A stretch of DNA of 64,000 bases from Pseudomonas helvetica. Its GTDB lineage: Bacteria; Pseudomonadota; Gammaproteobacteria; Pseudomonadales; Pseudomonadaceae. The stretch spans positions 3,235,501 through 3,299,500 of the forward strand of contig NZ_CP150917.1 of NCBI RefSeq assembly GCF_039908645.1. The letters run 5' to 3'. Of this stretch, positions 1-64,000 are shown one piece after another. The position numbers and the translations under genes are program-made. Below the pieces are notes generated by a model. The model was given only the letters and a program-made list of their open reading frames with translations. It had not been told where the DNA came from and searched no databases. The stretch's first letter is position 1. Each line of letters starts with the position of its first letter.

Positions 1-2
1 CA

Positions 3-137
3 CTGGCCAATGTGCTGCGTTTGTTGGAAGAGGCGGCGCTGGTCAACGATGAGTCAGCGTTGCGGGCGTTGGCGCCGCAGGTGCATGAGCAATTGCAGCA
101 TTCGCAACAGACGCTGGCCGAGCTGTTGAACGCCTGA
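3..137 (+). CDS. C-terminal end of an unidentified protein
   Basis: An open frame enters from the left edge and ends at a TGA at 135-137, leaving 44 residues. The fragment is rich in Leu, Ala, Glu and Gln and should be helical (for example LLEEAALV and HSQQTLAEL). There is no cysteine or recognisable motif. Such tails occur in helical-bundle proteins such as Hpt domains, but that is only a possibility. The next gene has its own leader, so this gene probably belongs to a separate transcript. Confidence 0.5.
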   Translation: MANVLRLLEEAALVNDESALRALAPQVHEQLQHSQQTLAELLNA

Positions 138-262
138 CATACAAGATCGTTACGACTTTTTACATCTTTGATCTTTACGTTCAACGCGAACTTACACGGG
201 TTTCCAATAATCGACACAACCGCCGTCAGCGCGGTCTTCGAAGCTTATTGGAGATAATAATA

Positions 263-337
263 ATGAACTGCCGTAAAGCTGATCCTTCCCAGCGTCATGA
301 CGTCCTGTCATCCGCCGCGCACCTCGCCGACTACTGA
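263..337 (+). CDS. Short upstream ORF (24 aa) before the permease
   Basis: ATG at 263 follows a GGAG at 250-253 and opens a 24-residue frame (begins MNCRKADPSQ, ends HLADY) that stops with TGA at 335-337. The permease ATG at 347 lies only 9 nt further on, and its own Shine-Dalgarno (GAGGT, 336-340) overlaps this stop codon. That layout suggests translational coupling or a regulatory leader peptide. The peptide resembles no family I know and is not enriched in a single amino acid, so a classic attenuator is not obvious. Whether it is translated cannot be told from sequence alone. Confidence 0.45.
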   Translation: MNCRKADPSQRHDVLSSAAHLADY

Positions 338-346
338 GGTGCCGAC

Positions 347-1759
347 ATGAGCGAAATTATCGAACGCAAAGGCATCCAACTGACCCGTGCCCTGAAAAGC
401 CGGCACATATTCATGCTCTCGCTGGGCGGCGTGATCGGCACCGGGCTGTTCATGGGCTCTGGCGTGACTATTAATCAGGGCGGTCCGGTGGGGGCGATTC
501 TGGCCTACCTGGTCGCCGGCTTCCTGATGTACCTGGTGATGGTCTGCCTCGGTGAATTGTCGGTACAGATGCCGGTGTCCGGTTCGTTCCAGACCCATGC
601 CACCAAGTTCATCGGCCCAGCCACCGGGTTCATGATCGGCTGGGTGTACTGGATGAGCTGGGCGTCCACCGTCGGCCTGGAATTCACCGCGGCCGGGATG
701 TTGATGGTGCGTTGGTTCCCGACAGTGCCGATCTGGTACTGGTCGGCGCTGTTCGTGGTCGTCTTGTTCGGGCTGAATGCATTGGCCACCCGTGCTTTCG
801 GTGAAGCGGAATACTGGTTCTCCGGAATCAAGGTTGCGGCGATTCTCGGTTTCATCGTGGTCGGCGTCCTGGTGATCTTCGGCGCGATCCCGCTGACCAG
901 TGGCGCACCGGCGCCGATGATGAGCAACCTGATCGGCGACTCGTTGTTCCCCAACGGCTTGCCTGCAGTGTTCGCGGTGATGATGACTGTGGTCTACGCG
1001 TTCCAGGGGTGCGAAATCATGGGCGTGGCTGCCGGCGAAACCGATCAACCGGAAAAAAGCATCCCGCGTGCTGTGCGCAACGTGGTGTTCCGCGTGCTGA
1101 TTTTCTACGTGCTGGCGATCGTAGTGCTGTCGGCCATCGTGCCATGGCAGCAGGCTGGGTTGATGGAGAGCCCGTTCGTACAGGTGTTCGACATGGTCGG
1201 CATTCCTTACGCTGCCGACTTGATGAACTTCGTGATCCTCACCGCGATTCTGTCGGTCGGTAACTCCGGCCTGTACGCCTCGACCCGGATTCTGTGGGCG
1301 ATGTCGAAGACCGGCATGGCACCGAAAAGCCTGTCGCCGTTGAGCAAGCGCGGCGTGCCATTGCGGGCGCTGAGTATCACCTTGTGCTTCGCGCTGGTGT
1401 CGCTGATGACCAGCTTCATCGCTGCCGACACACTGTTCATGGTGCTGATGGCGGTGAGTGGGATGTCCGGCACCGTGACCTGGATCGTCATTGCACTGGC
1501 GCAGTACAAGTTCCGCAAGGCTTATCTGCGCGATGGCGGCAAGCTCAGCGACCTGAAATACCGTGCGCCGTGGTTCCCGCTGCTGCCAATCCTGTGCATC
1601 GCCTTGTGCTGCTCGCTGTTCGTATTCCTGGCCATGGATGAAACCCAGCGTCCTTCGCTGTATTGGGGCTTTGGGTTCATGGCGCTGTGCTACGGCGCGT
1701 ATTTCCTGATTCAGCGCAAACGCCAAACGGTGTTGGTACCGAGCTTGCCGACCGTGTAA
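347..1759 (+). CDS. Amino-acid permease, APC superfamily (AAT family)
   Basis: This 470-residue inner-membrane protein has about 12 hydrophobic segments. The N-terminal signature GGVIGTGLF (residues 27-35) is typical of proton-coupled amino-acid permeases of the AroP/LysP/MmuP group. Another family-like stretch, VVYAFQGCEIMGVAAGETDQ, lies in the middle of the protein. Length is normal for the family. The substrate cannot be read from sequence. The arginine-degradation genes start 370 bp downstream on the same strand, so a basic amino acid is a reasonable guess. An intrinsic terminator separates the two units. The ATG at 347 is backed by GAGGT at 336-340. Confidence 0.9.
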   Translation: MSEIIERKGIQLTRALKSRHIFMLSLGGVIGTGLFMGSGVTINQGGPVGAILAYLVAGFLMYLVMVCLGELSVQMPVSGSFQTHATKFIGPATGFMIGWVYWMSWASTVGLEFTAAGMLMVRWFPTVPIWYWSALFVVVLFGLNALATRAFGEAEYWFSGIKVAAILGFIVVGVLVIFGAIPLTSGAPAPMMSNLIGDSLFPNGLPAVFAVMMTVVYAFQGCEIMGVAAGETDQPEKSIPRAVRNVVFRVLIFYVLAIVVLSAIVPWQQAGLMESPFVQVFDMVGIPYAADLMNFVILTAILSVGNSGLYASTRILWAMSKTGMAPKSLSPLSKRGVPLRALSITLCFALVSLMTSFIAADTLFMVLMAVSGMSGTVTWIVIALAQYKFRKAYLRDGGKLSDLKYRAPWFPLLPILCIALCCSLFVFLAMDETQRPSLYWGFGFMALCYGAYFLIQRKRQTVLVPSLPTV

Positions 1760-1778
1760 TGGCAAGTAGCAAGAAAAA

Positions 1779-1806
1779 ACGCGACAGGCGACTGTCGCGT
1801 TTTTTT
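1779..1806 (+). terminator. Rho-independent terminator after the permease
   Basis: A perfect 9-bp stem (ACGCGACAG at 1779-1787 with CTGTCGCGT at 1792-1800) and a GCGA loop are followed by a run of seven T (1800-1806). An A-run precedes the stem, so it could also act on the other strand. Confidence 0.9.
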
Positions 1807-1868
1807 ATGTCCGCAGTGCCGAAGCACGGACCTGCGCACGCTATGGGGTTGTGCACGCCACGGCTTTT

Positions 1869-1901
1869 GTAGCAGCTGGCGCGGCCTGCGACCGCTGCTA
1901 C
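1869..1901. repeat. REP-like palindromic element
   Basis: The 8-bp arms GTAGCAGC (1869-1876) and GCTGCTAC (1894-1901) flank a GC-rich centre. The left half (GTAGCAGCTGGCGCGGCCTG) resembles the dispersed extragenic palindromes of fluorescent pseudomonads. A related half-copy lies at 11427. Confidence 0.6.
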
Positions 1902-1948
1902 CGGATTGTGGGCGGCATGGGGTCTGTAGCCAGTTGTTCAAAGTTGTA

Positions 1949-2032
1949 ACAGCTCAGCTGTCGCACGGTCATGCATCAGAAAATAACTCAATAAAAACAA
2001 TAATTTAAAGGATTTTTAAGGCTGTTACAGCC
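1949..2032. promoter_or_regulatory. Two 13-bp palindromes upstream of the crotonase operon
   Basis: ACAGCTCAGCTGT (1949-1961) and GGCTGTTACAGCC (2020-2032) are each perfect palindromes around one central base. They share the CTGT/ACAG half-sites and their centres lie 71 bp apart, in AT-rich DNA just upstream of the gene at 2127. This is a plausible paired operator for the arginine/CoA operon. No regulator gene is adjacent, and the assignment is inference. Confidence 0.35.
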
Positions 2033-2126
2033 AATTTTCTCGCAGATTGCCGTCTTGCTGAACACTCGTTTAGTATGGCCTCAAGTCGCATCACCTCATG
2101 CCAAACACAATAATTCGAGGACTCGC

Positions 2127-2918
2127 ATGACTATTCAATCTTCTCTGCTCAGTCAGGTCGAAGCGGGCGTTGCCTGGATCACCCTCAATCGCATCGCACA
2201 GCGCAATGCGCTGGACATTCCAACCCTGAAAAATCTTCACACCTTGCTCGATGGCTTCAATGCCGACCCGGCCGTTCGGGTCGTTGTATTGACCGGCAGC
2301 GGCCGCAGTTTCTGCGCCGGCGCCGACCTCGCCGAATGGGCTGAAGCCGAAGCGCGTGGCGCGCTGGAAAGCTACGGCTGGACCGAAACCGCCCACGCGC
2401 TGATGAGCCGGTTGTACAGCCTGGACAAGCCGACCATCGCAGCGATCAACGGCACCGCCGTCGGCGCCGGGATGGACCTGACGCTTTGCTGCGACCTGCG
2501 CATCGCCGGACAATCGGCGCGGTTCAAGGCCGGCTACACCAGCATGGCGTATTCGCCGGACGCCGGTGCCAGCTGGCATCTGCCACGCCTGATCGGCACC
2601 GAACAGGCCAAACGCCTGCTGTTCCTCGACGAATTGTGGGGCGCCGATCGCGCCTTGGCAGCGGGGCTGGTCAGCGAAGTTTGCGCCGACGAACAACTGC
2701 TCGGCGCCGCCAGTGAATTGGCCACGCGCCTGGCCAACGGCCCGACCTTTGCGTTTGCCCAGACCAAGAAGCTCATGCGCGAAGGCGCCCAGCGCAGCCT
2801 GCCGGAGCAACTGCACGCCGAACTGGCGGCGGGTTTGCTCTGCGGTCGCAGTGAAGACGGCGCCGAAGCCCTGCGCGCGGCCATGGAAAAACGCCCGCCA
2901 CAGTTTGTCGGCAAGTAG
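2127..2918 (+). CDS. Enoyl-CoA hydratase/isomerase (crotonase) family protein
   Basis: This 263-residue cytoplasmic protein has the crotonase fold. It carries the CoA-binding stretch SFCAGADLAEWAE and the oxyanion-hole region GTAVGAGMDLTLCCD. The ATG at 2127 follows a GAGG at 2117-2120. By eye the two catalytic glutamates of classical crotonase are not conserved: Asp117 sits in the first position and Tyr137 in the second. The stretch YSPDAGASWHLPRLIG resembles PaaG-type isomerases instead. Hydration, isomerisation or another CoA-thioester reaction are all possible. It is the first gene of a six-gene co-directional set leading to aruH, which suggests a role in the same catabolic route. Confidence 0.85.
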   Translation: MTIQSSLLSQVEAGVAWITLNRIAQRNALDIPTLKNLHTLLDGFNADPAVRVVVLTGSGRSFCAGADLAEWAEAEARGALESYGWTETAHALMSRLYSLDKPTIAAINGTAVGAGMDLTLCCDLRIAGQSARFKAGYTSMAYSPDAGASWHLPRLIGTEQAKRLLFLDELWGADRALAAGLVSEVCADEQLLGAASELATRLANGPTFAFAQTKKLMREGAQRSLPEQLHAELAAGLLCGRSEDGAEALRAAMEKRPPQFVGK

Positions 2919-2963
2919 GCCCACGCCGCTCATTTATTCAGTGAACGAACAACAGGTAACACC

Positions 2964-4124
2964 ATGAATTTCCAACTGACCCAAGAACAAGAAATGTTGG
3001 TGGACGCGGTCCGCAGTTTTGTCGCGAAGGAATTGCTGCCCCATGAAGAAGCGGTCGATCGCGCCGACGAAGTCTCTCCGGAGCTGGCGGCACAGATTCG
3101 CGGCAAGGCCATCGCGGCGGGCTTCTATGCCTTCAACATGCCTGAAGAAGTCGGCGGTGGCGGCCTTGATTACCTGTCACAGGCGCTGATCGAACGGGAG
3201 CTGTCCAAGGTTTCCTGGGCGCTGCATGTGTTTGTCGCACGGCCGTCGAAAATCCTCATGGCCTGCACCGGCCAGCAAATCAACGATTACCTGTTGCCGT
3301 GCATCCAGGGCGAGAAAATCGACTGCTTCGCACTGACCGAGCCAGGTGCCGGCTCCGATGCCAACGCGATCAAGACCCGCGCGGTGCGTGACGGCGATGA
3401 CTTCGTGCTGAACGGCAGCAAGCATTTCATCAGCCACGCCGGGCACGCCGATTTCGCCATCGTTTTCGCGGTCACCGACACCTACGAACACAACGGCCGC
3501 AAGCGCAACGCCGTGACCTCGTTCCTGGTGGATCGCGATACCCCGGGCATGACCATTCGCCGTGGGCCGAAGTGCGTGAGCAACCGCGGTTACCACACCT
3601 TCGAAATGTTCTTCGACGATTGCCGCGTACCCGCCTCAAAGGTGTTGGGCGAAGTCGGCAAGGGTTGGGAAGTCGCCAATGCGTGGCTGACCGCCGGGCG
3701 AGTGATGGTCGCCGCCAACTGCGTGGGCCAGGCCCAGCGTGCACTCGACGTGTCATTGCAATGGGCGGCGGATCGCAAACAGTTCGGCCAGCCGATCGGC
3801 ACCTATCAGGGTGTGTCGTTCAAGTTGGCCGACATGGCGACGCAGATCCGCGCGGCTGAACTGCTGACCTTGCACACGGCGTGGAAGATGGATCAAGGCA
3901 CGATGACCGATGGTGAGGCCGGAATGGCCAAGCTGTTCGCCAGTGAAGTGCTCGGTCGGGCGGCCGATGAGGCGGTGCAGATTTTTGGTGGCATGGGCCT
4001 GATGGATGAAGGACCGGTGGAGCGGATCTGGCGTAACGCGCGGATCGAGCGGATCTGGGAGGGCACTTCGGAAATCCAGCGCCACATCATTTCCCGCGAA
4101 CTGCTGCGGCCGCTGTTGCGCTGA
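2964..4124 (+). CDS. Acyl-CoA dehydrogenase
   Basis: At 386 residues this has the usual length of the FAD-dependent acyl-CoA dehydrogenases. Visible landmarks are the flavin/substrate loop CFALTEPGAGSDA, the motif DRKQFGQPI, and the C-terminal IWEGTSEIQRHI with the expected catalytic base Glu366. The QIFGGMGLMDEGPVERI region is also typical. The enzyme would introduce an alpha-beta double bond into an acyl-CoA and pass electrons to ETF. It lies 45 bp after the crotonase gene and 18 bp before the acyl-CoA synthetase gene. Together they give activation, desaturation and hydration steps. The natural acyl chain is unknown. A guanidinobutyryl-type CoA is suggested only by neighbourhood. Confidence 0.92.
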   Translation: MNFQLTQEQEMLVDAVRSFVAKELLPHEEAVDRADEVSPELAAQIRGKAIAAGFYAFNMPEEVGGGGLDYLSQALIERELSKVSWALHVFVARPSKILMACTGQQINDYLLPCIQGEKIDCFALTEPGAGSDANAIKTRAVRDGDDFVLNGSKHFISHAGHADFAIVFAVTDTYEHNGRKRNAVTSFLVDRDTPGMTIRRGPKCVSNRGYHTFEMFFDDCRVPASKVLGEVGKGWEVANAWLTAGRVMVAANCVGQAQRALDVSLQWAADRKQFGQPIGTYQGVSFKLADMATQIRAAELLTLHTAWKMDQGTMTDGEAGMAKLFASEVLGRAADEAVQIFGGMGLMDEGPVERIWRNARIERIWEGTSEIQRHIISRELLRPLLR

Positions 4125-4142
4125 TCGCCCCGGAGAATACCC

Positions 4143-6242
4143 ATGTCCCAGACGATTCGTGACAACCTCAAACGCCTGCTCGCGCCGCGCCATCTGGCGT
4201 TTGTCGGTGGCCGCAGCATGGCTCGGGCCCTGAAGCGTTGCGCTGAAGGTGGCTACCTTGGGCAACTGTGGCTGGTCAATCCGCAACATGAAAGCCTTGA
4301 AGGCGTGCCGTGTGTGCGCAGCATCGCCGAACTGCCGTGCGGCCCGGACGCGGTGTTCGTCGCGACCAACCGTGAATTGACCCTGACCTGCGTCGCCGAA
4401 CTGGCTGCCAAAGGTGCGGGCGGGGTGATTTGCTACGCCTCCGGTTTTGCCGAGACCGGCGCCGAAGGTCAGGCATTGCAACAACAGTTGCTCAAGGTTG
4501 CTGGCAACATGGCTTTGCTCGGGCCGAACTGCTACGGCTTGCTCGATTATCTGCACAGTTCGGCCCTGTGGCCGGTGGCCCACGGCGGCAAACCGGTGGA
4601 GCAGGGCGTTGCGGTGCTGACCCAGAGCGGCAACTTCGCTTACAACCTGTCGATGAGCGACCGTTCGTTGCCGGTGGCCTACATGGCCTCGGTCGGTAAT
4701 CAGGCGCAACTGGGTATTGCCGAGTTGATGGACGTGCTGCTCGACGAACCTCGGGTCACCGCCATTGGCTTGCACCTGGAAGGTTTGAAAAACGTTCCAG
4801 GTTTCGCTCGGGCGGCGCACAAAGCGCTGGAGAAGGGCATTCCGATCATCGCCTTGAAAACCGGCGTGTCGCAGATCGGCGCCGAACTGGCCCTCAGTCA
4901 CACCAGCTCGCTGTCGGGCTCCGATGCGCTGTACGACAGCCTGTTTGCACGGCTTGGGGTGATCCGCGTCAGCGGCCCGGTGAGTTTCGTCGAAACCCTC
5001 AAGGCCGCGGCATGCGGCAAGCTGCCGGCGGGCAACAGCCTGATTGCGCTGGCCTGTTCGGGCGGCGATGCCGGGCTGATTGCCGATTACGCCGAACGCA
5101 ATGACCTGAGCCTGCCCAAGCTTGATGAGCGTCAAACCGATGAGCTGGCGCAGGTATTGCCGAGCTACGCCAACCTGGTCAATCCGCTGGATTTCACCAC
5201 CGCAATCTGGGGTGACGGCGAAGCCCTGAATCGCATGCTCGACAGCGCCCTGCGCACTGAAGCCGATGCGGCGATGCTGGTGCTGGACTATCCGGCGGAG
5301 TTCACCGGCGAGCGCAAAGAGTGCGACTTGCTGCTTGAGCTGTACTGCCAGGCGTTGGTCCGTCACGGCAAGACCGGTTTCGTCACCTCGGCCTTTCCCG
5401 AACTGCTACCGGCCAGTGCCCGCGAGCGGTTGCACGCTCAAGGCGTGGCGGCGTTGCAAGGTGTGGAAGATGGGCTGGCTGCGTGGGGCCGAATCGCCGG
5501 TTATCAGCGCAATCGCCAGGCGTTGCTGGCCCTTGGTGAATCGGCACTGGTGCCGCTGTGTCCGCAGGCGCTGGATGGCGAAGGCCAGTTGCTCAACGAG
5601 TGGGACTCCAAACAGGCCTTGCGTGCGTTTGGTCTGCCGACTCCAAACGGCGTGCTGAGCACCCCGGACCAGGCGCTGAATGACGCCAATGCGCTGGGTT
5701 ATCCCTTGGTGCTGAAGGCGCTCAGCGCGCAATTGCCGCACAAAACCGAAGCCGGCGCCGTGGCGCTCAACCTCAAGGATGGCGCGGCCCTGAGTGCCGC
5801 GCTGGAAACCATGCGCTCGAGCATTGCCGATTACGCACCGAATGTGCCGTTCGATCGGGTGCTGCTGGAGCCCATGGCCACACCGCCATTGGCCGAACTG
5901 ATTGTCGGCATCAAGCGTGAAAACGACTTTGGCCTGGCCTTGGTGATCGGTGCTGGCGGAATTTTGGTGGAGTTGCTCAAGGACAGCCGCAGCCTGCTGC
6001 TGCCGACCACCGATGGTGCGATTCGCAGAGCGTTGTTGAGCCTGCGCAGTGCCGCGTTGCTGCAAGGCTTTCGCGGTCGTGAAGCGGCAGATCTGGACGC
6101 ATTGGTGGCGGCGATTCGTGCCGTGACCGATTACGCCTGCGAGAACGCCGGACAGTTGCTGGAACTCGATGTGAACCCATTGTTGGTCGGTGCCCACGGC
6201 ACGACAGCGGTCGATGCGTTGATTCGCCTCGGCCACAAGTGA
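4143..6242 (+). CDS. Acetate--CoA ligase family protein (ADP-forming type, fused subunits)
   Basis: The 699-residue protein joins three parts. An N-terminal CoA-binding Rossmann domain covers roughly 1-130, a succinyl-CoA-synthetase-like flavodoxin domain roughly 145-460, and a C-terminal ATP-grasp domain roughly 480-699. His253 in ALSHTSSLSGSD is the likely phosphohistidine. VLKALSAQLPHKTEAGAV and FGLALVIGAGGILVELLKD mark the ATP-grasp part. There is no C-terminal GNAT acetyltransferase domain as in Pat proteins. It would make an acyl-CoA from a carboxylate with ATP. GGAG at 4132-4135 supports the ATG at 4143. The position between the acyl-CoA dehydrogenase and aruI suggests it activates an acid produced by this pathway. 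Confidence 0.88.
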   Translation: MSQTIRDNLKRLLAPRHLAFVGGRSMARALKRCAEGGYLGQLWLVNPQHESLEGVPCVRSIAELPCGPDAVFVATNRELTLTCVAELAAKGAGGVICYASGFAETGAEGQALQQQLLKVAGNMALLGPNCYGLLDYLHSSALWPVAHGGKPVEQGVAVLTQSGNFAYNLSMSDRSLPVAYMASVGNQAQLGIAELMDVLLDEPRVTAIGLHLEGLKNVPGFARAAHKALEKGIPIIALKTGVSQIGAELALSHTSSLSGSDALYDSLFARLGVIRVSGPVSFVETLKAAACGKLPAGNSLIALACSGGDAGLIADYAERNDLSLPKLDERQTDELAQVLPSYANLVNPLDFTTAIWGDGEALNRMLDSALRTEADAAMLVLDYPAEFTGERKECDLLLELYCQALVRHGKTGFVTSAFPELLPASARERLHAQGVAALQGVEDGLAAWGRIAGYQRNRQALLALGESALVPLCPQALDGEGQLLNEWDSKQALRAFGLPTPNGVLSTPDQALNDANALGYPLVLKALSAQLPHKTEAGAVALNLKDGAALSAALETMRSSIADYAPNVPFDRVLLEPMATPPLAELIVGIKRENDFGLALVIGAGGILVELLKDSRSLLLPTTDGAIRRALLSLRSAALLQGFRGREAADLDALVAAIRAVTDYACENAGQLLELDVNPLLVGAHGTTAVDALIRLGHK

Positions 6243-6252
6243 GGATATGAAC

Positions 6253-7860
6253 ATGCAAACCACAACTTTGACCGGCGGCCAGGCCCTGGTACGCCTGCTG
6301 GCCAACTACGGTGTCGACACCGTATTCGGGATTCCCGGGGTACACACCCTGGAGCTGTATCGCGGCCTGCCCGGCAGCGGCATTCGCCACGTGTTGACCC
6401 GCCACGAGCAAGGCGCCAGTTTCATGGCCGATGGTTATGCGCGGGTCAGCGGCAAACCCGGCGTGTGCTTCATCATCACCGGCCCCGGCGTGACCAACGC
6501 CGCGACCGGCATCGGCCAGGCTTATGCCGACTCGATTCCGATGCTGGTGATTTCCAGCGTCAACCACACTGCCAGCCTCGGCAAGGGTTGGGGTTGCCTG
6601 CACGAAACCCAGGACCAGCGCGCCATGACAGCGCCGATCACCGCATTCTCGGCGGTGGCGCTGAGCACTGAGGATCTGCCCGAGCTGATCGCCCGTGCTT
6701 ACGCAGTTTTCGATAGCGAACGGCCGCGCCCGGTGCACATCTCCGTGCCGCTGGATGTGCTGTCAGCACAGGTCACTCGCGATTGGAGTCATGAAGTGGT
6801 GCGTCGCCCCGGACGCGGCGTGCCCGCAGCCACTGCGCTGGAGCAAGCCGTGGCCAAGCTGCAGACGGCCAAGCGACCGATGATCATTGCCGGTGGCGGC
6901 GCACTGAACGCGGCGCAGGAACTTCAGAGCCTCAGCACCCGGCTGGCGGCGCCGTTTTTCACCAGTGTCGCTGGCAAAGGCTTGTTGCCGCCGGATGCAC
7001 CGCTCAATGCCGGCTCGACCTTGTGCGTAGAGCCGGGTTGGCAACTGATCGCCGAAGCCGACGTGGTGCTGGCAGTCGGCACCGAAATGGCCGACACCGA
7101 TTTCTGGCGCGAGCGTCTGCCACTGAAGGCCGAACTGCTGCGCGTAGACATCGACCCGCGCAAGTTCAACGACTTTTATCCATGCGCGGTGGCGTTGCAC
7201 GGCGATGCGCAACAAACCCTCGCAGCGTTGCTGGAGCGTCTGTCGCCCGCCACGCGCGATGCCAGCGTGCCGATAGCGGCAGTCGCTGCTTTGCGAGAAG
7301 CGGTGCAGGCCGGCCACGGTCCGTTGCAGTCGATCCATCAGGCGATTCTTGAGCGTATCGCCGCCGAGCTGCCAGACAACGCGTTCATCAGCACCGACAT
7401 GACCCAACTGGCTTACACCGGCAACTACGCCTTCAACAGCCTGGCGCCGCGCAGTTGGCTGCATCCGACCGGCTACGGCACCTTGGGCTATGGCTTGCCG
7501 GCGGGCATCGGCGCCAAGTTCGGCGCGCCGCAACGACCGGGGCTGGTGCTGGTTGGCGATGGCGGTTTTCTCTACACCGCGCAGGAACTGGCGACTGCCG
7601 TCGAGGAGCTGGACAGCCCGCTGGTGGTGCTGCTGTGGAACAACGACGCGCTGGGGCAGATTCGCGACGACATGCTCGGGCTGGATATCGAGCCGATTGG
7701 CGTGCTGCCGCGCAACCCGGACTTCGCCGCCCTTGGCCGGGCCTTTGGTTGCAGCGTGAACCAGCCGCAGAGTCTGGCTGAGCTGCAAACCGATTTGCGC
7801 CACGGCTTCAAACGCAACGGCGTGACCCTGATCGAACTCAAGCATGCGTGCGCGCGCTGA
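6253..7860 (+). CDS. aruI: 5-guanidino-2-oxopentanoate decarboxylase (ThDP-dependent)
   Basis: This is a three-domain thiamine-diphosphate enzyme of about 535 residues. Glu52 in RHEQGASFMADGYAR is the cofactor-activating glutamate. The ThDP/Mg motif begins at Gly435 (GDGGFLYTAQEL) and runs to LLWNND. It resembles acetolactate-synthase-type enzymes. The aruH gene immediately downstream supports AruI of the arginine transaminase pathway, which decarboxylates 2-ketoarginine to 4-guanidinobutyraldehyde. The ATG at 6247 sits only 2 nt after GAGG, whereas the in-frame ATG at 6253 has normal spacing, so I chose 6253. Confidence 0.87.
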   Translation: MQTTTLTGGQALVRLLANYGVDTVFGIPGVHTLELYRGLPGSGIRHVLTRHEQGASFMADGYARVSGKPGVCFIITGPGVTNAATGIGQAYADSIPMLVISSVNHTASLGKGWGCLHETQDQRAMTAPITAFSAVALSTEDLPELIARAYAVFDSERPRPVHISVPLDVLSAQVTRDWSHEVVRRPGRGVPAATALEQAVAKLQTAKRPMIIAGGGALNAAQELQSLSTRLAAPFFTSVAGKGLLPPDAPLNAGSTLCVEPGWQLIAEADVVLAVGTEMADTDFWRERLPLKAELLRVDIDPRKFNDFYPCAVALHGDAQQTLAALLERLSPATRDASVPIAAVAALREAVQAGHGPLQSIHQAILERIAAELPDNAFISTDMTQLAYTGNYAFNSLAPRSWLHPTGYGTLGYGLPAGIGAKFGAPQRPGLVLVGDGGFLYTAQELATAVEELDSPLVVLLWNNDALGQIRDDMLGLDIEPIGVLPRNPDFAALGRAFGCSVNQPQSLAELQTDLRHGFKRNGVTLIELKHACAR

Positions 7861-7891
7861 CTTTCAAACACTGTTGCTTTCAAACACTGTT
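7861..7891. repeat. Tandem 15-bp direct repeat between aruI and aruH
   Basis: CTTTCAAACACTGTT occurs at 7861-7875 and again at 7877-7891, one base apart. Each copy holds the small palindrome AAACA-C-TGTT. The repeat fills half of the 60-bp gap between the two genes. It could be a slippage duplication or a protein-binding site. A T-rich stretch follows at 7899-7904, but no strong terminator stem is present. Confidence 0.6.
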
Positions 7892-7920
7892 TCGGGGCTT
7901 TTTTAAAAGGGGATGGGGCC

Positions 7921-9111
7921 ATGCGCTTTTCCGATCTGACTCAACGTATCGCCGGTGACGGCGCCGCCGCCTGGGACATTCATTACCGCGCACTGGCGCT
8001 GCAAGAACAGGGCGAAGACATTCTGCTGCTGTCGGTGGGTGACCCGGATTTCGACACGCCGGTGCCAATCGTGCAGGCGGCTATCGACAGCCTGTTGTCC
8101 GGCAACACCCATTACGCCGAAGTGCGTGGCAAACGCGCGCTGCGCGAAAGCATTGCCAAGCGTCACCAGCAACGCAGCGGCCAACCGGTTTCGGCCGATC
8201 AGGTCACCGTGCTGGCCGGGGCGCAATGTGCGCTGTTCAGCGTTGCCCAGTGCGTGCTCAACCCAGGTGATGAAGTGATTGTCGCTGAGCCGATGTACGT
8301 CACCTATGAAGCAGTATTCGGTGCTTGCGGCGCCGTGGTGATTCCGGTTCCGGTGCGTTCCGAGAACGGCTTTCGAGTGCTGCCCGAAGACGTTGCCGCC
8401 CGCATAACCCCACGCACTCGGGCGCTGGCGCTGAACAGTCCGCACAACCCTTCGGGCGCCAGCCTGCCGCGCACCACCTGGCAGGCGCTGGCGGAACTGT
8501 GCATCGCCCACGACCTGTGGCTGATTTCCGATGAGGTCTACAGCGAATTGCTGTTCGAGGGCGAACACGTCAGCCCGGCCAGTTTGCCGGGCATGGGCGA
8601 GCGCACCGCGACGCTCAACAGCCTGTCGAAATCCCACGCCATGACCGGCTGGCGCGTCGGCTGGGTGGTGGCGCCGCCATCCCTCGCGGCGCATCTGGAG
8701 AACCTCGCGCTGTGCATGCTTTACGGCTCGCCGGACTTCGTTCAGGACGCCGCCGTCGTGGCGCTGGAAAGCAACTTGCCGGAGCTGGCCGCCATGCGCG
8801 ACGCCTATCGCCAGCGTCGTGACCTGGTCTGCGAATCCCTGGCCGATTGTCCCGGTGTGCGGCCGTTGAAGCCGGATGGCGGGATGTTCGTGATGGTCGA
8901 TATTCGCGAAACCGGGCTCAGCGCCCAGGCGTTCGCCGATCGTTTGCTCGACCGACATGGCGTGTCGGTGCTGGCCGGTGAAGCGTTCGGCCCGAGTGCC
9001 GCTGGGCATATTCGTTTGGGGTTGGTGGTGGGGGCGGAACCGTTGCGCGACGCCTGCCAGCGGATCGCCCGCTGTGCCAGTGAACTGATGGAGGCCCAAG
9101 TCCATGCATAA
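7921..9111 (+). CDS. aruH: Arginine:pyruvate transaminase
   Basis: A 396-residue fold-type I aminotransferase. Lys237 in SLSKSHAMTGWRVGW is the PLP lysine. The substrate and cofactor motifs NSPHNPSGA and ISDEVYSEL are also present. AruH transfers the alpha-amino group of L-arginine to pyruvate, giving 2-ketoarginine and alanine. That product is the substrate of the upstream decarboxylase. The gene order aruI-aruH and the downstream aldehyde dehydrogenase fit the pathway. A purine-rich sequence (GGGGATGGGG) precedes the ATG. The 3' end overlaps the next gene by 8 bp, which indicates translational coupling. Confidence 0.88.
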   Translation: MRFSDLTQRIAGDGAAAWDIHYRALALQEQGEDILLLSVGDPDFDTPVPIVQAAIDSLLSGNTHYAEVRGKRALRESIAKRHQQRSGQPVSADQVTVLAGAQCALFSVAQCVLNPGDEVIVAEPMYVTYEAVFGACGAVVIPVPVRSENGFRVLPEDVAARITPRTRALALNSPHNPSGASLPRTTWQALAELCIAHDLWLISDEVYSELLFEGEHVSPASLPGMGERTATLNSLSKSHAMTGWRVGWVVAPPSLAAHLENLALCMLYGSPDFVQDAAVVALESNLPELAAMRDAYRQRRDLVCESLADCPGVRPLKPDGGMFVMVDIRETGLSAQAFADRLLDRHGVSVLAGEAFGPSAAGHIRLGLVVGAEPLRDACQRIARCASELMEAQVHA

Positions 9112-10519
9112 CCACACCGCGCTGTTTATTGATGGCCGCTGGCAAACGCCGTCGGGGCAGGGCATTGCCGAGGTGATCAACCCGGCCACCGAGGAAGTGG
9201 CAGGCTCGGTGCCGCTGGGTGATGAGCGTGATGTCGAGAACGCGGTGGCCGCAGCACGTAGGGCCTTTGGCCCATGGTCGCGAACGCCGTCCAGCGTGCG
9301 CGCAGGCTACATCCGCGCCCTCGCCGAGCAGTTGCGCGCACGGGCCGACGAAATGGCGGCGGTGATCACCGCCGAATTGGGAATGCCGGTGCAATGGTGC
9401 CGTTCGGTTCAGGTGGATGGGCCGATCACCGGGCTGGAGCAATACGTCGAGCTCGCAAGCTTGATGGATGAAGTGCGCGAAGTCGGCAATTCGCTGGTGA
9501 TTCGCGAACCGGTAGGCGTCTGCGCCTTTATCAATCCATGGAACTACCCGCTGCATCAACTGATCGGCAAGCTCGCGCCGGCGCTGGCCGCCGGTTGCAC
9601 GGTGGTGGTCAAGCCGAGTCAGGAAACCCCGCTGCACGCGTTTTTACTGGCGCAGATGATCGAGGCCATCGGCTTGCCGGCCGGGGTGTTCAACCTGGTC
9701 AGCGGGCCGGGTTCGAAGGTCGGCGAAGCACTGGCTAAACACCCGGACGTGGACATGCTGTCGTTCACCGGCTCCACCGGCGCCGGCGTGCGGGTGGCGC
9801 AAGCGGCGGCACCGTCGGTGAAGCGCGTCTGCCTGGAGCTGGGCGGCAAGTCGCCGCTGCTGATCGCCAAGGATGCGGATCTGGCCGCCGCGGTGCGCTA
9901 CGGCGTGCAGGACGTGATGATCAACTCCGGGCAGACCTGCACCGCGTTGACCCGCATGCTGCTGCCGGCCAGTCGTTACGCCGAGGCGGTGGAACTGGCG
10001 CTGGCGGAAACCTTGAGCTTGCGCATGGGCGATCCGCTCGACCCGCAGAGCTTTCTCGGGCCGATGTGTTCGGCGGCCCAACGGCGTACCGTGCGCGACT
10101 ACATTCAGGTCGGCCAGCAGGAAGGCGCGCGGCTGGTGTGTGGCGGCGATACGGCGCAAGCGTTCGAGCGCGGTTACTACGTCAGCCCGACACTGTTCGC
10201 CGATGTCGACAACCGGATGCGCATCGCTCAGGAAGAAATCTTCGGCCCGGTGCTGTGCCTGATCCCCTACACCGACGAGGCGCAGGCGATTCAGATCGCC
10301 AACGATTCGCCGTTTGGCCTGTCCAGCGGTGTCTGGGCTAGCGGCGCTGAACGCGCCTTGCAACTTGCCCGGCAATTGCGAGCAGGCCAGTGTTTCCTGA
10401 ATGGCGCGGCGTTCAACTATCTGGCGCCGTTCGGTGGTTACAAACAGTCGGGTAACGGCCGCGAATGGGGGGAGGAGGGGCTCAACGAATTCGTCGAAGT
10501 GAAGGCGATCCAGGTGTGA
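9104..10519 (+). CDS. Aldehyde dehydrogenase, probably 4-guanidinobutyraldehyde dehydrogenase
   Basis: A 471-residue NAD(P)-dependent aldehyde dehydrogenase. The catalytic Cys279 lies in NSGQTCTALTR and the general base Glu245 in CLELGGKSP. The motif PWNYPLHQLIGKLAPALAAG is also standard. GGAGG precedes the ATG and the gene overlaps aruH. The expected role is oxidation of the AruI product 4-guanidinobutyraldehyde to 4-guanidinobutyrate, the step done by KauB in P. aeruginosa. This is inferred from position, because ALDH specificity cannot be read by eye. Its acid product could then be activated by the acyl-CoA synthetase encoded upstream. Confidence 0.88.
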   Translation: MHNHTALFIDGRWQTPSGQGIAEVINPATEEVAGSVPLGDERDVENAVAAARRAFGPWSRTPSSVRAGYIRALAEQLRARADEMAAVITAELGMPVQWCRSVQVDGPITGLEQYVELASLMDEVREVGNSLVIREPVGVCAFINPWNYPLHQLIGKLAPALAAGCTVVVKPSQETPLHAFLLAQMIEAIGLPAGVFNLVSGPGSKVGEALAKHPDVDMLSFTGSTGAGVRVAQAAAPSVKRVCLELGGKSPLLIAKDADLAAAVRYGVQDVMINSGQTCTALTRMLLPASRYAEAVELALAETLSLRMGDPLDPQSFLGPMCSAAQRRTVRDYIQVGQQEGARLVCGGDTAQAFERGYYVSPTLFADVDNRMRIAQEEIFGPVLCLIPYTDEAQAIQIANDSPFGLSSGVWASGAERALQLARQLRAGQCFLNGAAFNYLAPFGGYKQSGNGREWGEEGLNEFVEVKAIQV

Positions 10520-10597
10520 GCACCCGATGACTCCACAGACTCCACATACCCATGACCGTCTTCAAATACACAGCGTGCAAACGTCCAAGGAATTACC

Positions 10598-11320
10598 ATG
10601 AAAGTACTGATCGTCCACGCCCATCCGGAGCCGAAATCCTTTACCGCTGCGCTGCGTGACCAGGCTGTCGCGACCCTTGAAGCCCAAGGGCATGAGGTCC
10701 AGGTCAGTGACCTGTACGCGATGAACTGGAACCCCGTGGCAAGCAGCAATGACTTTTCGTCGCGGGAAAACCCCGAGTACCTGGTCTATGCGCTGGAGCA
10801 ACGTCTGGGCGTGAAGAGCCAGTCGCTGGCGGCAGATATCCAGTCTGAACTCGACAAGCTGCTGTGGGCAGACTTGCTGATCCTCAACTTCCCGATTTTC
10901 TGGTTCTCCGCCCCGGCCATGCTCAAGGGCTGGATCGACCGGGTACTGGTGTCCGGTGTCTGCTACGGCGGCAAGCGTTTTTACGATCAGGGCGGGTTGA
11001 GCGGCAAGAAAGCCTTGGTGAGCGTGACCCTTGGCGGTCGCGAGCATATGTTCGGCGAGGATGCGATTCACGGCCCGCTGCAGGACATGCTGCGGCCGAT
11101 CCTGCGCGGCACGCTGGCCTACGTCGGGTTTGAAGTGCTGGAACCGTTCGTGGCCTGGCATGTGCCTTACATCAGCGATGAGGCGCGCCAGGCATTCCTC
11201 GAAGATTATCGCCTGCGTTTGGAGCACCTTGGCGATGAACAACCTCTGGAGTTTCCGCGGCTGTCGCAGTTCGATGAGCAGCTATATCCACTGTATAAGC
11301 CGGCCGCTACCGAGGCTTAA
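10598..11320 (+). CDS. NAD(P)H quinone oxidoreductase, flavodoxin-fold (MdaB/KefF-like)
   Basis: A 240-residue cytoplasmic flavoprotein that starts with the typical KVLIVHAHPEPKSFTAAL. It contains WADLLILNFPIFWFSAPAMLKGWIDRV, the flavin-binding region of the NQO1/KefF/MdaB family, and later SVTLGGREHMFG. It probably reduces quinones or related electrophiles by two electrons. AAGGA precedes the ATG at 10598. It lies 78 bp after the aldehyde dehydrogenase and may be a separate unit. A link to the arginine pathway is not evident. Confidence 0.85.
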   Translation: MKVLIVHAHPEPKSFTAALRDQAVATLEAQGHEVQVSDLYAMNWNPVASSNDFSSRENPEYLVYALEQRLGVKSQSLAADIQSELDKLLWADLLILNFPIFWFSAPAMLKGWIDRVLVSGVCYGGKRFYDQGGLSGKKALVSVTLGGREHMFGEDAIHGPLQDMLRPILRGTLAYVGFEVLEPFVAWHVPYISDEARQAFLEDYRLRLEHLGDEQPLEFPRLSQFDEQLYPLYKPAATEA

Positions 11321-11323
11321 CCT

Positions 11324-11354
11324 GATCGTTCCCATGCTCCGCGTGGGAACGATC
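11324..11354. terminator. 11-bp stem inverted repeat after the quinone reductase
   Basis: GATCGTTCCCA (11324-11334) pairs perfectly with TGGGAACGATC (11344-11354) over a 9-nt loop. It starts 4 bp after the stop codon of the quinone reductase. The T-run is weak (AATTTGTG). This motif is frequent between Pseudomonas genes and probably acts as a terminator or mRNA stabiliser. Confidence 0.65.
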
Positions 11355-11658
11355 AATTTGTGTCAGTCCATTATCGCAAGACCGCGTAGCCCTCGACTGA
11401 CACAGATGAAGGCTGGCGTAACCGTCGTAGCAGCTGCCGAGCCTGCGTTGATCCTTCCTCAGTCGTTTCCCCCATCGGGGTGAAGCTTGCTTCATCGAGT
11501 GGCTGCGCCCCGATTGAAGCCTTTCAGCGGCTGGCAGTGTGCGCTAGCGAACAGACATGGCCCGGTCGCTACTACACTCTAATGGACAGTCGCGGCTACC
11601 CATCCTGCTGATTATCGGCTTGCCGCATCGTGTGTATCGCTGGCATTGGAGTACAACC
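11355..11658. other. Intergenic region with a REP fragment
   Basis: This gap of about 300 bp before the SYLF gene holds a REP-like half element at 11427-11447 (GTAGCAGCTGCCGAGCCTGC), related to the one at 1869. There are also short GC-rich palindromic stretches, such as CCCCATCGGGG near 11470. I see no convincing gene. A promoter for the gene at 11659 must lie here but is not obvious. Confidence 0.5.
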
Positions 11659-12219
11659 ATGACAAGTTCATTACGCTCACTTCTGTTTATCGCCCTCACA
11701 ACCCTGTCACTGGCCTCAACAGGTTTGCTCAATACCGCAAGCGCCGCAACGGCCGCGGACCTGGAACAGGATTCGCGGCATGCCTTGCAAATGCTCTACA
11801 AAGCTAATCCGGTGGCCGAGACCATGTCGCGCACTGCCAAGGCCGTGCTCGTATTCCCTAAAGTTATCAAGGCGGGTCTGGTATTTGGTGGCAGTTATGG
11901 TGAGGGGGTCATGTTCAGCGGTTCAAAAGTAGACAATTACTACAACACAGTGACCGGTTCATGGGGCTTGCAGGCGGGCGCCCAGTCCTATGCTTATGCC
12001 GTGTTCCTGATGACTGACAAAGCGGTTAAGTATGTACGTGAGACCAAGGGCTGGGAAGTTGGCGTAGGGCCGACTGTCGTCCTGGTTGACCAAGGCGTTG
12101 CGAAAAATCTGTCGAGCTCGACATTGAAAGATGATGCTTATGCGTTTGTCTTTGACCAGCAAGGCCTGATGGCGGGCGTCAGCATTGAAGGCACCAAGAT
12201 TTCGCTGATCAAACGATAA
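11659..12219 (+). CDS. Secreted SYLF/YSC84-domain lipid-binding protein
   Basis: A 186-residue protein with an N-terminal signal peptide of about 30 residues (hydrophobic core SLLFIALTTLSLAS, likely cleavage after ASAA). The rest matches the SYLF/YSC84 family, with AKAVLVFPKVIKAGLVFGGSYGEGV and YNTVTGSWGLQAGAQSYAYA. Family members bind lipids, and bacterial ones sit in the periplasm or envelope. The ATG at 11659 follows GGAG at 11648-11651. A longer in-frame extension upstream has no good start and would bury the signal peptide. The neighbours (DUF3309, secreted proteins, Crp-like regulators) suggest envelope or osmotic stress. Confidence 0.85.
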   Translation: MTSSLRSLLFIALTTLSLASTGLLNTASAATAADLEQDSRHALQMLYKANPVAETMSRTAKAVLVFPKVIKAGLVFGGSYGEGVMFSGSKVDNYYNTVTGSWGLQAGAQSYAYAVFLMTDKAVKYVRETKGWEVGVGPTVVLVDQGVAKNLSSSTLKDDAYAFVFDQQGLMAGVSIEGTKISLIKR

Positions 12220-12243
12220 CTTCGACAACGTACATCCGGGGTA

Positions 12244-12268
12244 GAGAGGCTGCCTAAGGCAGTCTCTC
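12244..12268. terminator. Convergent terminator hairpin
   Basis: GAGAGGCTGCC (12244-12254) pairs with GGCAGTCTCTC (12258-12268) over a 3-nt loop, with one G-U pair. It lies between the SYLF gene and the oppositely oriented small gene, whose stop codon is in the loop. No clear T-run follows. Confidence 0.6.
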
Positions 12269-12463
12269 CCAGACTTCCGTATTGGCTAACTCGCTGTCGG
12301 TCGCATGTTTTGCGTGACCGTTTATAGGGTTCAGTTCATAACTGCCGGCAGCGTCATAGGCGGCCAAATAACGTACTCCACTTAACTTGTGGAGGTAGCG
12401 TATCAAGGGATGGCACTGTGCATTAATGCGCTGTACCAGGGCTGAATCGGTCATTGTGTTCAT
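12254..12463 (-). CDS. Small hypothetical protein (69 aa)
   Basis: An open frame of 69 residues begins MNTMTDSALVQRINAQCHPL and ends EVWERLP. It has no signal peptide or membrane segment and one cysteine. It fills the space between two plus-strand genes and ends in a convergent hairpin, which favours a real gene. The upstream ribosome-binding site is only moderate. I do not recognise the family. Confidence 0.5.
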   Translation of the reverse strand: MNTMTDSALVQRINAQCHPLIRYLHKLSGVRYLAAYDAAGSYELNPINGHAKHATDSELANTEVWERLP

Positions 12464-12750
12464 GGTGTTACCCGCTGCAGCGAAAGCTGCTCTGTTATTG
12501 TTTTTATTTTGTGCCTGATCGTCGCGGCGTTCTGTACGCCATCACACACTGGGTGATCTAAATAACGCAAAAAACGTTGCACAAGCGGAATAACAACGAC
12601 CGAGCCCCTGATCAATCAAACACTGACGATATGTGTGTTGCCGTACAGACTGTACCGGGTACGTGTGTCAAGTTGGTAGCCTGCAACGCGCAGATCAAGG
12701 TCTCACTGCCTGCACAACATCCACCTACTGCAGACTCAAGGAGAAAAGCC

Positions 12751-12909
12751 ATGAGCTTGGGAACCATACTGTTGATCCTGCTGATTTTGCTGCTGGTTGG
12801 CGCTATTCCGACTTGGCCGCACAGCCGAAGCTGGGGCTATGCGCCGAGCGGTTTATTAGGCGTGGTCGTTATTGTCCTGGTTGTGTTGCTTTTATTAGGG
12901 AGAATCTGA
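12751..12909 (+). CDS. DUF3309 family small membrane protein
   Basis: A 52-residue protein starting MSLGTILLILLILLLVGAIP, with a second hydrophobic stretch at the C-terminus and the family's central PTWPHSRSWGYAPSG. This is the DUF3309 pattern of two short transmembrane helices, of unknown function. AAGGAG at 12738-12743 sets the start at 12751, and upstream in-frame extension is unlikely. DUF3309 genes often accompany stress and envelope genes, as here. Confidence 0.85.
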   Translation: MSLGTILLILLILLLVGAIPTWPHSRSWGYAPSGLLGVVVIVLVVLLLLGRI

Positions 12910-13022
12910 CACCCGTTAATAAAACGCGCACACCTCGGTGCACTAGCGCACAGACCCCATCTGGCGACTACGCGCACGCTGAGTGCCAAGCAGATTACTG
13001 CTGGTTATTGACCGGAGAAAAT

Positions 13023-13484
13023 ATGAAAACCCTTATGTTGTTCAACCATTCACTGACGCTTTCAAGACTCACCCTGACCCTATTGCTCGGTTTGTCTCCC
13101 GTGGTGTTGCATGCAGCCACCGCAGAACCGGTTGACATGTCGGCCGTGCAGTTGGAGCCGCAGGAGCAGAATGGCATCCGCTATCTGACGGGAGGCATCG
13201 GCCTGGATGAGTCAAAAGCTTTGCTCCAGACCCAGGGCTACAACCTTCACATGACCTTTTCAACCGGACCTGCCAATCAGTACGTCAGCAATGTCGACGT
13301 GGTGATCCAGAGTGAAAAAGGTAGCCCCCTGTTATCGCTGAGTCAGGTGGGGCCCATCGTTTACGCGCAATTGCCGGCAAACAAATACCTGGTCATCGCC
13401 AGTTTGAATGGTCATGAAGAGCGCCACACCATTTCAGTCGGTGGTAAATCCATCGAAACACTGAACTTGCACTGGAGTGAATAG
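13023..13484 (+). CDS. Secreted protein of unknown function (153 aa)
   Basis: The N-terminus has a signal peptide (LTLTLLLGLSPVVLHAATAE, likely cleaved after HAA). The mature part of about 120 residues contains ESKALLQTQGYNLHMTFSTG and ends with a beta-rich tail. Its pattern resembles short periplasmic beta-sandwich or carboxypeptidase-regulatory-like proteins, but I cannot name the family. GGAG precedes the ATG at 13023. The histidine kinase gene starts 2 nt after its stop, so the two are probably co-transcribed and this protein may act with the kinase. Confidence 0.75.
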   Translation: MKTLMLFNHSLTLSRLTLTLLLGLSPVVLHAATAEPVDMSAVQLEPQEQNGIRYLTGGIGLDESKALLQTQGYNLHMTFSTGPANQYVSNVDVVIQSEKGSPLLSLSQVGPIVYAQLPANKYLVIASLNGHEERHTISVGGKSIETLNLHWSE

Positions 13485-13485
13485 C

Positions 13486-14337
13486 GTGCAGCCGAGTATT
13501 GCGTACCACGGCACGTTTCATGAGGTGAGGCTGTTCAAGACAGATGAACGGCCTCTCGCTGCCCGCTTGCTTGCCGAGCGGTATCTGGCGATGAACCTCA
13601 AGGCCCAATATGCAATGGACGTTGCACGGGATGCGTTATGGAGCAACAACGCCGCCGCAGAAGAGCGGGCGCTGTTCGCCGAACAGCTGATCGGGATTGT
13701 CAGTCACGACCTGCGCAATCCGTTGGCGGCGATAAAAATGGCATCGCAATTGCTCGGATGTCTTGACCTGCCTCCCAAGCAAGCACAAATACTCGGCCAC
13801 ATCACGCACGCTGCTGAGCGCGCGCAACGTCTGGTGGCAGACCTGCTGGACTTCACCCTGAGGCAAGTCGGGCGAAGTATTGCGGTTTCCCTCAAACCGG
13901 TTGATTTGCACGCATTGGTGGGCGAATGCCTGGATGAGCTGAGTCTGGTGTTCCCTGAGCACACGCTGACCCATCTTTGTGTCGGCCAAGGTCATTTCAT
14001 CGCCGACAGTGACCGGATCCATCAGCTTATTGGCAATCTGGTGACCAACGCGATTGCCTATGGCACGGCTGAGGGTGAGGTCACGGTGTCTTCGTGCTTC
14101 GAGGACAAGGTGACCATCGTCGTGCACAACCTTGGCACGCCGATACCCTCGGAGTTGCTCGACAACGTATTCGAACCGATGATTCGCGGCAGTCACGATA
14201 ACGCAAAACTGCGTAGTGTCGGGCTCGGCCTGTTCATTGTGAGAGAGATTGTCAGGGCGCATCACGGCGATATCAGGGTGACTTCCTCGATAGAAGGCGG
14301 CACTACGTTCACGGCGACCTTTCCCTTACCACGATAA
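13486..14337 (+). CDS. Soluble sensor histidine kinase
   Basis: About 283 residues from a GTG start at 13486, 8 nt after GGAG (13474-13477). His74 in GIVSHDLRNPLAAIKMAS is the phosphorylated histidine (HisKA). The N box (GNLVTNAIAYG) and G2 box (SVGLGLFIVREIVRAHHG) of the ATPase domain follow. There is no transmembrane segment and no PAS or GAF domain, only about 60 N-terminal residues of unknown function, so it should be cytoplasmic. No response regulator is adjacent. It is preceded directly by a secreted protein and faces two Crp-type regulator genes. Confidence 0.88.
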   Translation: MQPSIAYHGTFHEVRLFKTDERPLAARLLAERYLAMNLKAQYAMDVARDALWSNNAAAEERALFAEQLIGIVSHDLRNPLAAIKMASQLLGCLDLPPKQAQILGHITHAAERAQRLVADLLDFTLRQVGRSIAVSLKPVDLHALVGECLDELSLVFPEHTLTHLCVGQGHFIADSDRIHQLIGNLVTNAIAYGTAEGEVTVSSCFEDKVTIVVHNLGTPIPSELLDNVFEPMIRGSHDNAKLRSVGLGLFIVREIVRAHHGDIRVTSSIEGGTTFTATFPLPR

Positions 14338-14342
14338 CTGCG

Positions 14343-15038
14343 TCATAACGGAGTCGAGAGGGTGTCGCTATAGCACTCGCATGACGCCGCTTCCAATCCC
14401 TTGCGGTCAAGAATCGTGATTTCACCACGGGTGTAACGGATCAATCCACGCTGTTGCAGCGTGCCGGCGGCCAATGTCACGCCGCTGCGCCGAACCCCGA
14501 GCATGTCCGCAAGGGACATGTGGGTCAGATGAAAGTGATTGGCGTGCGCGCGATCGTGGGTCATCAGCAACCAGCGCGCCAGGCGTGGCTCAATCTCGTG
14601 AAAATGGGTACAGGCGGCAGTTTGAGCGAGCTGCATCATCTGCACGTACAGGTACTGATTGAGCCTGCGCAACAATAACGGGCTCTCGCGCAGTGCGACC
14701 TGCAACTGCAAGCCTCTCATCCTCAGGCACGTGCCGGCGCCTTGCACCACGGCGCGCATGGGGGCGGTATTAACCCCCAGAGCGAGTGTCGCCCCAAGCA
14801 TCCCTTCATTACCGATCAGGCTCATGTGCAGAGGAGGGTGGCGGTATAACGTCACCACTTCAGCGATGAGCGCTGTTTGAGGGAAATACACATGCAGGAT
14901 CGGATGGCCCGGTTCGAACAGGACAGTGCCAAAGGCCAGTTCGACGTTATCGCACTGTGCTTGCAGCCGGCCGTAGTCAGTCTTCGACAGCCCCTGGAGT
15001 AGCCGGTTTTCTATTGGTTGCCCTGACGTAATTGGCAT
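14343..15038 (-). CDS. Crp/Fnr family transcriptional regulator (copy 1)
   Basis: About 231 residues from an ATG at 15038 with AGGA upstream. A GTG at 15056 would add six residues. It has an N-terminal cyclic-nucleotide-binding-like beta barrel (FEPGHPILHVYFPQTALIAEVV) and a C-terminal winged helix (THMSLADMLGVRRSGVTLAAG). The C-terminal ECYSDTLSTPL resembles the tail of its neighbour. No Fnr-type N-terminal cysteine cluster is seen. The effector is unknown. It is paralogous and tandem to the gene at 15162. Confidence 0.87.
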   Translation of the reverse strand: MPITSGQPIENRLLQGLSKTDYGRLQAQCDNVELAFGTVLFEPGHPILHVYFPQTALIAEVVTLYRHPPLHMSLIGNEGMLGATLALGVNTAPMRAVVQGAGTCLRMRGLQLQVALRESPLLLRRLNQYLYVQMMQLAQTAACTHFHEIEPRLARWLLMTHDRAHANHFHLTHMSLADMLGVRRSGVTLAAGTLQQRGLIRYTRGEITILDRKGLEAASCECYSDTLSTPL

Positions 15039-15161
15039 GCGCAGATCCTGCGGCACAGTGGGCCCAGGATGGGCGGGACAGGTGCCGGGGCCGTCTCATG
15101 TTTTAAGTGTGGGTGACTCTGGCAGGCCGGTCTGTTCGCTAGAACACGCAGGCACTGGCAG

Positions 15162-15890
15162 TCAGCGGGTTGGCTTTAGCGGAACGTAAGGCAGCAGGCG
15201 CTCGGTTTCTTTTCTGACCACCGCGTAGCACTCGCAGCTCAGTTGCTCGAGCGCGGCTCTGTCCAGCACCTTGATGTGGCCACGGCTGTACTCGATAACG
15301 CCGAGGCGTTGCAGCTTGCCGGCGGCATCGGTCACGCCTTCACGACGTACGCCGAGCATGTTGGCGATCAACTCCTGGGTCATGATCAGTTGATTGTCTT
15401 GCAGGCGATCGAGAGACAGCAGCAACCAGCGGCACAATTGTTGGTCAATCGAGTGGTGGCGGTTGCACACCGCAGTCTGGGCCATCTGGGTGATCAACGC
15501 CTGGGTGTAGCGCAACATCAGCTGGAGCATCTCTCCATGGCGGTTGAACTCATCCTTGAGTCGCTGGCCGGGCAACCGGAAAGCATGCCCGGCACTCTGC
15601 ACAATCGCCCGGCTCGGCGTGCTTTCGCCGCCCATGAAGACGGCGATGCCGATCAGGCCTTCATTGCCGACCACTGAAATTTCCGCTGATGCGCCGTTTT
15701 CCATCACGTACAGCAGGGACACGATGGAGTTGGTGGGGAAGTAGACGTGTCGCAGGGCATCCCCGGACTCGTAGAGCACCTTGCCGAGCGGCAGGGTGAT
15801 CGGTTCGAGGTGCGGCAGCAAACGCTCCAGCGATTGTGCCGGCAGAGCCGCCAGCAGATGGTTCTGTTGTGGCTTTGGAGCATCAGGCAT
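15162..15890 (-). CDS. Crp/Fnr family transcriptional regulator (copy 2)
   Basis: About 242 residues from ATG at 15890; a GTG three codons upstream is an alternative. It shares the architecture of copy 1: an effector barrel (YESGDALRHVYFPTNSIVSL) and a helix-turn-helix (TQELIANMLGVRREGVTDAA). It lacks an iron-sulfur cysteine cluster. The two genes lie head to tail about 120 bp apart and probably arose by duplication. The divergent neighbour is the phospholipase-D gene, a possible target. Confidence 0.88.
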   Translation of the reverse strand: MPDAPKPQQNHLLAALPAQSLERLLPHLEPITLPLGKVLYESGDALRHVYFPTNSIVSLLYVMENGASAEISVVGNEGLIGIAVFMGGESTPSRAIVQSAGHAFRLPGQRLKDEFNRHGEMLQLMLRYTQALITQMAQTAVCNRHHSIDQQLCRWLLLSLDRLQDNQLIMTQELIANMLGVRREGVTDAAGKLQRLGVIEYSRGHIKVLDRAALEQLSCECYAVVRKETERLLPYVPLKPTR

Positions 15891-16126
15891 GTCAGCCACC
15901 GTCCGAGTTGAGATTCCCTATCTCTACAGATTAATCCATGGCGTGCTGTGTACATGACCGCGCTTAACCGTCTGTCGGTATTACTGCACGCATTCAGATC
16001 CGCTGTCAGCGATAAAAAGCCGCGGGGCTGCTGTGCAGAGTCTAAATTTATGAGCGTTATCGCACCGAAACCATGCTCATTTACTGCCACGATACAGGCA
16101 CCCCTTCAGTTTCAGGCGGAGGCTGC

Positions 16127-17521
16127 ATGAACCTGTTTTCAATGCGGATTTTGCTGCGAACTCTGACAGTGCTGAGCCTGACACTGCTGGTGGCGTGTGG
16201 TTCGTTGCCCACTATCGTTCCCGATATGGCCTACACCAATCCGGCCTCTGTGAAGATCGACAGTACGCACGGACCGCTGTCAGCCGAACGCAGCAAGGCC
16301 GTTATTGACCGTTTGAAGGCCAATGGGGTCCAGACAAACATCTTCGACCTGCATATGGCGATCGAGGAGGCCATCGTCGGCAGCCCGTTGACGGACGGCA
16401 ACACGGTCGAACTGTTACAGAACGGTCCGACTACCTACCAATCAATGATCTCTGCGATTGGCAGCGCGCGTGATCACATCAATATCGAGAGTTACATTTT
16501 TGACGACGATGAAATCGGCGAGCGCTTTGCCGCAGCGCTGATTGCCAAACAAGCGGCTGGGGTACAGGTCAATCTGATCCGGGACAGCGTCGGTACCCTC
16601 AGCACACCTTCGGCTTTTTTTACCCGCCTGACCGCCGCGGGCATTAATGTGCTGGAATTCAACCCGGTCAATCCAGCGACCGCCAAGGCTGGGTGGCAAG
16701 TGAACCAGCGGGATCATCGTAAGCTACTGATCGTTGATGGCCGCATTGCCTTCCTTGGCGGTATCAACGTCAGCAGTGTCCATTCAGGCAACTCGTTCAG
16801 CCTGAACGCCAAAGTCAGGCCCGGCGGCAAGTTGCCCTGGCGCGACACTGACCTGCGGGTTGAAGGGCCGGCCGTGGCCGAACTGCAAAAGCTGTTTATC
16901 GAGACGTGGCAAAAGCAGAAAGGCAAGCCGCTCGCGGCACGTCATTACTTCCCGCAAACCGAACGCAAAGGCCACGAGGTCGTACGTGCCATCGGCAGCT
17001 CGCCAGACGAACCCTACAGCCTGATCTACGCCACGCTGATTTCGGCGCTACGCAGTGCGCAAACCGAAATCTGGCTGACTAACGCCTACTTCGTGCCCGA
17101 TCCGCAGTTGTTGACGGAGCTCAAGAACGCAGTGGCACGCGGCGTCGATGTGAAGCTGGTACTGCCCAGCAGCACTGATTCCTGGCTGGTTTTCAATGCT
17201 GGCCGCAGGCACTACACCGAGCTGCTGGAGGCCGGCGTCAAGCTCTACGAACGCCGCGATGCCTTGCTGCATGTCAAAACCGCGGTGATCGATGGTGTCT
17301 GGTCCACGGTCGGCTCTACCAATCTTGACTGGCGGAGTTTTCTGCACAACCAGGAAGTCAACGTCGTGGTACTGGGCAGCGGATTCGGCGAGAAAATGCG
17401 CGCGGCGTTCCTTGCGGACCTGCTGAAGTCGAACGAAATTACGCTTGAGCAGTGGCAGCGGCGTTCCCTTGACGTAAGAGCCAAGGAGCAGTTTGCGCAC
17501 CTCTGGGAGTACTGGTTGTGA
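16127..17521 (+). CDS. Cardiolipin synthase / phospholipase D family lipoprotein
   Basis: A 464-residue protein from ATG 16127, with GGAGG just upstream. The N-terminus looks like a lipoprotein signal (LSLTLLVACGSLP, lipobox VAC). Two HKD motifs define the family: His197 in HRKLLIVDGRIAFLGGINVS and His382 in HVKTAVIDGVWSTVGSTNLD. It would transfer phosphatidyl groups and make cardiolipin or remodel phospholipids at the envelope. Its lipoprotein anchor differs from the two N-terminal helices of ClsA. The last codon overlaps the next gene, so the two are translationally coupled. Confidence 0.9.
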   Translation: MNLFSMRILLRTLTVLSLTLLVACGSLPTIVPDMAYTNPASVKIDSTHGPLSAERSKAVIDRLKANGVQTNIFDLHMAIEEAIVGSPLTDGNTVELLQNGPTTYQSMISAIGSARDHINIESYIFDDDEIGERFAAALIAKQAAGVQVNLIRDSVGTLSTPSAFFTRLTAAGINVLEFNPVNPATAKAGWQVNQRDHRKLLIVDGRIAFLGGINVSSVHSGNSFSLNAKVRPGGKLPWRDTDLRVEGPAVAELQKLFIETWQKQKGKPLAARHYFPQTERKGHEVVRAIGSSPDEPYSLIYATLISALRSAQTEIWLTNAYFVPDPQLLTELKNAVARGVDVKLVLPSSTDSWLVFNAGRRHYTELLEAGVKLYERRDALLHVKTAVIDGVWSTVGSTNLDWRSFLHNQEVNVVVLGSGFGEKMRAAFLADLLKSNEITLEQWQRRSLDVRAKEQFAHLWEYWL

Positions 17522-18462
17522 GGCAAGCACAAATGACGCCCATGAAGCTTTTGAGCCGGGTGAATATCAGTTTCTGCAGAGGCGCCATGCTGGTTCACGT
17601 GGTCTTGCTCTATCTGTTGATCGGCATGCCGCTGGCCCACGCGCAGGATGCTCAAGCACTGACCGCACGCTACGGCGCCTTGCGTGAACAGTTGGCCAAC
17701 AACCCGTTCCACCGCCCGCTGTATCTTCAATCAACTGAAACGTCAGGCAGCCTGACAGGCGACGTCTATTCCTTGATCGAGCAACCCTATGCGGTGGTCA
17801 GTCCGGCGCTGCAGGGCATTGGCCATTGGTGCGATATCCTGATCCTGCATTTGAACGTGAAGAGTTGTCACGCCTCTTCCGGCGCAGAGGAAGGGTTACT
17901 CGTCAATATAGGGCGCAAGTCAGATCAGCCGCTGGCCGATACCTACCCGTTCGATTTTGTTTATCGGGTTGTGACCGATAGTGCCGATTACCTTCAGGTT
18001 GTGTTGAGCTCCGCGCAAGGACCGTTTGGAACGAGCAACTATCGGGTCAAGCTTGAAGTGGTGAAGCTCGATGCTCAACGCAGCTTCCTGCATTTGTCAT
18101 ATTCGTACGACTACGGTATTGCGGCCCGTGTGGCCATGCGGGGTTATCTGGCAACAGTCGGTCGCAACAAGGTCGGTTTCAGCATCGTTGGCCGCAAGGC
18201 CGATGGTCAGCCAGCCTATATCGGCGATATGCGTGGTCTCGTCGAGCGCAATGCGATGCGCTACTACGTGGCGATCGAAGCCTACCTCGGCGCGCTGACG
18301 ACACCCGCGCCGCAACAGCTCGAAAAACGTCTGAGCGACTGGTATGCCGGGATTGAACGTTACCCGCTGCAGTTGCATGAGATTGAGCGCAGCGAGTACC
18401 TCTCCATGAAGCGCAGTGAAGTCCAGCCCCAGCAAGTAGAAGGTTCGGCAGCAGCGAAATAA
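17518..18462 (+). CDS. Secreted protein of unknown function coupled to cardiolipin synthase
   Basis: Up to 314 residues from a GTG at 17518 that overlaps the preceding stop in GTGA. ATG at 17533 or 17542 are alternatives. The N-terminus has a signal peptide ending in GMPLAHAQDAQ. The mature protein has two cysteines (HWCDIL and KSCHAS) that could form a disulfide. The central part alternates strands like a lipid-binding fold (YDYGIAARVAMRGYLATVGR). I do not recognise the family. The tight coupling suggests it works with the phospholipase-D protein in the periplasm or outer envelope. Confidence 0.75.
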   Translation: MRQAQMTPMKLLSRVNISFCRGAMLVHVVLLYLLIGMPLAHAQDAQALTARYGALREQLANNPFHRPLYLQSTETSGSLTGDVYSLIEQPYAVVSPALQGIGHWCDILILHLNVKSCHASSGAEEGLLVNIGRKSDQPLADTYPFDFVYRVVTDSADYLQVVLSSAQGPFGTSNYRVKLEVVKLDAQRSFLHLSYSYDYGIAARVAMRGYLATVGRNKVGFSIVGRKADGQPAYIGDMRGLVERNAMRYYVAIEAYLGALTTPAPQQLEKRLSDWYAGIERYPLQLHEIERSEYLSMKRSEVQPQQVEGSAAAK

Positions 18463-18466
18463 AAAA

Positions 18467-18675
18467 GCCGGCTCTAGAGCCCAATGCTGTTCACTTAAGC
18501 CGATGTTTCAGGCATATCCGCCGTTGTGGCGAGGGAGCTTGCTCCCGCTGGGGCGCGAAGCGGCCCTGAATTGGGCCTGCTACGCAGTCCAGCGGGAGCA
18601 AGCTCCCTCGCCACAGATACTTTCTCAGGCCTCCAAACTTCCTTAAGTGAACAGCATTGCGGCTCTAGAGCCGGC
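18467..18675. repeat. 209-bp nested inverted repeat with an inner REP doublet
   Basis: The outer arms are 18467-18499 and 18642-18675, both built from GCCGGCTCTAGAGCC plus AATGCTGTTCACTTAAG and differing by one inserted or deleted base and one change. A second perfect 27-bp pair lies inside (18525-18551 and 18589-18615), containing the REP core GCGAGGGAGCTTGCTCCCGC. The centre has a third short pair (GGCCC/GGGCC). The element sits between converging genes, and its right arm covers the end of the alcohol dehydrogenase gene, whose stop is at 18665-18667. It may work as a bidirectional terminator or be a REPIN-like mobile repeat. Confidence 0.85.
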
Positions 18676-19825
18676 CGTGATACGCCGCTTCGAAAATCTC
18701 CATCGCGCCATGTCGGGTCAAGGGCAGCGGGTTACCGCCGGCGCAGGGGTCGACAATCGCCATGTCGGCGATCAGGTCGACCTGCCGATCATCCACTCCT
18801 AGCTCAAACAGCGTATGCGGCACGCCGATGTCCTTGCGCAACTTGAGGACGAAGGCCAGAAAACTGTCGAAGCCTGGGGTCGGCAGACGCAGATATGCCG
18901 CCAGGCGGGTGATGCGCTCCTCGATGGCCGGGCGATTGAATTTCAACACATAGGGCATGAACGTGGCGTTGGTCATGCCGTGATGGGTGTCGTACAGGGC
19001 GCCCACCGGATGCGCGAGCGCGTGCATCCCGCCCAGGCCTTTCTGGAAGGCAGTGGCACCCATCGCGGCGGCGGCGAGCATTTCCGCGCGCGCCTCAAGA
19101 TCAGAGGGGGTGCGTACTGCCCGTACCAGCGCATTGGCTACCAGGCGCATGCCTTCTACCGCAATCCCTTCGGCCATGGGGTGAAAACCGGGGGCGCAGT
19201 ACGACTCCAGGCAATGGGCAAAGGCATCCATCCCGGTGCCGGCAGTAACTTTTGCCGGCATGCCGACGGTGAGCGCCGGGTCGCTTATGACCACCCGCGG
19301 CATCATTTTCGGGTGGAAGATGATCCGTTTGGTATGTGTCCGCTCGTCGATGATCACCGCTGCACGGCCGACCTCGGAGCCCGTACCCGCGGTGGTCGGT
19401 ACTGCAATGATCGGGGCGATGCTGCTTTCGTCGGCGCGGGTCCAGTAATCGCCGATGTCTTCGAAATCCCACACCGGCCGGGTTTGGCCGCTCATGAAGG
19501 CGATCAGCTTGCCCATATCCAGCCCGCTGCCACCGCCAAAGGCGACCACGCCATCGTGCTTGCCGGCACGCCAGGCGTCGAGCCCTCCCGCCAGGTTGGC
19601 CTCGACCGGATTCGGCTTGAGGTCGCAAAACAGCGCTACGCCGAGGCCGGCGGCGCGTAGGGATTCCAGCGCCGCAGTGGTGATCGGCGCGCGCGCCAGG
19701 CCACTGTCGGTGACCAGCAACGGTCGCTGGATACCTTGGCTGCGGCAGGTGTCGGCCAGCTCGGCGATACGGCCAACACCGAAGTGGATGCTCGTGGGGT
19801 AGTTCCAGTTCGCAGTCAGGCTCAT
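18665..19825 (-). CDS. Iron-containing alcohol dehydrogenase
   Basis: A 386-residue group III (Fe-dependent) alcohol dehydrogenase. It has the NAD site FGGGSGLDMGK, the stretch VPTTAGTGSEVGRAAVI, and the metal-binding histidines in DAFAHCLESYCAP and LGGMHALAHPVGALYDTHHG. It is the last gene of a three-gene minus-strand operon, 3 bp after the aldehyde dehydrogenase. With a gamma-glutamylation enzyme upstream, it may oxidise the alcohol group of a glutamylated amino alcohol. The substrate is inferred from context only. The final codons lie within the right arm of an inverted repeat. Confidence 0.88.
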   Translation of the reverse strand: MSLTANWNYPTSIHFGVGRIAELADTCRSQGIQRPLLVTDSGLARAPITTAALESLRAAGLGVALFCDLKPNPVEANLAGGLDAWRAGKHDGVVAFGGGSGLDMGKLIAFMSGQTRPVWDFEDIGDYWTRADESSIAPIIAVPTTAGTGSEVGRAAVIIDERTHTKRIIFHPKMMPRVVISDPALTVGMPAKVTAGTGMDAFAHCLESYCAPGFHPMAEGIAVEGMRLVANALVRAVRTPSDLEARAEMLAAAAMGATAFQKGLGGMHALAHPVGALYDTHHGMTNATFMPYVLKFNRPAIEERITRLAAYLRLPTPGFDSFLAFVLKLRKDIGVPHTLFELGVDDRQVDLIADMAIVDPCAGGNPLPLTRHGAMEIFEAAYHGRL

Positions 19826-19828
19826 GGC

Positions 19829-21220
19829 TCAGATCTCATGGCGCAAATGGAAGGATTTGGCTCGGGTCAGGTGTTCGTAACCGATGCGCGACAGCGTCAC
19901 GCCGCGCCCGCTGTTTTTCACCCCGGTCCAGGCCAGAGCCGGGTCCAGGTAATCGCAGCGGTTCATGAATACGCTGCCGGTGGCGATCTCGTCGCCGATG
20001 CGTTCGGCGGCGGCGAGGTCGGTGGTCCAGATGGAAGCGCTGAGCCCGAACTCACTGTCGTTCATCAAGGCGATGGCTTCGTCGTCACTGGCAACCGGCA
20101 TGATGCCGACCACCGGACCAAAGCTTTCTTCGCGCATCACCGACATGTGATGGCTGACATCGACTAACACCTGCGGCGCGAGGTAGGCGCTGCCGGGCAC
20201 GTCCGCTGGAAAAGCCTTTGGATCGATCAGTGCTTTTGCACCTTTTGCCAGCGCTTCGGCGATCTGCCCGCGTACGAACTCCGCAGCTCCCGGATTGACC
20301 AACGGGCCGAGGGTGGTGGCTTCGTCCAGCGGGTTGCCCAGCACGTATTGGCGGGTCAGGGCGGCAAAGCGTTCGACAAACGCCGGGTAAATTGTTTGAC
20401 CGACATAAATGCGTTCGACGGCGCAACAGCTTTGCCCGGAATTGAAGAAGCTGCCGTCCACCAGGTTTTCCACGGCATGCTCAAGGTTGGCGTCTGCGCG
20501 GACGTAGGCCGGGTCTTTGCCGCCGAGCTCCAGCCCGATGCCGAGGAAGAGCCCGGTGGCGGCGATTTCGATGGCTTTGCCGGCTTCGACCGAACCGGTG
20601 AAGTTCACTTGCTGCACCCGTCCCGAGGCAATGATCGCCGCGGTATAGGTGTGATTGAGCAGCAGGTTATGGAACAGCCCTTCGGGCAGGTTGGCGCGGC
20701 GAAAGGCCTCGGCGAAACGCTCGCCGACCAGCAGCGTTTGCGAGGCGTGTTTGAGGATGACGCTGTTGCCGGCCATCAGCGCCGGAATAATCGTATTCAC
20801 CGCCGTCAGGTAGGGGTAATTCCACGGAGCGATAACCAGCACCGTCCCCAGCGGTTCGCGTTTGATCTGGCGTCGAAACCCCGCGACAGGCGCAGGTTCG
20901 ACCGCAGCCAAGGCTTCAGGTGCGATGGCGATCATATGGCGCGCACGCTCTTCGAAACCACGCAGCTCGCCGGCACCAAAGCGTACCGGGCGGCCCATTT
21001 GCCAGGCAAGTTCCGGGACTATTTCGTCTTTCATGGCCAGCATCGCGTCCACGGCAGCACTGCAAAAAGCGGCGCGTTCGCTCAGTGGCCGGCGCTTCCA
21101 TGACGCCTGGGCGGCTGCAGCAGCCGTCAGAGCCTGCTCGATCTGCGCCGCATCGGCGCAGTGGCGTTCGGCGTAGACCCGGCCATCGACCGGGGAGATG
21201 AGTTGAATCATCGTCGTCAT
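19829..21220 (-). CDS. Aldehyde dehydrogenase
   Basis: About 463 residues from ATG 21220, preceded by GAGG at normal spacing. A longer frame from 21256 would overlap the upstream gene and is less likely. The catalytic Cys lies in NSGQSCCAVERI and the catalytic Glu in GLELGGKDPAY. The cofactor region APWNYPYLTAVNTIIPALMAG is standard. It is placed between the glutamine-synthetase-like gene and the Fe alcohol dehydrogenase. The pair would take an alcohol through an aldehyde to an acid. The specific aldehyde is unknown. Confidence 0.88.
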   Translation of the reverse strand: MTTMIQLISPVDGRVYAERHCADAAQIEQALTAAAAAQASWKRRPLSERAAFCSAAVDAMLAMKDEIVPELAWQMGRPVRFGAGELRGFEERARHMIAIAPEALAAVEPAPVAGFRRQIKREPLGTVLVIAPWNYPYLTAVNTIIPALMAGNSVILKHASQTLLVGERFAEAFRRANLPEGLFHNLLLNHTYTAAIIASGRVQQVNFTGSVEAGKAIEIAATGLFLGIGLELGGKDPAYVRADANLEHAVENLVDGSFFNSGQSCCAVERIYVGQTIYPAFVERFAALTRQYVLGNPLDEATTLGPLVNPGAAEFVRGQIAEALAKGAKALIDPKAFPADVPGSAYLAPQVLVDVSHHMSVMREESFGPVVGIMPVASDDEAIALMNDSEFGLSASIWTTDLAAAERIGDEIATGSVFMNRCDYLDPALAWTGVKNSGRGVTLSRIGYEHLTRAKSFHLRHEI

Positions 21221-21242
21221 GGCTGCCTCAATAATCGATTGC

Positions 21243-22619
21243 TCAATAGCGCTCAAAGCCGCGCTGCAGTTCCCAGTCGGTTATCCGTCGGTCGTACTCT
21301 TTCTGCTCCCATTCGGCGGTGTGCACGTAGTGGTCGACCACTTCGTCACCGAACGCCTCGCGCAACATGCTCGAGGCCTTGAGCGCGGCGCAGGCTTCGC
21401 GCAGGGTCTTCGAGACTTCCGGCAAGTGTTCGTCGAGGTAGGCATCGCCTTCAAAGGGTGGCGCCAGGCTGAGCTGCTCGTCGATACCGGCCAGGCCTGC
21501 GGCGATCAACGCGGCGAAGGCCAGATAAGGGTTGAGGTCGGCGCCGCCGATGCGACATTCGATACGGATGGATTTGCTGCCTTCGGCGCACAAACGAAAG
21601 CCTGCGGTGCGGTTGTCCCGACTCCAGATCGCCCGGGTTGGCGCGAAAGTGCCGGCCTGGAAGCGCTTGTACGAATTGATGTAAGGCGCGAGAAAACAGG
21701 TGATGTCGTTGGCGTACTTGAGCTGCCCGGCCACCCAGGCACGCATCAGCGTCGACATGCCGAACTCGGCCTTGGGGTCGAAGAACAACGGCTTCTTGCC
21801 ATTCTTGTCCCACAACGAGTTGTGGATATGGCTACTGGACCCGGCGGCGTCATAGCGCCACTTGGCCATGAACGTGATCGCCTTGCCCTGCAATTGCGCG
21901 ATCTCTTTGCAGGCGTGCTTGATGATCACGTGCTGGTCGGCCATGGTCAGGGCATCGGCATAACGGACGTTGATTTCTTCCTGGCCCGGGCCCCATTCAC
22001 CCTTGGAGTTCTCCACGGGAATGCCGGATGCCTGCAAATGTTTGCGAATCGCCCGCAGCACCGGCTCCTCGCGGGTGGTCTGGAGGATGTTGTAATCCTC
22101 GATGTAGTGGCCGGCAGTTTTCGGCTTTTGGTAATTGCGCTCGTGGATGGCCTCGTAACTCTCGTCAAACAGATAGAACTCCAGCTCAGAGGCAAACATG
22201 CCGCTGTAGCCGCGCTCGCGCAGTCGCTCGATCTGCTTTTTCAGGATTGCCCGCGGGCTGTGCGGCAAGTCCCGCCGATGGTGGTGATCGAGCACGTCGC
22301 AGAGCACCAGCGCCGTGCATTCCAGCCACGGCACGCGACGCAAGGTGGCCATATCGGGTTTGAGCACGAAATCGCCATAGCCTTTGCTCCAGCTGGCGGC
22401 GGCATAACCCGGCACCGGCTCCATGTCGATGTCGTCGGCCAGCAGGTAATTGCAGCAGTGGGTTTCTTCATGGCCGCTGTCGATGAAAAACTCGACCTGG
22501 AATCGCTTGCCGACCAGTCGCCCCTGCATATCGACCATGCAGACCAGCACGGTATCGATATCACCTGCGCTAGCGGCGAGTTTCAGTTCTTCGAAGCTGA
22601 GAAGGGGCTCGGTCATCAC
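21243..22619 (-). CDS. Glutamine-synthetase-family gamma-glutamyl ligase
   Basis: The 458-residue protein has the GS fold with the catalytic strands SELEFYLF and GPGQEEINVRYADAL. The histidine stretch GSSSHIHNSLW and the NRTAGFRLC region with the downstream IECRIGGADLNPYLAFAAL are also present. It lacks the adenylylation region of GlnA and resembles PuuA/GlnA-like enzymes that glutamylate amines. The operon partners, an aldehyde dehydrogenase and an Fe alcohol dehydrogenase, fit a gamma-glutamylated pathway for a polyamine, ethanolamine-type or isopropylamine-type amine. The first product could be a gamma-glutamyl amide. The actual amine is unknown. The initiating ATG could be either of two adjacent codons. 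Confidence 0.85.
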   Translation of the reverse strand: MMTEPLLSFEELKLAASAGDIDTVLVCMVDMQGRLVGKRFQVEFFIDSGHEETHCCNYLLADDIDMEPVPGYAAASWSKGYGDFVLKPDMATLRRVPWLECTALVLCDVLDHHHRRDLPHSPRAILKKQIERLRERGYSGMFASELEFYLFDESYEAIHERNYQKPKTAGHYIEDYNILQTTREEPVLRAIRKHLQASGIPVENSKGEWGPGQEEINVRYADALTMADQHVIIKHACKEIAQLQGKAITFMAKWRYDAAGSSSHIHNSLWDKNGKKPLFFDPKAEFGMSTLMRAWVAGQLKYANDITCFLAPYINSYKRFQAGTFAPTRAIWSRDNRTAGFRLCAEGSKSIRIECRIGGADLNPYLAFAALIAAGLAGIDEQLSLAPPFEGDAYLDEHLPEVSKTLREACAALKASSMLREAFGDEVVDHYVHTAEWEQKEYDRRITDWELQRGFERY

Positions 22620-22827
22620 GTCAGTCCTGCGTGAATGGTTTGGGCCGGTCTGAAATAGCTATTGCAGACGCTCTTCAGAAAAACCAAAACCTGCAGGCGC
22701 GAGCATCGTGAGCAATGAGCTGCTGAAAGCTTAGCCTACTGCTGCCGGGCGCACGTCCTGGCGAGCGGATCCCGACGAATCACCAGCAGTTCCAGCAGCT
22801 AAAATGACACTCAAGAGGGATGGCACT

Positions 22828-23145
22828 ATGAGTGAGTTCGTCAAGGTCGCCTGCGTGGGGGATGTCGAACCGGGTAACGGCATAACCGTGAACCTTGGGG
22901 GCACGCCCGTCGCGCTGTTCAATGTCGATGGCCGGTACTTCGCCATCCACAACACCTGTCCGCACGAAGACGGTTCGCTGGGGGACGGAATACTGTGCGA
23001 CACCGTGGTGATTTGCCCGGTTCACGCCTACGAGTTCGACGTGACCAGCGGCGAGTGCCTCACCGAACCGGCTTACCAGGTCGAACAGTTCGAGGTCCGG
23101 GTGGACGGAAACGACATCCTGTTACGGCAATCGTCGGATGTTTGA
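22828..23145 (+). CDS. Rieske-type [2Fe-2S] ferredoxin
   Basis: A 105-residue soluble protein. The cluster ligands are Cys44 and His46 (TCPHEDG) and Cys63 and His66 (CPVHAYEFD), the Rieske CxH and CxxH pattern. It resembles NirD and dioxygenase-type ferredoxins. AGAGGGA at 22814-22820 places the start at ATG 22828. An in-frame ATG 24 bp upstream lacks a good site. It lies 90 bp before sufB on the same strand. It may be an electron donor or a client of the SUF system, but no oxygenase partner is nearby. Confidence 0.88.
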   Translation: MSEFVKVACVGDVEPGNGITVNLGGTPVALFNVDGRYFAIHNTCPHEDGSLGDGILCDTVVICPVHAYEFDVTSGECLTEPAYQVEQFEVRVDGNDILLRQSSDV

Positions 23146-23234
23146 ACGCCAGGGGCTAGCTCGGGTCGTAAGGAACAGGGAAGGAGTATAGTTAAACGAT
23201 CACATCGTCCTGCCAACAGCAGGAGGCATCCGCG

Positions 23235-24683
23235 ATGAGCACTGACAATTCGAGGATCCGCGAACTCAGCAACCGGGCCTACAAGTACGGCTTTGTCTCT
23301 GATTTTGAGAGCGACGCGGCCCCGCGCGGGCTCAACGAAGACCTCATCCGCCTGATCTCGACGAAGAAGAACGAGCCGCAGTGGCTGCTCGACTGGCGCC
23401 TGAAGGCCTATCGCCACTGGCTGACGATGCGCGAGCCCTCCTGGCAGAACGTCCATTACGCGCCCATCGACTACCAGGACATCATCTATTACTCGGCGCC
23501 GAAGCCGAAAACGCCAGGGCCCGGCAGTCTTGACGAGGTCGATCCCGAGCTGCGCGAGATGTTCGGCAAGCTCGGCATCTCGCTCGCCGAACAGGAACGC
23601 CTGACCGGCGTTGCGGTGGATGCGGTGGTCGACTCGGTCTCGGTCGCGACTACCTTCAAGCACAAACTCGCCGAAGTCGGGGTGATCTTCTGCTCGTTCT
23701 CCGAGGCCGTGCAGAACCATCCGGAACTGGTGCGCAAATACCTCGGTTCGGTCGTGCCCTACAGCGACAACTTCTTTGCCACACTGAACTCGGCGGTGTT
23801 TTCCGACGGTTCCTTCTGCTACGTGCCCAAGGGCGTGCGTTGCCCGATGGAACTGTCGACCTATTTCCGCATCAACGCCGCGGACACCGGGCAGTTCGAA
23901 CGCACGTTGATCGTTGCGGAAGAGGGCGCCTATGTGAGCTACCTCGAGGGCTGCACCGCGCCGATGCGCGACAATAACCAGCTGCACGCGGCGGTGGTCG
24001 AACTGGTTGCGCTGGATAACGCCCAGATCAAGTACGCCACAGTGCAGAATTGGTACCCCGGCGATGCCCAAGGACGCGGCGGCATCTTCAATTTCGTCAC
24101 CAAACGTGGCAAGTGCGCAGGCGCACACTCGAAGATCTCCTGGACGCAGGTCGAAACCGGCTCCGCGATCACCTGGAAATACCCGGGAGTGATTCTCCAG
24201 GGCGATTATTCGGTCGGCGAGTTCTATTCAGTCGCCCTGACGGCCAATCACCAACAGGCGGACACCGGCACCAAGATGATCCACATCGGCCGGCATACGC
24301 GCAGCACCATTCTGTCCAAGGGAATATCCGCCGGTCATGGACAGAACACCTACCGCGGCCTGGTGAAGATCCAGAAAGCCGCGACCGGCGCCCGCAACCA
24401 CACGCAGTGCGATTCGCTGCTGCTGGGCAGCGAATGCGGCGCGCACACGTTTCCTTATATCGACGTAAAGAACCCCAGCGCCCAGGTCGAGCACGAGGCC
24501 TCCACGTCGAAGATCAGCGACGAGCAGCTGTTTTACTGCCGGCAGCGCGGTATCAGCGCGGAGGACGCGGTGCCGATGATCGTCAACGGTTTCTGCCGCG
24601 AAGTGCTCAAGGAGCTGCCGATGGAGTTTGCGGTGGAAGCCCAGAAACTGCTGGGTGTGAGCCTGGAGGGCTGCGTGGGCTAA
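23235..24683 (+). CDS. sufB: Fe-S cluster assembly scaffold SufB
   Basis: The 482-residue protein matches SufB at its normal length. Visible landmarks are [28 protein letters not shown] and [19 protein letters not shown]. The C-terminal core has [20 protein letters not shown] and the highly conserved [20 protein letters not shown]. SufB forms the scaffold SufBC2D in the cytoplasm. AGGAGG at 23220-23225 gives a strong start. It opens an operon sufB-C-D-S-U-T with short gaps or overlaps. Confidence 0.97.
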
Positions 24684-24699
24684 GGCCCGGGGTGGGAGC

Positions 24700-25460
<761 letters not shown>

Positions 25461-25464
<4 letters not shown>

Positions 25465-26771
25465 ACAGCGCGGCGTTGCTCTCGCAGCTCAACCCCAGCG
25501 TTGACGCCCGGCGTCCGGCCTGGCTGCAAGCGTTGCGCCGCGATGCGTTCCAGTGGGTGACCGAGCAAGGCTTTCCGACGGCCAAGGACGAAGCCTGGAA
25601 GCACACGCGAGTCGCGCCGATCCTGGAGATTCCTTTCCAGCCGGTCGAAACGATCGCGAGTCAGGAGCTGTCCGCCGTCGACATCGAACGACTCGCCGGC
25701 AACTACGGCGGCGTGCGGCTGGTCTTCGTCAACGGTTATTTCGCGGCTGAACTGTCGGCACTTGAAGGGCTTCCCCGGGGCGTTAAGGTGTGCCCATTCG
25801 CACCGCTGCTGAACGCCGACAATGGGGCGCTCGAAAACCTGTTCGCCCATGCGTTTCGCTCACAGCCACAAGCCTTTACCGCACTGAATGCGGCGTTTGC
25901 CGAGGATGGGGCGTTGGTGCAGATTCCTGCCCACACGACGCTCGACGTCCCGATCCATCTGGTGTTTCTCTCGCCATCGGACGCCACGCCGCGGGTGACC
26001 CATCCGCGTGTCCTGGTGCAGATGGGGGCAGGGAGCCGGGCGATTCTGGTGCAAAGCCATGTCAGCAGCGGGGAAGAGGTCTACCTGAGTAACGCAGTCA
26101 GCGAGGTGCTGCTGGACGCCGACGCTACGCTTGAACATTACACGCTGCAGAACGAGAGCACGGCGGCCTTCCATGTCGCGCTGCTCAGCGTGCGCCAGGC
26201 TCAGGGCAGTCACTTCACAGCGCATTCCCTGGCACTGGGTTCGAAACTGGCAAGGCAGGAACTGCGCGTGGTACTCGAAGGCCCAGGCGCCGAAGTCGCC
26301 CTGAACGGTTTGTACTTGCCGCGAGGCCAGCAGCATTTGGACAATCAGACAACCATCGAGCATCGGGCCCCGCGGTGCACCAGCCGCGAGCGCTATAAAG
26401 GCGTGATCGATGATCATGGGCATGGAATCTTTGACGGACGGATCATCGTGCGTCCGGGAGCGATGAAGACCGATGCCAGCCAGACCAACAAGAATCTGCT
26501 GTTGTCGACGTCGGCCCAGGTCAACTCTCAGCCTCGGCTGGAGATATTCGCCGATGACGTCAAGTGCGCTCACGGTGCCGCCGTCGGCCAACTCGATGAG
26601 CAGGCTATTTTCTACCTGCGCTCACGCGGTATTCCGCTGGCGGCGGCGCGGTCGCTGCTGACCTTTGCGTTCGTCAGCGAGATGCTCAAGCTCATTGAAC
26701 TGGAGCCGTTGCGCGAGCATGTGCAGCGACTGGTCACCGCGCAACTGCGCGGGCGGGAGGTGTCGGTATGA
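25461..26771 (+). CDS. sufD: Fe-S cluster assembly protein SufD
   Basis: A 436-residue SufB/SufD-type beta-helix protein. The N-terminal [19 protein letters not shown] and the C-terminal core ([21 protein letters not shown] region and [20 protein letters not shown]) are clear SufD signatures. It pairs with SufB in the scaffold and is needed for iron acquisition in the E. coli system. It overlaps sufC and sufS by 4 bp each. Confidence 0.95.
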
Positions 26772-28042
26772 GCGACCTCGGAAACCGCCTTCAAGGGCTA
26801 TCGAAACCGCTCCACCTTACGCCAGGCTACGACGTCGAACGTGTGCGCCAGGCGTTCCCGATCCTCGCGGAGACGATCTACGGCAAGCCGCTGATTTACC
26901 TCGACAGTGCCGCGACCAGCCAGAAGCCGCAGGCGGTCATCGATGCTATGTCGCACTTCTTTTCCAAGGAGAACGCCAACGTGCACCGCGGCGTGCATTA
27001 CCTCTCGGTGCGCGCCACCGAGGAGTATGAGAAGGCGCGGGCCAAGGTCCAGGGCTTCCTCAATACCGAATCCGTCGAAGAGATCGTGTTCGTCCGCGGC
27101 ACGACCGAAGCGGTCAATCTCGTGGCGCAAACCTACGGCAAGACTCAGCTCCGAACAGGCGACGAGGTGCTGATCACGGCCATGGAGCACCATTCGAATA
27201 TCGTGCCGTGGCAGATGCTCTGCGAGCAGACCGGCGCGCGGCTGCGGGTGGCGCCGATCAACGACGCTGGAGAACTGCTGCTCGATGAGCTGGAACGGCT
27301 GATCGGGCCCAGGACCCGACTGGTGGCGGTGACCCATGTCTCCAATGTGCTGGGCACCATCAACCCGATCCGGCGCATTGTCGAGCTCGCCCACGCGCGG
27401 GGCGTACGCGTGCTGGTCGACGGCGCCCAGGCAGCTCCGCACCTGAAGGTCGACGTACGAGCGTTGGGCTGCGATTTCTACGCCTTGTCTGGCCATAAAA
27501 TGTACGGCCCCACCGGCATCGGCGTGCTCTACGGCCGTCACGAGCTGCTCGAAAGCATGCCGCCTTATCAGGGCGGCGGCGACATGATTCTCTCGGTCAG
27601 CTTCGAGAAAACCGTCTACAACAAACCGCCGTACAAGTTTGAAGCGGGGACCCCGAACATGGCCGGCGCTATCGGCCTTGGTGCGGCGATCGACTTTCTC
27701 GCTGAACTGGGGCCTGGGGCGATTGCGGCTCACGAGCAGGCCGTGCAGGCCTACGCCACCAAGGCGTTGGCGGCGTTGCCCGGCCTGCGGTTGATCGGTA
27801 CGGCAGCAGAAAAGGTCGGTGTTCTTTCGTTTGTCCTCGACGGCATCCACCCACACGACATCGGCACCATCCTTGACCGCGAAGGGATCGCGATTCGCAC
27901 CGGGCATCACTGCGCACAGCCCTTGATGAACCGTTTCGGCGTGCCCGCCACGGCTCGCGCGTCGCTCGGCTGCTACAGCACCGAGCGTGATATCGATGCA
28001 CTGGTGGCGGGGTTGGCCAAAGTTCAGGAGGTGTTCCGATGA
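26768..28042 (+). CDS. sufS: Cysteine desulfurase SufS
   Basis: A 424-residue group II cysteine desulfurase. Lys244 in SGHKMYGPTG holds PLP, and Cys382 in RTGHHCAQPLM is the sulfur-carrying cysteine on the short loop typical of SufS. Other motifs are EHHSNIVPW and LVDGAQAAPH. It draws sulfur from cysteine and should pass it to SufU, encoded next. It overlaps sufD and sufU in ATGA-type junctions. Confidence 0.96.
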   Translation: MSDLGNRLQGLSKPLHLTPGYDVERVRQAFPILAETIYGKPLIYLDSAATSQKPQAVIDAMSHFFSKENANVHRGVHYLSVRATEEYEKARAKVQGFLNTESVEEIVFVRGTTEAVNLVAQTYGKTQLRTGDEVLITAMEHHSNIVPWQMLCEQTGARLRVAPINDAGELLLDELERLIGPRTRLVAVTHVSNVLGTINPIRRIVELAHARGVRVLVDGAQAAPHLKVDVRALGCDFYALSGHKMYGPTGIGVLYGRHELLESMPPYQGGGDMILSVSFEKTVYNKPPYKFEAGTPNMAGAIGLGAAIDFLAELGPGAIAAHEQAVQAYATKALAALPGLRLIGTAAEKVGVLSFVLDGIHPHDIGTILDREGIAIRTGHHCAQPLMNRFGVPATARASLGCYSTERDIDALVAGLAKVQEVFR

Positions 28043-28497
28043 GTGGCGACGAACTGCGCGACCTCTACCAGGACGTGATCATCGACCACGGTAAGCGGCC
28101 GCGTAACTTTCACCCGCTTGCGGACGCGACCTGTACGGCGGAGGGGTTCAATCCGCTGTGTGGCGATCAGCTGAAGATTTATCTCAAGCTTGCGAACGGG
28201 GTGATCGAGGACATCAGCTTTCAGGGGGTTGGCTGTGCCATCTCCCAGGCCTCGGCGTCCCTGATGACGTTGGCGGTGAAGGGGAAAAAACCGGAGGAGG
28301 CGCAGGCACTTTTTGCCCGAGTGCATACGTTGCTCACCGAAGGGCCAAACGCCCGGGTAACACCCGCGGAGCTCGGTAAACTCGCGGTGCTTTCGGGCGT
28401 TTGGGAGTTTCCGGTGCGGGTCAAGTGCGCCACTCTGGCCTGGCACACGCTGCGTAGCGCCCTCGAAGGTGGCGCCTCGCAGGTCACGACGGAGTAA
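28039..28497 (+). CDS. sufU: Zinc-dependent sulfurtransferase SufU
   Basis: A 152-residue IscU-like protein. Cys41, Asp43 (PLCGDQL), Cys66 (GVGCAIS) and Cys130 (VKCATLAW) match the Cys-Asp-Cys-Cys zinc site of SufU. The insertion between Cys66 and Cys130 is longer than in IscU, which is also a SufU trait. In SufU systems it accepts sulfur from SufS and takes the place of SufE. Finding SufU rather than SufE is unusual for a gammaproteobacterium. Confidence 0.92.
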   Translation: MSGDELRDLYQDVIIDHGKRPRNFHPLADATCTAEGFNPLCGDQLKIYLKLANGVIEDISFQGVGCAISQASASLMTLAVKGKKPEEAQALFARVHTLLTEGPNARVTPAELGKLAVLSGVWEFPVRVKCATLAWHTLRSALEGGASQVTTE

Positions 28498-28503
28498 TCA
28501 GCC

Positions 28504-29337
28504 ATGGCAGCCACATTATCAATCCCGCGTATTCACCTGCGCGAACCGGCACGCAAAGTCTTGCTCGATGCCCTGGCGGACGGGCATGTGCGCGGAGTGC
28601 GGCTCAGGATCGACGAGCATTTCGCGCATGAGTTTTTCTTCGAACGCGCTGCCGAAGGCGATATCACGGTTGAGGCAGACGGCATCAAGCTGTTGCTCGA
28701 TCCCGCGAGCGCAGAGCGCGCGGATGGCTTGTCCGTCGATTTTACGTATGACCTGCATGGCGCCGGCTTCCATTTCGATAACCCGAATAAACCGGGCTAC
28801 CTGCAACCGATCGAACTCACGCGCGATTGCGCAGTGACCCTGATTCCGGGCGGGGAGCGACTGCAACTGGGCCGTGGCGAGCGAGTGGTGGTAACCCAGG
28901 CGCTCGGTGGCAGCTTCACGGTGCAAATCTCCAGGGGCCGGCTGGCACGGATCGCCGCCGCTGACGCCGATGCGTTGGGGCGGGATGCTCAGCGGCAGGA
29001 GCAGCCCCAGGCGAGCGGTGGCGGGTTCGACGTCCAGCAAGTGTTCGACATGCTGCGCACCGTCTACGACCCGGAGATCCCGGTCAATGTGGTCGATCTC
29101 GGGCTGATCTATCAGTGTGAAACCCGTTTGCTCGCCGACGGCGGCCAGCGAGTCGAGATCAAGATGTCCATGACCGCGCCCGGTTGCGGAATGGGCGACG
29201 TACTCAAAGAAGAGGCGTACACCAAGGTCCAGAGCATCCCTGGGGTCAGCGAGGTCGAAGTCGAGATCGTTTGGGACCCGCCATGGGATCAAAGCCGCAT
29301 GTCCGAGGCGGCGCGCTTGCAGTTGGGGCTGTTCTGA
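28504..29337 (+). CDS. sufT: Fusion of a cysteine-free A-type (IscA/HesB-like) domain with SufT
   Basis: This 277-residue protein has two parts. Residues about 1-100 follow the A-type carrier pattern (EADGIKLLLDPASAERADGL, then GAGFHFDNPNKPG) but have none of the three cluster cysteines. Residues about 100-277 are SufT-like. This part begins ELTRDCAVTLIPGGE, then VVTQALGGSFTVQIS, then a DUF59/MIP18 domain with YDPEIPVNVVDLGLIY and TAPGCGMGDVLKEEA. SufT aids Fe-S protein maturation. The A-type half may be a structural remnant or a binding module. It follows sufU by 6 bp and ends the sufBCDSUT run. Confidence 0.85.
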   Translation: MAATLSIPRIHLREPARKVLLDALADGHVRGVRLRIDEHFAHEFFFERAAEGDITVEADGIKLLLDPASAERADGLSVDFTYDLHGAGFHFDNPNKPGYLQPIELTRDCAVTLIPGGERLQLGRGERVVVTQALGGSFTVQISRGRLARIAAADADALGRDAQRQEQPQASGGGFDVQQVFDMLRTVYDPEIPVNVVDLGLIYQCETRLLADGGQRVEIKMSMTAPGCGMGDVLKEEAYTKVQSIPGVSEVEVEIVWDPPWDQSRMSEAARLQLGLF

Positions 29338-29361
29338 GGAACCCGGCGTGAGGAGCCAGCC

Positions 29362-31350
29362 ATGAGCAATCGACTCGCCAAAGAGACTTCGCCCTATCTG
29401 CGTCAGCACGCAGAGAACCCCGTCGATTGGTATCCGTGGGGCGAGGAAGCGTTCCGCCGCGCGCGCGACGAGGACAAGCCCATCCACCTGTCGCTGGGTT
29501 ACGCCGCCTGCCACTGGTGTCATGTGATGGCCCACGAGTCGTTCGAGAACCCCGAGACCGCGCGCCTGATGAACGAGCGCTTCATCAATATCAAAGTCGA
29601 CCGCCAGGAACGGCCTGATCTCGACGACATCTATCAACAAGTCGTGCAGATGATGGGGCAGGGTGGTGGCTGGCCGTTAACGGTGTTCCTGACTGCCGAG
29701 CGCGAGCCGTTCTTCGGCGGCACCTACTTTCCGCCAGACGACGGTTATGGTCGGCCGGGCTTCACTCAGCTGCTGCTCGGTCTGAGCGATGCCTGGCAGA
29801 ACAACCGCGCGGCGCTGCAACAGAACGTCAAGCAGTTCCTTCAGGGGTACCGCAAGCTGGACGCATCAATGCTGGAGGGCGATACACCGCTGGAGCCTGA
29901 CCAGCCGGCTGCCGCTGCCCGGTTGTTTGCCCGAAACACCGACCCGGTGAACGGCGGCCTGGGCAACGCTCCGAAATTTCCCAACCCGGCCTGCCATGAT
30001 CTGGTCCTGCGTCTTTATCAGCGTCTGCACGAGCCGGATTTGCTGCATTCGGTAGAGTTGACCCTTGATCGCATGGCCGCCAGCGGGCTCTATGATCACC
30101 TCGGCGGCGGTTTTGCTCGCTATTGTGTGGATGAACGCTGGGCCGTCCCTCATTTCGAAAAGATGCTCTACGACAACGGCCAGCTCGTGAAGCTCTATGC
30201 CGATGCCTACCGCGAGACCGGCAAGCCTGCCTGGCGGCGTGTGTTCGAGGAAACCATCGACTACATCCTGCGTGACATGACTCACCCTGACGGCGGTTTC
30301 TACGCCAGTGAAGACGCTGACAGCGAGGGTGAAGAGGGCAAGTTCTACGTGTGGACACTCGCTCAAGTGCAGGCTGCGCTCGGCGAGCCGGATGCCGCGC
30401 TGGCCTGCCGGGCTTACGGCGTAACCGCCAACGGCAACTTCGAGCATGGCAGCACGGTGCTGCACCGCGCAGTCGCACTGGACGCGGTGCAGGAACTAGA
30501 GCTCAAGGGCCTGCGTGGCAGGTTATTGCTGGCGCGTGCCCAGCGTATTCGTCCGGGGCGCGACGAGAACATCCTCACCAGCTGGAACGCGTTAATGGTC
30601 CAGGGGCTCTGCGCGGCATACCAAGCGACCGGAACCACAACGTATCTGGACGCCGCGAGGCGCGCCGCCGACTTCATTCTGGACCGACTCTCGACGCCTG
30701 AAGGTGGACTTTACCGGGCCTGGCGGGAGGGCACGGCGAAGGTTCCAGGCTTCCTCGAAGACTACGCCTTCCTCGCCAACGCCTTGATCGATCTCTACGA
30801 GTGCGACTTCGATAAACGCTATGTCGAACGCGCCACGCAACTGGTCGAGGTGATCCTGGCCAAGTTCTGGGAGGACGGACTTTACTTCACGCCCAGCGAT
30901 GGCGAGCCGCTGGTGCACAGGCCTCGGGCACCGCACGACAGTGCCTGGCCGTCAGGAACTTCGGCCTGCGTGTTGGCTTTCCTGAGACTTTTTGAACTGA
31001 CCGGCCGCGAGCTTTACCACGAGCGTGCCGAGCAGGTCTTGGCGATGTACCGCGCCGCAGCCGCGCAGAATCCCTTCGGTTTCGCCCATCTGCTGGCGGC
31101 GCAGGACTGGATGCAACGTGGCCCGATCAGCATCGTCGTTGCCGGCGAGCGTTCCGCCGCCAGCACCTTGGTCGCGAAGCTGCAGCGCCGCTACCTGCCG
31201 GCACGCGTCCTGGCCTTTGCCGAGGATGTGCCCATCGGCGCGGGTCGGCATCCGCTCGCGGGGCAAACCAGCGCCTATGTCTGCCGAAACCGCACGTGCG
31301 AACCCCCGGTCACCAGCGCCGAGGAGCTTGTAGAGCGCTGCCTGAAGTGA
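29362..31350 (+). CDS. DUF255/thioredoxin-like protein (YyaL, spermatogenesis-associated 20 type)
   Basis: A 662-residue cytoplasmic protein. The N-terminal domain is thioredoxin-like, with Cys50 and Cys53 in [15 protein letters not shown]. The long C-terminal part is an alpha/alpha toroid-like region ([36 protein letters not shown]). This is the YyaL/SSP411 family, whose function is not established. It starts 24 bp after the sufT fusion and is probably part of the same transcript. A redox role next to Fe-S assembly is possible but unproven. Confidence 0.87.
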
Positions 31351-31392
31351 AGAGCCAGAATTGAATCAAACCGTCAACGCGAGGAGACAACG

Positions 31393-31740
31393 ATGGACAA
31401 CAAGAACAGCCACAACCCGTACACGTACCAACGTCTCAAGCATCTATATCCTGATTACTTCAGTGCCTTGGAGGCCCTGGGTACAGCGGTGCATCATGCT
31501 GGGCCGCTGGAAGAGAAAACCGTCCAACTGATTCAGCTCGGTGCCGCGGCGGCAATCCGCTCGGAAGGCGCAGTGCACAGTCATACCCGACGGGCACTTG
31601 CAGCCGGGGCGACGACTGAGGAGATCCATCACGCACTGATCGCCTTGACCAGCACGATCGGCTTCCCGACAGTCATTGCAGCGATGAGCTGGGTGGATGA
31701 TGTGATCGGGAAAAGAGGCAATGACGCGCCGGAGCTCTGA
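31393..31740 (+). CDS. Carboxymuconolactone-decarboxylase-family protein without cysteines
   Basis: A 115-residue small helical protein of the CMD/AhpD family, recognisable from EEKTVQLIQLGAAAAIRSEGAVHSHTRRALAAGAT and EEIHHALIALTSTIGFPTV. The redox CxxC of AhpD-type members is replaced by SEGAV, and the protein has no cysteine at all. It is therefore unlikely to be a peroxidase. It may be a gamma-CMD-like lyase or a structural protein. It follows the DUF255 gene by 42 bp with GAGGAG upstream. Confidence 0.82.
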   Translation: MDNKNSHNPYTYQRLKHLYPDYFSALEALGTAVHHAGPLEEKTVQLIQLGAAAAIRSEGAVHSHTRRALAAGATTEEIHHALIALTSTIGFPTVIAAMSWVDDVIGKRGNDAPEL

Positions 31741-31884
31741 GTACACCGCCGACGACCGGGTTTCGCTACATCCGGTGCAATCTTGACTATAGTTTCAAGT
31801 GTCGGCGGCCGTCGTTCAGTCACCGTGTTCGTCCAAGATTTCCCGGGCACGTTCCGGGTAACTCCACCTGATCAGGAGCGCACG

Positions 31885-34800
31885 ATGGACCTCAACCGTC
31901 GTCAGTTCTTCAAGGTCGCCGCTATCGGCCTTGGAGGCTCCAGCCTGGCCGCGCTGGGTATGGCACCCGCGCCAGCCTTCGCCGAGCAAGTCCGCCACTT
32001 CAAGCTGGCCCATACCCATGAAACCCGCAATACCTGCCCCTACTGTTCGGTGGGTTGCGGCTTGATCATGTACAGCCAGGGCGATGCGGCCAAGAACGTC
32101 AATCAGAGCATCATCCACATCGAAGGGGATGCCGACCACCCGGTCAATCGCGGCACGCTGTGCCCCAAAGGCGCAGGCCTGCTGGACTTTGTCCATAGCC
32201 CCAGCCGGCTGCAATATCCGCAGGTACGCAAGCCGGGCAGCAAGGAGTGGACGCGGGTGTCGTGGGATGAAGCGCTGGATCGCATCGCCGACCTGATGAA
32301 GGCCGACCGTGACGCCAACTTCATCGAGAAGAATGCCAAGGGCCAAACGGTCAACCGTTGGCTGACGACGGGTTTTCTCGCCGCTTCGGCGTCCTCCAAC
32401 GAAGCCGGCTACATGACCCACAAGGTCGTTCGCAGTCTGGGCATGCTGGGGTTCGATAACCAGGCACGTGTCTGACATGGCCCGACGGTGGCAAGTCTTG
32501 CCCCAACGTATGGCCGAGGTGCGATGACCAACCACTGGACCGATATCGCCAACGCGAATCTGGTCCTGGTCATGGGCGGCAATGCCGCTGAAGCCCACCC
32601 CTGTGGCTTTAAATGGGTGACCGAAGCCAAAGCGCACAACCAGGCGCGATTGATCGTGGTCGACCCGCGTTTCACCCGTACCGCCTCGGTGGCCGACTAT
32701 TACGCACCGATCCGCACCGGCACCGACATCGCCTTCATGGGCGGTCTGATCAACTATTTGCTCACTGAAAACAAGATCCAGCACGAGTACGTGCACGCCT
32801 ATACGGACGTGGCGTTCATCGTCAAGGACAGCTATGGATTCGAGGACGGGCTGTTTACCGGCTACGACGCGACCAAGCGTACCTACAGCGACAAGTCGAG
32901 CTGGGGCTATGAAATCGGCGAGGACGGTTTCGCCAAAGTCGACCCGTCCCTGATGCACCCGCGTTGCGTCTACCAACTGATGAAGCAGCATTACAGCCGC
33001 TACACCCTGGAGCTGACCAGCCAGATCTGCGGCATGCCGCAAGATGCCCTGCAAAAGATCTGGGAAGAGATCGCCACTTGCTCGCAACCGGGCAAGACCA
33101 TGACGATTCTCTACGCGCTGGGCTGGACCCAGCATTCGACGGGCTCGCAGATGATTCGCAGCGCAGCCATGGTGCAGTTGCTGTTGGGCAACGTCGGCAT
33201 GCCGGGCGGGGGCGTCAATGCCCTGCGCGGGCATTCCAACATCCAGGGCCTGACCGACCTTGGGTTGCTGTCGAACCTGCTGCCCGGCTACTTGACCTTG
33301 CCGGGCGATGCCGAACAGGACTACGACGCCTACATTGCCAAGCGTGCGCTCAAACCATTGCGGCCGGGGCAATTGTCCTACTGGCAGAACTACGGCAAGT
33401 TCCACGTCAGCCTGATGAAGGCCTGGTACGGCGCCAACGCTACTGCCGAGAACCACTGGGGCTACGACTGGCTGCCGAAGCTCGATATCCCCGGTTACGA
33501 CATCCTCAAAGTGTTCGACATGATGTCCAGCGGGCAGGTCAACGGCTACGTCTGCCAGGGCTTCAATCCTATCGCCGCCTTACCTGACAAGAACCGGGTG
33601 ATGGCCGCGCTGGCCAAACTCAAGTGGCTGGTGGTGATGGACCCCCTCGCCACCGAGACCTCGGAATTCTGGCGCAATGTCGGGCCTTACAACGATGTCG
33701 AAACGGCCGGCATCCAGACCGAAGTCATCCGCCTGCCCACCACCTGCTTCGCTGAAGAAGACGGCTCGCTGGTCAACAGCGGCCGTTGGCTGCAATGGCA
33801 CTGGAAGGGCGCCAATGGCCCGGGACAAGCACGCACCGACATCAAGATCATGAGCGAGCTGTTCATCCGTTTGCGTCAGCGCTACCAGGCCAATGGCGGC
33901 GCCTTCGCCGAGCCGATTCTCAAGCTCAGCTGGCCCTACAAGGTGCCTGACGATCCGACACCGGAAGAGATTGCCAAGGAGTTCAACGGCTACGCGGTTG
34001 CCGATGTCACTGACGCCACGGGCGCGACGCTCAAGGCCGGGCAGCAGCTATCCGGTTTTGGCCAGCTCAAGGACGACGGCAGCACGGCGTCGGGCTGCTG
34101 GATCTTCTGCGGCAGCTGGACCGAGCAGGGCAACCAGATGGCTCGCCGCGACAACAGCGACCCTTTCGGGATGAAGCAGAATCTGGGATGGGCCTGGGCC
34201 TGGCCGATGAACCGGCGCATTCTCTACAACCGCGCCTCAGCCGATCCGAAAGGCCAACCCTGGGATCCGAAAAAGCGCCTGGTGTGGTGGAACGGCAAGT
34301 CCTGGGGCGGCACCGATGTGCCTGACTACAAGGCCGACGTACCGCCGGAAGCAGGCATGAACCCGTTCATCATGAACCCCGAAGGGGTGGCGCGTTTCTT
34401 CGCTCTCGACAAGATGAACGAAGGGCCTTTCCCGGAACATTACGAACCGTTCGAAACGCCTATCGGCATCAACCCGCTGCACCCCACCAACAAGAAGGCG
34501 ACCAGCAACCCGGCCGGGCGCATCTTCGATTCGGTCTGGGACTCGCTCGGGACGGCGAAGGATTTCCCCTATGCCGCCACGAGCTACCGGCTCACCGAGC
34601 ACTTCCACTTCTGGACCAAGCATTGCCCGATCAATGCCATCACCCAGCCCGAGCAGTTCGTCGAGATTGGTGAAGCCCTGGCCAAGGAGAAGGGGATTGC
34701 CCCGGGCGACCGGGTAAGGGTCAGCTCCAAACGCGGGCATATCGAGGCGGTGGCGGTGGTGACCAAGCGGATTCGTCCGCTGCAGGTCAACAACCAGACC

Positions 34801-34950
34801 GTGCACCATATCGGCATTCCGTTGCACTGGGGGTTCACCGGGGCAACCCGGCATGGCTACCTGACAAACACCCTGGTGCCGTTCCTCGGTGACGGCAATA
34901 CACAGACCCCGGAATCCAAGTCGTTCCTGGTCAATGTGGAGAAAATCTGA
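31885..34950 (+). CDS. fdnG: Formate dehydrogenase-N/O alpha subunit, selenocysteine-containing
   Basis: One gene of about 1021 residues that reads through TGA 32473-32475 as Sec197 (context [18 protein letters not shown]). The N-terminus has a Tat signal ([14 protein letters not shown]). The 4Fe-4S cysteines lie in [12 protein letters not shown] and CPKG, and bis-MGD molybdenum or tungsten should bind the rest. A SECIS-like hairpin follows the UGA. The start at ATG 31885 has AGGAG (31874-31878). It should be exported by Tat and oxidise formate on the periplasmic side with FdnH and FdnI. Calling the two halves as separate genes would be wrong. Confidence 0.95.
32473..32504 (+). promoter_or_regulatory. 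UGA selenocysteine codon and bacterial SECIS hairpin
   Basis: TGA (32473-32475) is followed 11 nt later by a hairpin, GG-T-GGCA-AGTCT-TGCC-CC (32487-32504). It has a bulged U at 32489 and a loop containing GU. The arrangement matches the E. coli fdnG element (bulged U on the 5' side, apical loop with GU), which binds SelB. The selB gene is about 6.5 kb downstream. Confidence 0.85.
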
Positions 34951-35900
34951 TGGCCAACCAAGACATCATTGCCCGTTCGGCCACCACCACCTTGCCGCCC
35001 TCGGTACGTCAACAGGAGGAAGTCGCCAAACTCATCGATACCACCAAGTGCATCGGTTGCAAGGCCTGCCAGGTCGCCTGTTCGGAATGGAATGAATTGC
35101 GCGACGAGGTCGGCCACAACCATGGAACCTACGACAACCCGCAGGATCTCAGCGCCGAGACCTGGACCCTGATGCGCTTCACCGAGCACGAAACCGACGC
35201 CGGCAACCTCGAATGGCTGATCCGCAAGGACGGTTGCATGCACTGCGCTGAACCTGGCTGCCTCGCGGCCTGCCCAAGTCCCGGGGCGATCATCAAGCAC
35301 GCCAACGGCATCGTCGATTTCGACCAGGACCATTGCATCGGCTGCGGTTATTGCATCACCGGATGCCCCTTCAACATTCCGCGCATTTCGCGCAAAGACC
35401 ACAAGGCCTACAAGTGCACGCTGTGTTCGGACCGGGTGGCGGTCGGGCTGGAACCGGCGTGCGTCAAGACCTGTCCGACCGGCGCCATCGTGTTCGGCAG
35501 CAAGGAGGACATGAAAGAACACGCCGCCGAGCGCATCGTCGACCTCAAGTCACGGGGCTTCGACAACGCCGGCCTGTACGATCCCGCCGGCGTCGGCGGC
35601 ACGCATGTGATGTACGTCCTGCACCACGCCGACCAGCCATCGCTGTACGCCGGCTTGCCGAACCAGCCGGTCATCAGCCCATTGGTCGGGCTGTGGAAAG
35701 GCGTGAGCAAACCACTGGCGTTGTTGGCCATGGGCGCTGCAGTGCTGGCGGGTTTCTTCCATTACGTGCGCATCGGCCCGCAGCGCGTCGAGGAAGACGA
35801 ACACCCGCCCGGCAAGGATTCCAGCGTGCATGAAGTCGACCCGACGGTGCATGTCTATGACCCGAACACGCCAGGATCGCAGGAGGACAGGCGACCATGA
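34950..35900 (+). CDS. fdnH: Formate dehydrogenase-N/O iron-sulfur beta subunit
   Basis: A 316-residue protein with four ferredoxin-type cysteine groups: [35 protein letters not shown] and CTLCSDR with a later CVKTC. These would bind four 4Fe-4S clusters. The C-terminal segment [21 protein letters not shown] is the single transmembrane helix that anchors the subunit. It overlaps the end of fdnG by one base and the start of fdnI by four. It passes electrons from FdnG to cytochrome b. Confidence 0.95.
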
Positions 35901-36550
35901 AAGACAAAACGATCCTGCGCTACAACGCCAACGAACGCACCAATCACTGGCTGGTGGCGATTCTGTTTTTCATGGCGGCCCTGTCGGGTCTGGCACTGTT
36001 CCACCCGTCGCTGTTCTGGCTCAGCGAGTTGTTTGGCGGCGGGCCATGGACGCGCATCCTGCACCCCTTCATGGGCGTGCTGATGTTCGTGTTTTTCCTG
36101 GGGCTGGTGATCAGCTTCTGGCGGGCCAATGTCTTTATTGCCAACGACCGCCTGTGGCTCAAACGGGTCAACCGGGTGATGCGCAATGAGGAGGAAGGCG
36201 TACCGCCCATCGGCAAGTACAACCCCGGGCAGAAGCTGCTGTTCTGGACCTTGCTGGCCTGCATGCTGATATTGCTGCTGAGCGGTGTGGTGATCTGGCG
36301 GGCCTATTTCAGCCAGTACTTCGGCATCACCTCGATTCGCCTCGCGATGCTGTTGCATGCGCTGGCAGCTTTCGTGCTGGTGCTGAGTATTATCGTGCAC
36401 ATCTACGCCGGCCTCTGGATCAAGGGCTCGGTCAGCGCAATGCTGCATGGCGGGGTCAGCCGTGCCTGGGCGAAGAAACATCATGCGCTCTGGTACCGCG
36501 AGGTGACACACGACGAGAACCCTGACAGCCAGATAAGCAAGAAAGGATGA
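35897..36550 (+). CDS. fdnI: Formate dehydrogenase-N/O cytochrome b subunit
   Basis: A 217-residue integral membrane protein with four hydrophobic segments (for example [19 protein letters not shown] and [20 protein letters not shown]). It carries histidines suited to heme b ligation (NHWL, LHPF, LLHA, VHIY). It reduces the quinone pool. It overlaps fdnH in ATGA, and fdhE follows after 4 bp. Confidence 0.93.
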
Positions 36551-36554
36551 TGCC

Positions 36555-37481
36555 TTGAGCACGATACTCGAGCCCGGACAAATCGAGGCGGCGGCGAGCA
36601 CACCGCCGTTCCTGCGCCTGCCGCCGCCCAACCTGTACACCTTGCGTGCGATGCGCCTGGAGCGATTGGCCAATGGGCATCCGCTGGCCGATTTCCTGCG
36701 GCTGGTCGCCGACCTGTGTTACGTCCAGCAAAGCCTGTTGGACGAGCCACCGCTGGCCCCGGCCCCGAATCCTGAGCGCCTGTTGTTATGCCAGGAACAT
36801 GGCTTGCCGCCGCTGGCCGCCGACAGTCTGGTGCGCGAAGACGGCTGGCTGCCGTACCTGGAAACCCTGCTGCGGCGTTACCAGGCACCGCCGCGTTCGG
36901 CAGTGAAAAGTGCCGTGGCCACCTTGAACACCGCCAGTGTCGGACAGCGCAAGGTCTGGGCAATTGCCTTGCTCAGCGGCCAGTATGCAGGGCTTCCAGC
37001 GGCGCTGGTGCCGTTTCTCGGCGCGGCTTTGCAGGCGGCATGGAGCCACTGGCTGCTCGGCATGCCGGTTAGTGAACTGAAGCCTTGCGCGAGCCTTGGC
37101 CAATGCCCGGCCTGCGGTTCGCCGGCCATGGCCGGGGTGATTCACCAACGGGGAAAATACAACGGGTTGCGTTACCTGGTGTGTTCGCTGTGTGCCTGCG
37201 AATGGCATGTGGTGCGGGTCAAATGCGTCTACTGCGAACAAAGCAAAGGACTCAAATACGTCAGTTTCGAGGATGATCGGCATACGGCCAACCAGGCGCC
37301 ACTGCGGGCTGAAATCTGCCCCGGCTGCAACAGTTACCTGAAACTGCTGTACCTGGAAAACGACGCTGACGCCGAAGCGCTGTCGGCGGACCTCGCCAGC
37401 TTGATGCTGGACATGCGCCTGGACCTGGACGGCTACCAGCGTCTGGCACCGAACCTGATGCTGGCGCCAGGGGGAGATTGA
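36555..37481 (+). CDS. fdhE: Formate dehydrogenase accessory protein FdhE
   Basis: A 308-residue protein from a TTG start at 36555, 8 nt after AAGGA (36542-36546). It has rubredoxin-like cysteine pairs [27 protein letters not shown] and CPGCNSYLK, typical of FdhE. In E. coli FdhE interacts with the formate dehydrogenase catalytic subunit before export. It is a cytoplasmic redox or maturation factor. It lies 4 bp after fdnI. Confidence 0.93.
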
Positions 37482-37567
37482 TCTCAGCGGCTACACTCAG
37501 GTTTCCGGGACCGGAGCCTGTTTCATTCCACTCCCGCGACGGCCAACCGTTTCAGGGAGCCCCCTTG

Positions 37568-38998
37568 ATGCCCGCAAAACTTGCCAGCGTCCCCGCGCGT
37601 TTACCTTCCATCGATAGCCTGTTGCGCAACGCCGCCTGCCAGCCGCTGGCTGAACGTTATGGCCGCGATGCCTTGCTCGCGACTCTGCGACAGTTGCTTG
37701 ACGATGTGCGTGAACCGGTTCAATTGGGTCAGCTTGATGCCCTAGAGCTCACGGCTCAGGTATTGGCGGGGAGGGCTGGTGAACGCCTGGCAAATCAGTA
37801 CCGCAGTCGGGTACGGCGAGTGTTCAACCTTACCGGCACGGTACTGCATACCAACCTCGGTCGGGCATTGCTGCCGGAGGAAGCGATCGAGGCGGTGCAA
37901 CAGGCTGCCCGTTATCCGCTGAATCTGGAATTCGACCTGGCAAGTGGCAAGCGCGGTGATCGTGATGATCTGATCGAAGGCCTGATACGCGAGCTGACCG
38001 GTGCCGAGGCGGTGACGGTGGTCAACAACAACGCAGCCGCCGTGTTGCTCGCGCTCAACAGTCTGGGAGCGCGCAAAGAGGGGATCATCTCCCGTGGCGA
38101 ACTGATCGAAATCGGCGGGGCATTCCGCATTCCCGACATCATGGCGCGGGCCGGGGTCAGACTGCATGAAGTCGGCACCACCAACCGCACCCATCCCCGC
38201 GACTACGAAGCCGCCATCGGCCCACGCAGCGGCTTGTTGATGCGCGTACACGCGAGCAATTACAGCATTCAAGGCTTTACGGCACAGGTACCGACCGCCG
38301 AACTGGCGCAACTGGCCCACCGGCACGGGCTGCCATTGCTGGAAGATCTGGGCAGCGGCAGTCTGCTGGACTTGACCCGTTGGGGCCTGCCCGCCGAACC
38401 GACAGTGCGCCAGGCGCTGGTCGACGGGGCCGATATCGTCACCTTCAGCGGTGACAAGTTGCTCGGTGGTCCTCAGGCGGGATTGATCGTCGGTCGCAAG
38501 GAACTGATCGCCCGAATCAAGAAGAACCCGCTCAAGCGGGCCTTGCGCGTAGACAAATTGACCCTGGCCGCCCTCGAAGCCGTGTTGGGGTTGTACCGTG
38601 ATCCCGACCGATTGGCCGAGCGCTTGCCCAGCCTGCGCCTGCTCACCCGACCGCAAGCGGACATCCTCGCTCAGGCCGAACGCCTGTGTCCGCTGCTGGC
38701 GCGCGTACTGGGCGCCGGATGGGCGGTTAGCGCGCTGCCGGCGCTGGGCATGATCGGCAGTGGCAGCCAACCGATTGCGCGCTTGCCAAGCGCCGCCTTG
38801 TGTCTGCGTCCGCAGGTGTCGAAACGCTTGCGTGGTCGGCAACTGCATGGCCTGGAAGCGGCTTTTCGAGCCTTGCCCATTCCGGTGCTCGGTCGCATCG
38901 ACGACGATGCGCTGTGGCTGGACCTGCGCCAACTCGACGACGAAGCGACCTGGCTCGCTCAACTCGAGCTGCTGCAAGGAGTGGGGGAGGCAAGGTGA
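37568..38998 (+). CDS. selA: L-seryl-tRNA(Sec) selenium transferase
   Basis: A 476-residue PLP enzyme. Lys297 in [13 protein letters not shown] binds PLP. Other SelA motifs are [30 protein letters not shown] and [13 protein letters not shown]. The start at ATG 37568 gives a length close to the usual of about 460. Upstream in-frame extension is not supported. SelA converts seryl-tRNA(Sec) to selenocysteyl-tRNA(Sec). The 3' end overlaps selB in GTGA. Confidence 0.95.
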
Positions 38999-40914
38999 TC
39001 GTCGGCACCGCTGGACACATTGACCACGGCAAAACGGCCTTGCTCAAAGCCCTGACAGGACAGGCCGGCGATCGCCACCGGGAAGAACGCGAACGCGGTA
39101 TCACCATCGACCTGGGCTTCCTTTATGCGCCGCTGGAGCCTGGGGCAGAGATGACCGGTTTTATCGACGTGCCGGGGCATGAGCGCTTCATCCACAACAT
39201 GCTCGCCGGCGCTCAGGGCATTGATCTGGTGTTGCTGGTAGTGGCCGCCGATGACGGGGTCATGCCCCAGACCCGCGAGCACTTGGCGATTGTCGAACTG
39301 CTGGGGATTCCAAAGGCGCTAGTGGTGATCAGTAAAATCGACCGGGTCGAGCCGGCACAGGTGCAGTCGGTACACGCCCAGGTCGCCGCGTTGCTAGCGC
39401 CGGGGCCGTATTGCGGCGCGCCGCAGTTCGCCGTGTCGAGCCTGACCGGGGAGGGCGTTAAAGCCCTGCGCCAAGCATTGTTGACCGCCCAGCATGAGGT
39501 CCGGCAGCGTAGCGCCAGCGGAGGATTCCGTCTGGCAATCGACCGCGCTTTCAGCGTCGCCGGCGCCGGTATTGTGGTCACCGGCACAGCGCTGGCCGGG
39601 CAGGTGAGGGTGGGCGACACACTCCTGCTGGGCCAGACAGGCAAGCCTGTGCGAGTGCGGAATTTGCATGCGCAGAATCATGTGGTCGTCGAGGCGTGGG
39701 CCGGGCAGCGGGTGGCGTTGAACCTGAGTGCCGAACGCCTGGCCCTGGAACAGATCCATCGCGGTGACTGGCTGCTGGCCGAGTGGCTGTTCGCACCCAC
39801 GCAGCGCCTGGACATCGAGATGCAGTTGCTGACCAGCGAACCACGCGCCTTCGAACATTTCAGCCCGGTGCACGTGCATCTGGGCACTCAGGATGTCACC
39901 GCCCGGGTCACCTTGCTGGAGGGCACACGCCTGGAGCCGGGCGTGCGGATGTTCGCGCAACTGTTGCTGAACGCGCCGTTGCAGGCCGTGCATGGCGACC
40001 GTTTGGTCCTGCGCGACCAGAGTGCACGGCGCACCCTCGGCGGAGGACGGGTGCTCGATCCGTTTGCACCAGCCCGCCAACGTCGCGTTCCGGTCAGGCT
40101 GATGCAGTTGCAAGCGCTGGCCACTGGCGAAAGCCTGGAGCAAATACTGCCAGTGCTGCTTGCCAATAGTGACGCAGGGCTTGACCCACTGCGCCTGGAG
40201 CGGCAGTTCAATCGCCTGCGCAGCACCTGGCATTTGCCGGCAGATGTCCGTGTCATTGCTACCCGCCAAGGTCCGCTATTGTTCAACACCGAACGCTGGG
40301 AGGCGCTGAAAGTTTCGTTGCTGGAGCACCTGGCACACTTTCATCAACTTGAACCGGATGAGCTGGGCCCGGACCGGGATCGCTTGCGGCGGTTTTCGGC
40401 CATGTCGCTGGATCGACCGACGTTCATCAGCCTGCTCGACGAACTGCTGTCCAGCGGCGCCATTGCCGTCAGTGGGCCGTGGTTGCACTTACCCGAACAC
40501 CAAGTGCGACTGAGTGAAGAAGACGAGGCCATGTGGCAGCAGTTGCAGCCATTGTTCGAACAAGCTGGCTTCGATCCCCCCTGGGTGCGCAACCTGGCCA
40601 GCGCCATTGGCTGTGACGAAGCTGCAGTGCGCTTGCTGCTGCGCAAAATGGCGAGATTAGGGCTGGTTCACCAGGTCGTCCGTGACTTGTTTTACCTCGA
40701 CGCGTCGGTGCACCAACTGGCGGCTATGCTGTTGCAACTGGTCGACAACCATTCGTTGATTCAGGTGGCGGCGTTTCGCGACAGGGTAGGGATCGGCCGC
40801 AAGCGCAGCATCCAGATACTCGAGTTCTTCGACCGGATCGGCTTGACTCGCAGGCTTGGCGACCAGCGTTGCATCCGTGCGGAGAATGCCCTGGCACAGC
40901 GACCCGAGGGCTGA
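38995..40914 (+). CDS. selB: Selenocysteine-specific elongation factor SelB
   Basis: A 639-residue protein. The N-terminal GTPase has [31 protein letters not shown] and VISKID. The EF-Tu-like domains follow, and the C-terminal winged helices (for example [13 protein letters not shown] and [20 protein letters not shown]) bind the SECIS hairpin. The GTG start at 38995 overlaps the selA stop. It delivers Sec-tRNA to the fdnG UGA. Confidence 0.95.
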
Positions 40915-40920
40915 TTTCAA

Positions 40921-41016
40921 GGAAGGCAATCGCGTCCGGTGGCGCGGCCGGGCTTCAAACCCGGTTGGGGACGGCAGCCGTTCCTGGGCAGGTTCGACTC
41001 CTGCTGCCTTCCGCCA
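40921..41016 (+). tRNA. selC: tRNA-Sec (selenocysteine), anticodon TCA
   Basis: A 96-nt element with a long acceptor and variable arm. It starts GGAAGGCAATCGCG and ends with the encoded CCGCCA. The T-loop is GGTTCGACTC. The anticodon TCA at 40955-40957 lies in the loop CTTCAAA. It closely resembles E. coli selC. It follows selB by 6 nt, and a T-run (41017-41023) follows. Confidence 0.96.
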
Positions 41017-41030
41017 TTTTTTTACAAACA

Positions 41031-41065
41031 AGACGGCCCCGGCATCTGGCGATTCGGGGCTGTCT
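41031..41065. terminator. Hairpin between selC and the mgtE-type gene
   Basis: AGACGGCCCCG (41031-41041) pairs with CGGGGCTGTCT (41055-41065) over a 13-nt loop with one G-U pair. On the minus strand a T-rich stretch follows (TTGTTTG), so it may terminate the convergent mgtE gene. On the plus strand it follows selC. Confidence 0.65.
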
Positions 41066-41075
41066 GGTGAGTGCC

Positions 41076-42095
41076 TTAAGCCGGCAGGTCGGTCATCACC
41101 AGTTTGGCGATGTTGAAATAGATGACCAGGCCGGTACCGTCGATAAAGGTCGCGATGAAGGGGGCAGAGACCACTGCCGGATCGATGCGCAGTTTTCTTA
41201 ACAGCATCGGGATGATCGATGAGACAACGGCGCTCCAGATGGTGATGGCGACCAGCGTCAGGCAGACCACCATGGCGATCTCCGATCCCACTCCGAGCAT
41301 CCATGCCCGAATCCAGGCCACGACACCGATGGCCAGCGCGATCATGAAGGAAGTGGTCACTTCCTTGCGCAGCACCGTGCCGACATTGCGCAGGCTGACT
41401 TCGCCCAGGGCCATGGCCCGTACCAGCGTGGAGGTGATCTGGGTGCCGCTGTTGCCGCCAGTGCCGATCAGCAGGGGAATGAAGAAGGCCAGGGCAATGG
41501 CGGCTTCGAGCTGCTCTTCAAATACTTGCAAGATGGTGCTGGTATAGGCTTCGGCGAGAAACAGCAGCAGTAGCCACGGTAAGCGCTTTTTCCACAAACT
41601 CCACGGGCTGGTGCTGAGGTAGGGCGTTTCCAGCGGCAGGCTGGCACCCTGGCGTTGAGCGTCGTCGGTGCCTTCGTCCTGAATCAGCGCGGCGATTTCT
41701 TTTTCATACAGCACGCCCAATAACCGGCCTTCGCTGACCACGGGAACGATGTCCACGCCTTTCTCGATCAGCTCGGGCGCAACATCGTGCCGGAGCTGAT
41801 TCGGCGAAACCGAAAAGCGGATGGGCAGCATCAGATCACGGACGCAAAGATCGGTGTTTTTCTCGGTGAGCAGTGTTTTCACCGACAGCTGGCCATGCAA
41901 AGCGCTGCGCGGGTCGGTGACAAAGATGTGGGCCGGAATATCATCGTCCGGCAGTTGCTTGAGCAGATGTTCCCTGGCCTGGATAACCGTCATGTTGCCG
42001 GTCACGGTAATGAGCAGAGGGCTCATGTAAGACACTACTGTGTCTTTCAGGCGGATGTCCTTGAAGGTGGAAGGGGTAGCGCTTGCCATTGACAT
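41076..42095 (-). CDS. MgtE-family magnesium transporter lacking the N-terminal domain
   Basis: About 339 residues from MSMASATPSTF at 42095. A longer frame from 42221 has an unlikely N-terminus. Two CBS motifs occupy roughly 15-125 and a membrane domain roughly 160-339. The membrane domain carries the conserved GTGGNSGTQITSTLVRAMALGEV and the late GLVIYFNIAKL. The cytoplasmic N domain of typical MgtE (about 450 residues) is absent. Such short forms are usually CBS-plus-membrane transporters for Mg2+ or another divalent cation. No riboswitch was recognised upstream. Confidence 0.82.
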   Translation of the reverse strand: MSMASATPSTFKDIRLKDTVVSYMSPLLITVTGNMTVIQAREHLLKQLPDDDIPAHIFVTDPRSALHGQLSVKTLLTEKNTDLCVRDLMLPIRFSVSPNQLRHDVAPELIEKGVDIVPVVSEGRLLGVLYEKEIAALIQDEGTDDAQRQGASLPLETPYLSTSPWSLWKKRLPWLLLLFLAEAYTSTILQVFEEQLEAAIALAFFIPLLIGTGGNSGTQITSTLVRAMALGEVSLRNVGTVLRKEVTTSFMIALAIGVVAWIRAWMLGVGSEIAMVVCLTLVAITIWSAVVSSIIPMLLRKLRIDPAVVSAPFIATFIDGTGLVIYFNIAKLVMTDLPA

Positions 42096-42699
42096 TTGAG
42101 GTAGTCCCCATAGCTGTTTTGACCACAAACAGATCTCACACAGGGGCGTAAACCAGAGAAGAGAGTGCAGAAAGCGATCTCCACGTCTAGGTTTTGGCAC
42201 TGTACAACGTATCCGGGCCATGTTGGCCGGAAGTCACTTGGGCTAAACCTTAATCCGATAGAGCCTGTCTTAACCTTGGGCGTCTCTCGACGTCGTCAGA
42301 TCAGTGACCTGTGTTTGTACAGGAGCCTCGCCGAACGAGATACTGCAACATTAAATAAACCAGGGCGATGCCGATCTGGAGTCGGGCAGCGCCGGTATGA
42401 GTTTGCTGCTGTTTAATGACCTCCTGAATAACAATTGCCATTAAAGGGTATTTGATACCCCCTGAAGGATTACTTCAGAAACAAGAATAATAGGGATTGC
42501 TTTTGCTGTAACCCACTCGATGGATAGTGTTCAGCGTTCATTCAGAAAGTGATGCTGAAGGTTTTTCAAGACATAGCATGTTACAAATACTTGCACCAAA
42601 CGTTTAAAGTGCCGCACGCTCTAGCTATATATGAGTTTGCAGAAAAATAATGAGGTTCAGAGTTTGAAGACTCGCAACTAAGCCGTTGACGCATTAGTA
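42096..42699. other. Intergenic region upstream of the riboswitch and of mgtE
   Basis: About 600 bases separate the divergent transporter genes. The right part is AT-rich with short runs such as TATATATG near 42626. No ORF with a ribosome-binding site or recognisable family stands out. Promoters for both genes must lie here, but I could not fix their boxes by eye. Confidence 0.4.
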
Positions 42700-42830
42700 C
42701 CTGATCTTTAGGATCGCCGCTCCCTTGGGGAGTAGCCGCCTTCGTTTCCGGAAGGGGTCACGTCAACATACTTGGCTCGCAAGCCATGGCGTGACCGGTC
42801 ATATGACTTGGCAAGACCATTGGTGAAGAT
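42700..42830 (+). promoter_or_regulatory. yybP-ykoY (manganese) riboswitch
   Basis: The RNA carries the conserved pieces of this family in order: TTGGGGAGTAGCC (about 42725-42737), the loop GTCAACATAC (about 42762-42771), and GGCAAGACCATTGG (about 42810-42823). Helices such as GGTCACGTCA with TGGCGTGACC support the fold. Riboswitches of this class bind Mn2+ and switch on exporters. It lies just upstream of a CaCA-family exchanger. Confidence 0.93.
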
Positions 42831-42898
42831 ACCTGTCTGTGGGTCGGACGCGGGTGTCTGAACCATTGGCTCTTGTGTCCGGCCCCTCAGGTTTCCTC

Positions 42899-43906
42899 AT
42901 GCATTCAATGCCCATGACGTTTGCGTTGCTGTTGGGCTCCGCGGTTGTCATCTATCTGGCTTGTGAATACTTCGTTAATGGCATCGAGTGGGTCGGTCGC
43001 AAACTTGCGGTCGGGCAACAAGCCACGGGGTCCATTCTGGCGGCCTTTGGTACGGCATTACCGGAAAGCGTCATCACGTTTATTGCCGTTGTGTTTGGTG
43101 ACACGCCAGAGCAGAAATCCCTCGGCGTCGGTGCTGCACTTGGCGGACCTCTGGTCCTGGCGACGATCGCCTATGCGGTAGTCGGTGTAACACTCTTGCT
43201 GTGTCGTCAGCGCCTGGCGAATACCGAGGCCATCCGTCAGGACTTCAAGCGACTCAGCCGTGATCAAGGATGGTTCCTCGTCATTTTTGTTGCGAAGATT
43301 GCGCTCGGTCTTGTCGTGTTTGCCTACAAACCTTGGTTGGGTATTCTTTTCCTGGCGGCCTATGCGGCGTATTTCTGGAAGGAAATGCGCGGTGAGCAGG
43401 ATGAAGAAGAGTATGAACTCGAGCCCCTGAAACTTGCGCCAGGCAAAGCGACTCCGTCGACCTCGGCGGCGGTGATTCAAACGCTTATTGCATTAGCGGT
43501 TATCTTTGCGGCCTCTCACTTCTTTGTCGGACAACTCGATGCCTTGGGCCCCATGCTGGGTATTCATCCTCAATTGCTGGCGCTGTTGCTCAGCCCAATT
43601 GCTACCGAACTGCCTGAAACGCTGAATGCGATCATTTGGGTACGCCAGGGTAAACACCGACTCGCCTTGGCCAACATCAGCGGCGCCATGATGATTCAAG
43701 CCACAGTGCCCACTGCATTCGGGCTGTTCTTTACGCCTTGGGCGCTGGATACGTCGCTGGTTCTGGCGGCAATCATCACCCTGATAGGTGTGGGCATCAT
43801 GTTCTTCGCTTTCCGAAAGGGCATCATCTCGCGCTGGCTATTGGCATCGATGGTGTTGCTGTACATCCTCTTTGCAGTCCTTTTGAAGGTTCTTGATCTG
43901 GCTTAG
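42899..43906 (+). CDS. CaCA-family cation exchanger (sodium/calcium-exchanger type)
   Basis: A 335-residue membrane protein with about ten helices. The two alpha repeats are GTALPESVITFIAVVFG and IATELPETLNAIIWV, with acidic residues in the helix centres as in Ca2+/H+ and Na+/Ca2+ exchangers. ATG 42899 is the likely start; ATG 42911 is an alternative and a GTG at 42839 is less likely. The manganese riboswitch upstream suggests that it exports Mn2+, perhaps with Ca2+. Confidence 0.87.
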   Translation: MHSMPMTFALLLGSAVVIYLACEYFVNGIEWVGRKLAVGQQATGSILAAFGTALPESVITFIAVVFGDTPEQKSLGVGAALGGPLVLATIAYAVVGVTLLLCRQRLANTEAIRQDFKRLSRDQGWFLVIFVAKIALGLVVFAYKPWLGILFLAAYAAYFWKEMRGEQDEEEYELEPLKLAPGKATPSTSAAVIQTLIALAVIFAASHFFVGQLDALGPMLGIHPQLLALLLSPIATELPETLNAIIWVRQGKHRLALANISGAMMIQATVPTAFGLFFTPWALDTSLVLAAIITLIGVGIMFFAFRKGIISRWLLASMVLLYILFAVLLKVLDLA

Positions 43907-43909
43907 CTG

Positions 43910-44833
43910 TCAGCTCAAGTAGTCTTCCAGGTGGCTGGATTCTTCTGCAAAGCGCTCGACCAGAAAATCCAGAAGGGCACGTACGCGAGGCGCCATGTAC
44001 CGGTTGCGTTGATACACGGCATGTACCGGCGCCTCCGCAGTTCGCCACTCCGGCAACAGGATCTTCAAGCGTCCTGCTCGCAGGTCTGGGCCAATATCCC
44101 ACAGCGATTTCATCGCAATGCCGTAACCGTGGACCGCCCATTCTCGGGCGACCGCGCCGTCATTCGTCTCGCGAGCGTTTGCGAGCGGGACCGCATAGTT
44201 TTCAACTTTGCCATTGCGGGTGAAGCGCCAGTCGTTCGCTGGCCCGGTGACAGAGTTGAGGACAATACAGTCGAAACGCTCCAGATCCCGTGGGTGTTCG
44301 GGGGCGCCGTGCTTTGCCAGATAGTCGGGCGACGCGCACAACACGCGCCGGTTGGGTGCCAGGGGACGGGCAACGAAGGAACTGTCCGGCGGCACACCGA
44401 ATCGGATGGCGAGATCAATATCGTCTTGCAACAAATGCGACAGCGAATCCGACAGCACCAACGCGAACTTCACCTCGGGGTATTGGGTGTTGAACTGGTC
44501 AAGCCAATCCTTCAGCACATTGCGACCGAAATCCGAGGTTGCGGAAATTCGCACCTTGCCTCCCACGACGCTTTTCCCAGCCTGTAGAAAGGCATGGCCA
44601 TCGTCGAGTGCCTGGAGTGCCTGCTGACAATAGGCCAAATACGCCAGCCCCTCATCCGTCAAGCGCAGGTGGCGTGTCGTGCGCTCGAACAGACGCGTAT
44701 GCAACACCGACTCGAGCTTGACCAGGCGCGCACTGGCGGCAGCGGGGGATAGTCCGAGTTTGCGACCAGCGGCCGACAAACCGCCCAGATTGGCTGCTTC
44801 GACAAACAGCCGGATGTCGCCCAGGTAGTCCAT
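43910..44833 (-). CDS. LysR-family transcriptional regulator
   Basis: A 307-residue LysR protein. The winged helix (AANLGGLSAAGRKLGLSPAA) is followed by the usual effector domain. It is divergent from the gene at 44937 and probably controls it, with a shared region of about 100 bp (44834-44936). It converges with the exchanger, with 3 bp between stops. Confidence 0.9.
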   Translation of the reverse strand: MDYLGDIRLFVEAANLGGLSAAGRKLGLSPAAASARLVKLESVLHTRLFERTTRHLRLTDEGLAYLAYCQQALQALDDGHAFLQAGKSVVGGKVRISATSDFGRNVLKDWLDQFNTQYPEVKFALVLSDSLSHLLQDDIDLAIRFGVPPDSSFVARPLAPNRRVLCASPDYLAKHGAPEHPRDLERFDCIVLNSVTGPANDWRFTRNGKVENYAVPLANARETNDGAVAREWAVHGYGIAMKSLWDIGPDLRAGRLKILLPEWRTAEAPVHAVYQRNRYMAPRVRALLDFLVERFAEESSHLEDYLS

Positions 44834-44936
44834 GATATTTCGATATTTTTTGAAAGTGATTCAAATAGTACGTCAATTATCAAATTAGCTGGAACTGCTC
44901 AGAATGGCGACATCAATCAACGATTGGAGACTCCTG

Positions 44937-45494
44937 ATGTCACTTTTCCCCGTTGCACGCCTGACCCACGCACGTTGCTGGTTGCTCTCTTCCCTGGTCG
45001 CCATCGCGGTAAGCCCCGTCTTCGCCGCGACCGATCCGCTCGTCCAGCCCCGCACGGTGATCGTCGACCATAGCCTTGCGAAGGCGCAGGCCGACGCGCA
45101 GATCCTGGCCGCACGCCGTTACGGCACGTTCTGGACCACCGGCGACGAAGCGCTCGCTCGCGCCGCCCTGGCACCCGACTTCAAGGATTCGACACTGCCG
45201 CCAGGTCGCCCCCAAGGCATTACCGGACCGATCGCGGCATCGAAAACCATGCACGCGGCGATTCCTGATATCCAGTGCGAAGTGGAACAGATGATGGTGG
45301 TCGGCGACCGGGTCATCGCGCATTTGCGTTTCACCGGTCACTTTACCGGCCAGTTCAAGGGCGTTCAGGGCACAGGGCAGACGATCGACTTCATCGCGAC
45401 GGACATCTACCGCGTCGTCGAGGGTCGTATCGCCGAGAACTGGCACCTCGAAGATAACCTGACCCTGCTGCAACAGCTCGGCATGGTGAAGTAA
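44937..45494 (+). CDS. Secreted SnoaL-like/ester cyclase family protein
   Basis: About 185 residues from ATG 44937 with GGAGA upstream. It has a signal peptide (CWLLSSLVAIAVSPVFAATD). The mature part has the NTF2-like pattern of ester cyclases (MHAAIPDIQCEVEQMMVVGDRVIAHLRFTGHFTG, then IDIYRVVEGRIAENWHLED-like end). The catalytic role is not known. A divergent LysR regulator supports environmental control. Confidence 0.78.
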   Translation: MSLFPVARLTHARCWLLSSLVAIAVSPVFAATDPLVQPRTVIVDHSLAKAQADAQILAARRYGTFWTTGDEALARAALAPDFKDSTLPPGRPQGITGPIAASKTMHAAIPDIQCEVEQMMVVGDRVIAHLRFTGHFTGQFKGVQGTGQTIDFIATDIYRVVEGRIAENWHLEDNLTLLQQLGMVK

Positions 45495-45554
45495 GGGGAT
45501 CAGGAGATCGTTGCGCGTGGCCATGAAGCAGTCGGACACGCGCTCACTTGAACA

Positions 45555-46184
45555 TCAATGCGACGGGTTGCGCCGGTACAAGGTCAGGCCCAGCGCGAGT
45601 AGAGCCAGCATTCCGGCACAGCTGCGGTTGATCCACTGCATGACTTGCGAGGAAAACCGGCGCATGGCAAGCCGTCCACCAAACGCGTACATGCTCATCA
45701 TCACGCAGTCGACCAAGGCACTGGTTATGGCAAGGAGCACGTACTGCTGGGCGACGGGTTCAGAGGGGCGGATGAACTGCGGTAGAAAGGCCGCAAAGAA
45801 CAACAAACCCTTGGGATTGGACAAGCCAACCAGGAGTGCTCGCAGGAAGGCCGACCTCCCGGTTGCCGCGCTCGGCGTGTACGCCTCGGAGAGCGCCCGT
45901 GTCGGCGCGTGCCAGAGTACCCATGCCAGATAGAGCAGATAGGCGGCACCTACCCATTTCACCAGGATGAACAACTGCTCAGAGGCTTGAAGCAAGGCGC
46001 CCAGACCGCAGCCCACCGCACCAATCAATATAAGATCCGACAATGCCGCGCCTGCCATGCCAAAGGACGCCACCCGCATACCTTTAGAGGCACCATTACT
46101 CAGCGCCAGGAGCATTGAGGGTCCCGGCGTCATCATGACCACGCTTACCGTAATGATGTAGAGGAAAAGAGTAGATGCATCCAT
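45555..46184 (-). CDS. LysE-family amino-acid exporter
   Basis: A 209-residue membrane protein with about six helices and the family N-terminus ITVSVVMMTPGPSMLLALSNG. The loop LVGLSNPKGLLFFAAFLPQF is also typical of RhtB/LysE. It exports amino acids or related compounds; the substrate is unknown. It is convergent with the SnoaL gene and divergent from the cupin gene. Confidence 0.9.
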   Translation of the reverse strand: MDASTLFLYIITVSVVMMTPGPSMLLALSNGASKGMRVASFGMAGAALSDLILIGAVGCGLGALLQASEQLFILVKWVGAAYLLYLAWVLWHAPTRALSEAYTPSAATGRSAFLRALLVGLSNPKGLLFFAAFLPQFIRPSEPVAQQYVLLAITSALVDCVMMSMYAFGGRLAMRRFSSQVMQWINRSCAGMLALLALGLTLYRRNPSH

Positions 46185-46344
46185 CGTGTAAGAATCCAGT
46201 GTTCGTGCTGTTGGGTTGGGGTAAGGCGAATACAGCTAACGGCATCAGCAAAGTTATGGCCCGAAGCGTTACGATAGGATACCCGGTTAACCTTTTGGGG
46301 GCCTACTTCCAGTTAGTCCCTGTCTGCACAGAGAGGAGAACACG

Positions 46345-46689
46345 ATGAGTCGCGAACAGGTAGCACCCGTGACGAAAGGTGTGGCGGTGAAGTTACTTGC
46401 CACCGTTGACCTGGGTCCTGAGATCGAGGGCATGGCAGGGCGTCAGCTTAGAATGCGTATGGTGACCATCGAGCCTGGAGGCGTCTTCGGGCCGGTTCAC
46501 AACCATAAAGACCGACCTGGCATCGTCTACATTCTGCAAGGCACGATCACTGACCATCGAAATGGAGTCGCCACGGACTATGGACCCGGAGTGGGCTGGC
46601 CCGAGGACAGGAACACCACACACTGGCTTGAGAACAGAGGAACGATTGCGGCGGTGGAGATCTCGGTCGATATTGTCAGGCAGGAGTGA
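46345..46689 (+). CDS. Small cupin-domain protein
   Basis: A 114-residue single cupin barrel. The motifs GPVHNHKDRPGIVYILQG and HWLENRGTIAAVEIS match cupin motifs 1 and 2, with His residues for a metal. GAGAGGAG gives a strong start at 46345. The enzyme or binding role is not known. It follows the divergent LysE gene with a gap of about 160 bp. Confidence 0.87.
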   Translation: MSREQVAPVTKGVAVKLLATVDLGPEIEGMAGRQLRMRMVTIEPGGVFGPVHNHKDRPGIVYILQGTITDHRNGVATDYGPGVGWPEDRNTTHWLENRGTIAAVEISVDIVRQE

Positions 46690-46736
46690 GCTCAGCTGTT
46701 GAGCGGTTATCAGGCAACCTGAATTAATGCCACTTC

Positions 46737-47717
46737 CTAGAGCTTTCCGGCAAGAGCACTGGAATGTTTTCGAGGCATTGGCGAAGGAGAGGGCGAATGC
46801 TCCATGGCCAATTCCCCAAATGAATCGGCCGTGTCGATATAGCGCATGGCCGATTTCATGTCCTTCCAGCCGACGTACGTCATCAGCGCTTTGACATCCC
46901 AGCCATTAGCGGTAGCCCAGGTCGCAAACCCTCGACGCAATGAGTGGCTGGTGTACAGCTCGCCGGGCACGCCTGCTCGGCTAAACATTCGACGCAGCAA
47001 AGGGATCAGGCTGTTGGCATTCAGGCCATCCTCCGCCAGATGCCCCCAGCGATCGAGCTTTCTGAAGACCGGCCCTCGCGCAATGCCAGCGACGGTAATC
47101 CAGTTCACATAAGCCTGGACGGGGCAGAGCTTCTTCAAGGCGGGCGTGCGGAAGGTCGTTCCCAAGTGCTGACGATCGCCTTTGCTGTGCGGCAGATAGA
47201 AGGTGATGCCCACCCCTGTTTGCGCCTGGGTGTGCTCCACCTGTATTCGCGATAATTCATCGCCGCGAAAACCCCGCCAGAACCCGATCAGCATCAACGC
47301 AATATCCCGCCGACTGCGCAACATCCCCGTCAGGTCGTGCCGCGCGGCGGCCTGTTCCGCCTCTCGTTCCAGCCACTGAACAGCGTGTTCCAGGTGCTGC
47401 AGGAGCAGGGGAGCCGCCTGTTTTTCCCGGGCCGGGTGCAAGGCACGAATGCCCTTGATCATCTGCCGCACGGCCGGTGTCTTGGTCGGATCGGGAAAGC
47501 CCTGGGTGATGTGCCATTGGGCGAGGGCGGCCAGACGCTGCTTGAGCGTGCTGACGGTGTGCTGGTCAGCGTATTCCGCCAGGTAGCGCACGATGCTGTC
47601 CCCGGTCGCGGGCAGGAACCCGCCCCAGGTCACTTCGAAGTGCTCCACTGCGGCGCGGTAGCTGCGCCGGGTGTTTTCCCGGGTGCCCGCCTGCAGGTAG
47701 CGATCAACCTTGCTCAT
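46737..47717 (-). CDS. Tyrosine recombinase/integrase
   Basis: A 326-residue site-specific recombinase. The N-terminal SAM-like domain (RENTRRSYRAAVEHFEVTW) is followed by the catalytic domain with Arg (FWRGFRGDELSRI), HSLRRGFATW and the nucleophile Tyr293 in AMRYIDTAD. It resembles XerC/Cre-type integrases. It is divergent from a KfrA-like gene. The nearby pntB and gbdR fragments suggest that it sits at a recombination site, but no attachment repeats were found. Confidence 0.92.
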   Translation of the reverse strand: MSKVDRYLQAGTRENTRRSYRAAVEHFEVTWGGFLPATGDSIVRYLAEYADQHTVSTLKQRLAALAQWHITQGFPDPTKTPAVRQMIKGIRALHPAREKQAAPLLLQHLEHAVQWLEREAEQAAARHDLTGMLRSRRDIALMLIGFWRGFRGDELSRIQVEHTQAQTGVGITFYLPHSKGDRQHLGTTFRTPALKKLCPVQAYVNWITVAGIARGPVFRKLDRWGHLAEDGLNANSLIPLLRRMFSRAGVPGELYTSHSLRRGFATWATANGWDVKALMTYVGWKDMKSAMRYIDTADSFGELAMEHSPSPSPMPRKHSSALAGKL

Positions 47718-47858
47718 CTCGACCCATCCCCCCGCGAACGTACCTTTTCCGGCCGTGGAAAAGACGATTTTTACTTATCTGATGTGATAACGCTCAATTA
47801 CTTTATCAGATGACTACGGTTTTATAGGCCTTTACTTCACACGAAAATAGAACGTAAA

Positions 47859-47871
47859 TACATGGTATGTA
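47859..47871. promoter_or_regulatory. Palindromic operator candidate upstream of the KfrA-like gene
   Basis: TACAT-GGT-ATGTA (47859-47871) is a perfect inverted repeat 29 bp before the ATG. Further dyads in this divergent gap are TTATC/GATAA (about 47776-47791) and a GTAC-containing stretch (47877-47895). KfrA proteins typically repress their own gene through such sites, so autoregulation is plausible. Confidence 0.4.
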
Positions 47872-47899
47872 AAACGGTACGAAATCGTAGGAGTACAAA

Positions 47900-48868
47900 A
47901 TGGCCCGTGGCGGCGTAAACAAGGCAATCGTGCAGAAAGCACGCGAGGCGCTGCTGGCTCGCGGAGAGAATCCGAGCATTGATGCCGTACGGGTTGAGCT
48001 TGGAAATACCGGCTCGAAAACCACAATTCATCGCTATCTGAAGGAGCTGGATGAGCTTGATCAGCGCCGAAAAGCGCCTCAACAGGGGCTGAGCGACGAA
48101 TTGAACGAGTTGGTGGCGCGGGTCGCGCAGCGCCTGGCAGAGGAGGGCGAGGAGCAGATTGAACAGGCACTGGCGGCTTCGCGGGTCGAGAAAAGCGAGT
48201 TACTCGAACAGCTTCAGGCCAGTCAAGATGCACTGCGACAGCTCCAGCAGCAGCTCGATATCCAGCGCAGCGCCCTGGATACGGAGTCAGCTGAACTGCA
48301 GACCTGCCGTACGACATTACAGGCCGAACAAACCCGCAATGCCCGGCTGAGTCAGTCCAATCTGGATCTTGAAGCGCGGATGAAGGACAAGGACGAGCAG
48401 ATTCGTTCGCTGGAGGAGAAACACCTGCACGCACGTGATGCGCTAGAGCACTACCGTGGAGCGATCAAGGAGCAGCGCGAGCAGGAACAACGCCGCCATG
48501 AAGGGCAGTTGCAACAGGTCCAGATGGAGCTGCGTCATCTGCAGCAAACGCTGATCATCAAACAGGATGAGCTGACTCAGTTGAATCGGGATAACGAGCG
48601 TTTACTGACGGAAGCTCGCCAGCAGCAGAAGGCGTATCTGGATCAGGAATTGGTCAAGGAGCGCCAGACGGGTGAAATAAACTCGCTCAAAACCCTGGTC
48701 GCGCAAGGCGAGGGTGGCAAACAGGTGTTGCTGGATCAGGTCAGCACTTTGCAGCACAACATTAATGAGCTGGCTGATGCTCTGGAGAAGAGATCACTAG
48801 AGGCGAACGAACTGGCAGAAGAGCTGGATGCTGCTCGAGCAACTATCGCAAAAAAAGTCGATGGCTAA
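47900..48868 (+). CDS. KfrA-like DNA-binding coiled-coil protein
   Basis: A 322-residue protein. The first 70 residues have the KfrA N-terminal DNA-binding pattern (ALLARGENPSIDAVRVELGN, then SKTTIHRYLKEL). The rest is a long coiled coil rich in Gln, Glu, Leu and Lys (for example QRLAEEGEEQIEQALAASRV). KfrA is best known from plasmids, where it helps partition and regulates itself. Here it is divergent from an integrase. This pair may be a small mobile or maintenance module, but that is inference. Confidence 0.82.
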   Translation: MARGGVNKAIVQKAREALLARGENPSIDAVRVELGNTGSKTTIHRYLKELDELDQRRKAPQQGLSDELNELVARVAQRLAEEGEEQIEQALAASRVEKSELLEQLQASQDALRQLQQQLDIQRSALDTESAELQTCRTTLQAEQTRNARLSQSNLDLEARMKDKDEQIRSLEEKHLHARDALEHYRGAIKEQREQEQRRHEGQLQQVQMELRHLQQTLIIKQDELTQLNRDNERLLTEARQQQKAYLDQELVKERQTGEINSLKTLVAQGEGGKQVLLDQVSTLQHNINELADALEKRSLEANELAEELDAARATIAKKVDG

Positions 48869-48921
48869 GGTGCATCAAGCTTCCCTAAGGCTGCTATCGA
48901 CCGATTCTGGATAGGTCGCAC

Positions 48922-48956
48922 GACATTCTGCGAAAGCATAGCCCTCGCAGAATGTC
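48922..48956. terminator. 12-bp stem hairpin after the KfrA-like gene
   Basis: GACATTCTGCGA (48922-48933) pairs perfectly with TCGCAGAATGTC (48945-48956) over an 11-nt loop. It lies between the KfrA-like gene and the convergent pntB remnant. The T-run is poor, but the stem is strong. Confidence 0.65.
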
Positions 48957-48966
48957 TATGGGGAGC

Positions 48967-49358
48967 TTACTCGACGGCTTTAACCATGTCTTCGATGACC
49001 TTCTTGGCATCACCGAAGACCATCATGGTTTTGTCCAGGTAGAACAGTTCGTTGTCCAGGCCGGCATAGCCGCTGGCCATCGAGCGCTTGTTGACGATGA
49101 TGGTCTTGGCTTTGAAGGCTTCAAGAGTCGGCATGCCGGCAATCGGCGATTTCGGGTCGTTCTTCGCTGCCGGGTTGACCACGTCGTTGGCTCCGAGCAC
49201 CAGTACCACATCGGCCTGGCCGAACTCGGAGTTGATGTCTTCCATCTCGAATACCCTGGAACGATGATCACGGTGTCGGCGTTGGTCAGCAGGAAAGTGG
49301 CGTCGTCCGCCGAACCGGATTTCACCGGGCGGGCTGTAGGGGTGATGGTCGCATTCAA
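48967..49358 (-). pseudogene. pntB: Decayed C-terminal fragment of pntB (NAD(P) transhydrogenase beta)
   Basis: On the minus strand, residues FEMEDINSEFGQADVVLVLG through KKVIEDMVKAVE match the end of PntB, ending with TAA at 48967-48969. Upstream, TNADTVIIVPGY matches an earlier PntB part but is in a different frame. The two parts meet at about 49251, where I estimate that roughly 50 residues are missing. The N-terminal bulk of PntB is absent. The fragment is therefore non-functional and marks an old deletion. The intact gene would have to be elsewhere. Confidence 0.88.
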
Positions 49359-49761
49359 AGCATTTTTGCTCGTCAGTGCATTTGGGGATCAGCAAGCGTT
49401 TTTTGCTCGATTCGTGTTGGATCAGGAATGGGCAGATGTGTTGTTTGAAAACCGACCGCTGCGTGTCGGTGACAAACACGTTGTCGTTCCCGGGAGTCCT
49501 TTTCCTACAACTGCTACCGTAATGCCCACCGCCTATAAACAGAGGCACTGACTCAGGTTTTTCCACTTTTAACCCAAGCCCTTGCGACCCTCCAAATAGA
49601 GACATCGCGGTGTCGTTTTTTGAATGTGTGGAAAGGTCCAGTTAACTTGGGTGTGACTCTTGCAGGTAATTACAAAAAGCCCACCCAGCTTTGGTTGAAT
49701 GGGCAATAAAAAGAGCCTCCGCCTGAGGCCATTCACCTGCTTTGTGTTAGGAGATACCGCG
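49359..49761. other. Gap upstream of gbdR
   Basis: This stretch contains no convincing gene. A short hairpin (GCCTC-CGCCT-GAGGC, about 49715-49729) lies in the gbdR leader. The leader from AATAAAAAGAGCCT (49705-49718) to the start codon is repeated upstream of the truncated copy at 51283. It ends in TAGGAGATACCGCG, the gbdR ribosome-binding site. Confidence 0.4.
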
Positions 49762-50865
49762 ATGACGACGTTCAACTCCGGAACTAAATCCCAGAACCAT
49801 GCGCCTCAGTCCATCGGTTTTTTACTGCTGGACAATTTCACGCTGATTTCTCTGGCCTCCGCCGTCGAACCCCTGCGTATGGCCAACCAATTGTCCGGTC
49901 GCGAGCTGTATCGCTGGACGACCCTAACCGCCGACGGAGGTCAGGTCTGGGCCAGTGACGGCTTGCAGATCACCCCTGACGCCGCCATGCACAAAGCCCC
50001 GACGCTGGACACGGTGATCGTCTGTGGTGGTATAGGCATTCAGCAGACGGTAACCCGCGCACACGTGTCATGGCTACAGAGTCAGGCGCGTCAGTCCAAA
50101 CGCCTGGGCGCGGTGTGCACCGGCAGTTGGGCCCTCGCCGGTGCCGGTTTGCTCGACGGCTTCGATTGCAGCGTGCACTGGGAGTGCCTGGCGGCCATGC
50201 AGGAAGCTTTCCCGCGGGTGGTGATGAGCACGCGTCTGTTCACCCTGGACCGAAATCGCTTCACCAGTTCCGGCGGTACCGCGCCACTGGACATGATGCT
50301 GCATTTGATCAGCCGCGATCACGGCCGTGAGCTGTCGGCGGCGATCTCGGAAATGTTTGTCTATGAGCGCATCCGCAACGAGCAGGATCACCAGCGCGTG
50401 CCGCTCAAGCATATGCTTGGCACCAATCAGCCGAAGTTGCAGGAAATAGTGGCGCTGATGGACGCCAACCTAGAAGAGCCGATCGACCTCGGCGAACTGG
50501 CGGTGTACGTCTCCGTGTCGCGGCGTCAGCTGGAGCGGCTGTTCCAGAAATACCTGCACTGCTCGCCGTCGCGCTACTACCTCAAGCTGCGGCTGATCCG
50601 CGCCCGACAGTTGCTCAAGCAAACGCCAATGTCGATCATCGAAGTGGCCTCGGTGTGTGGCTTCGTGTCCACGCCACACTTCTCCAAGTGCTACCGCGAG
50701 TACTACGGCATTCCACCACGCGACGAGCGTGTAAGTTCCAACACCACGCAACAAGTGACGATGATGCCGATCCCGCAAGCGATGGTGCTGTCGCAGTTGT
50801 CCCGACCGCTGTCGGCGCTCAGCCAGGCCCGTAATGAATCAACCTTTGCCAGCGTCCGGATATAG
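49762..50865 (+). CDS. gbdR: Glycine-betaine-responsive AraC-type regulator GbdR
   Basis: A 367-residue GlxA/GATase-1-like AraC regulator that resembles GbdR from memory. The N-terminal half starts QSIGFLLLDNFTLISLASAV and contains the VCTGSWALAGAGLLDG stretch. The C-terminal two helix-turn-helices include SVSRRQLERLFQKYLHCSPS and FVSTPHFSKCYREYYGI. It activates genes for glycine betaine and choline catabolism. No betaine genes are adjacent, so the location is unusual. A truncated copy lies 0.4 kb downstream. Confidence 0.9.
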   Translation: MTTFNSGTKSQNHAPQSIGFLLLDNFTLISLASAVEPLRMANQLSGRELYRWTTLTADGGQVWASDGLQITPDAAMHKAPTLDTVIVCGGIGIQQTVTRAHVSWLQSQARQSKRLGAVCTGSWALAGAGLLDGFDCSVHWECLAAMQEAFPRVVMSTRLFTLDRNRFTSSGGTAPLDMMLHLISRDHGRELSAAISEMFVYERIRNEQDHQRVPLKHMLGTNQPKLQEIVALMDANLEEPIDLGELAVYVSVSRRQLERLFQKYLHCSPSRYYLKLRLIRARQLLKQTPMSIIEVASVCGFVSTPHFSKCYREYYGIPPRDERVSSNTTQQVTMMPIPQAMVLSQLSRPLSALSQARNESTFASVRI

Positions 50866-51221
50866 ATGTCAGGCATGCACTGGCCTCGCGCAAGTCAGTA
50901 CGCTTCAAGGAAGTTTTGGTGCATGAGTTTGTCGGGCCTCACCTGGAAAGCGCGGCGCATAAGTTGCTGACCCGCGTTACCGGGTGCTTGAAGACGCCTG
51001 CACTGCAATCCGGCGAGGGATGGTAGTGCCTAATAGTACGGAATTGCTCACTGTTCATGAACAATGGTGCTAACTCAGCCTTTCCGCTTGTAACTATTTG
51101 CTCTTGCGACCTTCTATAATCAAAAAATGGTGGGGGTTAATTTCTAAAAGTCATTGGAGCTCAATTTGACTTTGGCATGACGCTTGCTCACGTCGTTGCC
51201 AGTAGCCCGCCATTTGCTGGA
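50866..51221. other. Gap between gbdR and its truncated copy
   Basis: No recognisable gene, tRNA or insertion sequence. Short reading frames exist but none has a ribosome-binding site and family signature. The sequence shortly before 51222 loosely resembles the gbdR upstream region. Confidence 0.35.
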
Positions 51222-51642
51222 CAGGTAATAAAAAGAGCCTGCGTCTGGGGCCGTAATCTGTCCTGTGTGAGGAGATACCTCAATGATGTCGCAAAACTCC
51301 GGGGCCCAACCCCAGGACCGCCCCCCACAATCCATCGGTTTTCTACTGCTGGACAATTTCACGCTGATTTCCCTGGCCTCGGCGGTCGAGCCGCTACGCA
51401 TGGCCAACCAACTATCGGGGCGTGAGCTGTATCGCTGGACGACCCTCACCGCCGACGGCGGTCAGGTCTGGGCCAGTGACGGCCTGCAAATCACGCCGGA
51501 TGCGTCCATGCACAAAGCCCCGCCCCTGGACACGGTGATTGTCTGTGGCGGCATCGGCATTCAACGCAGCGTGACCCGTGAGCACGTGTCGTGGCTGCAA
51601 CTCCATGCTGAACGCAGCAGATTTCACACAGCGTCGTGCTAG
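51222..51642 (+). pseudogene. Truncated second gbdR copy with duplicated leader
   Basis: The frame starts at ATG 51283 and reads MSQNSGAQPQDRPPQSIG, closely following GbdR for about 106 residues up to the stretch ending VSWLQ (51600). It then diverges to LHAERSRFHTASC and stops. The leader from about 51227 is also shared with the gbdR copy at 49762, with the start 56 nt further on (57 nt there). The HTH half is missing, so it cannot be a regulator. It could be a dominant-negative fragment if expressed, but decay is more likely. Confidence 0.88.
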
Positions 51643-52346
51643 TAGGTGGACGCTGCAATGTCGGTGATACCGTGAACGAACAAGCTGGTCCCCAATCAAA
51701 TCCTTCGCCATGCTGAAAGCTGCAGATCTCGTACAGTGCCGCACTTGAGGCGAACCAGCAGCGTTCCCCAAAACATTTCAATTACTAACGAAAGGTCGTG
51801 GATCATCAGTGCAAGCCATCGGGTGACCGTACCGACCATAAAACTCATCAGATAGAATCTGAGATGTGCAGGTAGAGGTAAATTCTTTTCTAGGCGACAA
51901 AACGCCTATGCAAGGAATTTTGTTCTCGTAATGAAAAGGGATTACTTCCGAGAGCTGTAGGACGCGTTGCAGTTGAGCCTAGGTAATTTCCTGTGTAACG
52001 CAACACTCACGAACATGCTCGTAAGGCGCATAATGTATATTATGTTAAATCATGTGTCTGAGCGGAACTTTCCTCCTTGTCCATTTCCGCGATTCTGTGT
52101 CGGTTTTTTCACGAACCTGTGCTGACTGGTTTTTCATGAGCTTAGACATCTCTCTTCAGGTACTGCCAGCGATATCTTGCTTGGCTGGCCCACAGTTGGA
52201 CTCCTGAGCAAGCCAATAAGGCGATCAGGGACAACAACGAATCTCAAAATCATTTTCAGGCCCTCTCCTATATTGTCTTGCGGTTTGGTGGTCGCCGCGG
52301 TAATCGATAGGCATTCCAACAACAATTTGACGTGGAGCGGCGACGT
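51643..52346. other. Gene-poor gap with an imperfect direct repeat
   Basis: About 700 bases without a convincing gene. CCATGCTGAACGCAGCAGAT (51603) and a related copy at 51708 (CCATGCTGAAAGCTGCAGAT) agree at about 30 of 38 positions, which may be the remnant of a mobile element or a duplication. A near-palindrome, CATAATGTATATTATG (52029-52044), lies in AT-rich DNA and could be a promoter or operator. The LysR gene starts at the end of this gap. Confidence 0.4.
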
Positions 52347-53282
52347 TTGGAATTAAGACAACTGCGATATTTCGTAAAAATCCTCGAACACGGCAGCTTG
52401 GGACGCGCAGCTCTTGAACTGGACGTCGGCGTATCAGCCCTTAGCCAACAGATCGCGAAACTTGAAAGTGAGCTGTCAACCCGCCTCCTTAATCGCACCA
52501 CTACTGGCGTCACACCTACCAGCTCCGGTATGGCGTTCCTGCACCATGCCCAGCTGTGTTTGCGGCAAGCCGAAAATGCGATCATGGCCGCTCACCGTGG
52601 GCGAATGAGTGGGTACGTCACCGTCGGAATGGCGCCCACGACTGCCACTGTTCTTGCCCTGCCCTTGATCAACGCGATGCGAGAGCGCTACCCGGATATC
52701 CAATTGCACCTGGTCGAGATGCTGTCCGGGCATTTGGCCACACAACTCAATGCTCGCCAGATCGACCTGGCCATTCTGTTTCAACTCGAAGGTGGTAAGC
52801 GCTGGAGCGTGACACCGCTGCTCGACGAAAAACTATTTGTCATCAGCTCACCGCACCTGCCCCACGCACCACAAGGAACCAGCGTGCATCTGGCGGATCT
52901 GGGGCAACTTCCACTGGTAATGCCGAGTGCGCAACACGGTTTGCGTTCTACGCTGATGGTTGCGTTTGAACGTTCGGGATTGGCTCCCAACATCATCATG
53001 GAAGTGGATGGTCTTGCCGTATTGATGAACGCCGTACGCGCAGGTCATGCTGCCACCATCCAGCCCGGTGCGGCAGCGGCGCTCAAAGGTGAGTCGGGAC
53101 TTTCAGTGGTGGAAATTTCCGATGCTCACGTAGGTCGACGAAACCTGCTGGCGACACTGCCTGATGATGAGCTGTCTCCCGCTGCTCTGGCGGCGCGACT
53201 GGTCATCACCGATGTCGCTCGACAGTTGGTCGTTGATCAACATTGGCCGGGAGCGTCGTGGATTGAGGACGTCGCGTCATGA
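52347..53282 (+). CDS. tcuR: LysR-family regulator of tricarballylate use (TcuR-type)
   Basis: About 311 residues. The family start MELRQLRYFVKI fits a TTG at 52347, with GGAG at 52334-52337; a GTG at 52332 would add five residues. The helix-turn-helix is LGRAALELDVGVSALSQQIAKLE. It lies just before tcuA on the same strand, as in tcuR-tcuABC loci. Its ligand should be tricarballylate or a similar tricarboxylate. Confidence 0.8.
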   Translation: MELRQLRYFVKILEHGSLGRAALELDVGVSALSQQIAKLESELSTRLLNRTTTGVTPTSSGMAFLHHAQLCLRQAENAIMAAHRGRMSGYVTVGMAPTTATVLALPLINAMRERYPDIQLHLVEMLSGHLATQLNARQIDLAILFQLEGGKRWSVTPLLDEKLFVISSPHLPHAPQGTSVHLADLGQLPLVMPSAQHGLRSTLMVAFERSGLAPNIIMEVDGLAVLMNAVRAGHAATIQPGAAAALKGESGLSVVEISDAHVGRRNLLATLPDDELSPAALAARLVITDVARQLVVDQHWPGASWIEDVAS

Positions 53283-53455
53283 TCCCGGCGCACCCTCTTC
53301 CCGGTTTCCAATACTGGGGTGTCCGCACCAAAGCCTTTACGAAAACTAAACACCCCCATTCATTTCGCGCCTTTCGACAATAAGCTGACAGCTCTACCTT
53401 CTCCCCACTCGCGAGGAGCACTTCGTTCATGCCTCCTTGCGATTGAGGAGTGATG

Positions 53456-54907
53456 ATGATCGACGTATTAGTAATTGGCGGCGGCAATGCCGCCTTGTGT
53501 GCAGCGTTGATGGCGCGAGAGGCTGGCGCTAGCGTGATGCTGCTGGAGGGCGCACCGAAAATCTGGCGCGGTGGCAACTCGCAACACACCCGAAACCTGC
53601 GATGTATGCACGACGCACCGCAAGATGTGTTGGTCGATGCCTATCCCGAAGAAGAATATTGGCAGGATCTGCTGAAAGTCACCGGTGGGATTACTAACGA
53701 AAAGCTTGCACGTATTGTCATCCGCGCCTCGTCGAACTGCCGTGACTGGATGCGCTCCCATGGTGTGCATTTTCAGCCGTCGTTGTCTGGTGCCCTACAT
53801 GTTGCGCGCACCAATGCGTTTTTCATGGGTGGCGGCAAAGCGTTGGTTAACGCGTACTTCCGTAGCGCCGAGCGGCTGGGCGTCAAGATCCGCTACAACG
53901 CTCAAGTCACTGACATTGAGATGAAGGGCGGAGAGTTCGTCGCGGCGTACATCGGTGACCGTGAGGTCGATGGTCAGCCTTTACCCGCCGAGCGTATTCA
54001 GGCCAAAGCCTGCGTTCTGGCGGCTGGCGGTTTCGAGTCGAACCGCGAATGGCTCCGCGAAGCTTGGGGTCAAAACGAGCGCGGAGAATGGCCCTCAGAC
54101 AACTTTCTGATTCGCGGGACGCGCTTCAATACCGGCGTACTGCTTCGGCGCATGCAGAGCCTGGGCGCCGATTTTATCGGCGACCCAACCCAAGCGCACA
54201 TGGTGGCCATCGACGCCCGAGCCCCCCTGTATGACGGTGGTATCTGCACCCGTATCGATTGCGTATCGCTGGGCGTGGTGGTTAATCGCGACGGCGAACG
54301 CTTCTATGACGAGGGCGAAGATTTCTGGCCCAAGCGCTATGCGATCTGGGGCCGCCTGGTGGCCGGTCAACCCGGTCAACAGGCCTACTCGATCATCGAC
54401 CAACAAGCCCTCGGCCGTTTCATGCCTCCGGTGTTTCCGGGTACTAAAGCCAACTCCCTGCAAGAACTGGCCCGCCAGTTGAAGCTTCCCGTTACGCAAT
54501 TCGTCAAAACCATCGAGGAATACAACGCGGCCTGCCGTATCGGCACGTTCGACCACACCGCGTTGGACGATTGCCACACCGAAGGTTTGACTCCCGCCAA
54601 AACCCATTGGGCCCGCCCATTGGTAAAGCCCCCCTTCTGCGCCTACCCACTTAAGCCAGGCGTGACCTTCACCTATCTGGGGCTGGCTACCGACGATACC
54701 GCCGCCGTTCACTTCAACGGCGAGGCTAGCCCGAACCTGTTTGTCGCAGGAGAAATGATGGCGGGCAACGTATTGGGCAAGGGCTATACCGCCGGCATCG
54801 GCATGGCCATTGGCACCGCATTCGGTCGCATCGCCGGTGTGCAAGCCGCGGCTGCGGCCGGCTTCCTGACCCCTTCCTCCACGGAGCCCCAACATGCAAC
54901 TGTTTGA
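53456..54907 (+). CDS. tcuA: FAD-dependent tricarballylate dehydrogenase
   Basis: About 483 residues from ATG 53456, with GAGGAG five nt upstream; ATG 53453 and a GTG 53450 are alternatives. The FAD site is [18 protein letters not shown]. The C-terminal [22 protein letters not shown] is typical of succinate-dehydrogenase/fumarate-reductase-like flavoproteins. TcuA oxidises tricarballylate to cis-aconitate. It overlaps tcuB by 14 bp, so the genes are translationally coupled. Confidence 0.9.
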
Positions 54908-56051
54908 TCCCAAGGCACCGGGTAATTTGATTCCCGTACTCAACCTTGATGAAAGCGAAGTTCAGCGACAAATGACCGTTTGCAATGCCTGCCGTTACTG
55001 CGAGGGCTTCTGCGCTGTATTTCCGGCCATGACACGACGTCTGGAGTTTTCTCAGGCGGATATCCATTACCTGGCGAACCTTTGCCATAACTGCGGCGCA
55101 TGCCTGCATGCCTGTCAGTACGCTGCCCCTCACGAATTCGAAATCAATGTGCCCAAGGCCATGGCCAAAGTCCGCCTCGACACTTATGCCGAGTACGCCT
55201 GGCCACAGGTGATGGGCACGCTATACCGGCGCAACGGACTGACTCTGGCACTGTCCGCCGGTGCCGGGCTGGCACTGTTCCTGTGTCTCACGTTGATGGT
55301 GATGGGCAACCTGTTCACGGCGATGCCCAGGGGAAATTTCTACGGGATCTTCCCGCACAACACCCTGGCCGTAATGTTCGGTGCAGTTTTCGGATTCGCG
55401 GTACTCGCGTTAACCCTTGGCGCGCGGCGCTTCTGGCGCAATGTTTCACCGGCCGACGCGCCCGCGCAGGAAAAAACCGCCGCTGCACTGGAAGCCACGG
55501 CCAACGTCGCCCGGCTCAAATTTCTGGACGGTGGCCATGGCGAGGGCTGCAATAACGCTGATGATCGATTCACCTTGTGGCGGCGGCGCTTCCACCACTT
55601 CACCTTCTACGGCTTCATGCTGTGTTTCGCAGCCACTGGGGTCGCCACGCTCTACCATTTCCTTCTGGACTGGTCGGCGCCCTACCCCGTCCTGAGCTTG
55701 CCGGTGATGCTGGGCATCGCAGGTGGAGTCGGTCTGCTGATAGGTCCCGCAGGCCTGTTGTGGTTGAACCTGCGTCGCAACCCTGAGCACGGCGACGACA
55801 ATCAGAAACCCATGGATCGTGGCTTTATCGCGCTGCTGTTCCTGGTCAGCGCCAGCGGCCTGGCACTCCTGGCGTTCCGTGAAACCGCAGCCTTGGGCCT
55901 GTTGCTGGCAATCCATCTCGGCCTGGTCATGGCGTTTTTCCTGACAATGCCCTACAGCAAATTCGCCCATGGCATCTTCCGCAGCGCCGCGCTGCTCAAG
56001 TACTCCATCGAAAAACGCCAACCCAACCCGATCAACGCAGGTAGCGACTGA
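54894..56051 (+). CDS. tcuB: Tricarballylate utilisation Fe-S/heme protein TcuB
   Basis: A 385-residue protein. The N-terminal part has two cysteine clusters ([15 protein letters not shown] and [14 protein letters not shown]) for 4Fe-4S centres. The rest is a membrane domain with several helices ([19 protein letters not shown] and others). TcuB re-oxidises the TcuA flavin and passes electrons to the quinone pool. It is followed by tcuC. Confidence 0.9.
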
Positions 56052-56098
56052 TCGGCGATCCATTCATTCCAAAAACAATATTGATCACCACGGTAGCC

Positions 56099-57397
56099 AT
56101 GATGAAAACAACAACTCAAGACACCCGATCCAAGGGGTCGAAACTGGGCGCCATCCTGCGGGTCACTAGCGGCAATTTTCTCGAACAGTTCGACTTCTTT
56201 CTGTTCGGGTTTTACGCGACCTACATCTCCCAGACGTTCTTTCCTACCACCAGCGAGTTCGCCTCGTTAATGATGACCTTCGCCGTATTCGGCTCGGGAT
56301 TTCTTATGCGGCCGCTGGGCGCTATCTTGCTGGGCGCATACATCGACAAGGTGGGCCGGCGAAAGGGGCTGATCGTGACGCTGTCGATCATGGCTGCGGG
56401 CACGGTCTTGATCGCCTTGGTTCCGGGCTACGCCAGCATAGGCATCGCAGCGCCGATATTGGTGTTGCTCGGGCGACTGTTGCAGGGATTCTCCGCGGGT
56501 GCGGAAATGGGTGGTGTTTCCGTGTACCTGGCTGAAATCGCCACGCCCGGACGCCGGGGTTTCTATACCAGTTGGCAGTCGGCCAGCCAACAAGTGGCGA
56601 TCATTCTTGCGGCTGCGTTGGGCTATACGATTAACGCGTCTATGGAGGCCGCCGACGTTGCAGCCTGGGGCTGGCGTATCCCATTCTTCATTGGTTGCCT
56701 GATTATCCCGTTCATCTTCATCATTCGCCGCTCGCTACAGGAAACCGATGCATTCAAAGCGCGCAGCCATCACCCAAGTGCCAGTGAAGTCTTTCGCTCG
56801 ATGCGGGACAACTGGCGCACGGTACTGGCTGGTGGTCTGTTAGCGTCGATGACCACGACCACGTTCTATCTCATTACCGTCTACACCCCGACTTTCGGCC
56901 GGTCTGTACTGAACCTGAGCACCAGCGACAGTCTGGTGGTCACGCTCTTCGTCGGCCTGAGCAACTTCATCTGGCTGCCCATCGGCGGTACGATCTCTGA
57001 TCGCATTGGACGCCGCCCCTTGTTGCTGGCGGTCACCTTGCTGTGCATCTTCACCGCCTATCCCGCCATGCATTGGCTGGCCGCGGCGGCAAGCTTCGAA
57101 CGACTGCTCGCCGTGCTGCTGTACTTCTCTTTTTTCTTTGGCATTTACAACGGCGCGATGGTTGCTGCATTGACTGAGGTAATGCCTCAGAACGTACGAG
57201 TTGTAGGATTTTCACTGGCATTCAGTTTGGCAACGGCTGTGTTTGGCGGTTTTACACCCGCCGTATCAACAATCCTGGTGCAGGCAACAGGTGACAAGGC
57301 GTCGCCCGCCTACTGGCTAATGTTTGCTGCGTTGTGTGGGTTCACAGCGACGACGATCCTGTATCGCAGGCAAAAAGCAGTGCCAGTCAACGTTTGA
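56099..57397 (+). CDS. tcuC: MFS transporter TcuC (tricarballylate/citrate-proton symporter type)
   Basis: About 432 residues from ATG 56099 with 12 predicted helices. It has the major-facilitator motifs [13 protein letters not shown] and [24 protein letters not shown], which place it near CitA/TcuC symporters. It imports the substrate of the TcuAB pathway. It follows tcuB by 47 bp and the ribosome-binding site is weak. Confidence 0.88.
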
Positions 57398-57600
57398 TGA
57401 AAGAGAGGGCTCGGTGGATCTCAGGACGTTGCGCTGAATAAATATCGCGCCTTGGCCTGCATTGACTCGTCTACGTGACGCCATCAGATCACACTGTCCG
57501 ATTCGACTCTGAGGAAGCGTGGTTTACGAGCCCCGGTCTTGGACTCGGCTGCTGATGCGCGACTAAAAGCTCGGCATATCACTTCTTTCACATCTAACAA

Positions 57601-57623
57601 AAAGGGCCCTTGAAGGGCCCTTT
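57601..57623. terminator. Terminator between tcuC and the ddd operon
   Basis: AAAGGGCCC (57601-57609) pairs with GGGCCCTTT (57615-57623) over a 5-nt loop. On the minus strand the stem is followed by several Ts, which suits the end of the ddd operon. It can also serve tcuC, about 200 bp away. I see no gene between 57398 and 57600. Confidence 0.8.
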
Positions 57624-57695
57624 CGTACTCAAATTGAAATCACCTGGTCAGCAAAGATTCGAAGCTTGCATTTAGGTCACCTCAGATAAGGGGAT

Positions 57696-59192
57696 TCACT
57701 TCATCGTCGGCATAGAGAACTCGACTCCCTCCCGAACTCCCGAAGACGGCCAGCGCTGGGTGACCGTTTTACGCTTGCTATAGAAGCGAACCGCATCCGG
57801 GCCGTAGGCATGCAAATCGCCGAACAACGAGCGTTTCCAGCCACCAAAACTATGATAGGCGACAGGTACTGGGAGCGGTACGTTGACACCGACCATGCCG
57901 ACCTTGATGTTGTCAGAGAAGTATCGGGCTGCTTCACCATCGCGAGTGAAGATACAGGTGCCATTACCGTATTCATGAGCATCGATCAGTTGCATCGCCT
58001 CTTGCATGCTCTGCGTGCGCACGATCAACAGCACCGGCCCGAAGATCTCTTCCTCGTAGCAGCGCATGCCGGGTTTGACTTGATCGATCAATGTCCCCCC
58101 AACAAAAAAACCGTTCTCGCAAGCTGGAACCTGAATGTTTCGACCATCCACTACGACCTCCGCGCCCTCCTCTTCTGCACTGTCGATGTATCCGATCACT
58201 TTTTGCTGATGTTGGCGAGTGATCAGAGGGCCGAAGTCGTTGCTCTTGTCTTGATAGGCGCCGACCTTGAGACGGGTCATTGCTTCGCGCATTTTACTGA
58301 TCAAGGCATCGGCTGTTGCATCACCTACTGTGACCGCTACAGACAGTGCCATGCATCGTTCCCCTGATGATCCAAATGCAGCCCCCACCAACTGGTTGAC
58401 CGCATTATCGATGTCCGCATCTGGCATAACGATGGCGTGGTTTTTTGCTCCACCTAATGCTTGGCAACGTTTGCCATTTGCCGCAGCTGTTCGGTAGATG
58501 TACTCAGCGATTGGTGTCGAGCCTACAAAACTTACCGCCTGGACACGATGGTCGTGGAGCAAGGTATCAACGGCCTCCTTGTCACCATTGACCACGCTCA
58601 TGACGCCATTCGGCAAACCAGCTTCCTGCAGCAACTGAGCGATGAACAAGGTCGAACTTGGATCACGCTCGGAGGGTTTCAGGATGAAGCAGTTACCGCA
58701 GGCAATCGCCATAGGAAACATCCACAGCGGCACCATCGCAGGGAAGTTGAATGGCGTGATTCCAGCAACTACCCCCAGCGGTTGGAACTCACTCCAAGAA
58801 TCGATATTGGGGCCAACATTTTTGCTGTGTTCCCCCTTGAGCAACTCGGGCACACCACACGCATATTCAACATTTTCGATGCCCCGCTGAAGCTCGCCCA
58901 TTGCATCGTGGACAATTTTCCCGTGCTCTTCACCAATAATTTGGCAGATACGTTCGGCATTCTGCTCAAGCAGTTCTTTGAAGCGAAACATCACCCGCGC
59001 GCGCTTGATAGGTGGTGTGTTGCGCCACTCAGGAAAAGCCGCTTCAGCGGCAGCAATGGCTTTTTCGACCGTTAGTTTCGAGGCCAGCGCAACCTGTTTG
59101 GTGACTTCGCCCGTCGCAGGATTGAACACGTCCTGAGTGCGCTCAGTGTCAGTGACAATCTGGCCGTTGATCAGATGACCTACAGTAATCAT
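57696..59192 (-). CDS. dddC: Methylmalonate/malonate semialdehyde dehydrogenase (DddC-like)
   Basis: A 498-residue CoA-acylating aldehyde dehydrogenase of the MmsA type. The nucleophile Cys lies in FGSSGERCMALSVA. MmsA-like motifs include GITPFNFPAMVPLWMFPMAI and YGNGTCIFTRDGEAARYF. AAGGA precedes the ATG. In the ddd pathway it converts malonate semialdehyde to acetyl-CoA. It is the last gene of dddD-dddB-dddC and ends at a terminator. A general valine or myo-inositol role is an alternative that the operon makes less likely. Confidence 0.85.
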   Translation of the reverse strand: MITVGHLINGQIVTDTERTQDVFNPATGEVTKQVALASKLTVEKAIAAAEAAFPEWRNTPPIKRARVMFRFKELLEQNAERICQIIGEEHGKIVHDAMGELQRGIENVEYACGVPELLKGEHSKNVGPNIDSWSEFQPLGVVAGITPFNFPAMVPLWMFPMAIACGNCFILKPSERDPSSTLFIAQLLQEAGLPNGVMSVVNGDKEAVDTLLHDHRVQAVSFVGSTPIAEYIYRTAAANGKRCQALGGAKNHAIVMPDADIDNAVNQLVGAAFGSSGERCMALSVAVTVGDATADALISKMREAMTRLKVGAYQDKSNDFGPLITRQHQQKVIGYIDSAEEEGAEVVVDGRNIQVPACENGFFVGGTLIDQVKPGMRCYEEEIFGPVLLIVRTQSMQEAMQLIDAHEYGNGTCIFTRDGEAARYFSDNIKVGMVGVNVPLPVPVAYHSFGGWKRSLFGDLHAYGPDAVRFYSKRKTVTQRWPSSGVREGVEFSMPTMK

Positions 59193-59263
59193 GTGAGTGT
59201 TCCTTATTTTATGTACGCGGCAGTTACCGCTGAAGTGATGAAGAGGCGTGGTTATCGTTTTGG

Positions 59264-60421
59264 CTACCAGAGGTTTCGGTAGAGCTCGATCATCTCGTCG
59301 ACCGAAGGCACCCGAGGATTGTTGCCCGGTGAACCGGATGCGAGGGCTTGCTCAGCCATAATTGGCATCAGTTCGAAGAAGCGTGCGCGACTGATGCCAA
59401 AGCCTTCAGGTGTAGGAACTTGCAGCTCGTCATTGAGGGCTTGCAGTTCGACGAGCAACTTAGCGTTGGCGCTGTCGTCGCTGTCCTCAACGGTCGCGAC
59501 GCCAATGGCCCGTGCACAATCGGCGTAACGTTTTGGGGCGCCTGGGATGGAGAAAGCTGTTACGCCTGGCAGCAGCATCGCGTTGGAAAGTCCGTGTGGC
59601 ACATGGAAAAAAGCTCCAATCGGGCGGCTCATACCATGCACAAGGGCAACCGAGGCTGCCGAAAACGCAACGCCGGCCAAGGTAGATCCCAGCATCAGCG
59701 CCTCGCGCGCTGCAATGTCCTGGCCTGCGTGATAGGCCCGGCGCAAGTTCGGGCCAATCAGGCGCATCGCGGCCAGCGCCTGACTGTCACTGTAGAGGTT
59801 GGCTTTGAGGCTGACATAGGCCTCAATGGCGTGGGTTAGTGCATCGATACCGGTATCCGCCGTGACACGAGCTGGCAGGGAGAGCGTCAGGGTGTAGTCG
59901 ACCAATGCCGCCACAGGCATAAACCCGATGCCTACGCAGAGCATTTTTTCGTCGTTCTGGTCATCAGTAATGATGGTAAAACGGGTAACTTCCGAACCGG
60001 TACCCGCTGTGGTCGGTACTGCGATGATCGGCAAGCCTTGCTCGCTCACCTGCCGTGGAAATTTATAGTCACGCATCTCGCCACCGAACTTGGCGAGAAT
60101 GCCAATGGCTTTGGCACTGTCGATTGGACTGCCACCACCCAATGCAATGATGCTGTCATAGTCGCCCGATCTAGCATGTTCAACACCGGCACGAATCGAA
60201 TCGACCGTGGGCTCAGGAACGGTGTCGGCGAAAACGTCGGCGCTCAAACCTTTGCTTGCAAGTACATCCTGGATACGACCGGCGTAACCGAGTTGCACCA
60301 TCATTTTGTCAGTGATGATCAATGGTCGATGGCAACCCAGGCTAGCGAGCACATCTGGAATGGCCTCGCTGGCCTTGGCGCCCACCTGCAGGATGCGCGG
60401 CAGAACTATTTGATTCGACAT
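59264..60421 (-). CDS. dddB: Iron-containing alcohol dehydrogenase (DddB-like)
   Basis: A 385-residue Fe-type alcohol dehydrogenase with ALGGGSPIDSAKAIG, VPTTAGTGSEVTRF, and the metal histidines in DALTHAIEAYV and LVHGMSRPIGAFFHVPHG. GGAGG precedes the start. In ddd loci DddB oxidises 3-hydroxypropionate to malonate semialdehyde. The gene lies 71 bp upstream of dddC and 130 bp after dddD. It is a paralogue of the alcohol dehydrogenase at 18665. Confidence 0.85.
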   Translation of the reverse strand: MSNQIVLPRILQVGAKASEAIPDVLASLGCHRPLIITDKMMVQLGYAGRIQDVLASKGLSADVFADTVPEPTVDSIRAGVEHARSGDYDSIIALGGGSPIDSAKAIGILAKFGGEMRDYKFPRQVSEQGLPIIAVPTTAGTGSEVTRFTIITDDQNDEKMLCVGIGFMPVAALVDYTLTLSLPARVTADTGIDALTHAIEAYVSLKANLYSDSQALAAMRLIGPNLRRAYHAGQDIAAREALMLGSTLAGVAFSAASVALVHGMSRPIGAFFHVPHGLSNAMLLPGVTAFSIPGAPKRYADCARAIGVATVEDSDDSANAKLLVELQALNDELQVPTPEGFGISRARFFELMPIMAEQALASGSPGNNPRVPSVDEMIELYRNLW

Positions 60422-60553
60422 GTTGCCTCCGAAAGTTTCCCTGTGGGGGCGTCGTCTCCAGGAGAGTGCCGCCCCCTATTTTTCTTGTGATGGAAGTCGC
60501 CGAGGTAGATGGGCATTTGTGAAACTTCTTACCCTTAACCTCTGACGGGAATG

Positions 60554-63052
60554 TCAGCTGGGCAAATACTCTTGGCTCCAGCTGTCGCTGATAACGCTGC
60601 GGGTCATGAGAGCGTCAACTTCACTTTCGCTGTAACCGAGTTCACCCAAGACAGATCTGGTTGAAGCGCCAAATTTTTCTGCTGGTGAAAGGCTGCGGAT
60701 CGCCGCATGGCGCGGGCGTATGGCAAAGGGATCGAGCTGAGTTACGCAGCGCCCACTCGGATGATCGGCATAGACACTGAACGAGTAGCTCCCGTTGTCA
60801 GTGCCCGGGTAGTTGTCAGCAGGTCGGCTGTAGCGATTGCGGAGATTGTCGATGTTATCCGGGACAGCAGCGGCGACTCCGGCTTCCTGCAAACGGCGTT
60901 GCCAGGTTTCTCCCGCCACCTTGGCCAGAGCTGCACTGAGGAAAGCCACGTGGTCACCTGCCGCAGACAGGCCGTTCAAGCCTTGAACTGCATCCAGTCT
61001 GCCCAGATCCGCTGAATCTGCATCGAGGTATAGCCAACCGTCAGCCGTTCGATAGAAACGCGACAGATCGCTATAACCCAACACCTCACGACCCGCCGGC
61101 TCATCAAAAGGTGCGCGCCCCGAGTAGTCGTAACAGAAAGGAACTTGAACCAGGTTGCCCAAGGCAGCCAGTGACGTCCGAGCTCGGCTGACCTTGCCAG
61201 TTCTGGACTTTTGATACAACGCTGTGGCCACGCCAAGCGCAGCAGCGAAACCGCACATCACATCAATGGTGCCAACATGAGCATGTTCTTCCGGGGTCTG
61301 CATACCGCCACCAAACCGCAGCATGATGCCGGTCGTGGCCTGGATGAGATCGTCGTAACCCAAGTAGTCAGTTCTAGGGCCACGGCGCGGGCCACCGAAG
61401 CAGTCCAACTGGCAGAAAATCACCTCAGGATTCACCTCCTTCAGGCTGGCTTCATCTAACCCTAAAGGCGCCAGTTGGCGATCAGGCGCATTCATGACAA
61501 TGACATCCACTGACTTCACCAACCTATCGAATACCTCACGCCCCTCCTCTTGATTGAGGTCGACCAACACGCTTTGCTTACCGCGCGCCGAAGACATACC
61601 GAATACCACGGTGTTCCATGGATCGTAATTTGGCTTGGTGGGGTCAAGCTTGATGACATCCGCACCGAATCGCCCGAGGAATGAGGTCGAGTGCGGGCCG
61701 GCAATCACGTTGGTCAGGTCGAGGATACGAACACCGTCCAGCCATCCTTTTGAACATGGCTGATTTACGGCTGGCAACTCCTCGCGAGTGCCTTCACTCA
61801 AGGTGGCCAATGCCTCCTCGATACTGACTTCTCGTCGTGAGAGCGGAGACAACATCAACTCTGCACTGTCTTCCAGCCAGGCTATAGCACCAGGCTGTTT
61901 CATCAGCCCATATTGATGATCAGTGACGTCAACCACTAGACCTGCAGTGTTTGCATGCTCATCGTGCAACCACTCTTGAGTTGAACGATGAGGAGCGCCA
62001 GGAAACTGCCCTTCACCGAAGATTTTTTCCCATTGCGCAGCCGTCTTGGTCAGGAAGACTTCCTTCATGCGCGCCGAGATAACCTTGGCCCAATGAGCTG
62101 GTAGTGGATAAACACCGAGTGAGGCATCACCTTCCCATTGTGCAAATGGCAGGTAGGGATCTTCAACTTTGGGAAGGCCTGCAGCGAGCATTTCCTCGTA
62201 CAAACCCATTGCCTGTAGGCAGCGTTTGGCATGCGAGCGATGGGAAGGGCAAACTGCGTAGAATTTGCGTCCGTCAGCACATTCATAGGTACGGTAGAAG
62301 GGGTCGAGGTACTCCTGCAAATCCTCATAACTGAGGTTCATCGGCAGGTTCTCGGCTCGCCTACGCTCAATCTCTTTTTCACGCAAGGTTTTGTAGCGCG
62401 CTGGATAGCCGTCGATCTTGATTGAGTTGTAAGAAAGTCCCTCCATGACCGCCGAAGCGAGCGGCACTTCAATCTCATCACCCATGCCAGTGCGTTGTCT
62501 GGATTGCAATGCCAGCACCACAGCCGAGACGGCGAGCATAGTGCCGTAAGCGGATGCGAGTGGCAGTGGAGAAAAGCTCGGGTTAATGCCCATCAATACC
62601 CGATTTTGCCCCATATCAGTGAAAACCCCTGAGGCTGAAGCGATAATTGCCTCAGTGGCACGCCATTGGCTTCGGAGTTCATCATTGGTTGCAAAACCTG
62701 GAATGGACAAGGTGATCAGTTGCGGGTGTTCACGACGCAACTCGGAAAAATCCAGCCCCAGTTTTTTCATCACGCCAGGACGGAAGTTCTCAATCACGAT
62801 GTCGGCTTTGGCGATCATCTGCCTGGCGTGGTGCAAACCCTCAGGGGACTTCAAGTCCAAGCGTAAGCACTGCTTGTTTCGGTTGAGGACGGCATTCGCC
62901 GGGCTATCCCAGAGCGGGCCAGCGGGTGGATCAATATGAATGACCGTGGCCCCGAGATCACCCAGTATCATCGCGACAGCGGGGCCGGCAATGTATTGGC
63001 CAAAATCGATAACGTTCACACCGCAAAGGGGTAGCTGACTGAGGTTTGTCAT
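60554..63052 (-). CDS. dddD: DMSP CoA-transferase/lyase DddD-like (two-domain class III CoA-transferase)
   Basis: The 832-residue protein has two CaiB/BaiF-type domains, about 1-410 and 430-832. The second keeps the catalytic Asp597 in VGTIDVMCGF. In the first, the corresponding region (SPLPLASAYG) has no Asp, so it is probably not catalytic. This fits DddD, which is about 830 residues with one catalytic Asp in the second half (Asp602 in Marinomonas, from memory). DddD transfers CoA to DMSP and releases dimethyl sulfide. The flanking Fe-ADH, MmsA-type gene and divergent LysR match known ddd loci. Another fused CoA-transferase remains possible. Confidence 0.85.
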   Translation of the reverse strand: MTNLSQLPLCGVNVIDFGQYIAGPAVAMILGDLGATVIHIDPPAGPLWDSPANAVLNRNKQCLRLDLKSPEGLHHARQMIAKADIVIENFRPGVMKKLGLDFSELRREHPQLITLSIPGFATNDELRSQWRATEAIIASASGVFTDMGQNRVLMGINPSFSPLPLASAYGTMLAVSAVVLALQSRQRTGMGDEIEVPLASAVMEGLSYNSIKIDGYPARYKTLREKEIERRRAENLPMNLSYEDLQEYLDPFYRTYECADGRKFYAVCPSHRSHAKRCLQAMGLYEEMLAAGLPKVEDPYLPFAQWEGDASLGVYPLPAHWAKVISARMKEVFLTKTAAQWEKIFGEGQFPGAPHRSTQEWLHDEHANTAGLVVDVTDHQYGLMKQPGAIAWLEDSAELMLSPLSRREVSIEEALATLSEGTREELPAVNQPCSKGWLDGVRILDLTNVIAGPHSTSFLGRFGADVIKLDPTKPNYDPWNTVVFGMSSARGKQSVLVDLNQEEGREVFDRLVKSVDVIVMNAPDRQLAPLGLDEASLKEVNPEVIFCQLDCFGGPRRGPRTDYLGYDDLIQATTGIMLRFGGGMQTPEEHAHVGTIDVMCGFAAALGVATALYQKSRTGKVSRARTSLAALGNLVQVPFCYDYSGRAPFDEPAGREVLGYSDLSRFYRTADGWLYLDADSADLGRLDAVQGLNGLSAAGDHVAFLSAALAKVAGETWQRRLQEAGVAAAVPDNIDNLRNRYSRPADNYPGTDNGSYSFSVYADHPSGRCVTQLDPFAIRPRHAAIRSLSPAEKFGASTRSVLGELGYSESEVDALMTRSVISDSWSQEYLPS

Positions 63053-63211
63053 GTTTCACCCATTATTTTTATTGTCCTGCTTCTTCGAGCTTTCACGCAG
63101 GGTTTAGGTTTTCAGAAGCCGTCTGCAGAGGCTCAAAGCGTTTCAGGCTTGGCCCATTGAGTGGCGATCTGGGAGTTACTTTCGAGAAAAGTTGGGGACT
63201 GCGAAAGCAAT

Positions 63212-63241
63212 AAAAAAAAACCCTATGGGTTCATTTTTTTT
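63212..63241. promoter_or_regulatory. A-tract/palindrome/T-tract element in the dddD-dddR gap
   Basis: An A9 run is followed by AACCC-TAT-GGGTT (63219-63231) and a T8 run. The symmetrical structure lies between the divergent dddD and LysR genes. It could be an operator, an UP-type element or a short bidirectional terminator. It is only about 160 bp from the dddD start. Confidence 0.45.
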
Positions 63242-63261
63242 ATGCGATAGGAGTAGGATTT

Positions 63262-63330
63262 ATGGATGACCGCTACAAGACGTACGCTGGCTCGCCCCAC
63301 AGCCAGGCACTTTTCCTCAGAGAATTTTGA
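63262..63330 (+). CDS. Short upstream ORF (22 aa) before the LysR gene
   Basis: AGGAG at 63249-63253 precedes ATG 63262. The frame codes for 22 residues (MDDRYKTYAGSPHSQA and LFLREF) and stops with TGA at 63328-63330. The LysR ATG at 63334 lies 3 nt later and has no good site of its own. The arrangement suggests translational coupling. Whether the peptide itself has a role is unknown. Confidence 0.5.
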   Translation: MDDRYKTYAGSPHSQALFLREF

Positions 63331-63333
63331 GCC

Positions 63334-64000
63334 ATGAAGAAGCGACTACCTCCGCTCAACTGGTTGCGCGCGTTCGAGTCAGCCGCTCGTCACCTAAGCT
63401 TTACGGAGGCGGCTGTAGAACTGAGTCTCACTCAGGCAGCCGTCAGCCAGCAGATCAAAGCGCTGGAATCGCAGCTCGGCGCAGCTCTGTTTAAGCGTCT
63501 ACCTAGAGGTTTGGAACTGACGGAACCTGGCTTAGCCTTTCTACCCGTCGTCCATGAATCGGTGGAGCGTCTTGCAGCGGCGACCGATGAAATATTTGGT
63601 CAAGGGCACCGGAAGGTACTCACAGTGCGCAGCAGTCTGGTTTTCTTTACTCACTGGCTGGCGGGTCGCCTGCCGCGATTTCGTGAGCAGCATCCAGATG
63701 TCAATTTGCGTATCACCAGCAACATCTGGATGGGCGAAACCGATCTCGAATCCGATCTGGAAATTCGCTATGGCAGCGGAAAATGGACTGGCCTGAAGAG
63801 TGAACGGCTGACCTGGGATTTGCTTTTCCCTGTGTGCGCCCCTGGTTTGCCCACAACGCAAAAGCCCTTGAAAACCCCAAGAGACCTTCGTCACCACGAA
63901 CTTCTGCATGTCTTGGGTTATGAGGAGGGATGGGGCTATTGGTTGAAAAAGGCCAAGGCCGACGACGTTGACTCATCTCAAGGACTGCAGTTCGACACGC
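63334..64000 (+). CDS. dddR: LysR-family regulator (DddR-like), cut by the window end
   Basis: The frame stays open to the end of the window (222 codons). The N-terminus PPLNWLRAFESAARHLSFTE and SLTQAAVSQQIKALESQLG match GcvA/AmpR-type LysR regulators, and the effector domain begins after residue 90. It is divergent from dddD with a gap of about 280 bp. In ddd loci the LysR gene dddR activates dddD on DMSP. The C-terminal part is missing here. The transporter gene dddT is not seen in the window and might follow beyond it. Confidence 0.78.
   Translation, partial: MKKRLPPLNWLRAFESAARHLSFTEAAVELSLTQAAVSQQIKALESQLGAALFKRLPRGLELTEPGLAFLPVVHESVERLAAATDEIFGQGHRKVLTVRSSLVFFTHWLAGRLPRFREQHPDVNLRITSNIWMGETDLESDLEIRYGSGKWTGLKSERLTWDLLFPVCAPGLPTTQKPLKTPRDLRHHELLHVLGYEEGWGYWLKKAKADDVDSSQGLQFDT

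Follow-up and report, generated by a model that had tools for sequence, protein, structure and literature searches.

Dimethylsulfoniopropionate (DMSP) is a sulfur compound of plants and algae, and its breakdown has been studied mainly at sea. The enzyme DddD is reported to take acetyl-CoA as the CoA donor and to yield 3-hydroxypropionyl-CoA (3-HP-CoA) and dimethyl sulfide (DMS) (PMC8163506, available part). In E. acroporae, dddD is expressed and DMSP is converted to DMS, and ddd neighbourhoods have been termed 'pick n mix' (both from the available part of PMC7174347). Pseudomonas isolates bearing dddD are reported to degrade DMSP in a source whose accessible part sets the bar for a DddD at 40-50% identity or more with proteins that have been tested (PMC9327192), and strains of B. 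ambifaria and NGR234 stand among listed DddD references (PMC8520302, available part). As for uptake, the part of PMC10030565 at hand describes DmpXWV, a DMSP importer with a PF04069-type binding protein, and reports that in B. ambifaria AMMD, DMSP is imported by the products of ABC genes in the dddD cluster. The LysR protein AcuZ of Halomonas D47 is a repressor in the absence of 3-hydroxypropionate (3-HP) or acrylate and an activator in the presence of either (PMC13104084, available part).

The ddd locus of Pseudomonas helvetica

We analyzed a stretch of 64,000 nucleotides (the window; G000:C1:3235501-3299500) of the P. helvetica genome, a single contig of 6,437,446 bases. Positions past the window edge at 64000 are those of the excerpt L009 (G000:C1:3290500-3310400) plus 54999. 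A preliminary description of the window had proposed a dddD-dddB-dddC set with a divergent lysR, and Pfam and NCBIfam searches bore this out at the same coordinates. On the minus strand lie dddC (57696-59192), encoding a CoA-acylating (methyl)malonate-semialdehyde dehydrogenase of 498 aa (Aldedh, TIGR01722); dddB (59264-60421), encoding an iron-containing alcohol dehydrogenase of 385 aa (Fe-ADH and ADH_Fe_C); and dddD (60554-63052), encoding a two-domain class III CoA-transferase of 832 aa and of the DMSP CoA-transferase/lyase type, with Asp597. On the plus strand, lysR (63334-64000) is open at the window edge; the whole gene (L009:8335-9234; 299 aa) ends at 64233. All Pfam matches, namely CoA_transf_3 in two stretches, Fe-ADH, Aldedh, and the LysR HTH and substrate domains, exceeded gathering scores. 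The linked dddB, dddC and LysR genes are those by which a ddd cluster is recognized, and the LysR protein is 60% identical to that of the ddd cluster of Pseudomonas MPC6.

The locus is thus predicted to be a DddD-type regulon for the inducible catabolism of DMSP. We give the underlying reading, a DddD-type DMSP pathway, a probability of about 0.88 on the basis of identity, tree, active-site alignment and neighbourhood, all of which fit the pathway that the preliminary description had put forward.

The ddd block adjoins a tricarballylate-use operon with its own LysR gene (52332-57397), whose TcuA, TcuB and TcuC score above the NCBIfam cut-offs. Directly beyond the importer genes described below, a gene (L009:14041-14589) for a protein with the DNA-binding domain of the MvaT xenogeneic silencers runs in the opposite direction.

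The ABC importer beyond the window

The observation that the window holds no dddT was correct, and the proposal to look past 64000 for a BCCT transporter turned up a different system: directly after lysR and on its strand stand four genes (64465-68885; G000:C1:3299965-3304385) that Pfam assigns to an ABC importer, encoding a binding protein (L009:9466-10521), an ATPase (L009:10636-11718) and two permeases (L009:11758-13032 and 13038-13886). A linked BCCT importer DddT is thus replaced here by an ABC system, and the two BCCT genes of the P. helvetica genome both lie far from the ddd locus. The binding protein is of the SBP_bac_8/SBP_bac_1 type, not of the PF04069 type of DmpXWV, and has GABA and opine receptors, rather than DmpX-type DMSP binders, as its nearest relatives; its fold and 32-38% identity relate it to SAR11 PotD, the GABA receptor Atu4243 and the opine-binding MotA. 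To our knowledge, none of these three is linked to dddD. A literature search on the ligands of the four 8jv structure entries gave one unrelated paper, and the matches listed for SAR11/PotD included no structure paper on it. The titles and abstract starts among the open-licence matches listed named no importer of this kind beside ddd genes in Pseudomonas.

The same importer adjoins lysR-dddD in five loci (L009, L010, L011, L027 and L034), while some dddD relatives, such as L040, have no ABC importer. We also tried, and rejected, orthology with the ABC system linked to dddD in Paraburkholderia: when the ddd-linked binding protein of the Paraburkholderia locus L016 was compared with P. helvetica, two other proteins (53% and 49% identity) ranked above the ddd-linked one (44%, third). 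Therefore, the result for B. ambifaria AMMD is not transferable by orthology.

We favor DMSP as the cargo of the importer, albeit with restrained confidence. The importer might instead carry GABA, an opine or another small zwitterion without serving the DddD pathway, or be a general osmolyte importer, which we regard as rather unlikely. Against this stand the five loci in which the importer sits beside lysR-dddD, each with a conserved 40-bp element before the importer, and the fact that the element occurs nowhere else in the P. helvetica genome at up to 3 mismatches.

A 40-bp element before dddD and the importer

This element, a candidate LysR operator, was drawn as a pattern from one conserved block in the upstream DNA of 12 loci, the window included. 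The copy before dddD (63204-63243, minus strand) matches the pattern exactly and lies 151 bp before the dddD start codon; a second copy, past the window between lysR and the binding-protein gene (64307-64346), lies 118 bp before the start codon of the latter, and both face their own gene in the same orientation. A scan of the genome at up to 3 mismatches gave these two matches and none with the reversed pattern as control. The dddD site had been used in building the pattern, whereas the importer site had not, yet it too is an exact match. In 8 further genomes with a close dddD, all 11 matches fell at the ddd locus, with none in the controls. The element precedes dddD at 114-157 bp with up to 5 mismatches in 29 of 30 close loci (DddD identity 66-100%), a count that is partly circular for the pattern-building loci and comes from related loci; the remaining close locus, L029, carries it with 7 mismatches, owing to a one-base shift. 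All five ABC-linked loci have a second element before the binding-protein gene (0-2 mismatches). No element was found within 400 bp upstream of dddD in any of 14 distant loci (DddD identity 31-59%) or in NGR234, and MPC6 has a match with 8 mismatches at 259 bp. A wider scan, at up to 6 mismatches, revealed two weaker copies near each dddD of the marine-type Pseudomonas loci L063-L065 (4-6 mismatches) and one weaker copy about 340 bp before the BCCT gene in each of L036 and L037 (6 and 5 mismatches, respectively); therefore, the element may reach beyond the soil clade. One further copy with 5 mismatches was seen near a DddB-like gene, at the distal end of the Paraburkholderia locus L018 (L018:18384-18423). 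The conserved part of the element consists of A-rich and T-rich arms and GCTTT, and an ANAGT stretch recurs about 20 bp beyond it in 20 aligned sites. In the open-licence literature, titles and abstract starts among the matches listed gave no account of such an element.

Because the two elements lie upstream of dddD and of the importer, the enzymes and the importer look like one regulon, and shared LysR control of dddDBC and importer is, from the pattern of conserved sites, probable. A switch like that of AcuZ serves as our working model, by analogy, for this candidate control. We consider it improbable that the element is an intrinsic terminator or attenuator rather than a LysR operator. Its dddD copy was indeed flagged as terminator-like on both strands, one of 3 such sites in the region against 1.9 expected in shuffles, but the window element sits between divergent genes, and conservation falls on the arms and GCTTT. 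A conserved hairpin was examined and discarded: the inner stem is not kept, since 46.0% of cells pair, a value reached by 133 of 500 shuffles, and there is no excess covariation.

The DddD-type enzyme and its partners

By homology, the 832-aa CoA-transferase is DddD-type. It exceeds 800 aa with two fused class III CoA-transferase domains, and in its model residues 6-417 and 433-827 match class III enzymes. Full-length identity is 77% to a B. ambifaria protein (P0045, a record with a species name and no strain shown), 65% to Sinorhizobium fredii NGR234 and 59-63% to nine marine-type proteins (59% to E. acroporae), all above the 40-50% level of PMC9327192. Residue 597, in the second domain, is an invariant Asp among 44 aligned relatives; in an 18-row alignment it pairs with D602 of Marinomonas MED121, and all 17 full-length rows have Asp. 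We take Asp602 to be the number of the catalytic-position Asp in Marinomonas DddD. The first domain reads SPLPLAS, devoid of Asp, where by our own reading of the alignment class III enzymes carry their catalytic-position Asp, which agrees with the single catalytic Asp noted earlier. In the tree, DddD groups with soil Pseudomonas and Burkholderiaceae, apart from the marine clade; the tree took in L030 and L039, which the identity and active-site alignment left out.

There is a slim chance that the main substrate of the soil-clade enzyme is a related zwitterion, for instance beta-alanine betaine, with DMSP cleavage as a side reaction. The clade is terrestrial by record titles and separate from the marine one, and the binding protein belongs to the GABA/opine type. 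However, the same clade includes B. ambifaria, whose ddd-linked ABC system reportedly imports DMSP (PMC10030565, available part), the stretch around Asp597 is common to the window and marine proteins, and DMSP accumulation is universal in plants according to a report cited by a 2026 paper (PMC13352529, available part). That the protein is another fused CoA-transferase with no DMSP link is very improbable: both halves match generic class III CoA-transferases and most source names say merely 'CoA transferase', but it is 59-77% identical over its full length to DddD references and to proteins named DddD, dddB and dddC are linked, and no rival NCBIfam model reaches its cut-off. The best NCBIfam candidate, succinate--glutarate CoA-transferase, was rejected at 193.7 bits against a cut-off of 750; the closer kinship to another fused family that would have overturned the original proposal was not seen there.

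The Fe-ADH and MmsA-type dehydrogenase assignments likewise held. DddC scores 678.8 bits against TIGR01722 (CoA-acylating methylmalonate-semialdehyde dehydrogenase; cut-off 448.5) and is 86% identical to the dddD-adjoining copy on the MPC6 plasmid, compared with 68% (one and the same copy in L002 and L004) and 59% for the other DddC-like copies in the P. helvetica genome; DddB is 78% identical to the MPC6 plasmid protein. Both are closest to ddd-linked kin. The carbon route proposed at first, from 3-HP through malonate semialdehyde to acetyl-CoA, fits these genes, with one refinement: because DddD uses acetyl-CoA and yields 3-HP-CoA (PMC8163506, available part), it would begin at the CoA ester or at 3-HP. 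In the P. helvetica genome, the best match to SfnG, for sulfur recovery from DMS, scores 143.8 bits against a cut-off of 382.95; the control for this is weak, since none of 14 control genomes reaches the cut-off either. No linked AcuI-like gene was found; the best matches in the genome are 28-32% identical, none of them close.

Distribution and possible movement of the block

The DddD pathway had been called rare in the genus, and strong DddD matches (E<=1e-150) indeed occur in 17 of 398 sampled Pseudomonas genomes, P. helvetica included: 9 at 78-100% identity and 8 at 61-63%. Four of the latter 8 hold a second DddD-like copy, 50% identical. The clade of such second copies (46-50% identical) has an adjoining BCCT gene in L036 and a similar ORF in L037, and both kinds of DddD coexist in 4 of the 398 genomes (G060, G138, G242 and G381).

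Partner genes vary among 44 related loci, in neighbour lists that are incomplete because ORF picking lost real genes to longer overlapping frames; Pfam was run on the neighbourhoods of L012, L017, L034 and L036. The ABC importer is divergent from dddD in L010, L011, L027 and L034, the last having both ABC and BCCT genes; a BCCT gene occurs in other loci and a different ABC system in Paraburkholderia loci. In L027 (Pseudomonas sp. C1C7), dddC seemingly lacks an internal stretch of about 1.1 kb, with dddD, dddB, lysR and the ABC genes all retained. Seven Pseudomonas loci (L010 at 229-1891, L013, L015, L017, L020, L021 and L051) have near dddD a gene for a 327-aa zinc-type dehydrogenase and a TetR gene, typed by Pfam in L010, which we take to resemble acuI and acuR. 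In 2012, acuI beside dddD was known only in Halomonas HTNK1 (PMC3338564).

From dddC to the second permease, the DNA is 94% similar to PICF141 and 81% to MWU16-30317, and similarity ends at both block edges, apart from one 84-bp match outside the block in MWU16-30317 and with PICF141 flanks of only about 0.7 and 2.2 kb. Since the block therefore stands in different surroundings, it suggests movement of the ddd-importer block as a unit. The GC content is 54.2% in the block compared with 59.4% in the window, and the right flank is likewise 54.2%. In a related genome with no dddD match (G007:C21; L098 and L099), tcuB and pieces of tcuC share a contig with the right-flank kinase region, from which about 23 kb with other genes separates them, and the site looks variable.

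Proposed mechanism and significance

In the mechanism suggested by homology, DddD would move CoA from acetyl-CoA onto DMSP via Asp597 and free DMS, leaving 3-HP-CoA or 3-HP, which DddB would oxidize to malonate semialdehyde and DddC would turn into acetyl-CoA. Genome comparison further suggests that LysR would act on both 40-bp elements, controlling dddDBC and the ABC importer, and that the importer most likely brings in DMSP. At even odds, we propose that a DMSP regulon marked by the 40-bp LysR element is common to soil Pseudomonas and Burkholderiaceae, and that one Pseudomonas lineage, independently of the Burkholderiaceae, recruited an ABC importer of the GABA/opine type, brought it under this element and made it the DMSP importer. 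If this is true, a sequence search for the element could by itself reveal terrestrial DMSP users and the importers they use. With a terrestrial-type DddD locus, its regulator, two candidate operators and a candidate importer at hand, DMSP use by soil or plant-associated Pseudomonas, a tractable genus, becomes testable.

Comparison with known systems

Because the cluster type is already known, it brings limited surprise; what is new is the candidate ABC importer and the element tying it to dddD. NGR234 DddD resembles the window protein over 832 residues and keeps the catalytic-position Asp, but belongs to another clade and has no element within 400 bp upstream. SAR11 PotD, Atu4243 and MotA are alike in fold and identity to the binding protein. 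The marine-type clusters (Marinomonas, Halomonas, P. taeanensis and P. benzenivorans) share dddD with dddB, dddC and a LysR regulator, and the MPC6 plasmid cluster comes near in DddB and DddC; the marine-type clusters differ in a DddD only 59-63% identical and in a BCCT importer where P. helvetica has an ABC system. The dddD clusters of B. ambifaria AMMD and Paraburkholderia are similar in that the DddD clade of the window protein includes B. ambifaria, and Paraburkholderia has a LysR protein 76-79% identical, an ABC importer of the same broad family and the same element before dddD. In Paraburkholderia, however, lysR and the ABC genes point the same way as dddD, whereas in P. helvetica they are divergent from it; a GMC oxidoreductase gene follows in L024; and the binding protein, 39-43% identical, is nearer to other P. 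helvetica proteins.
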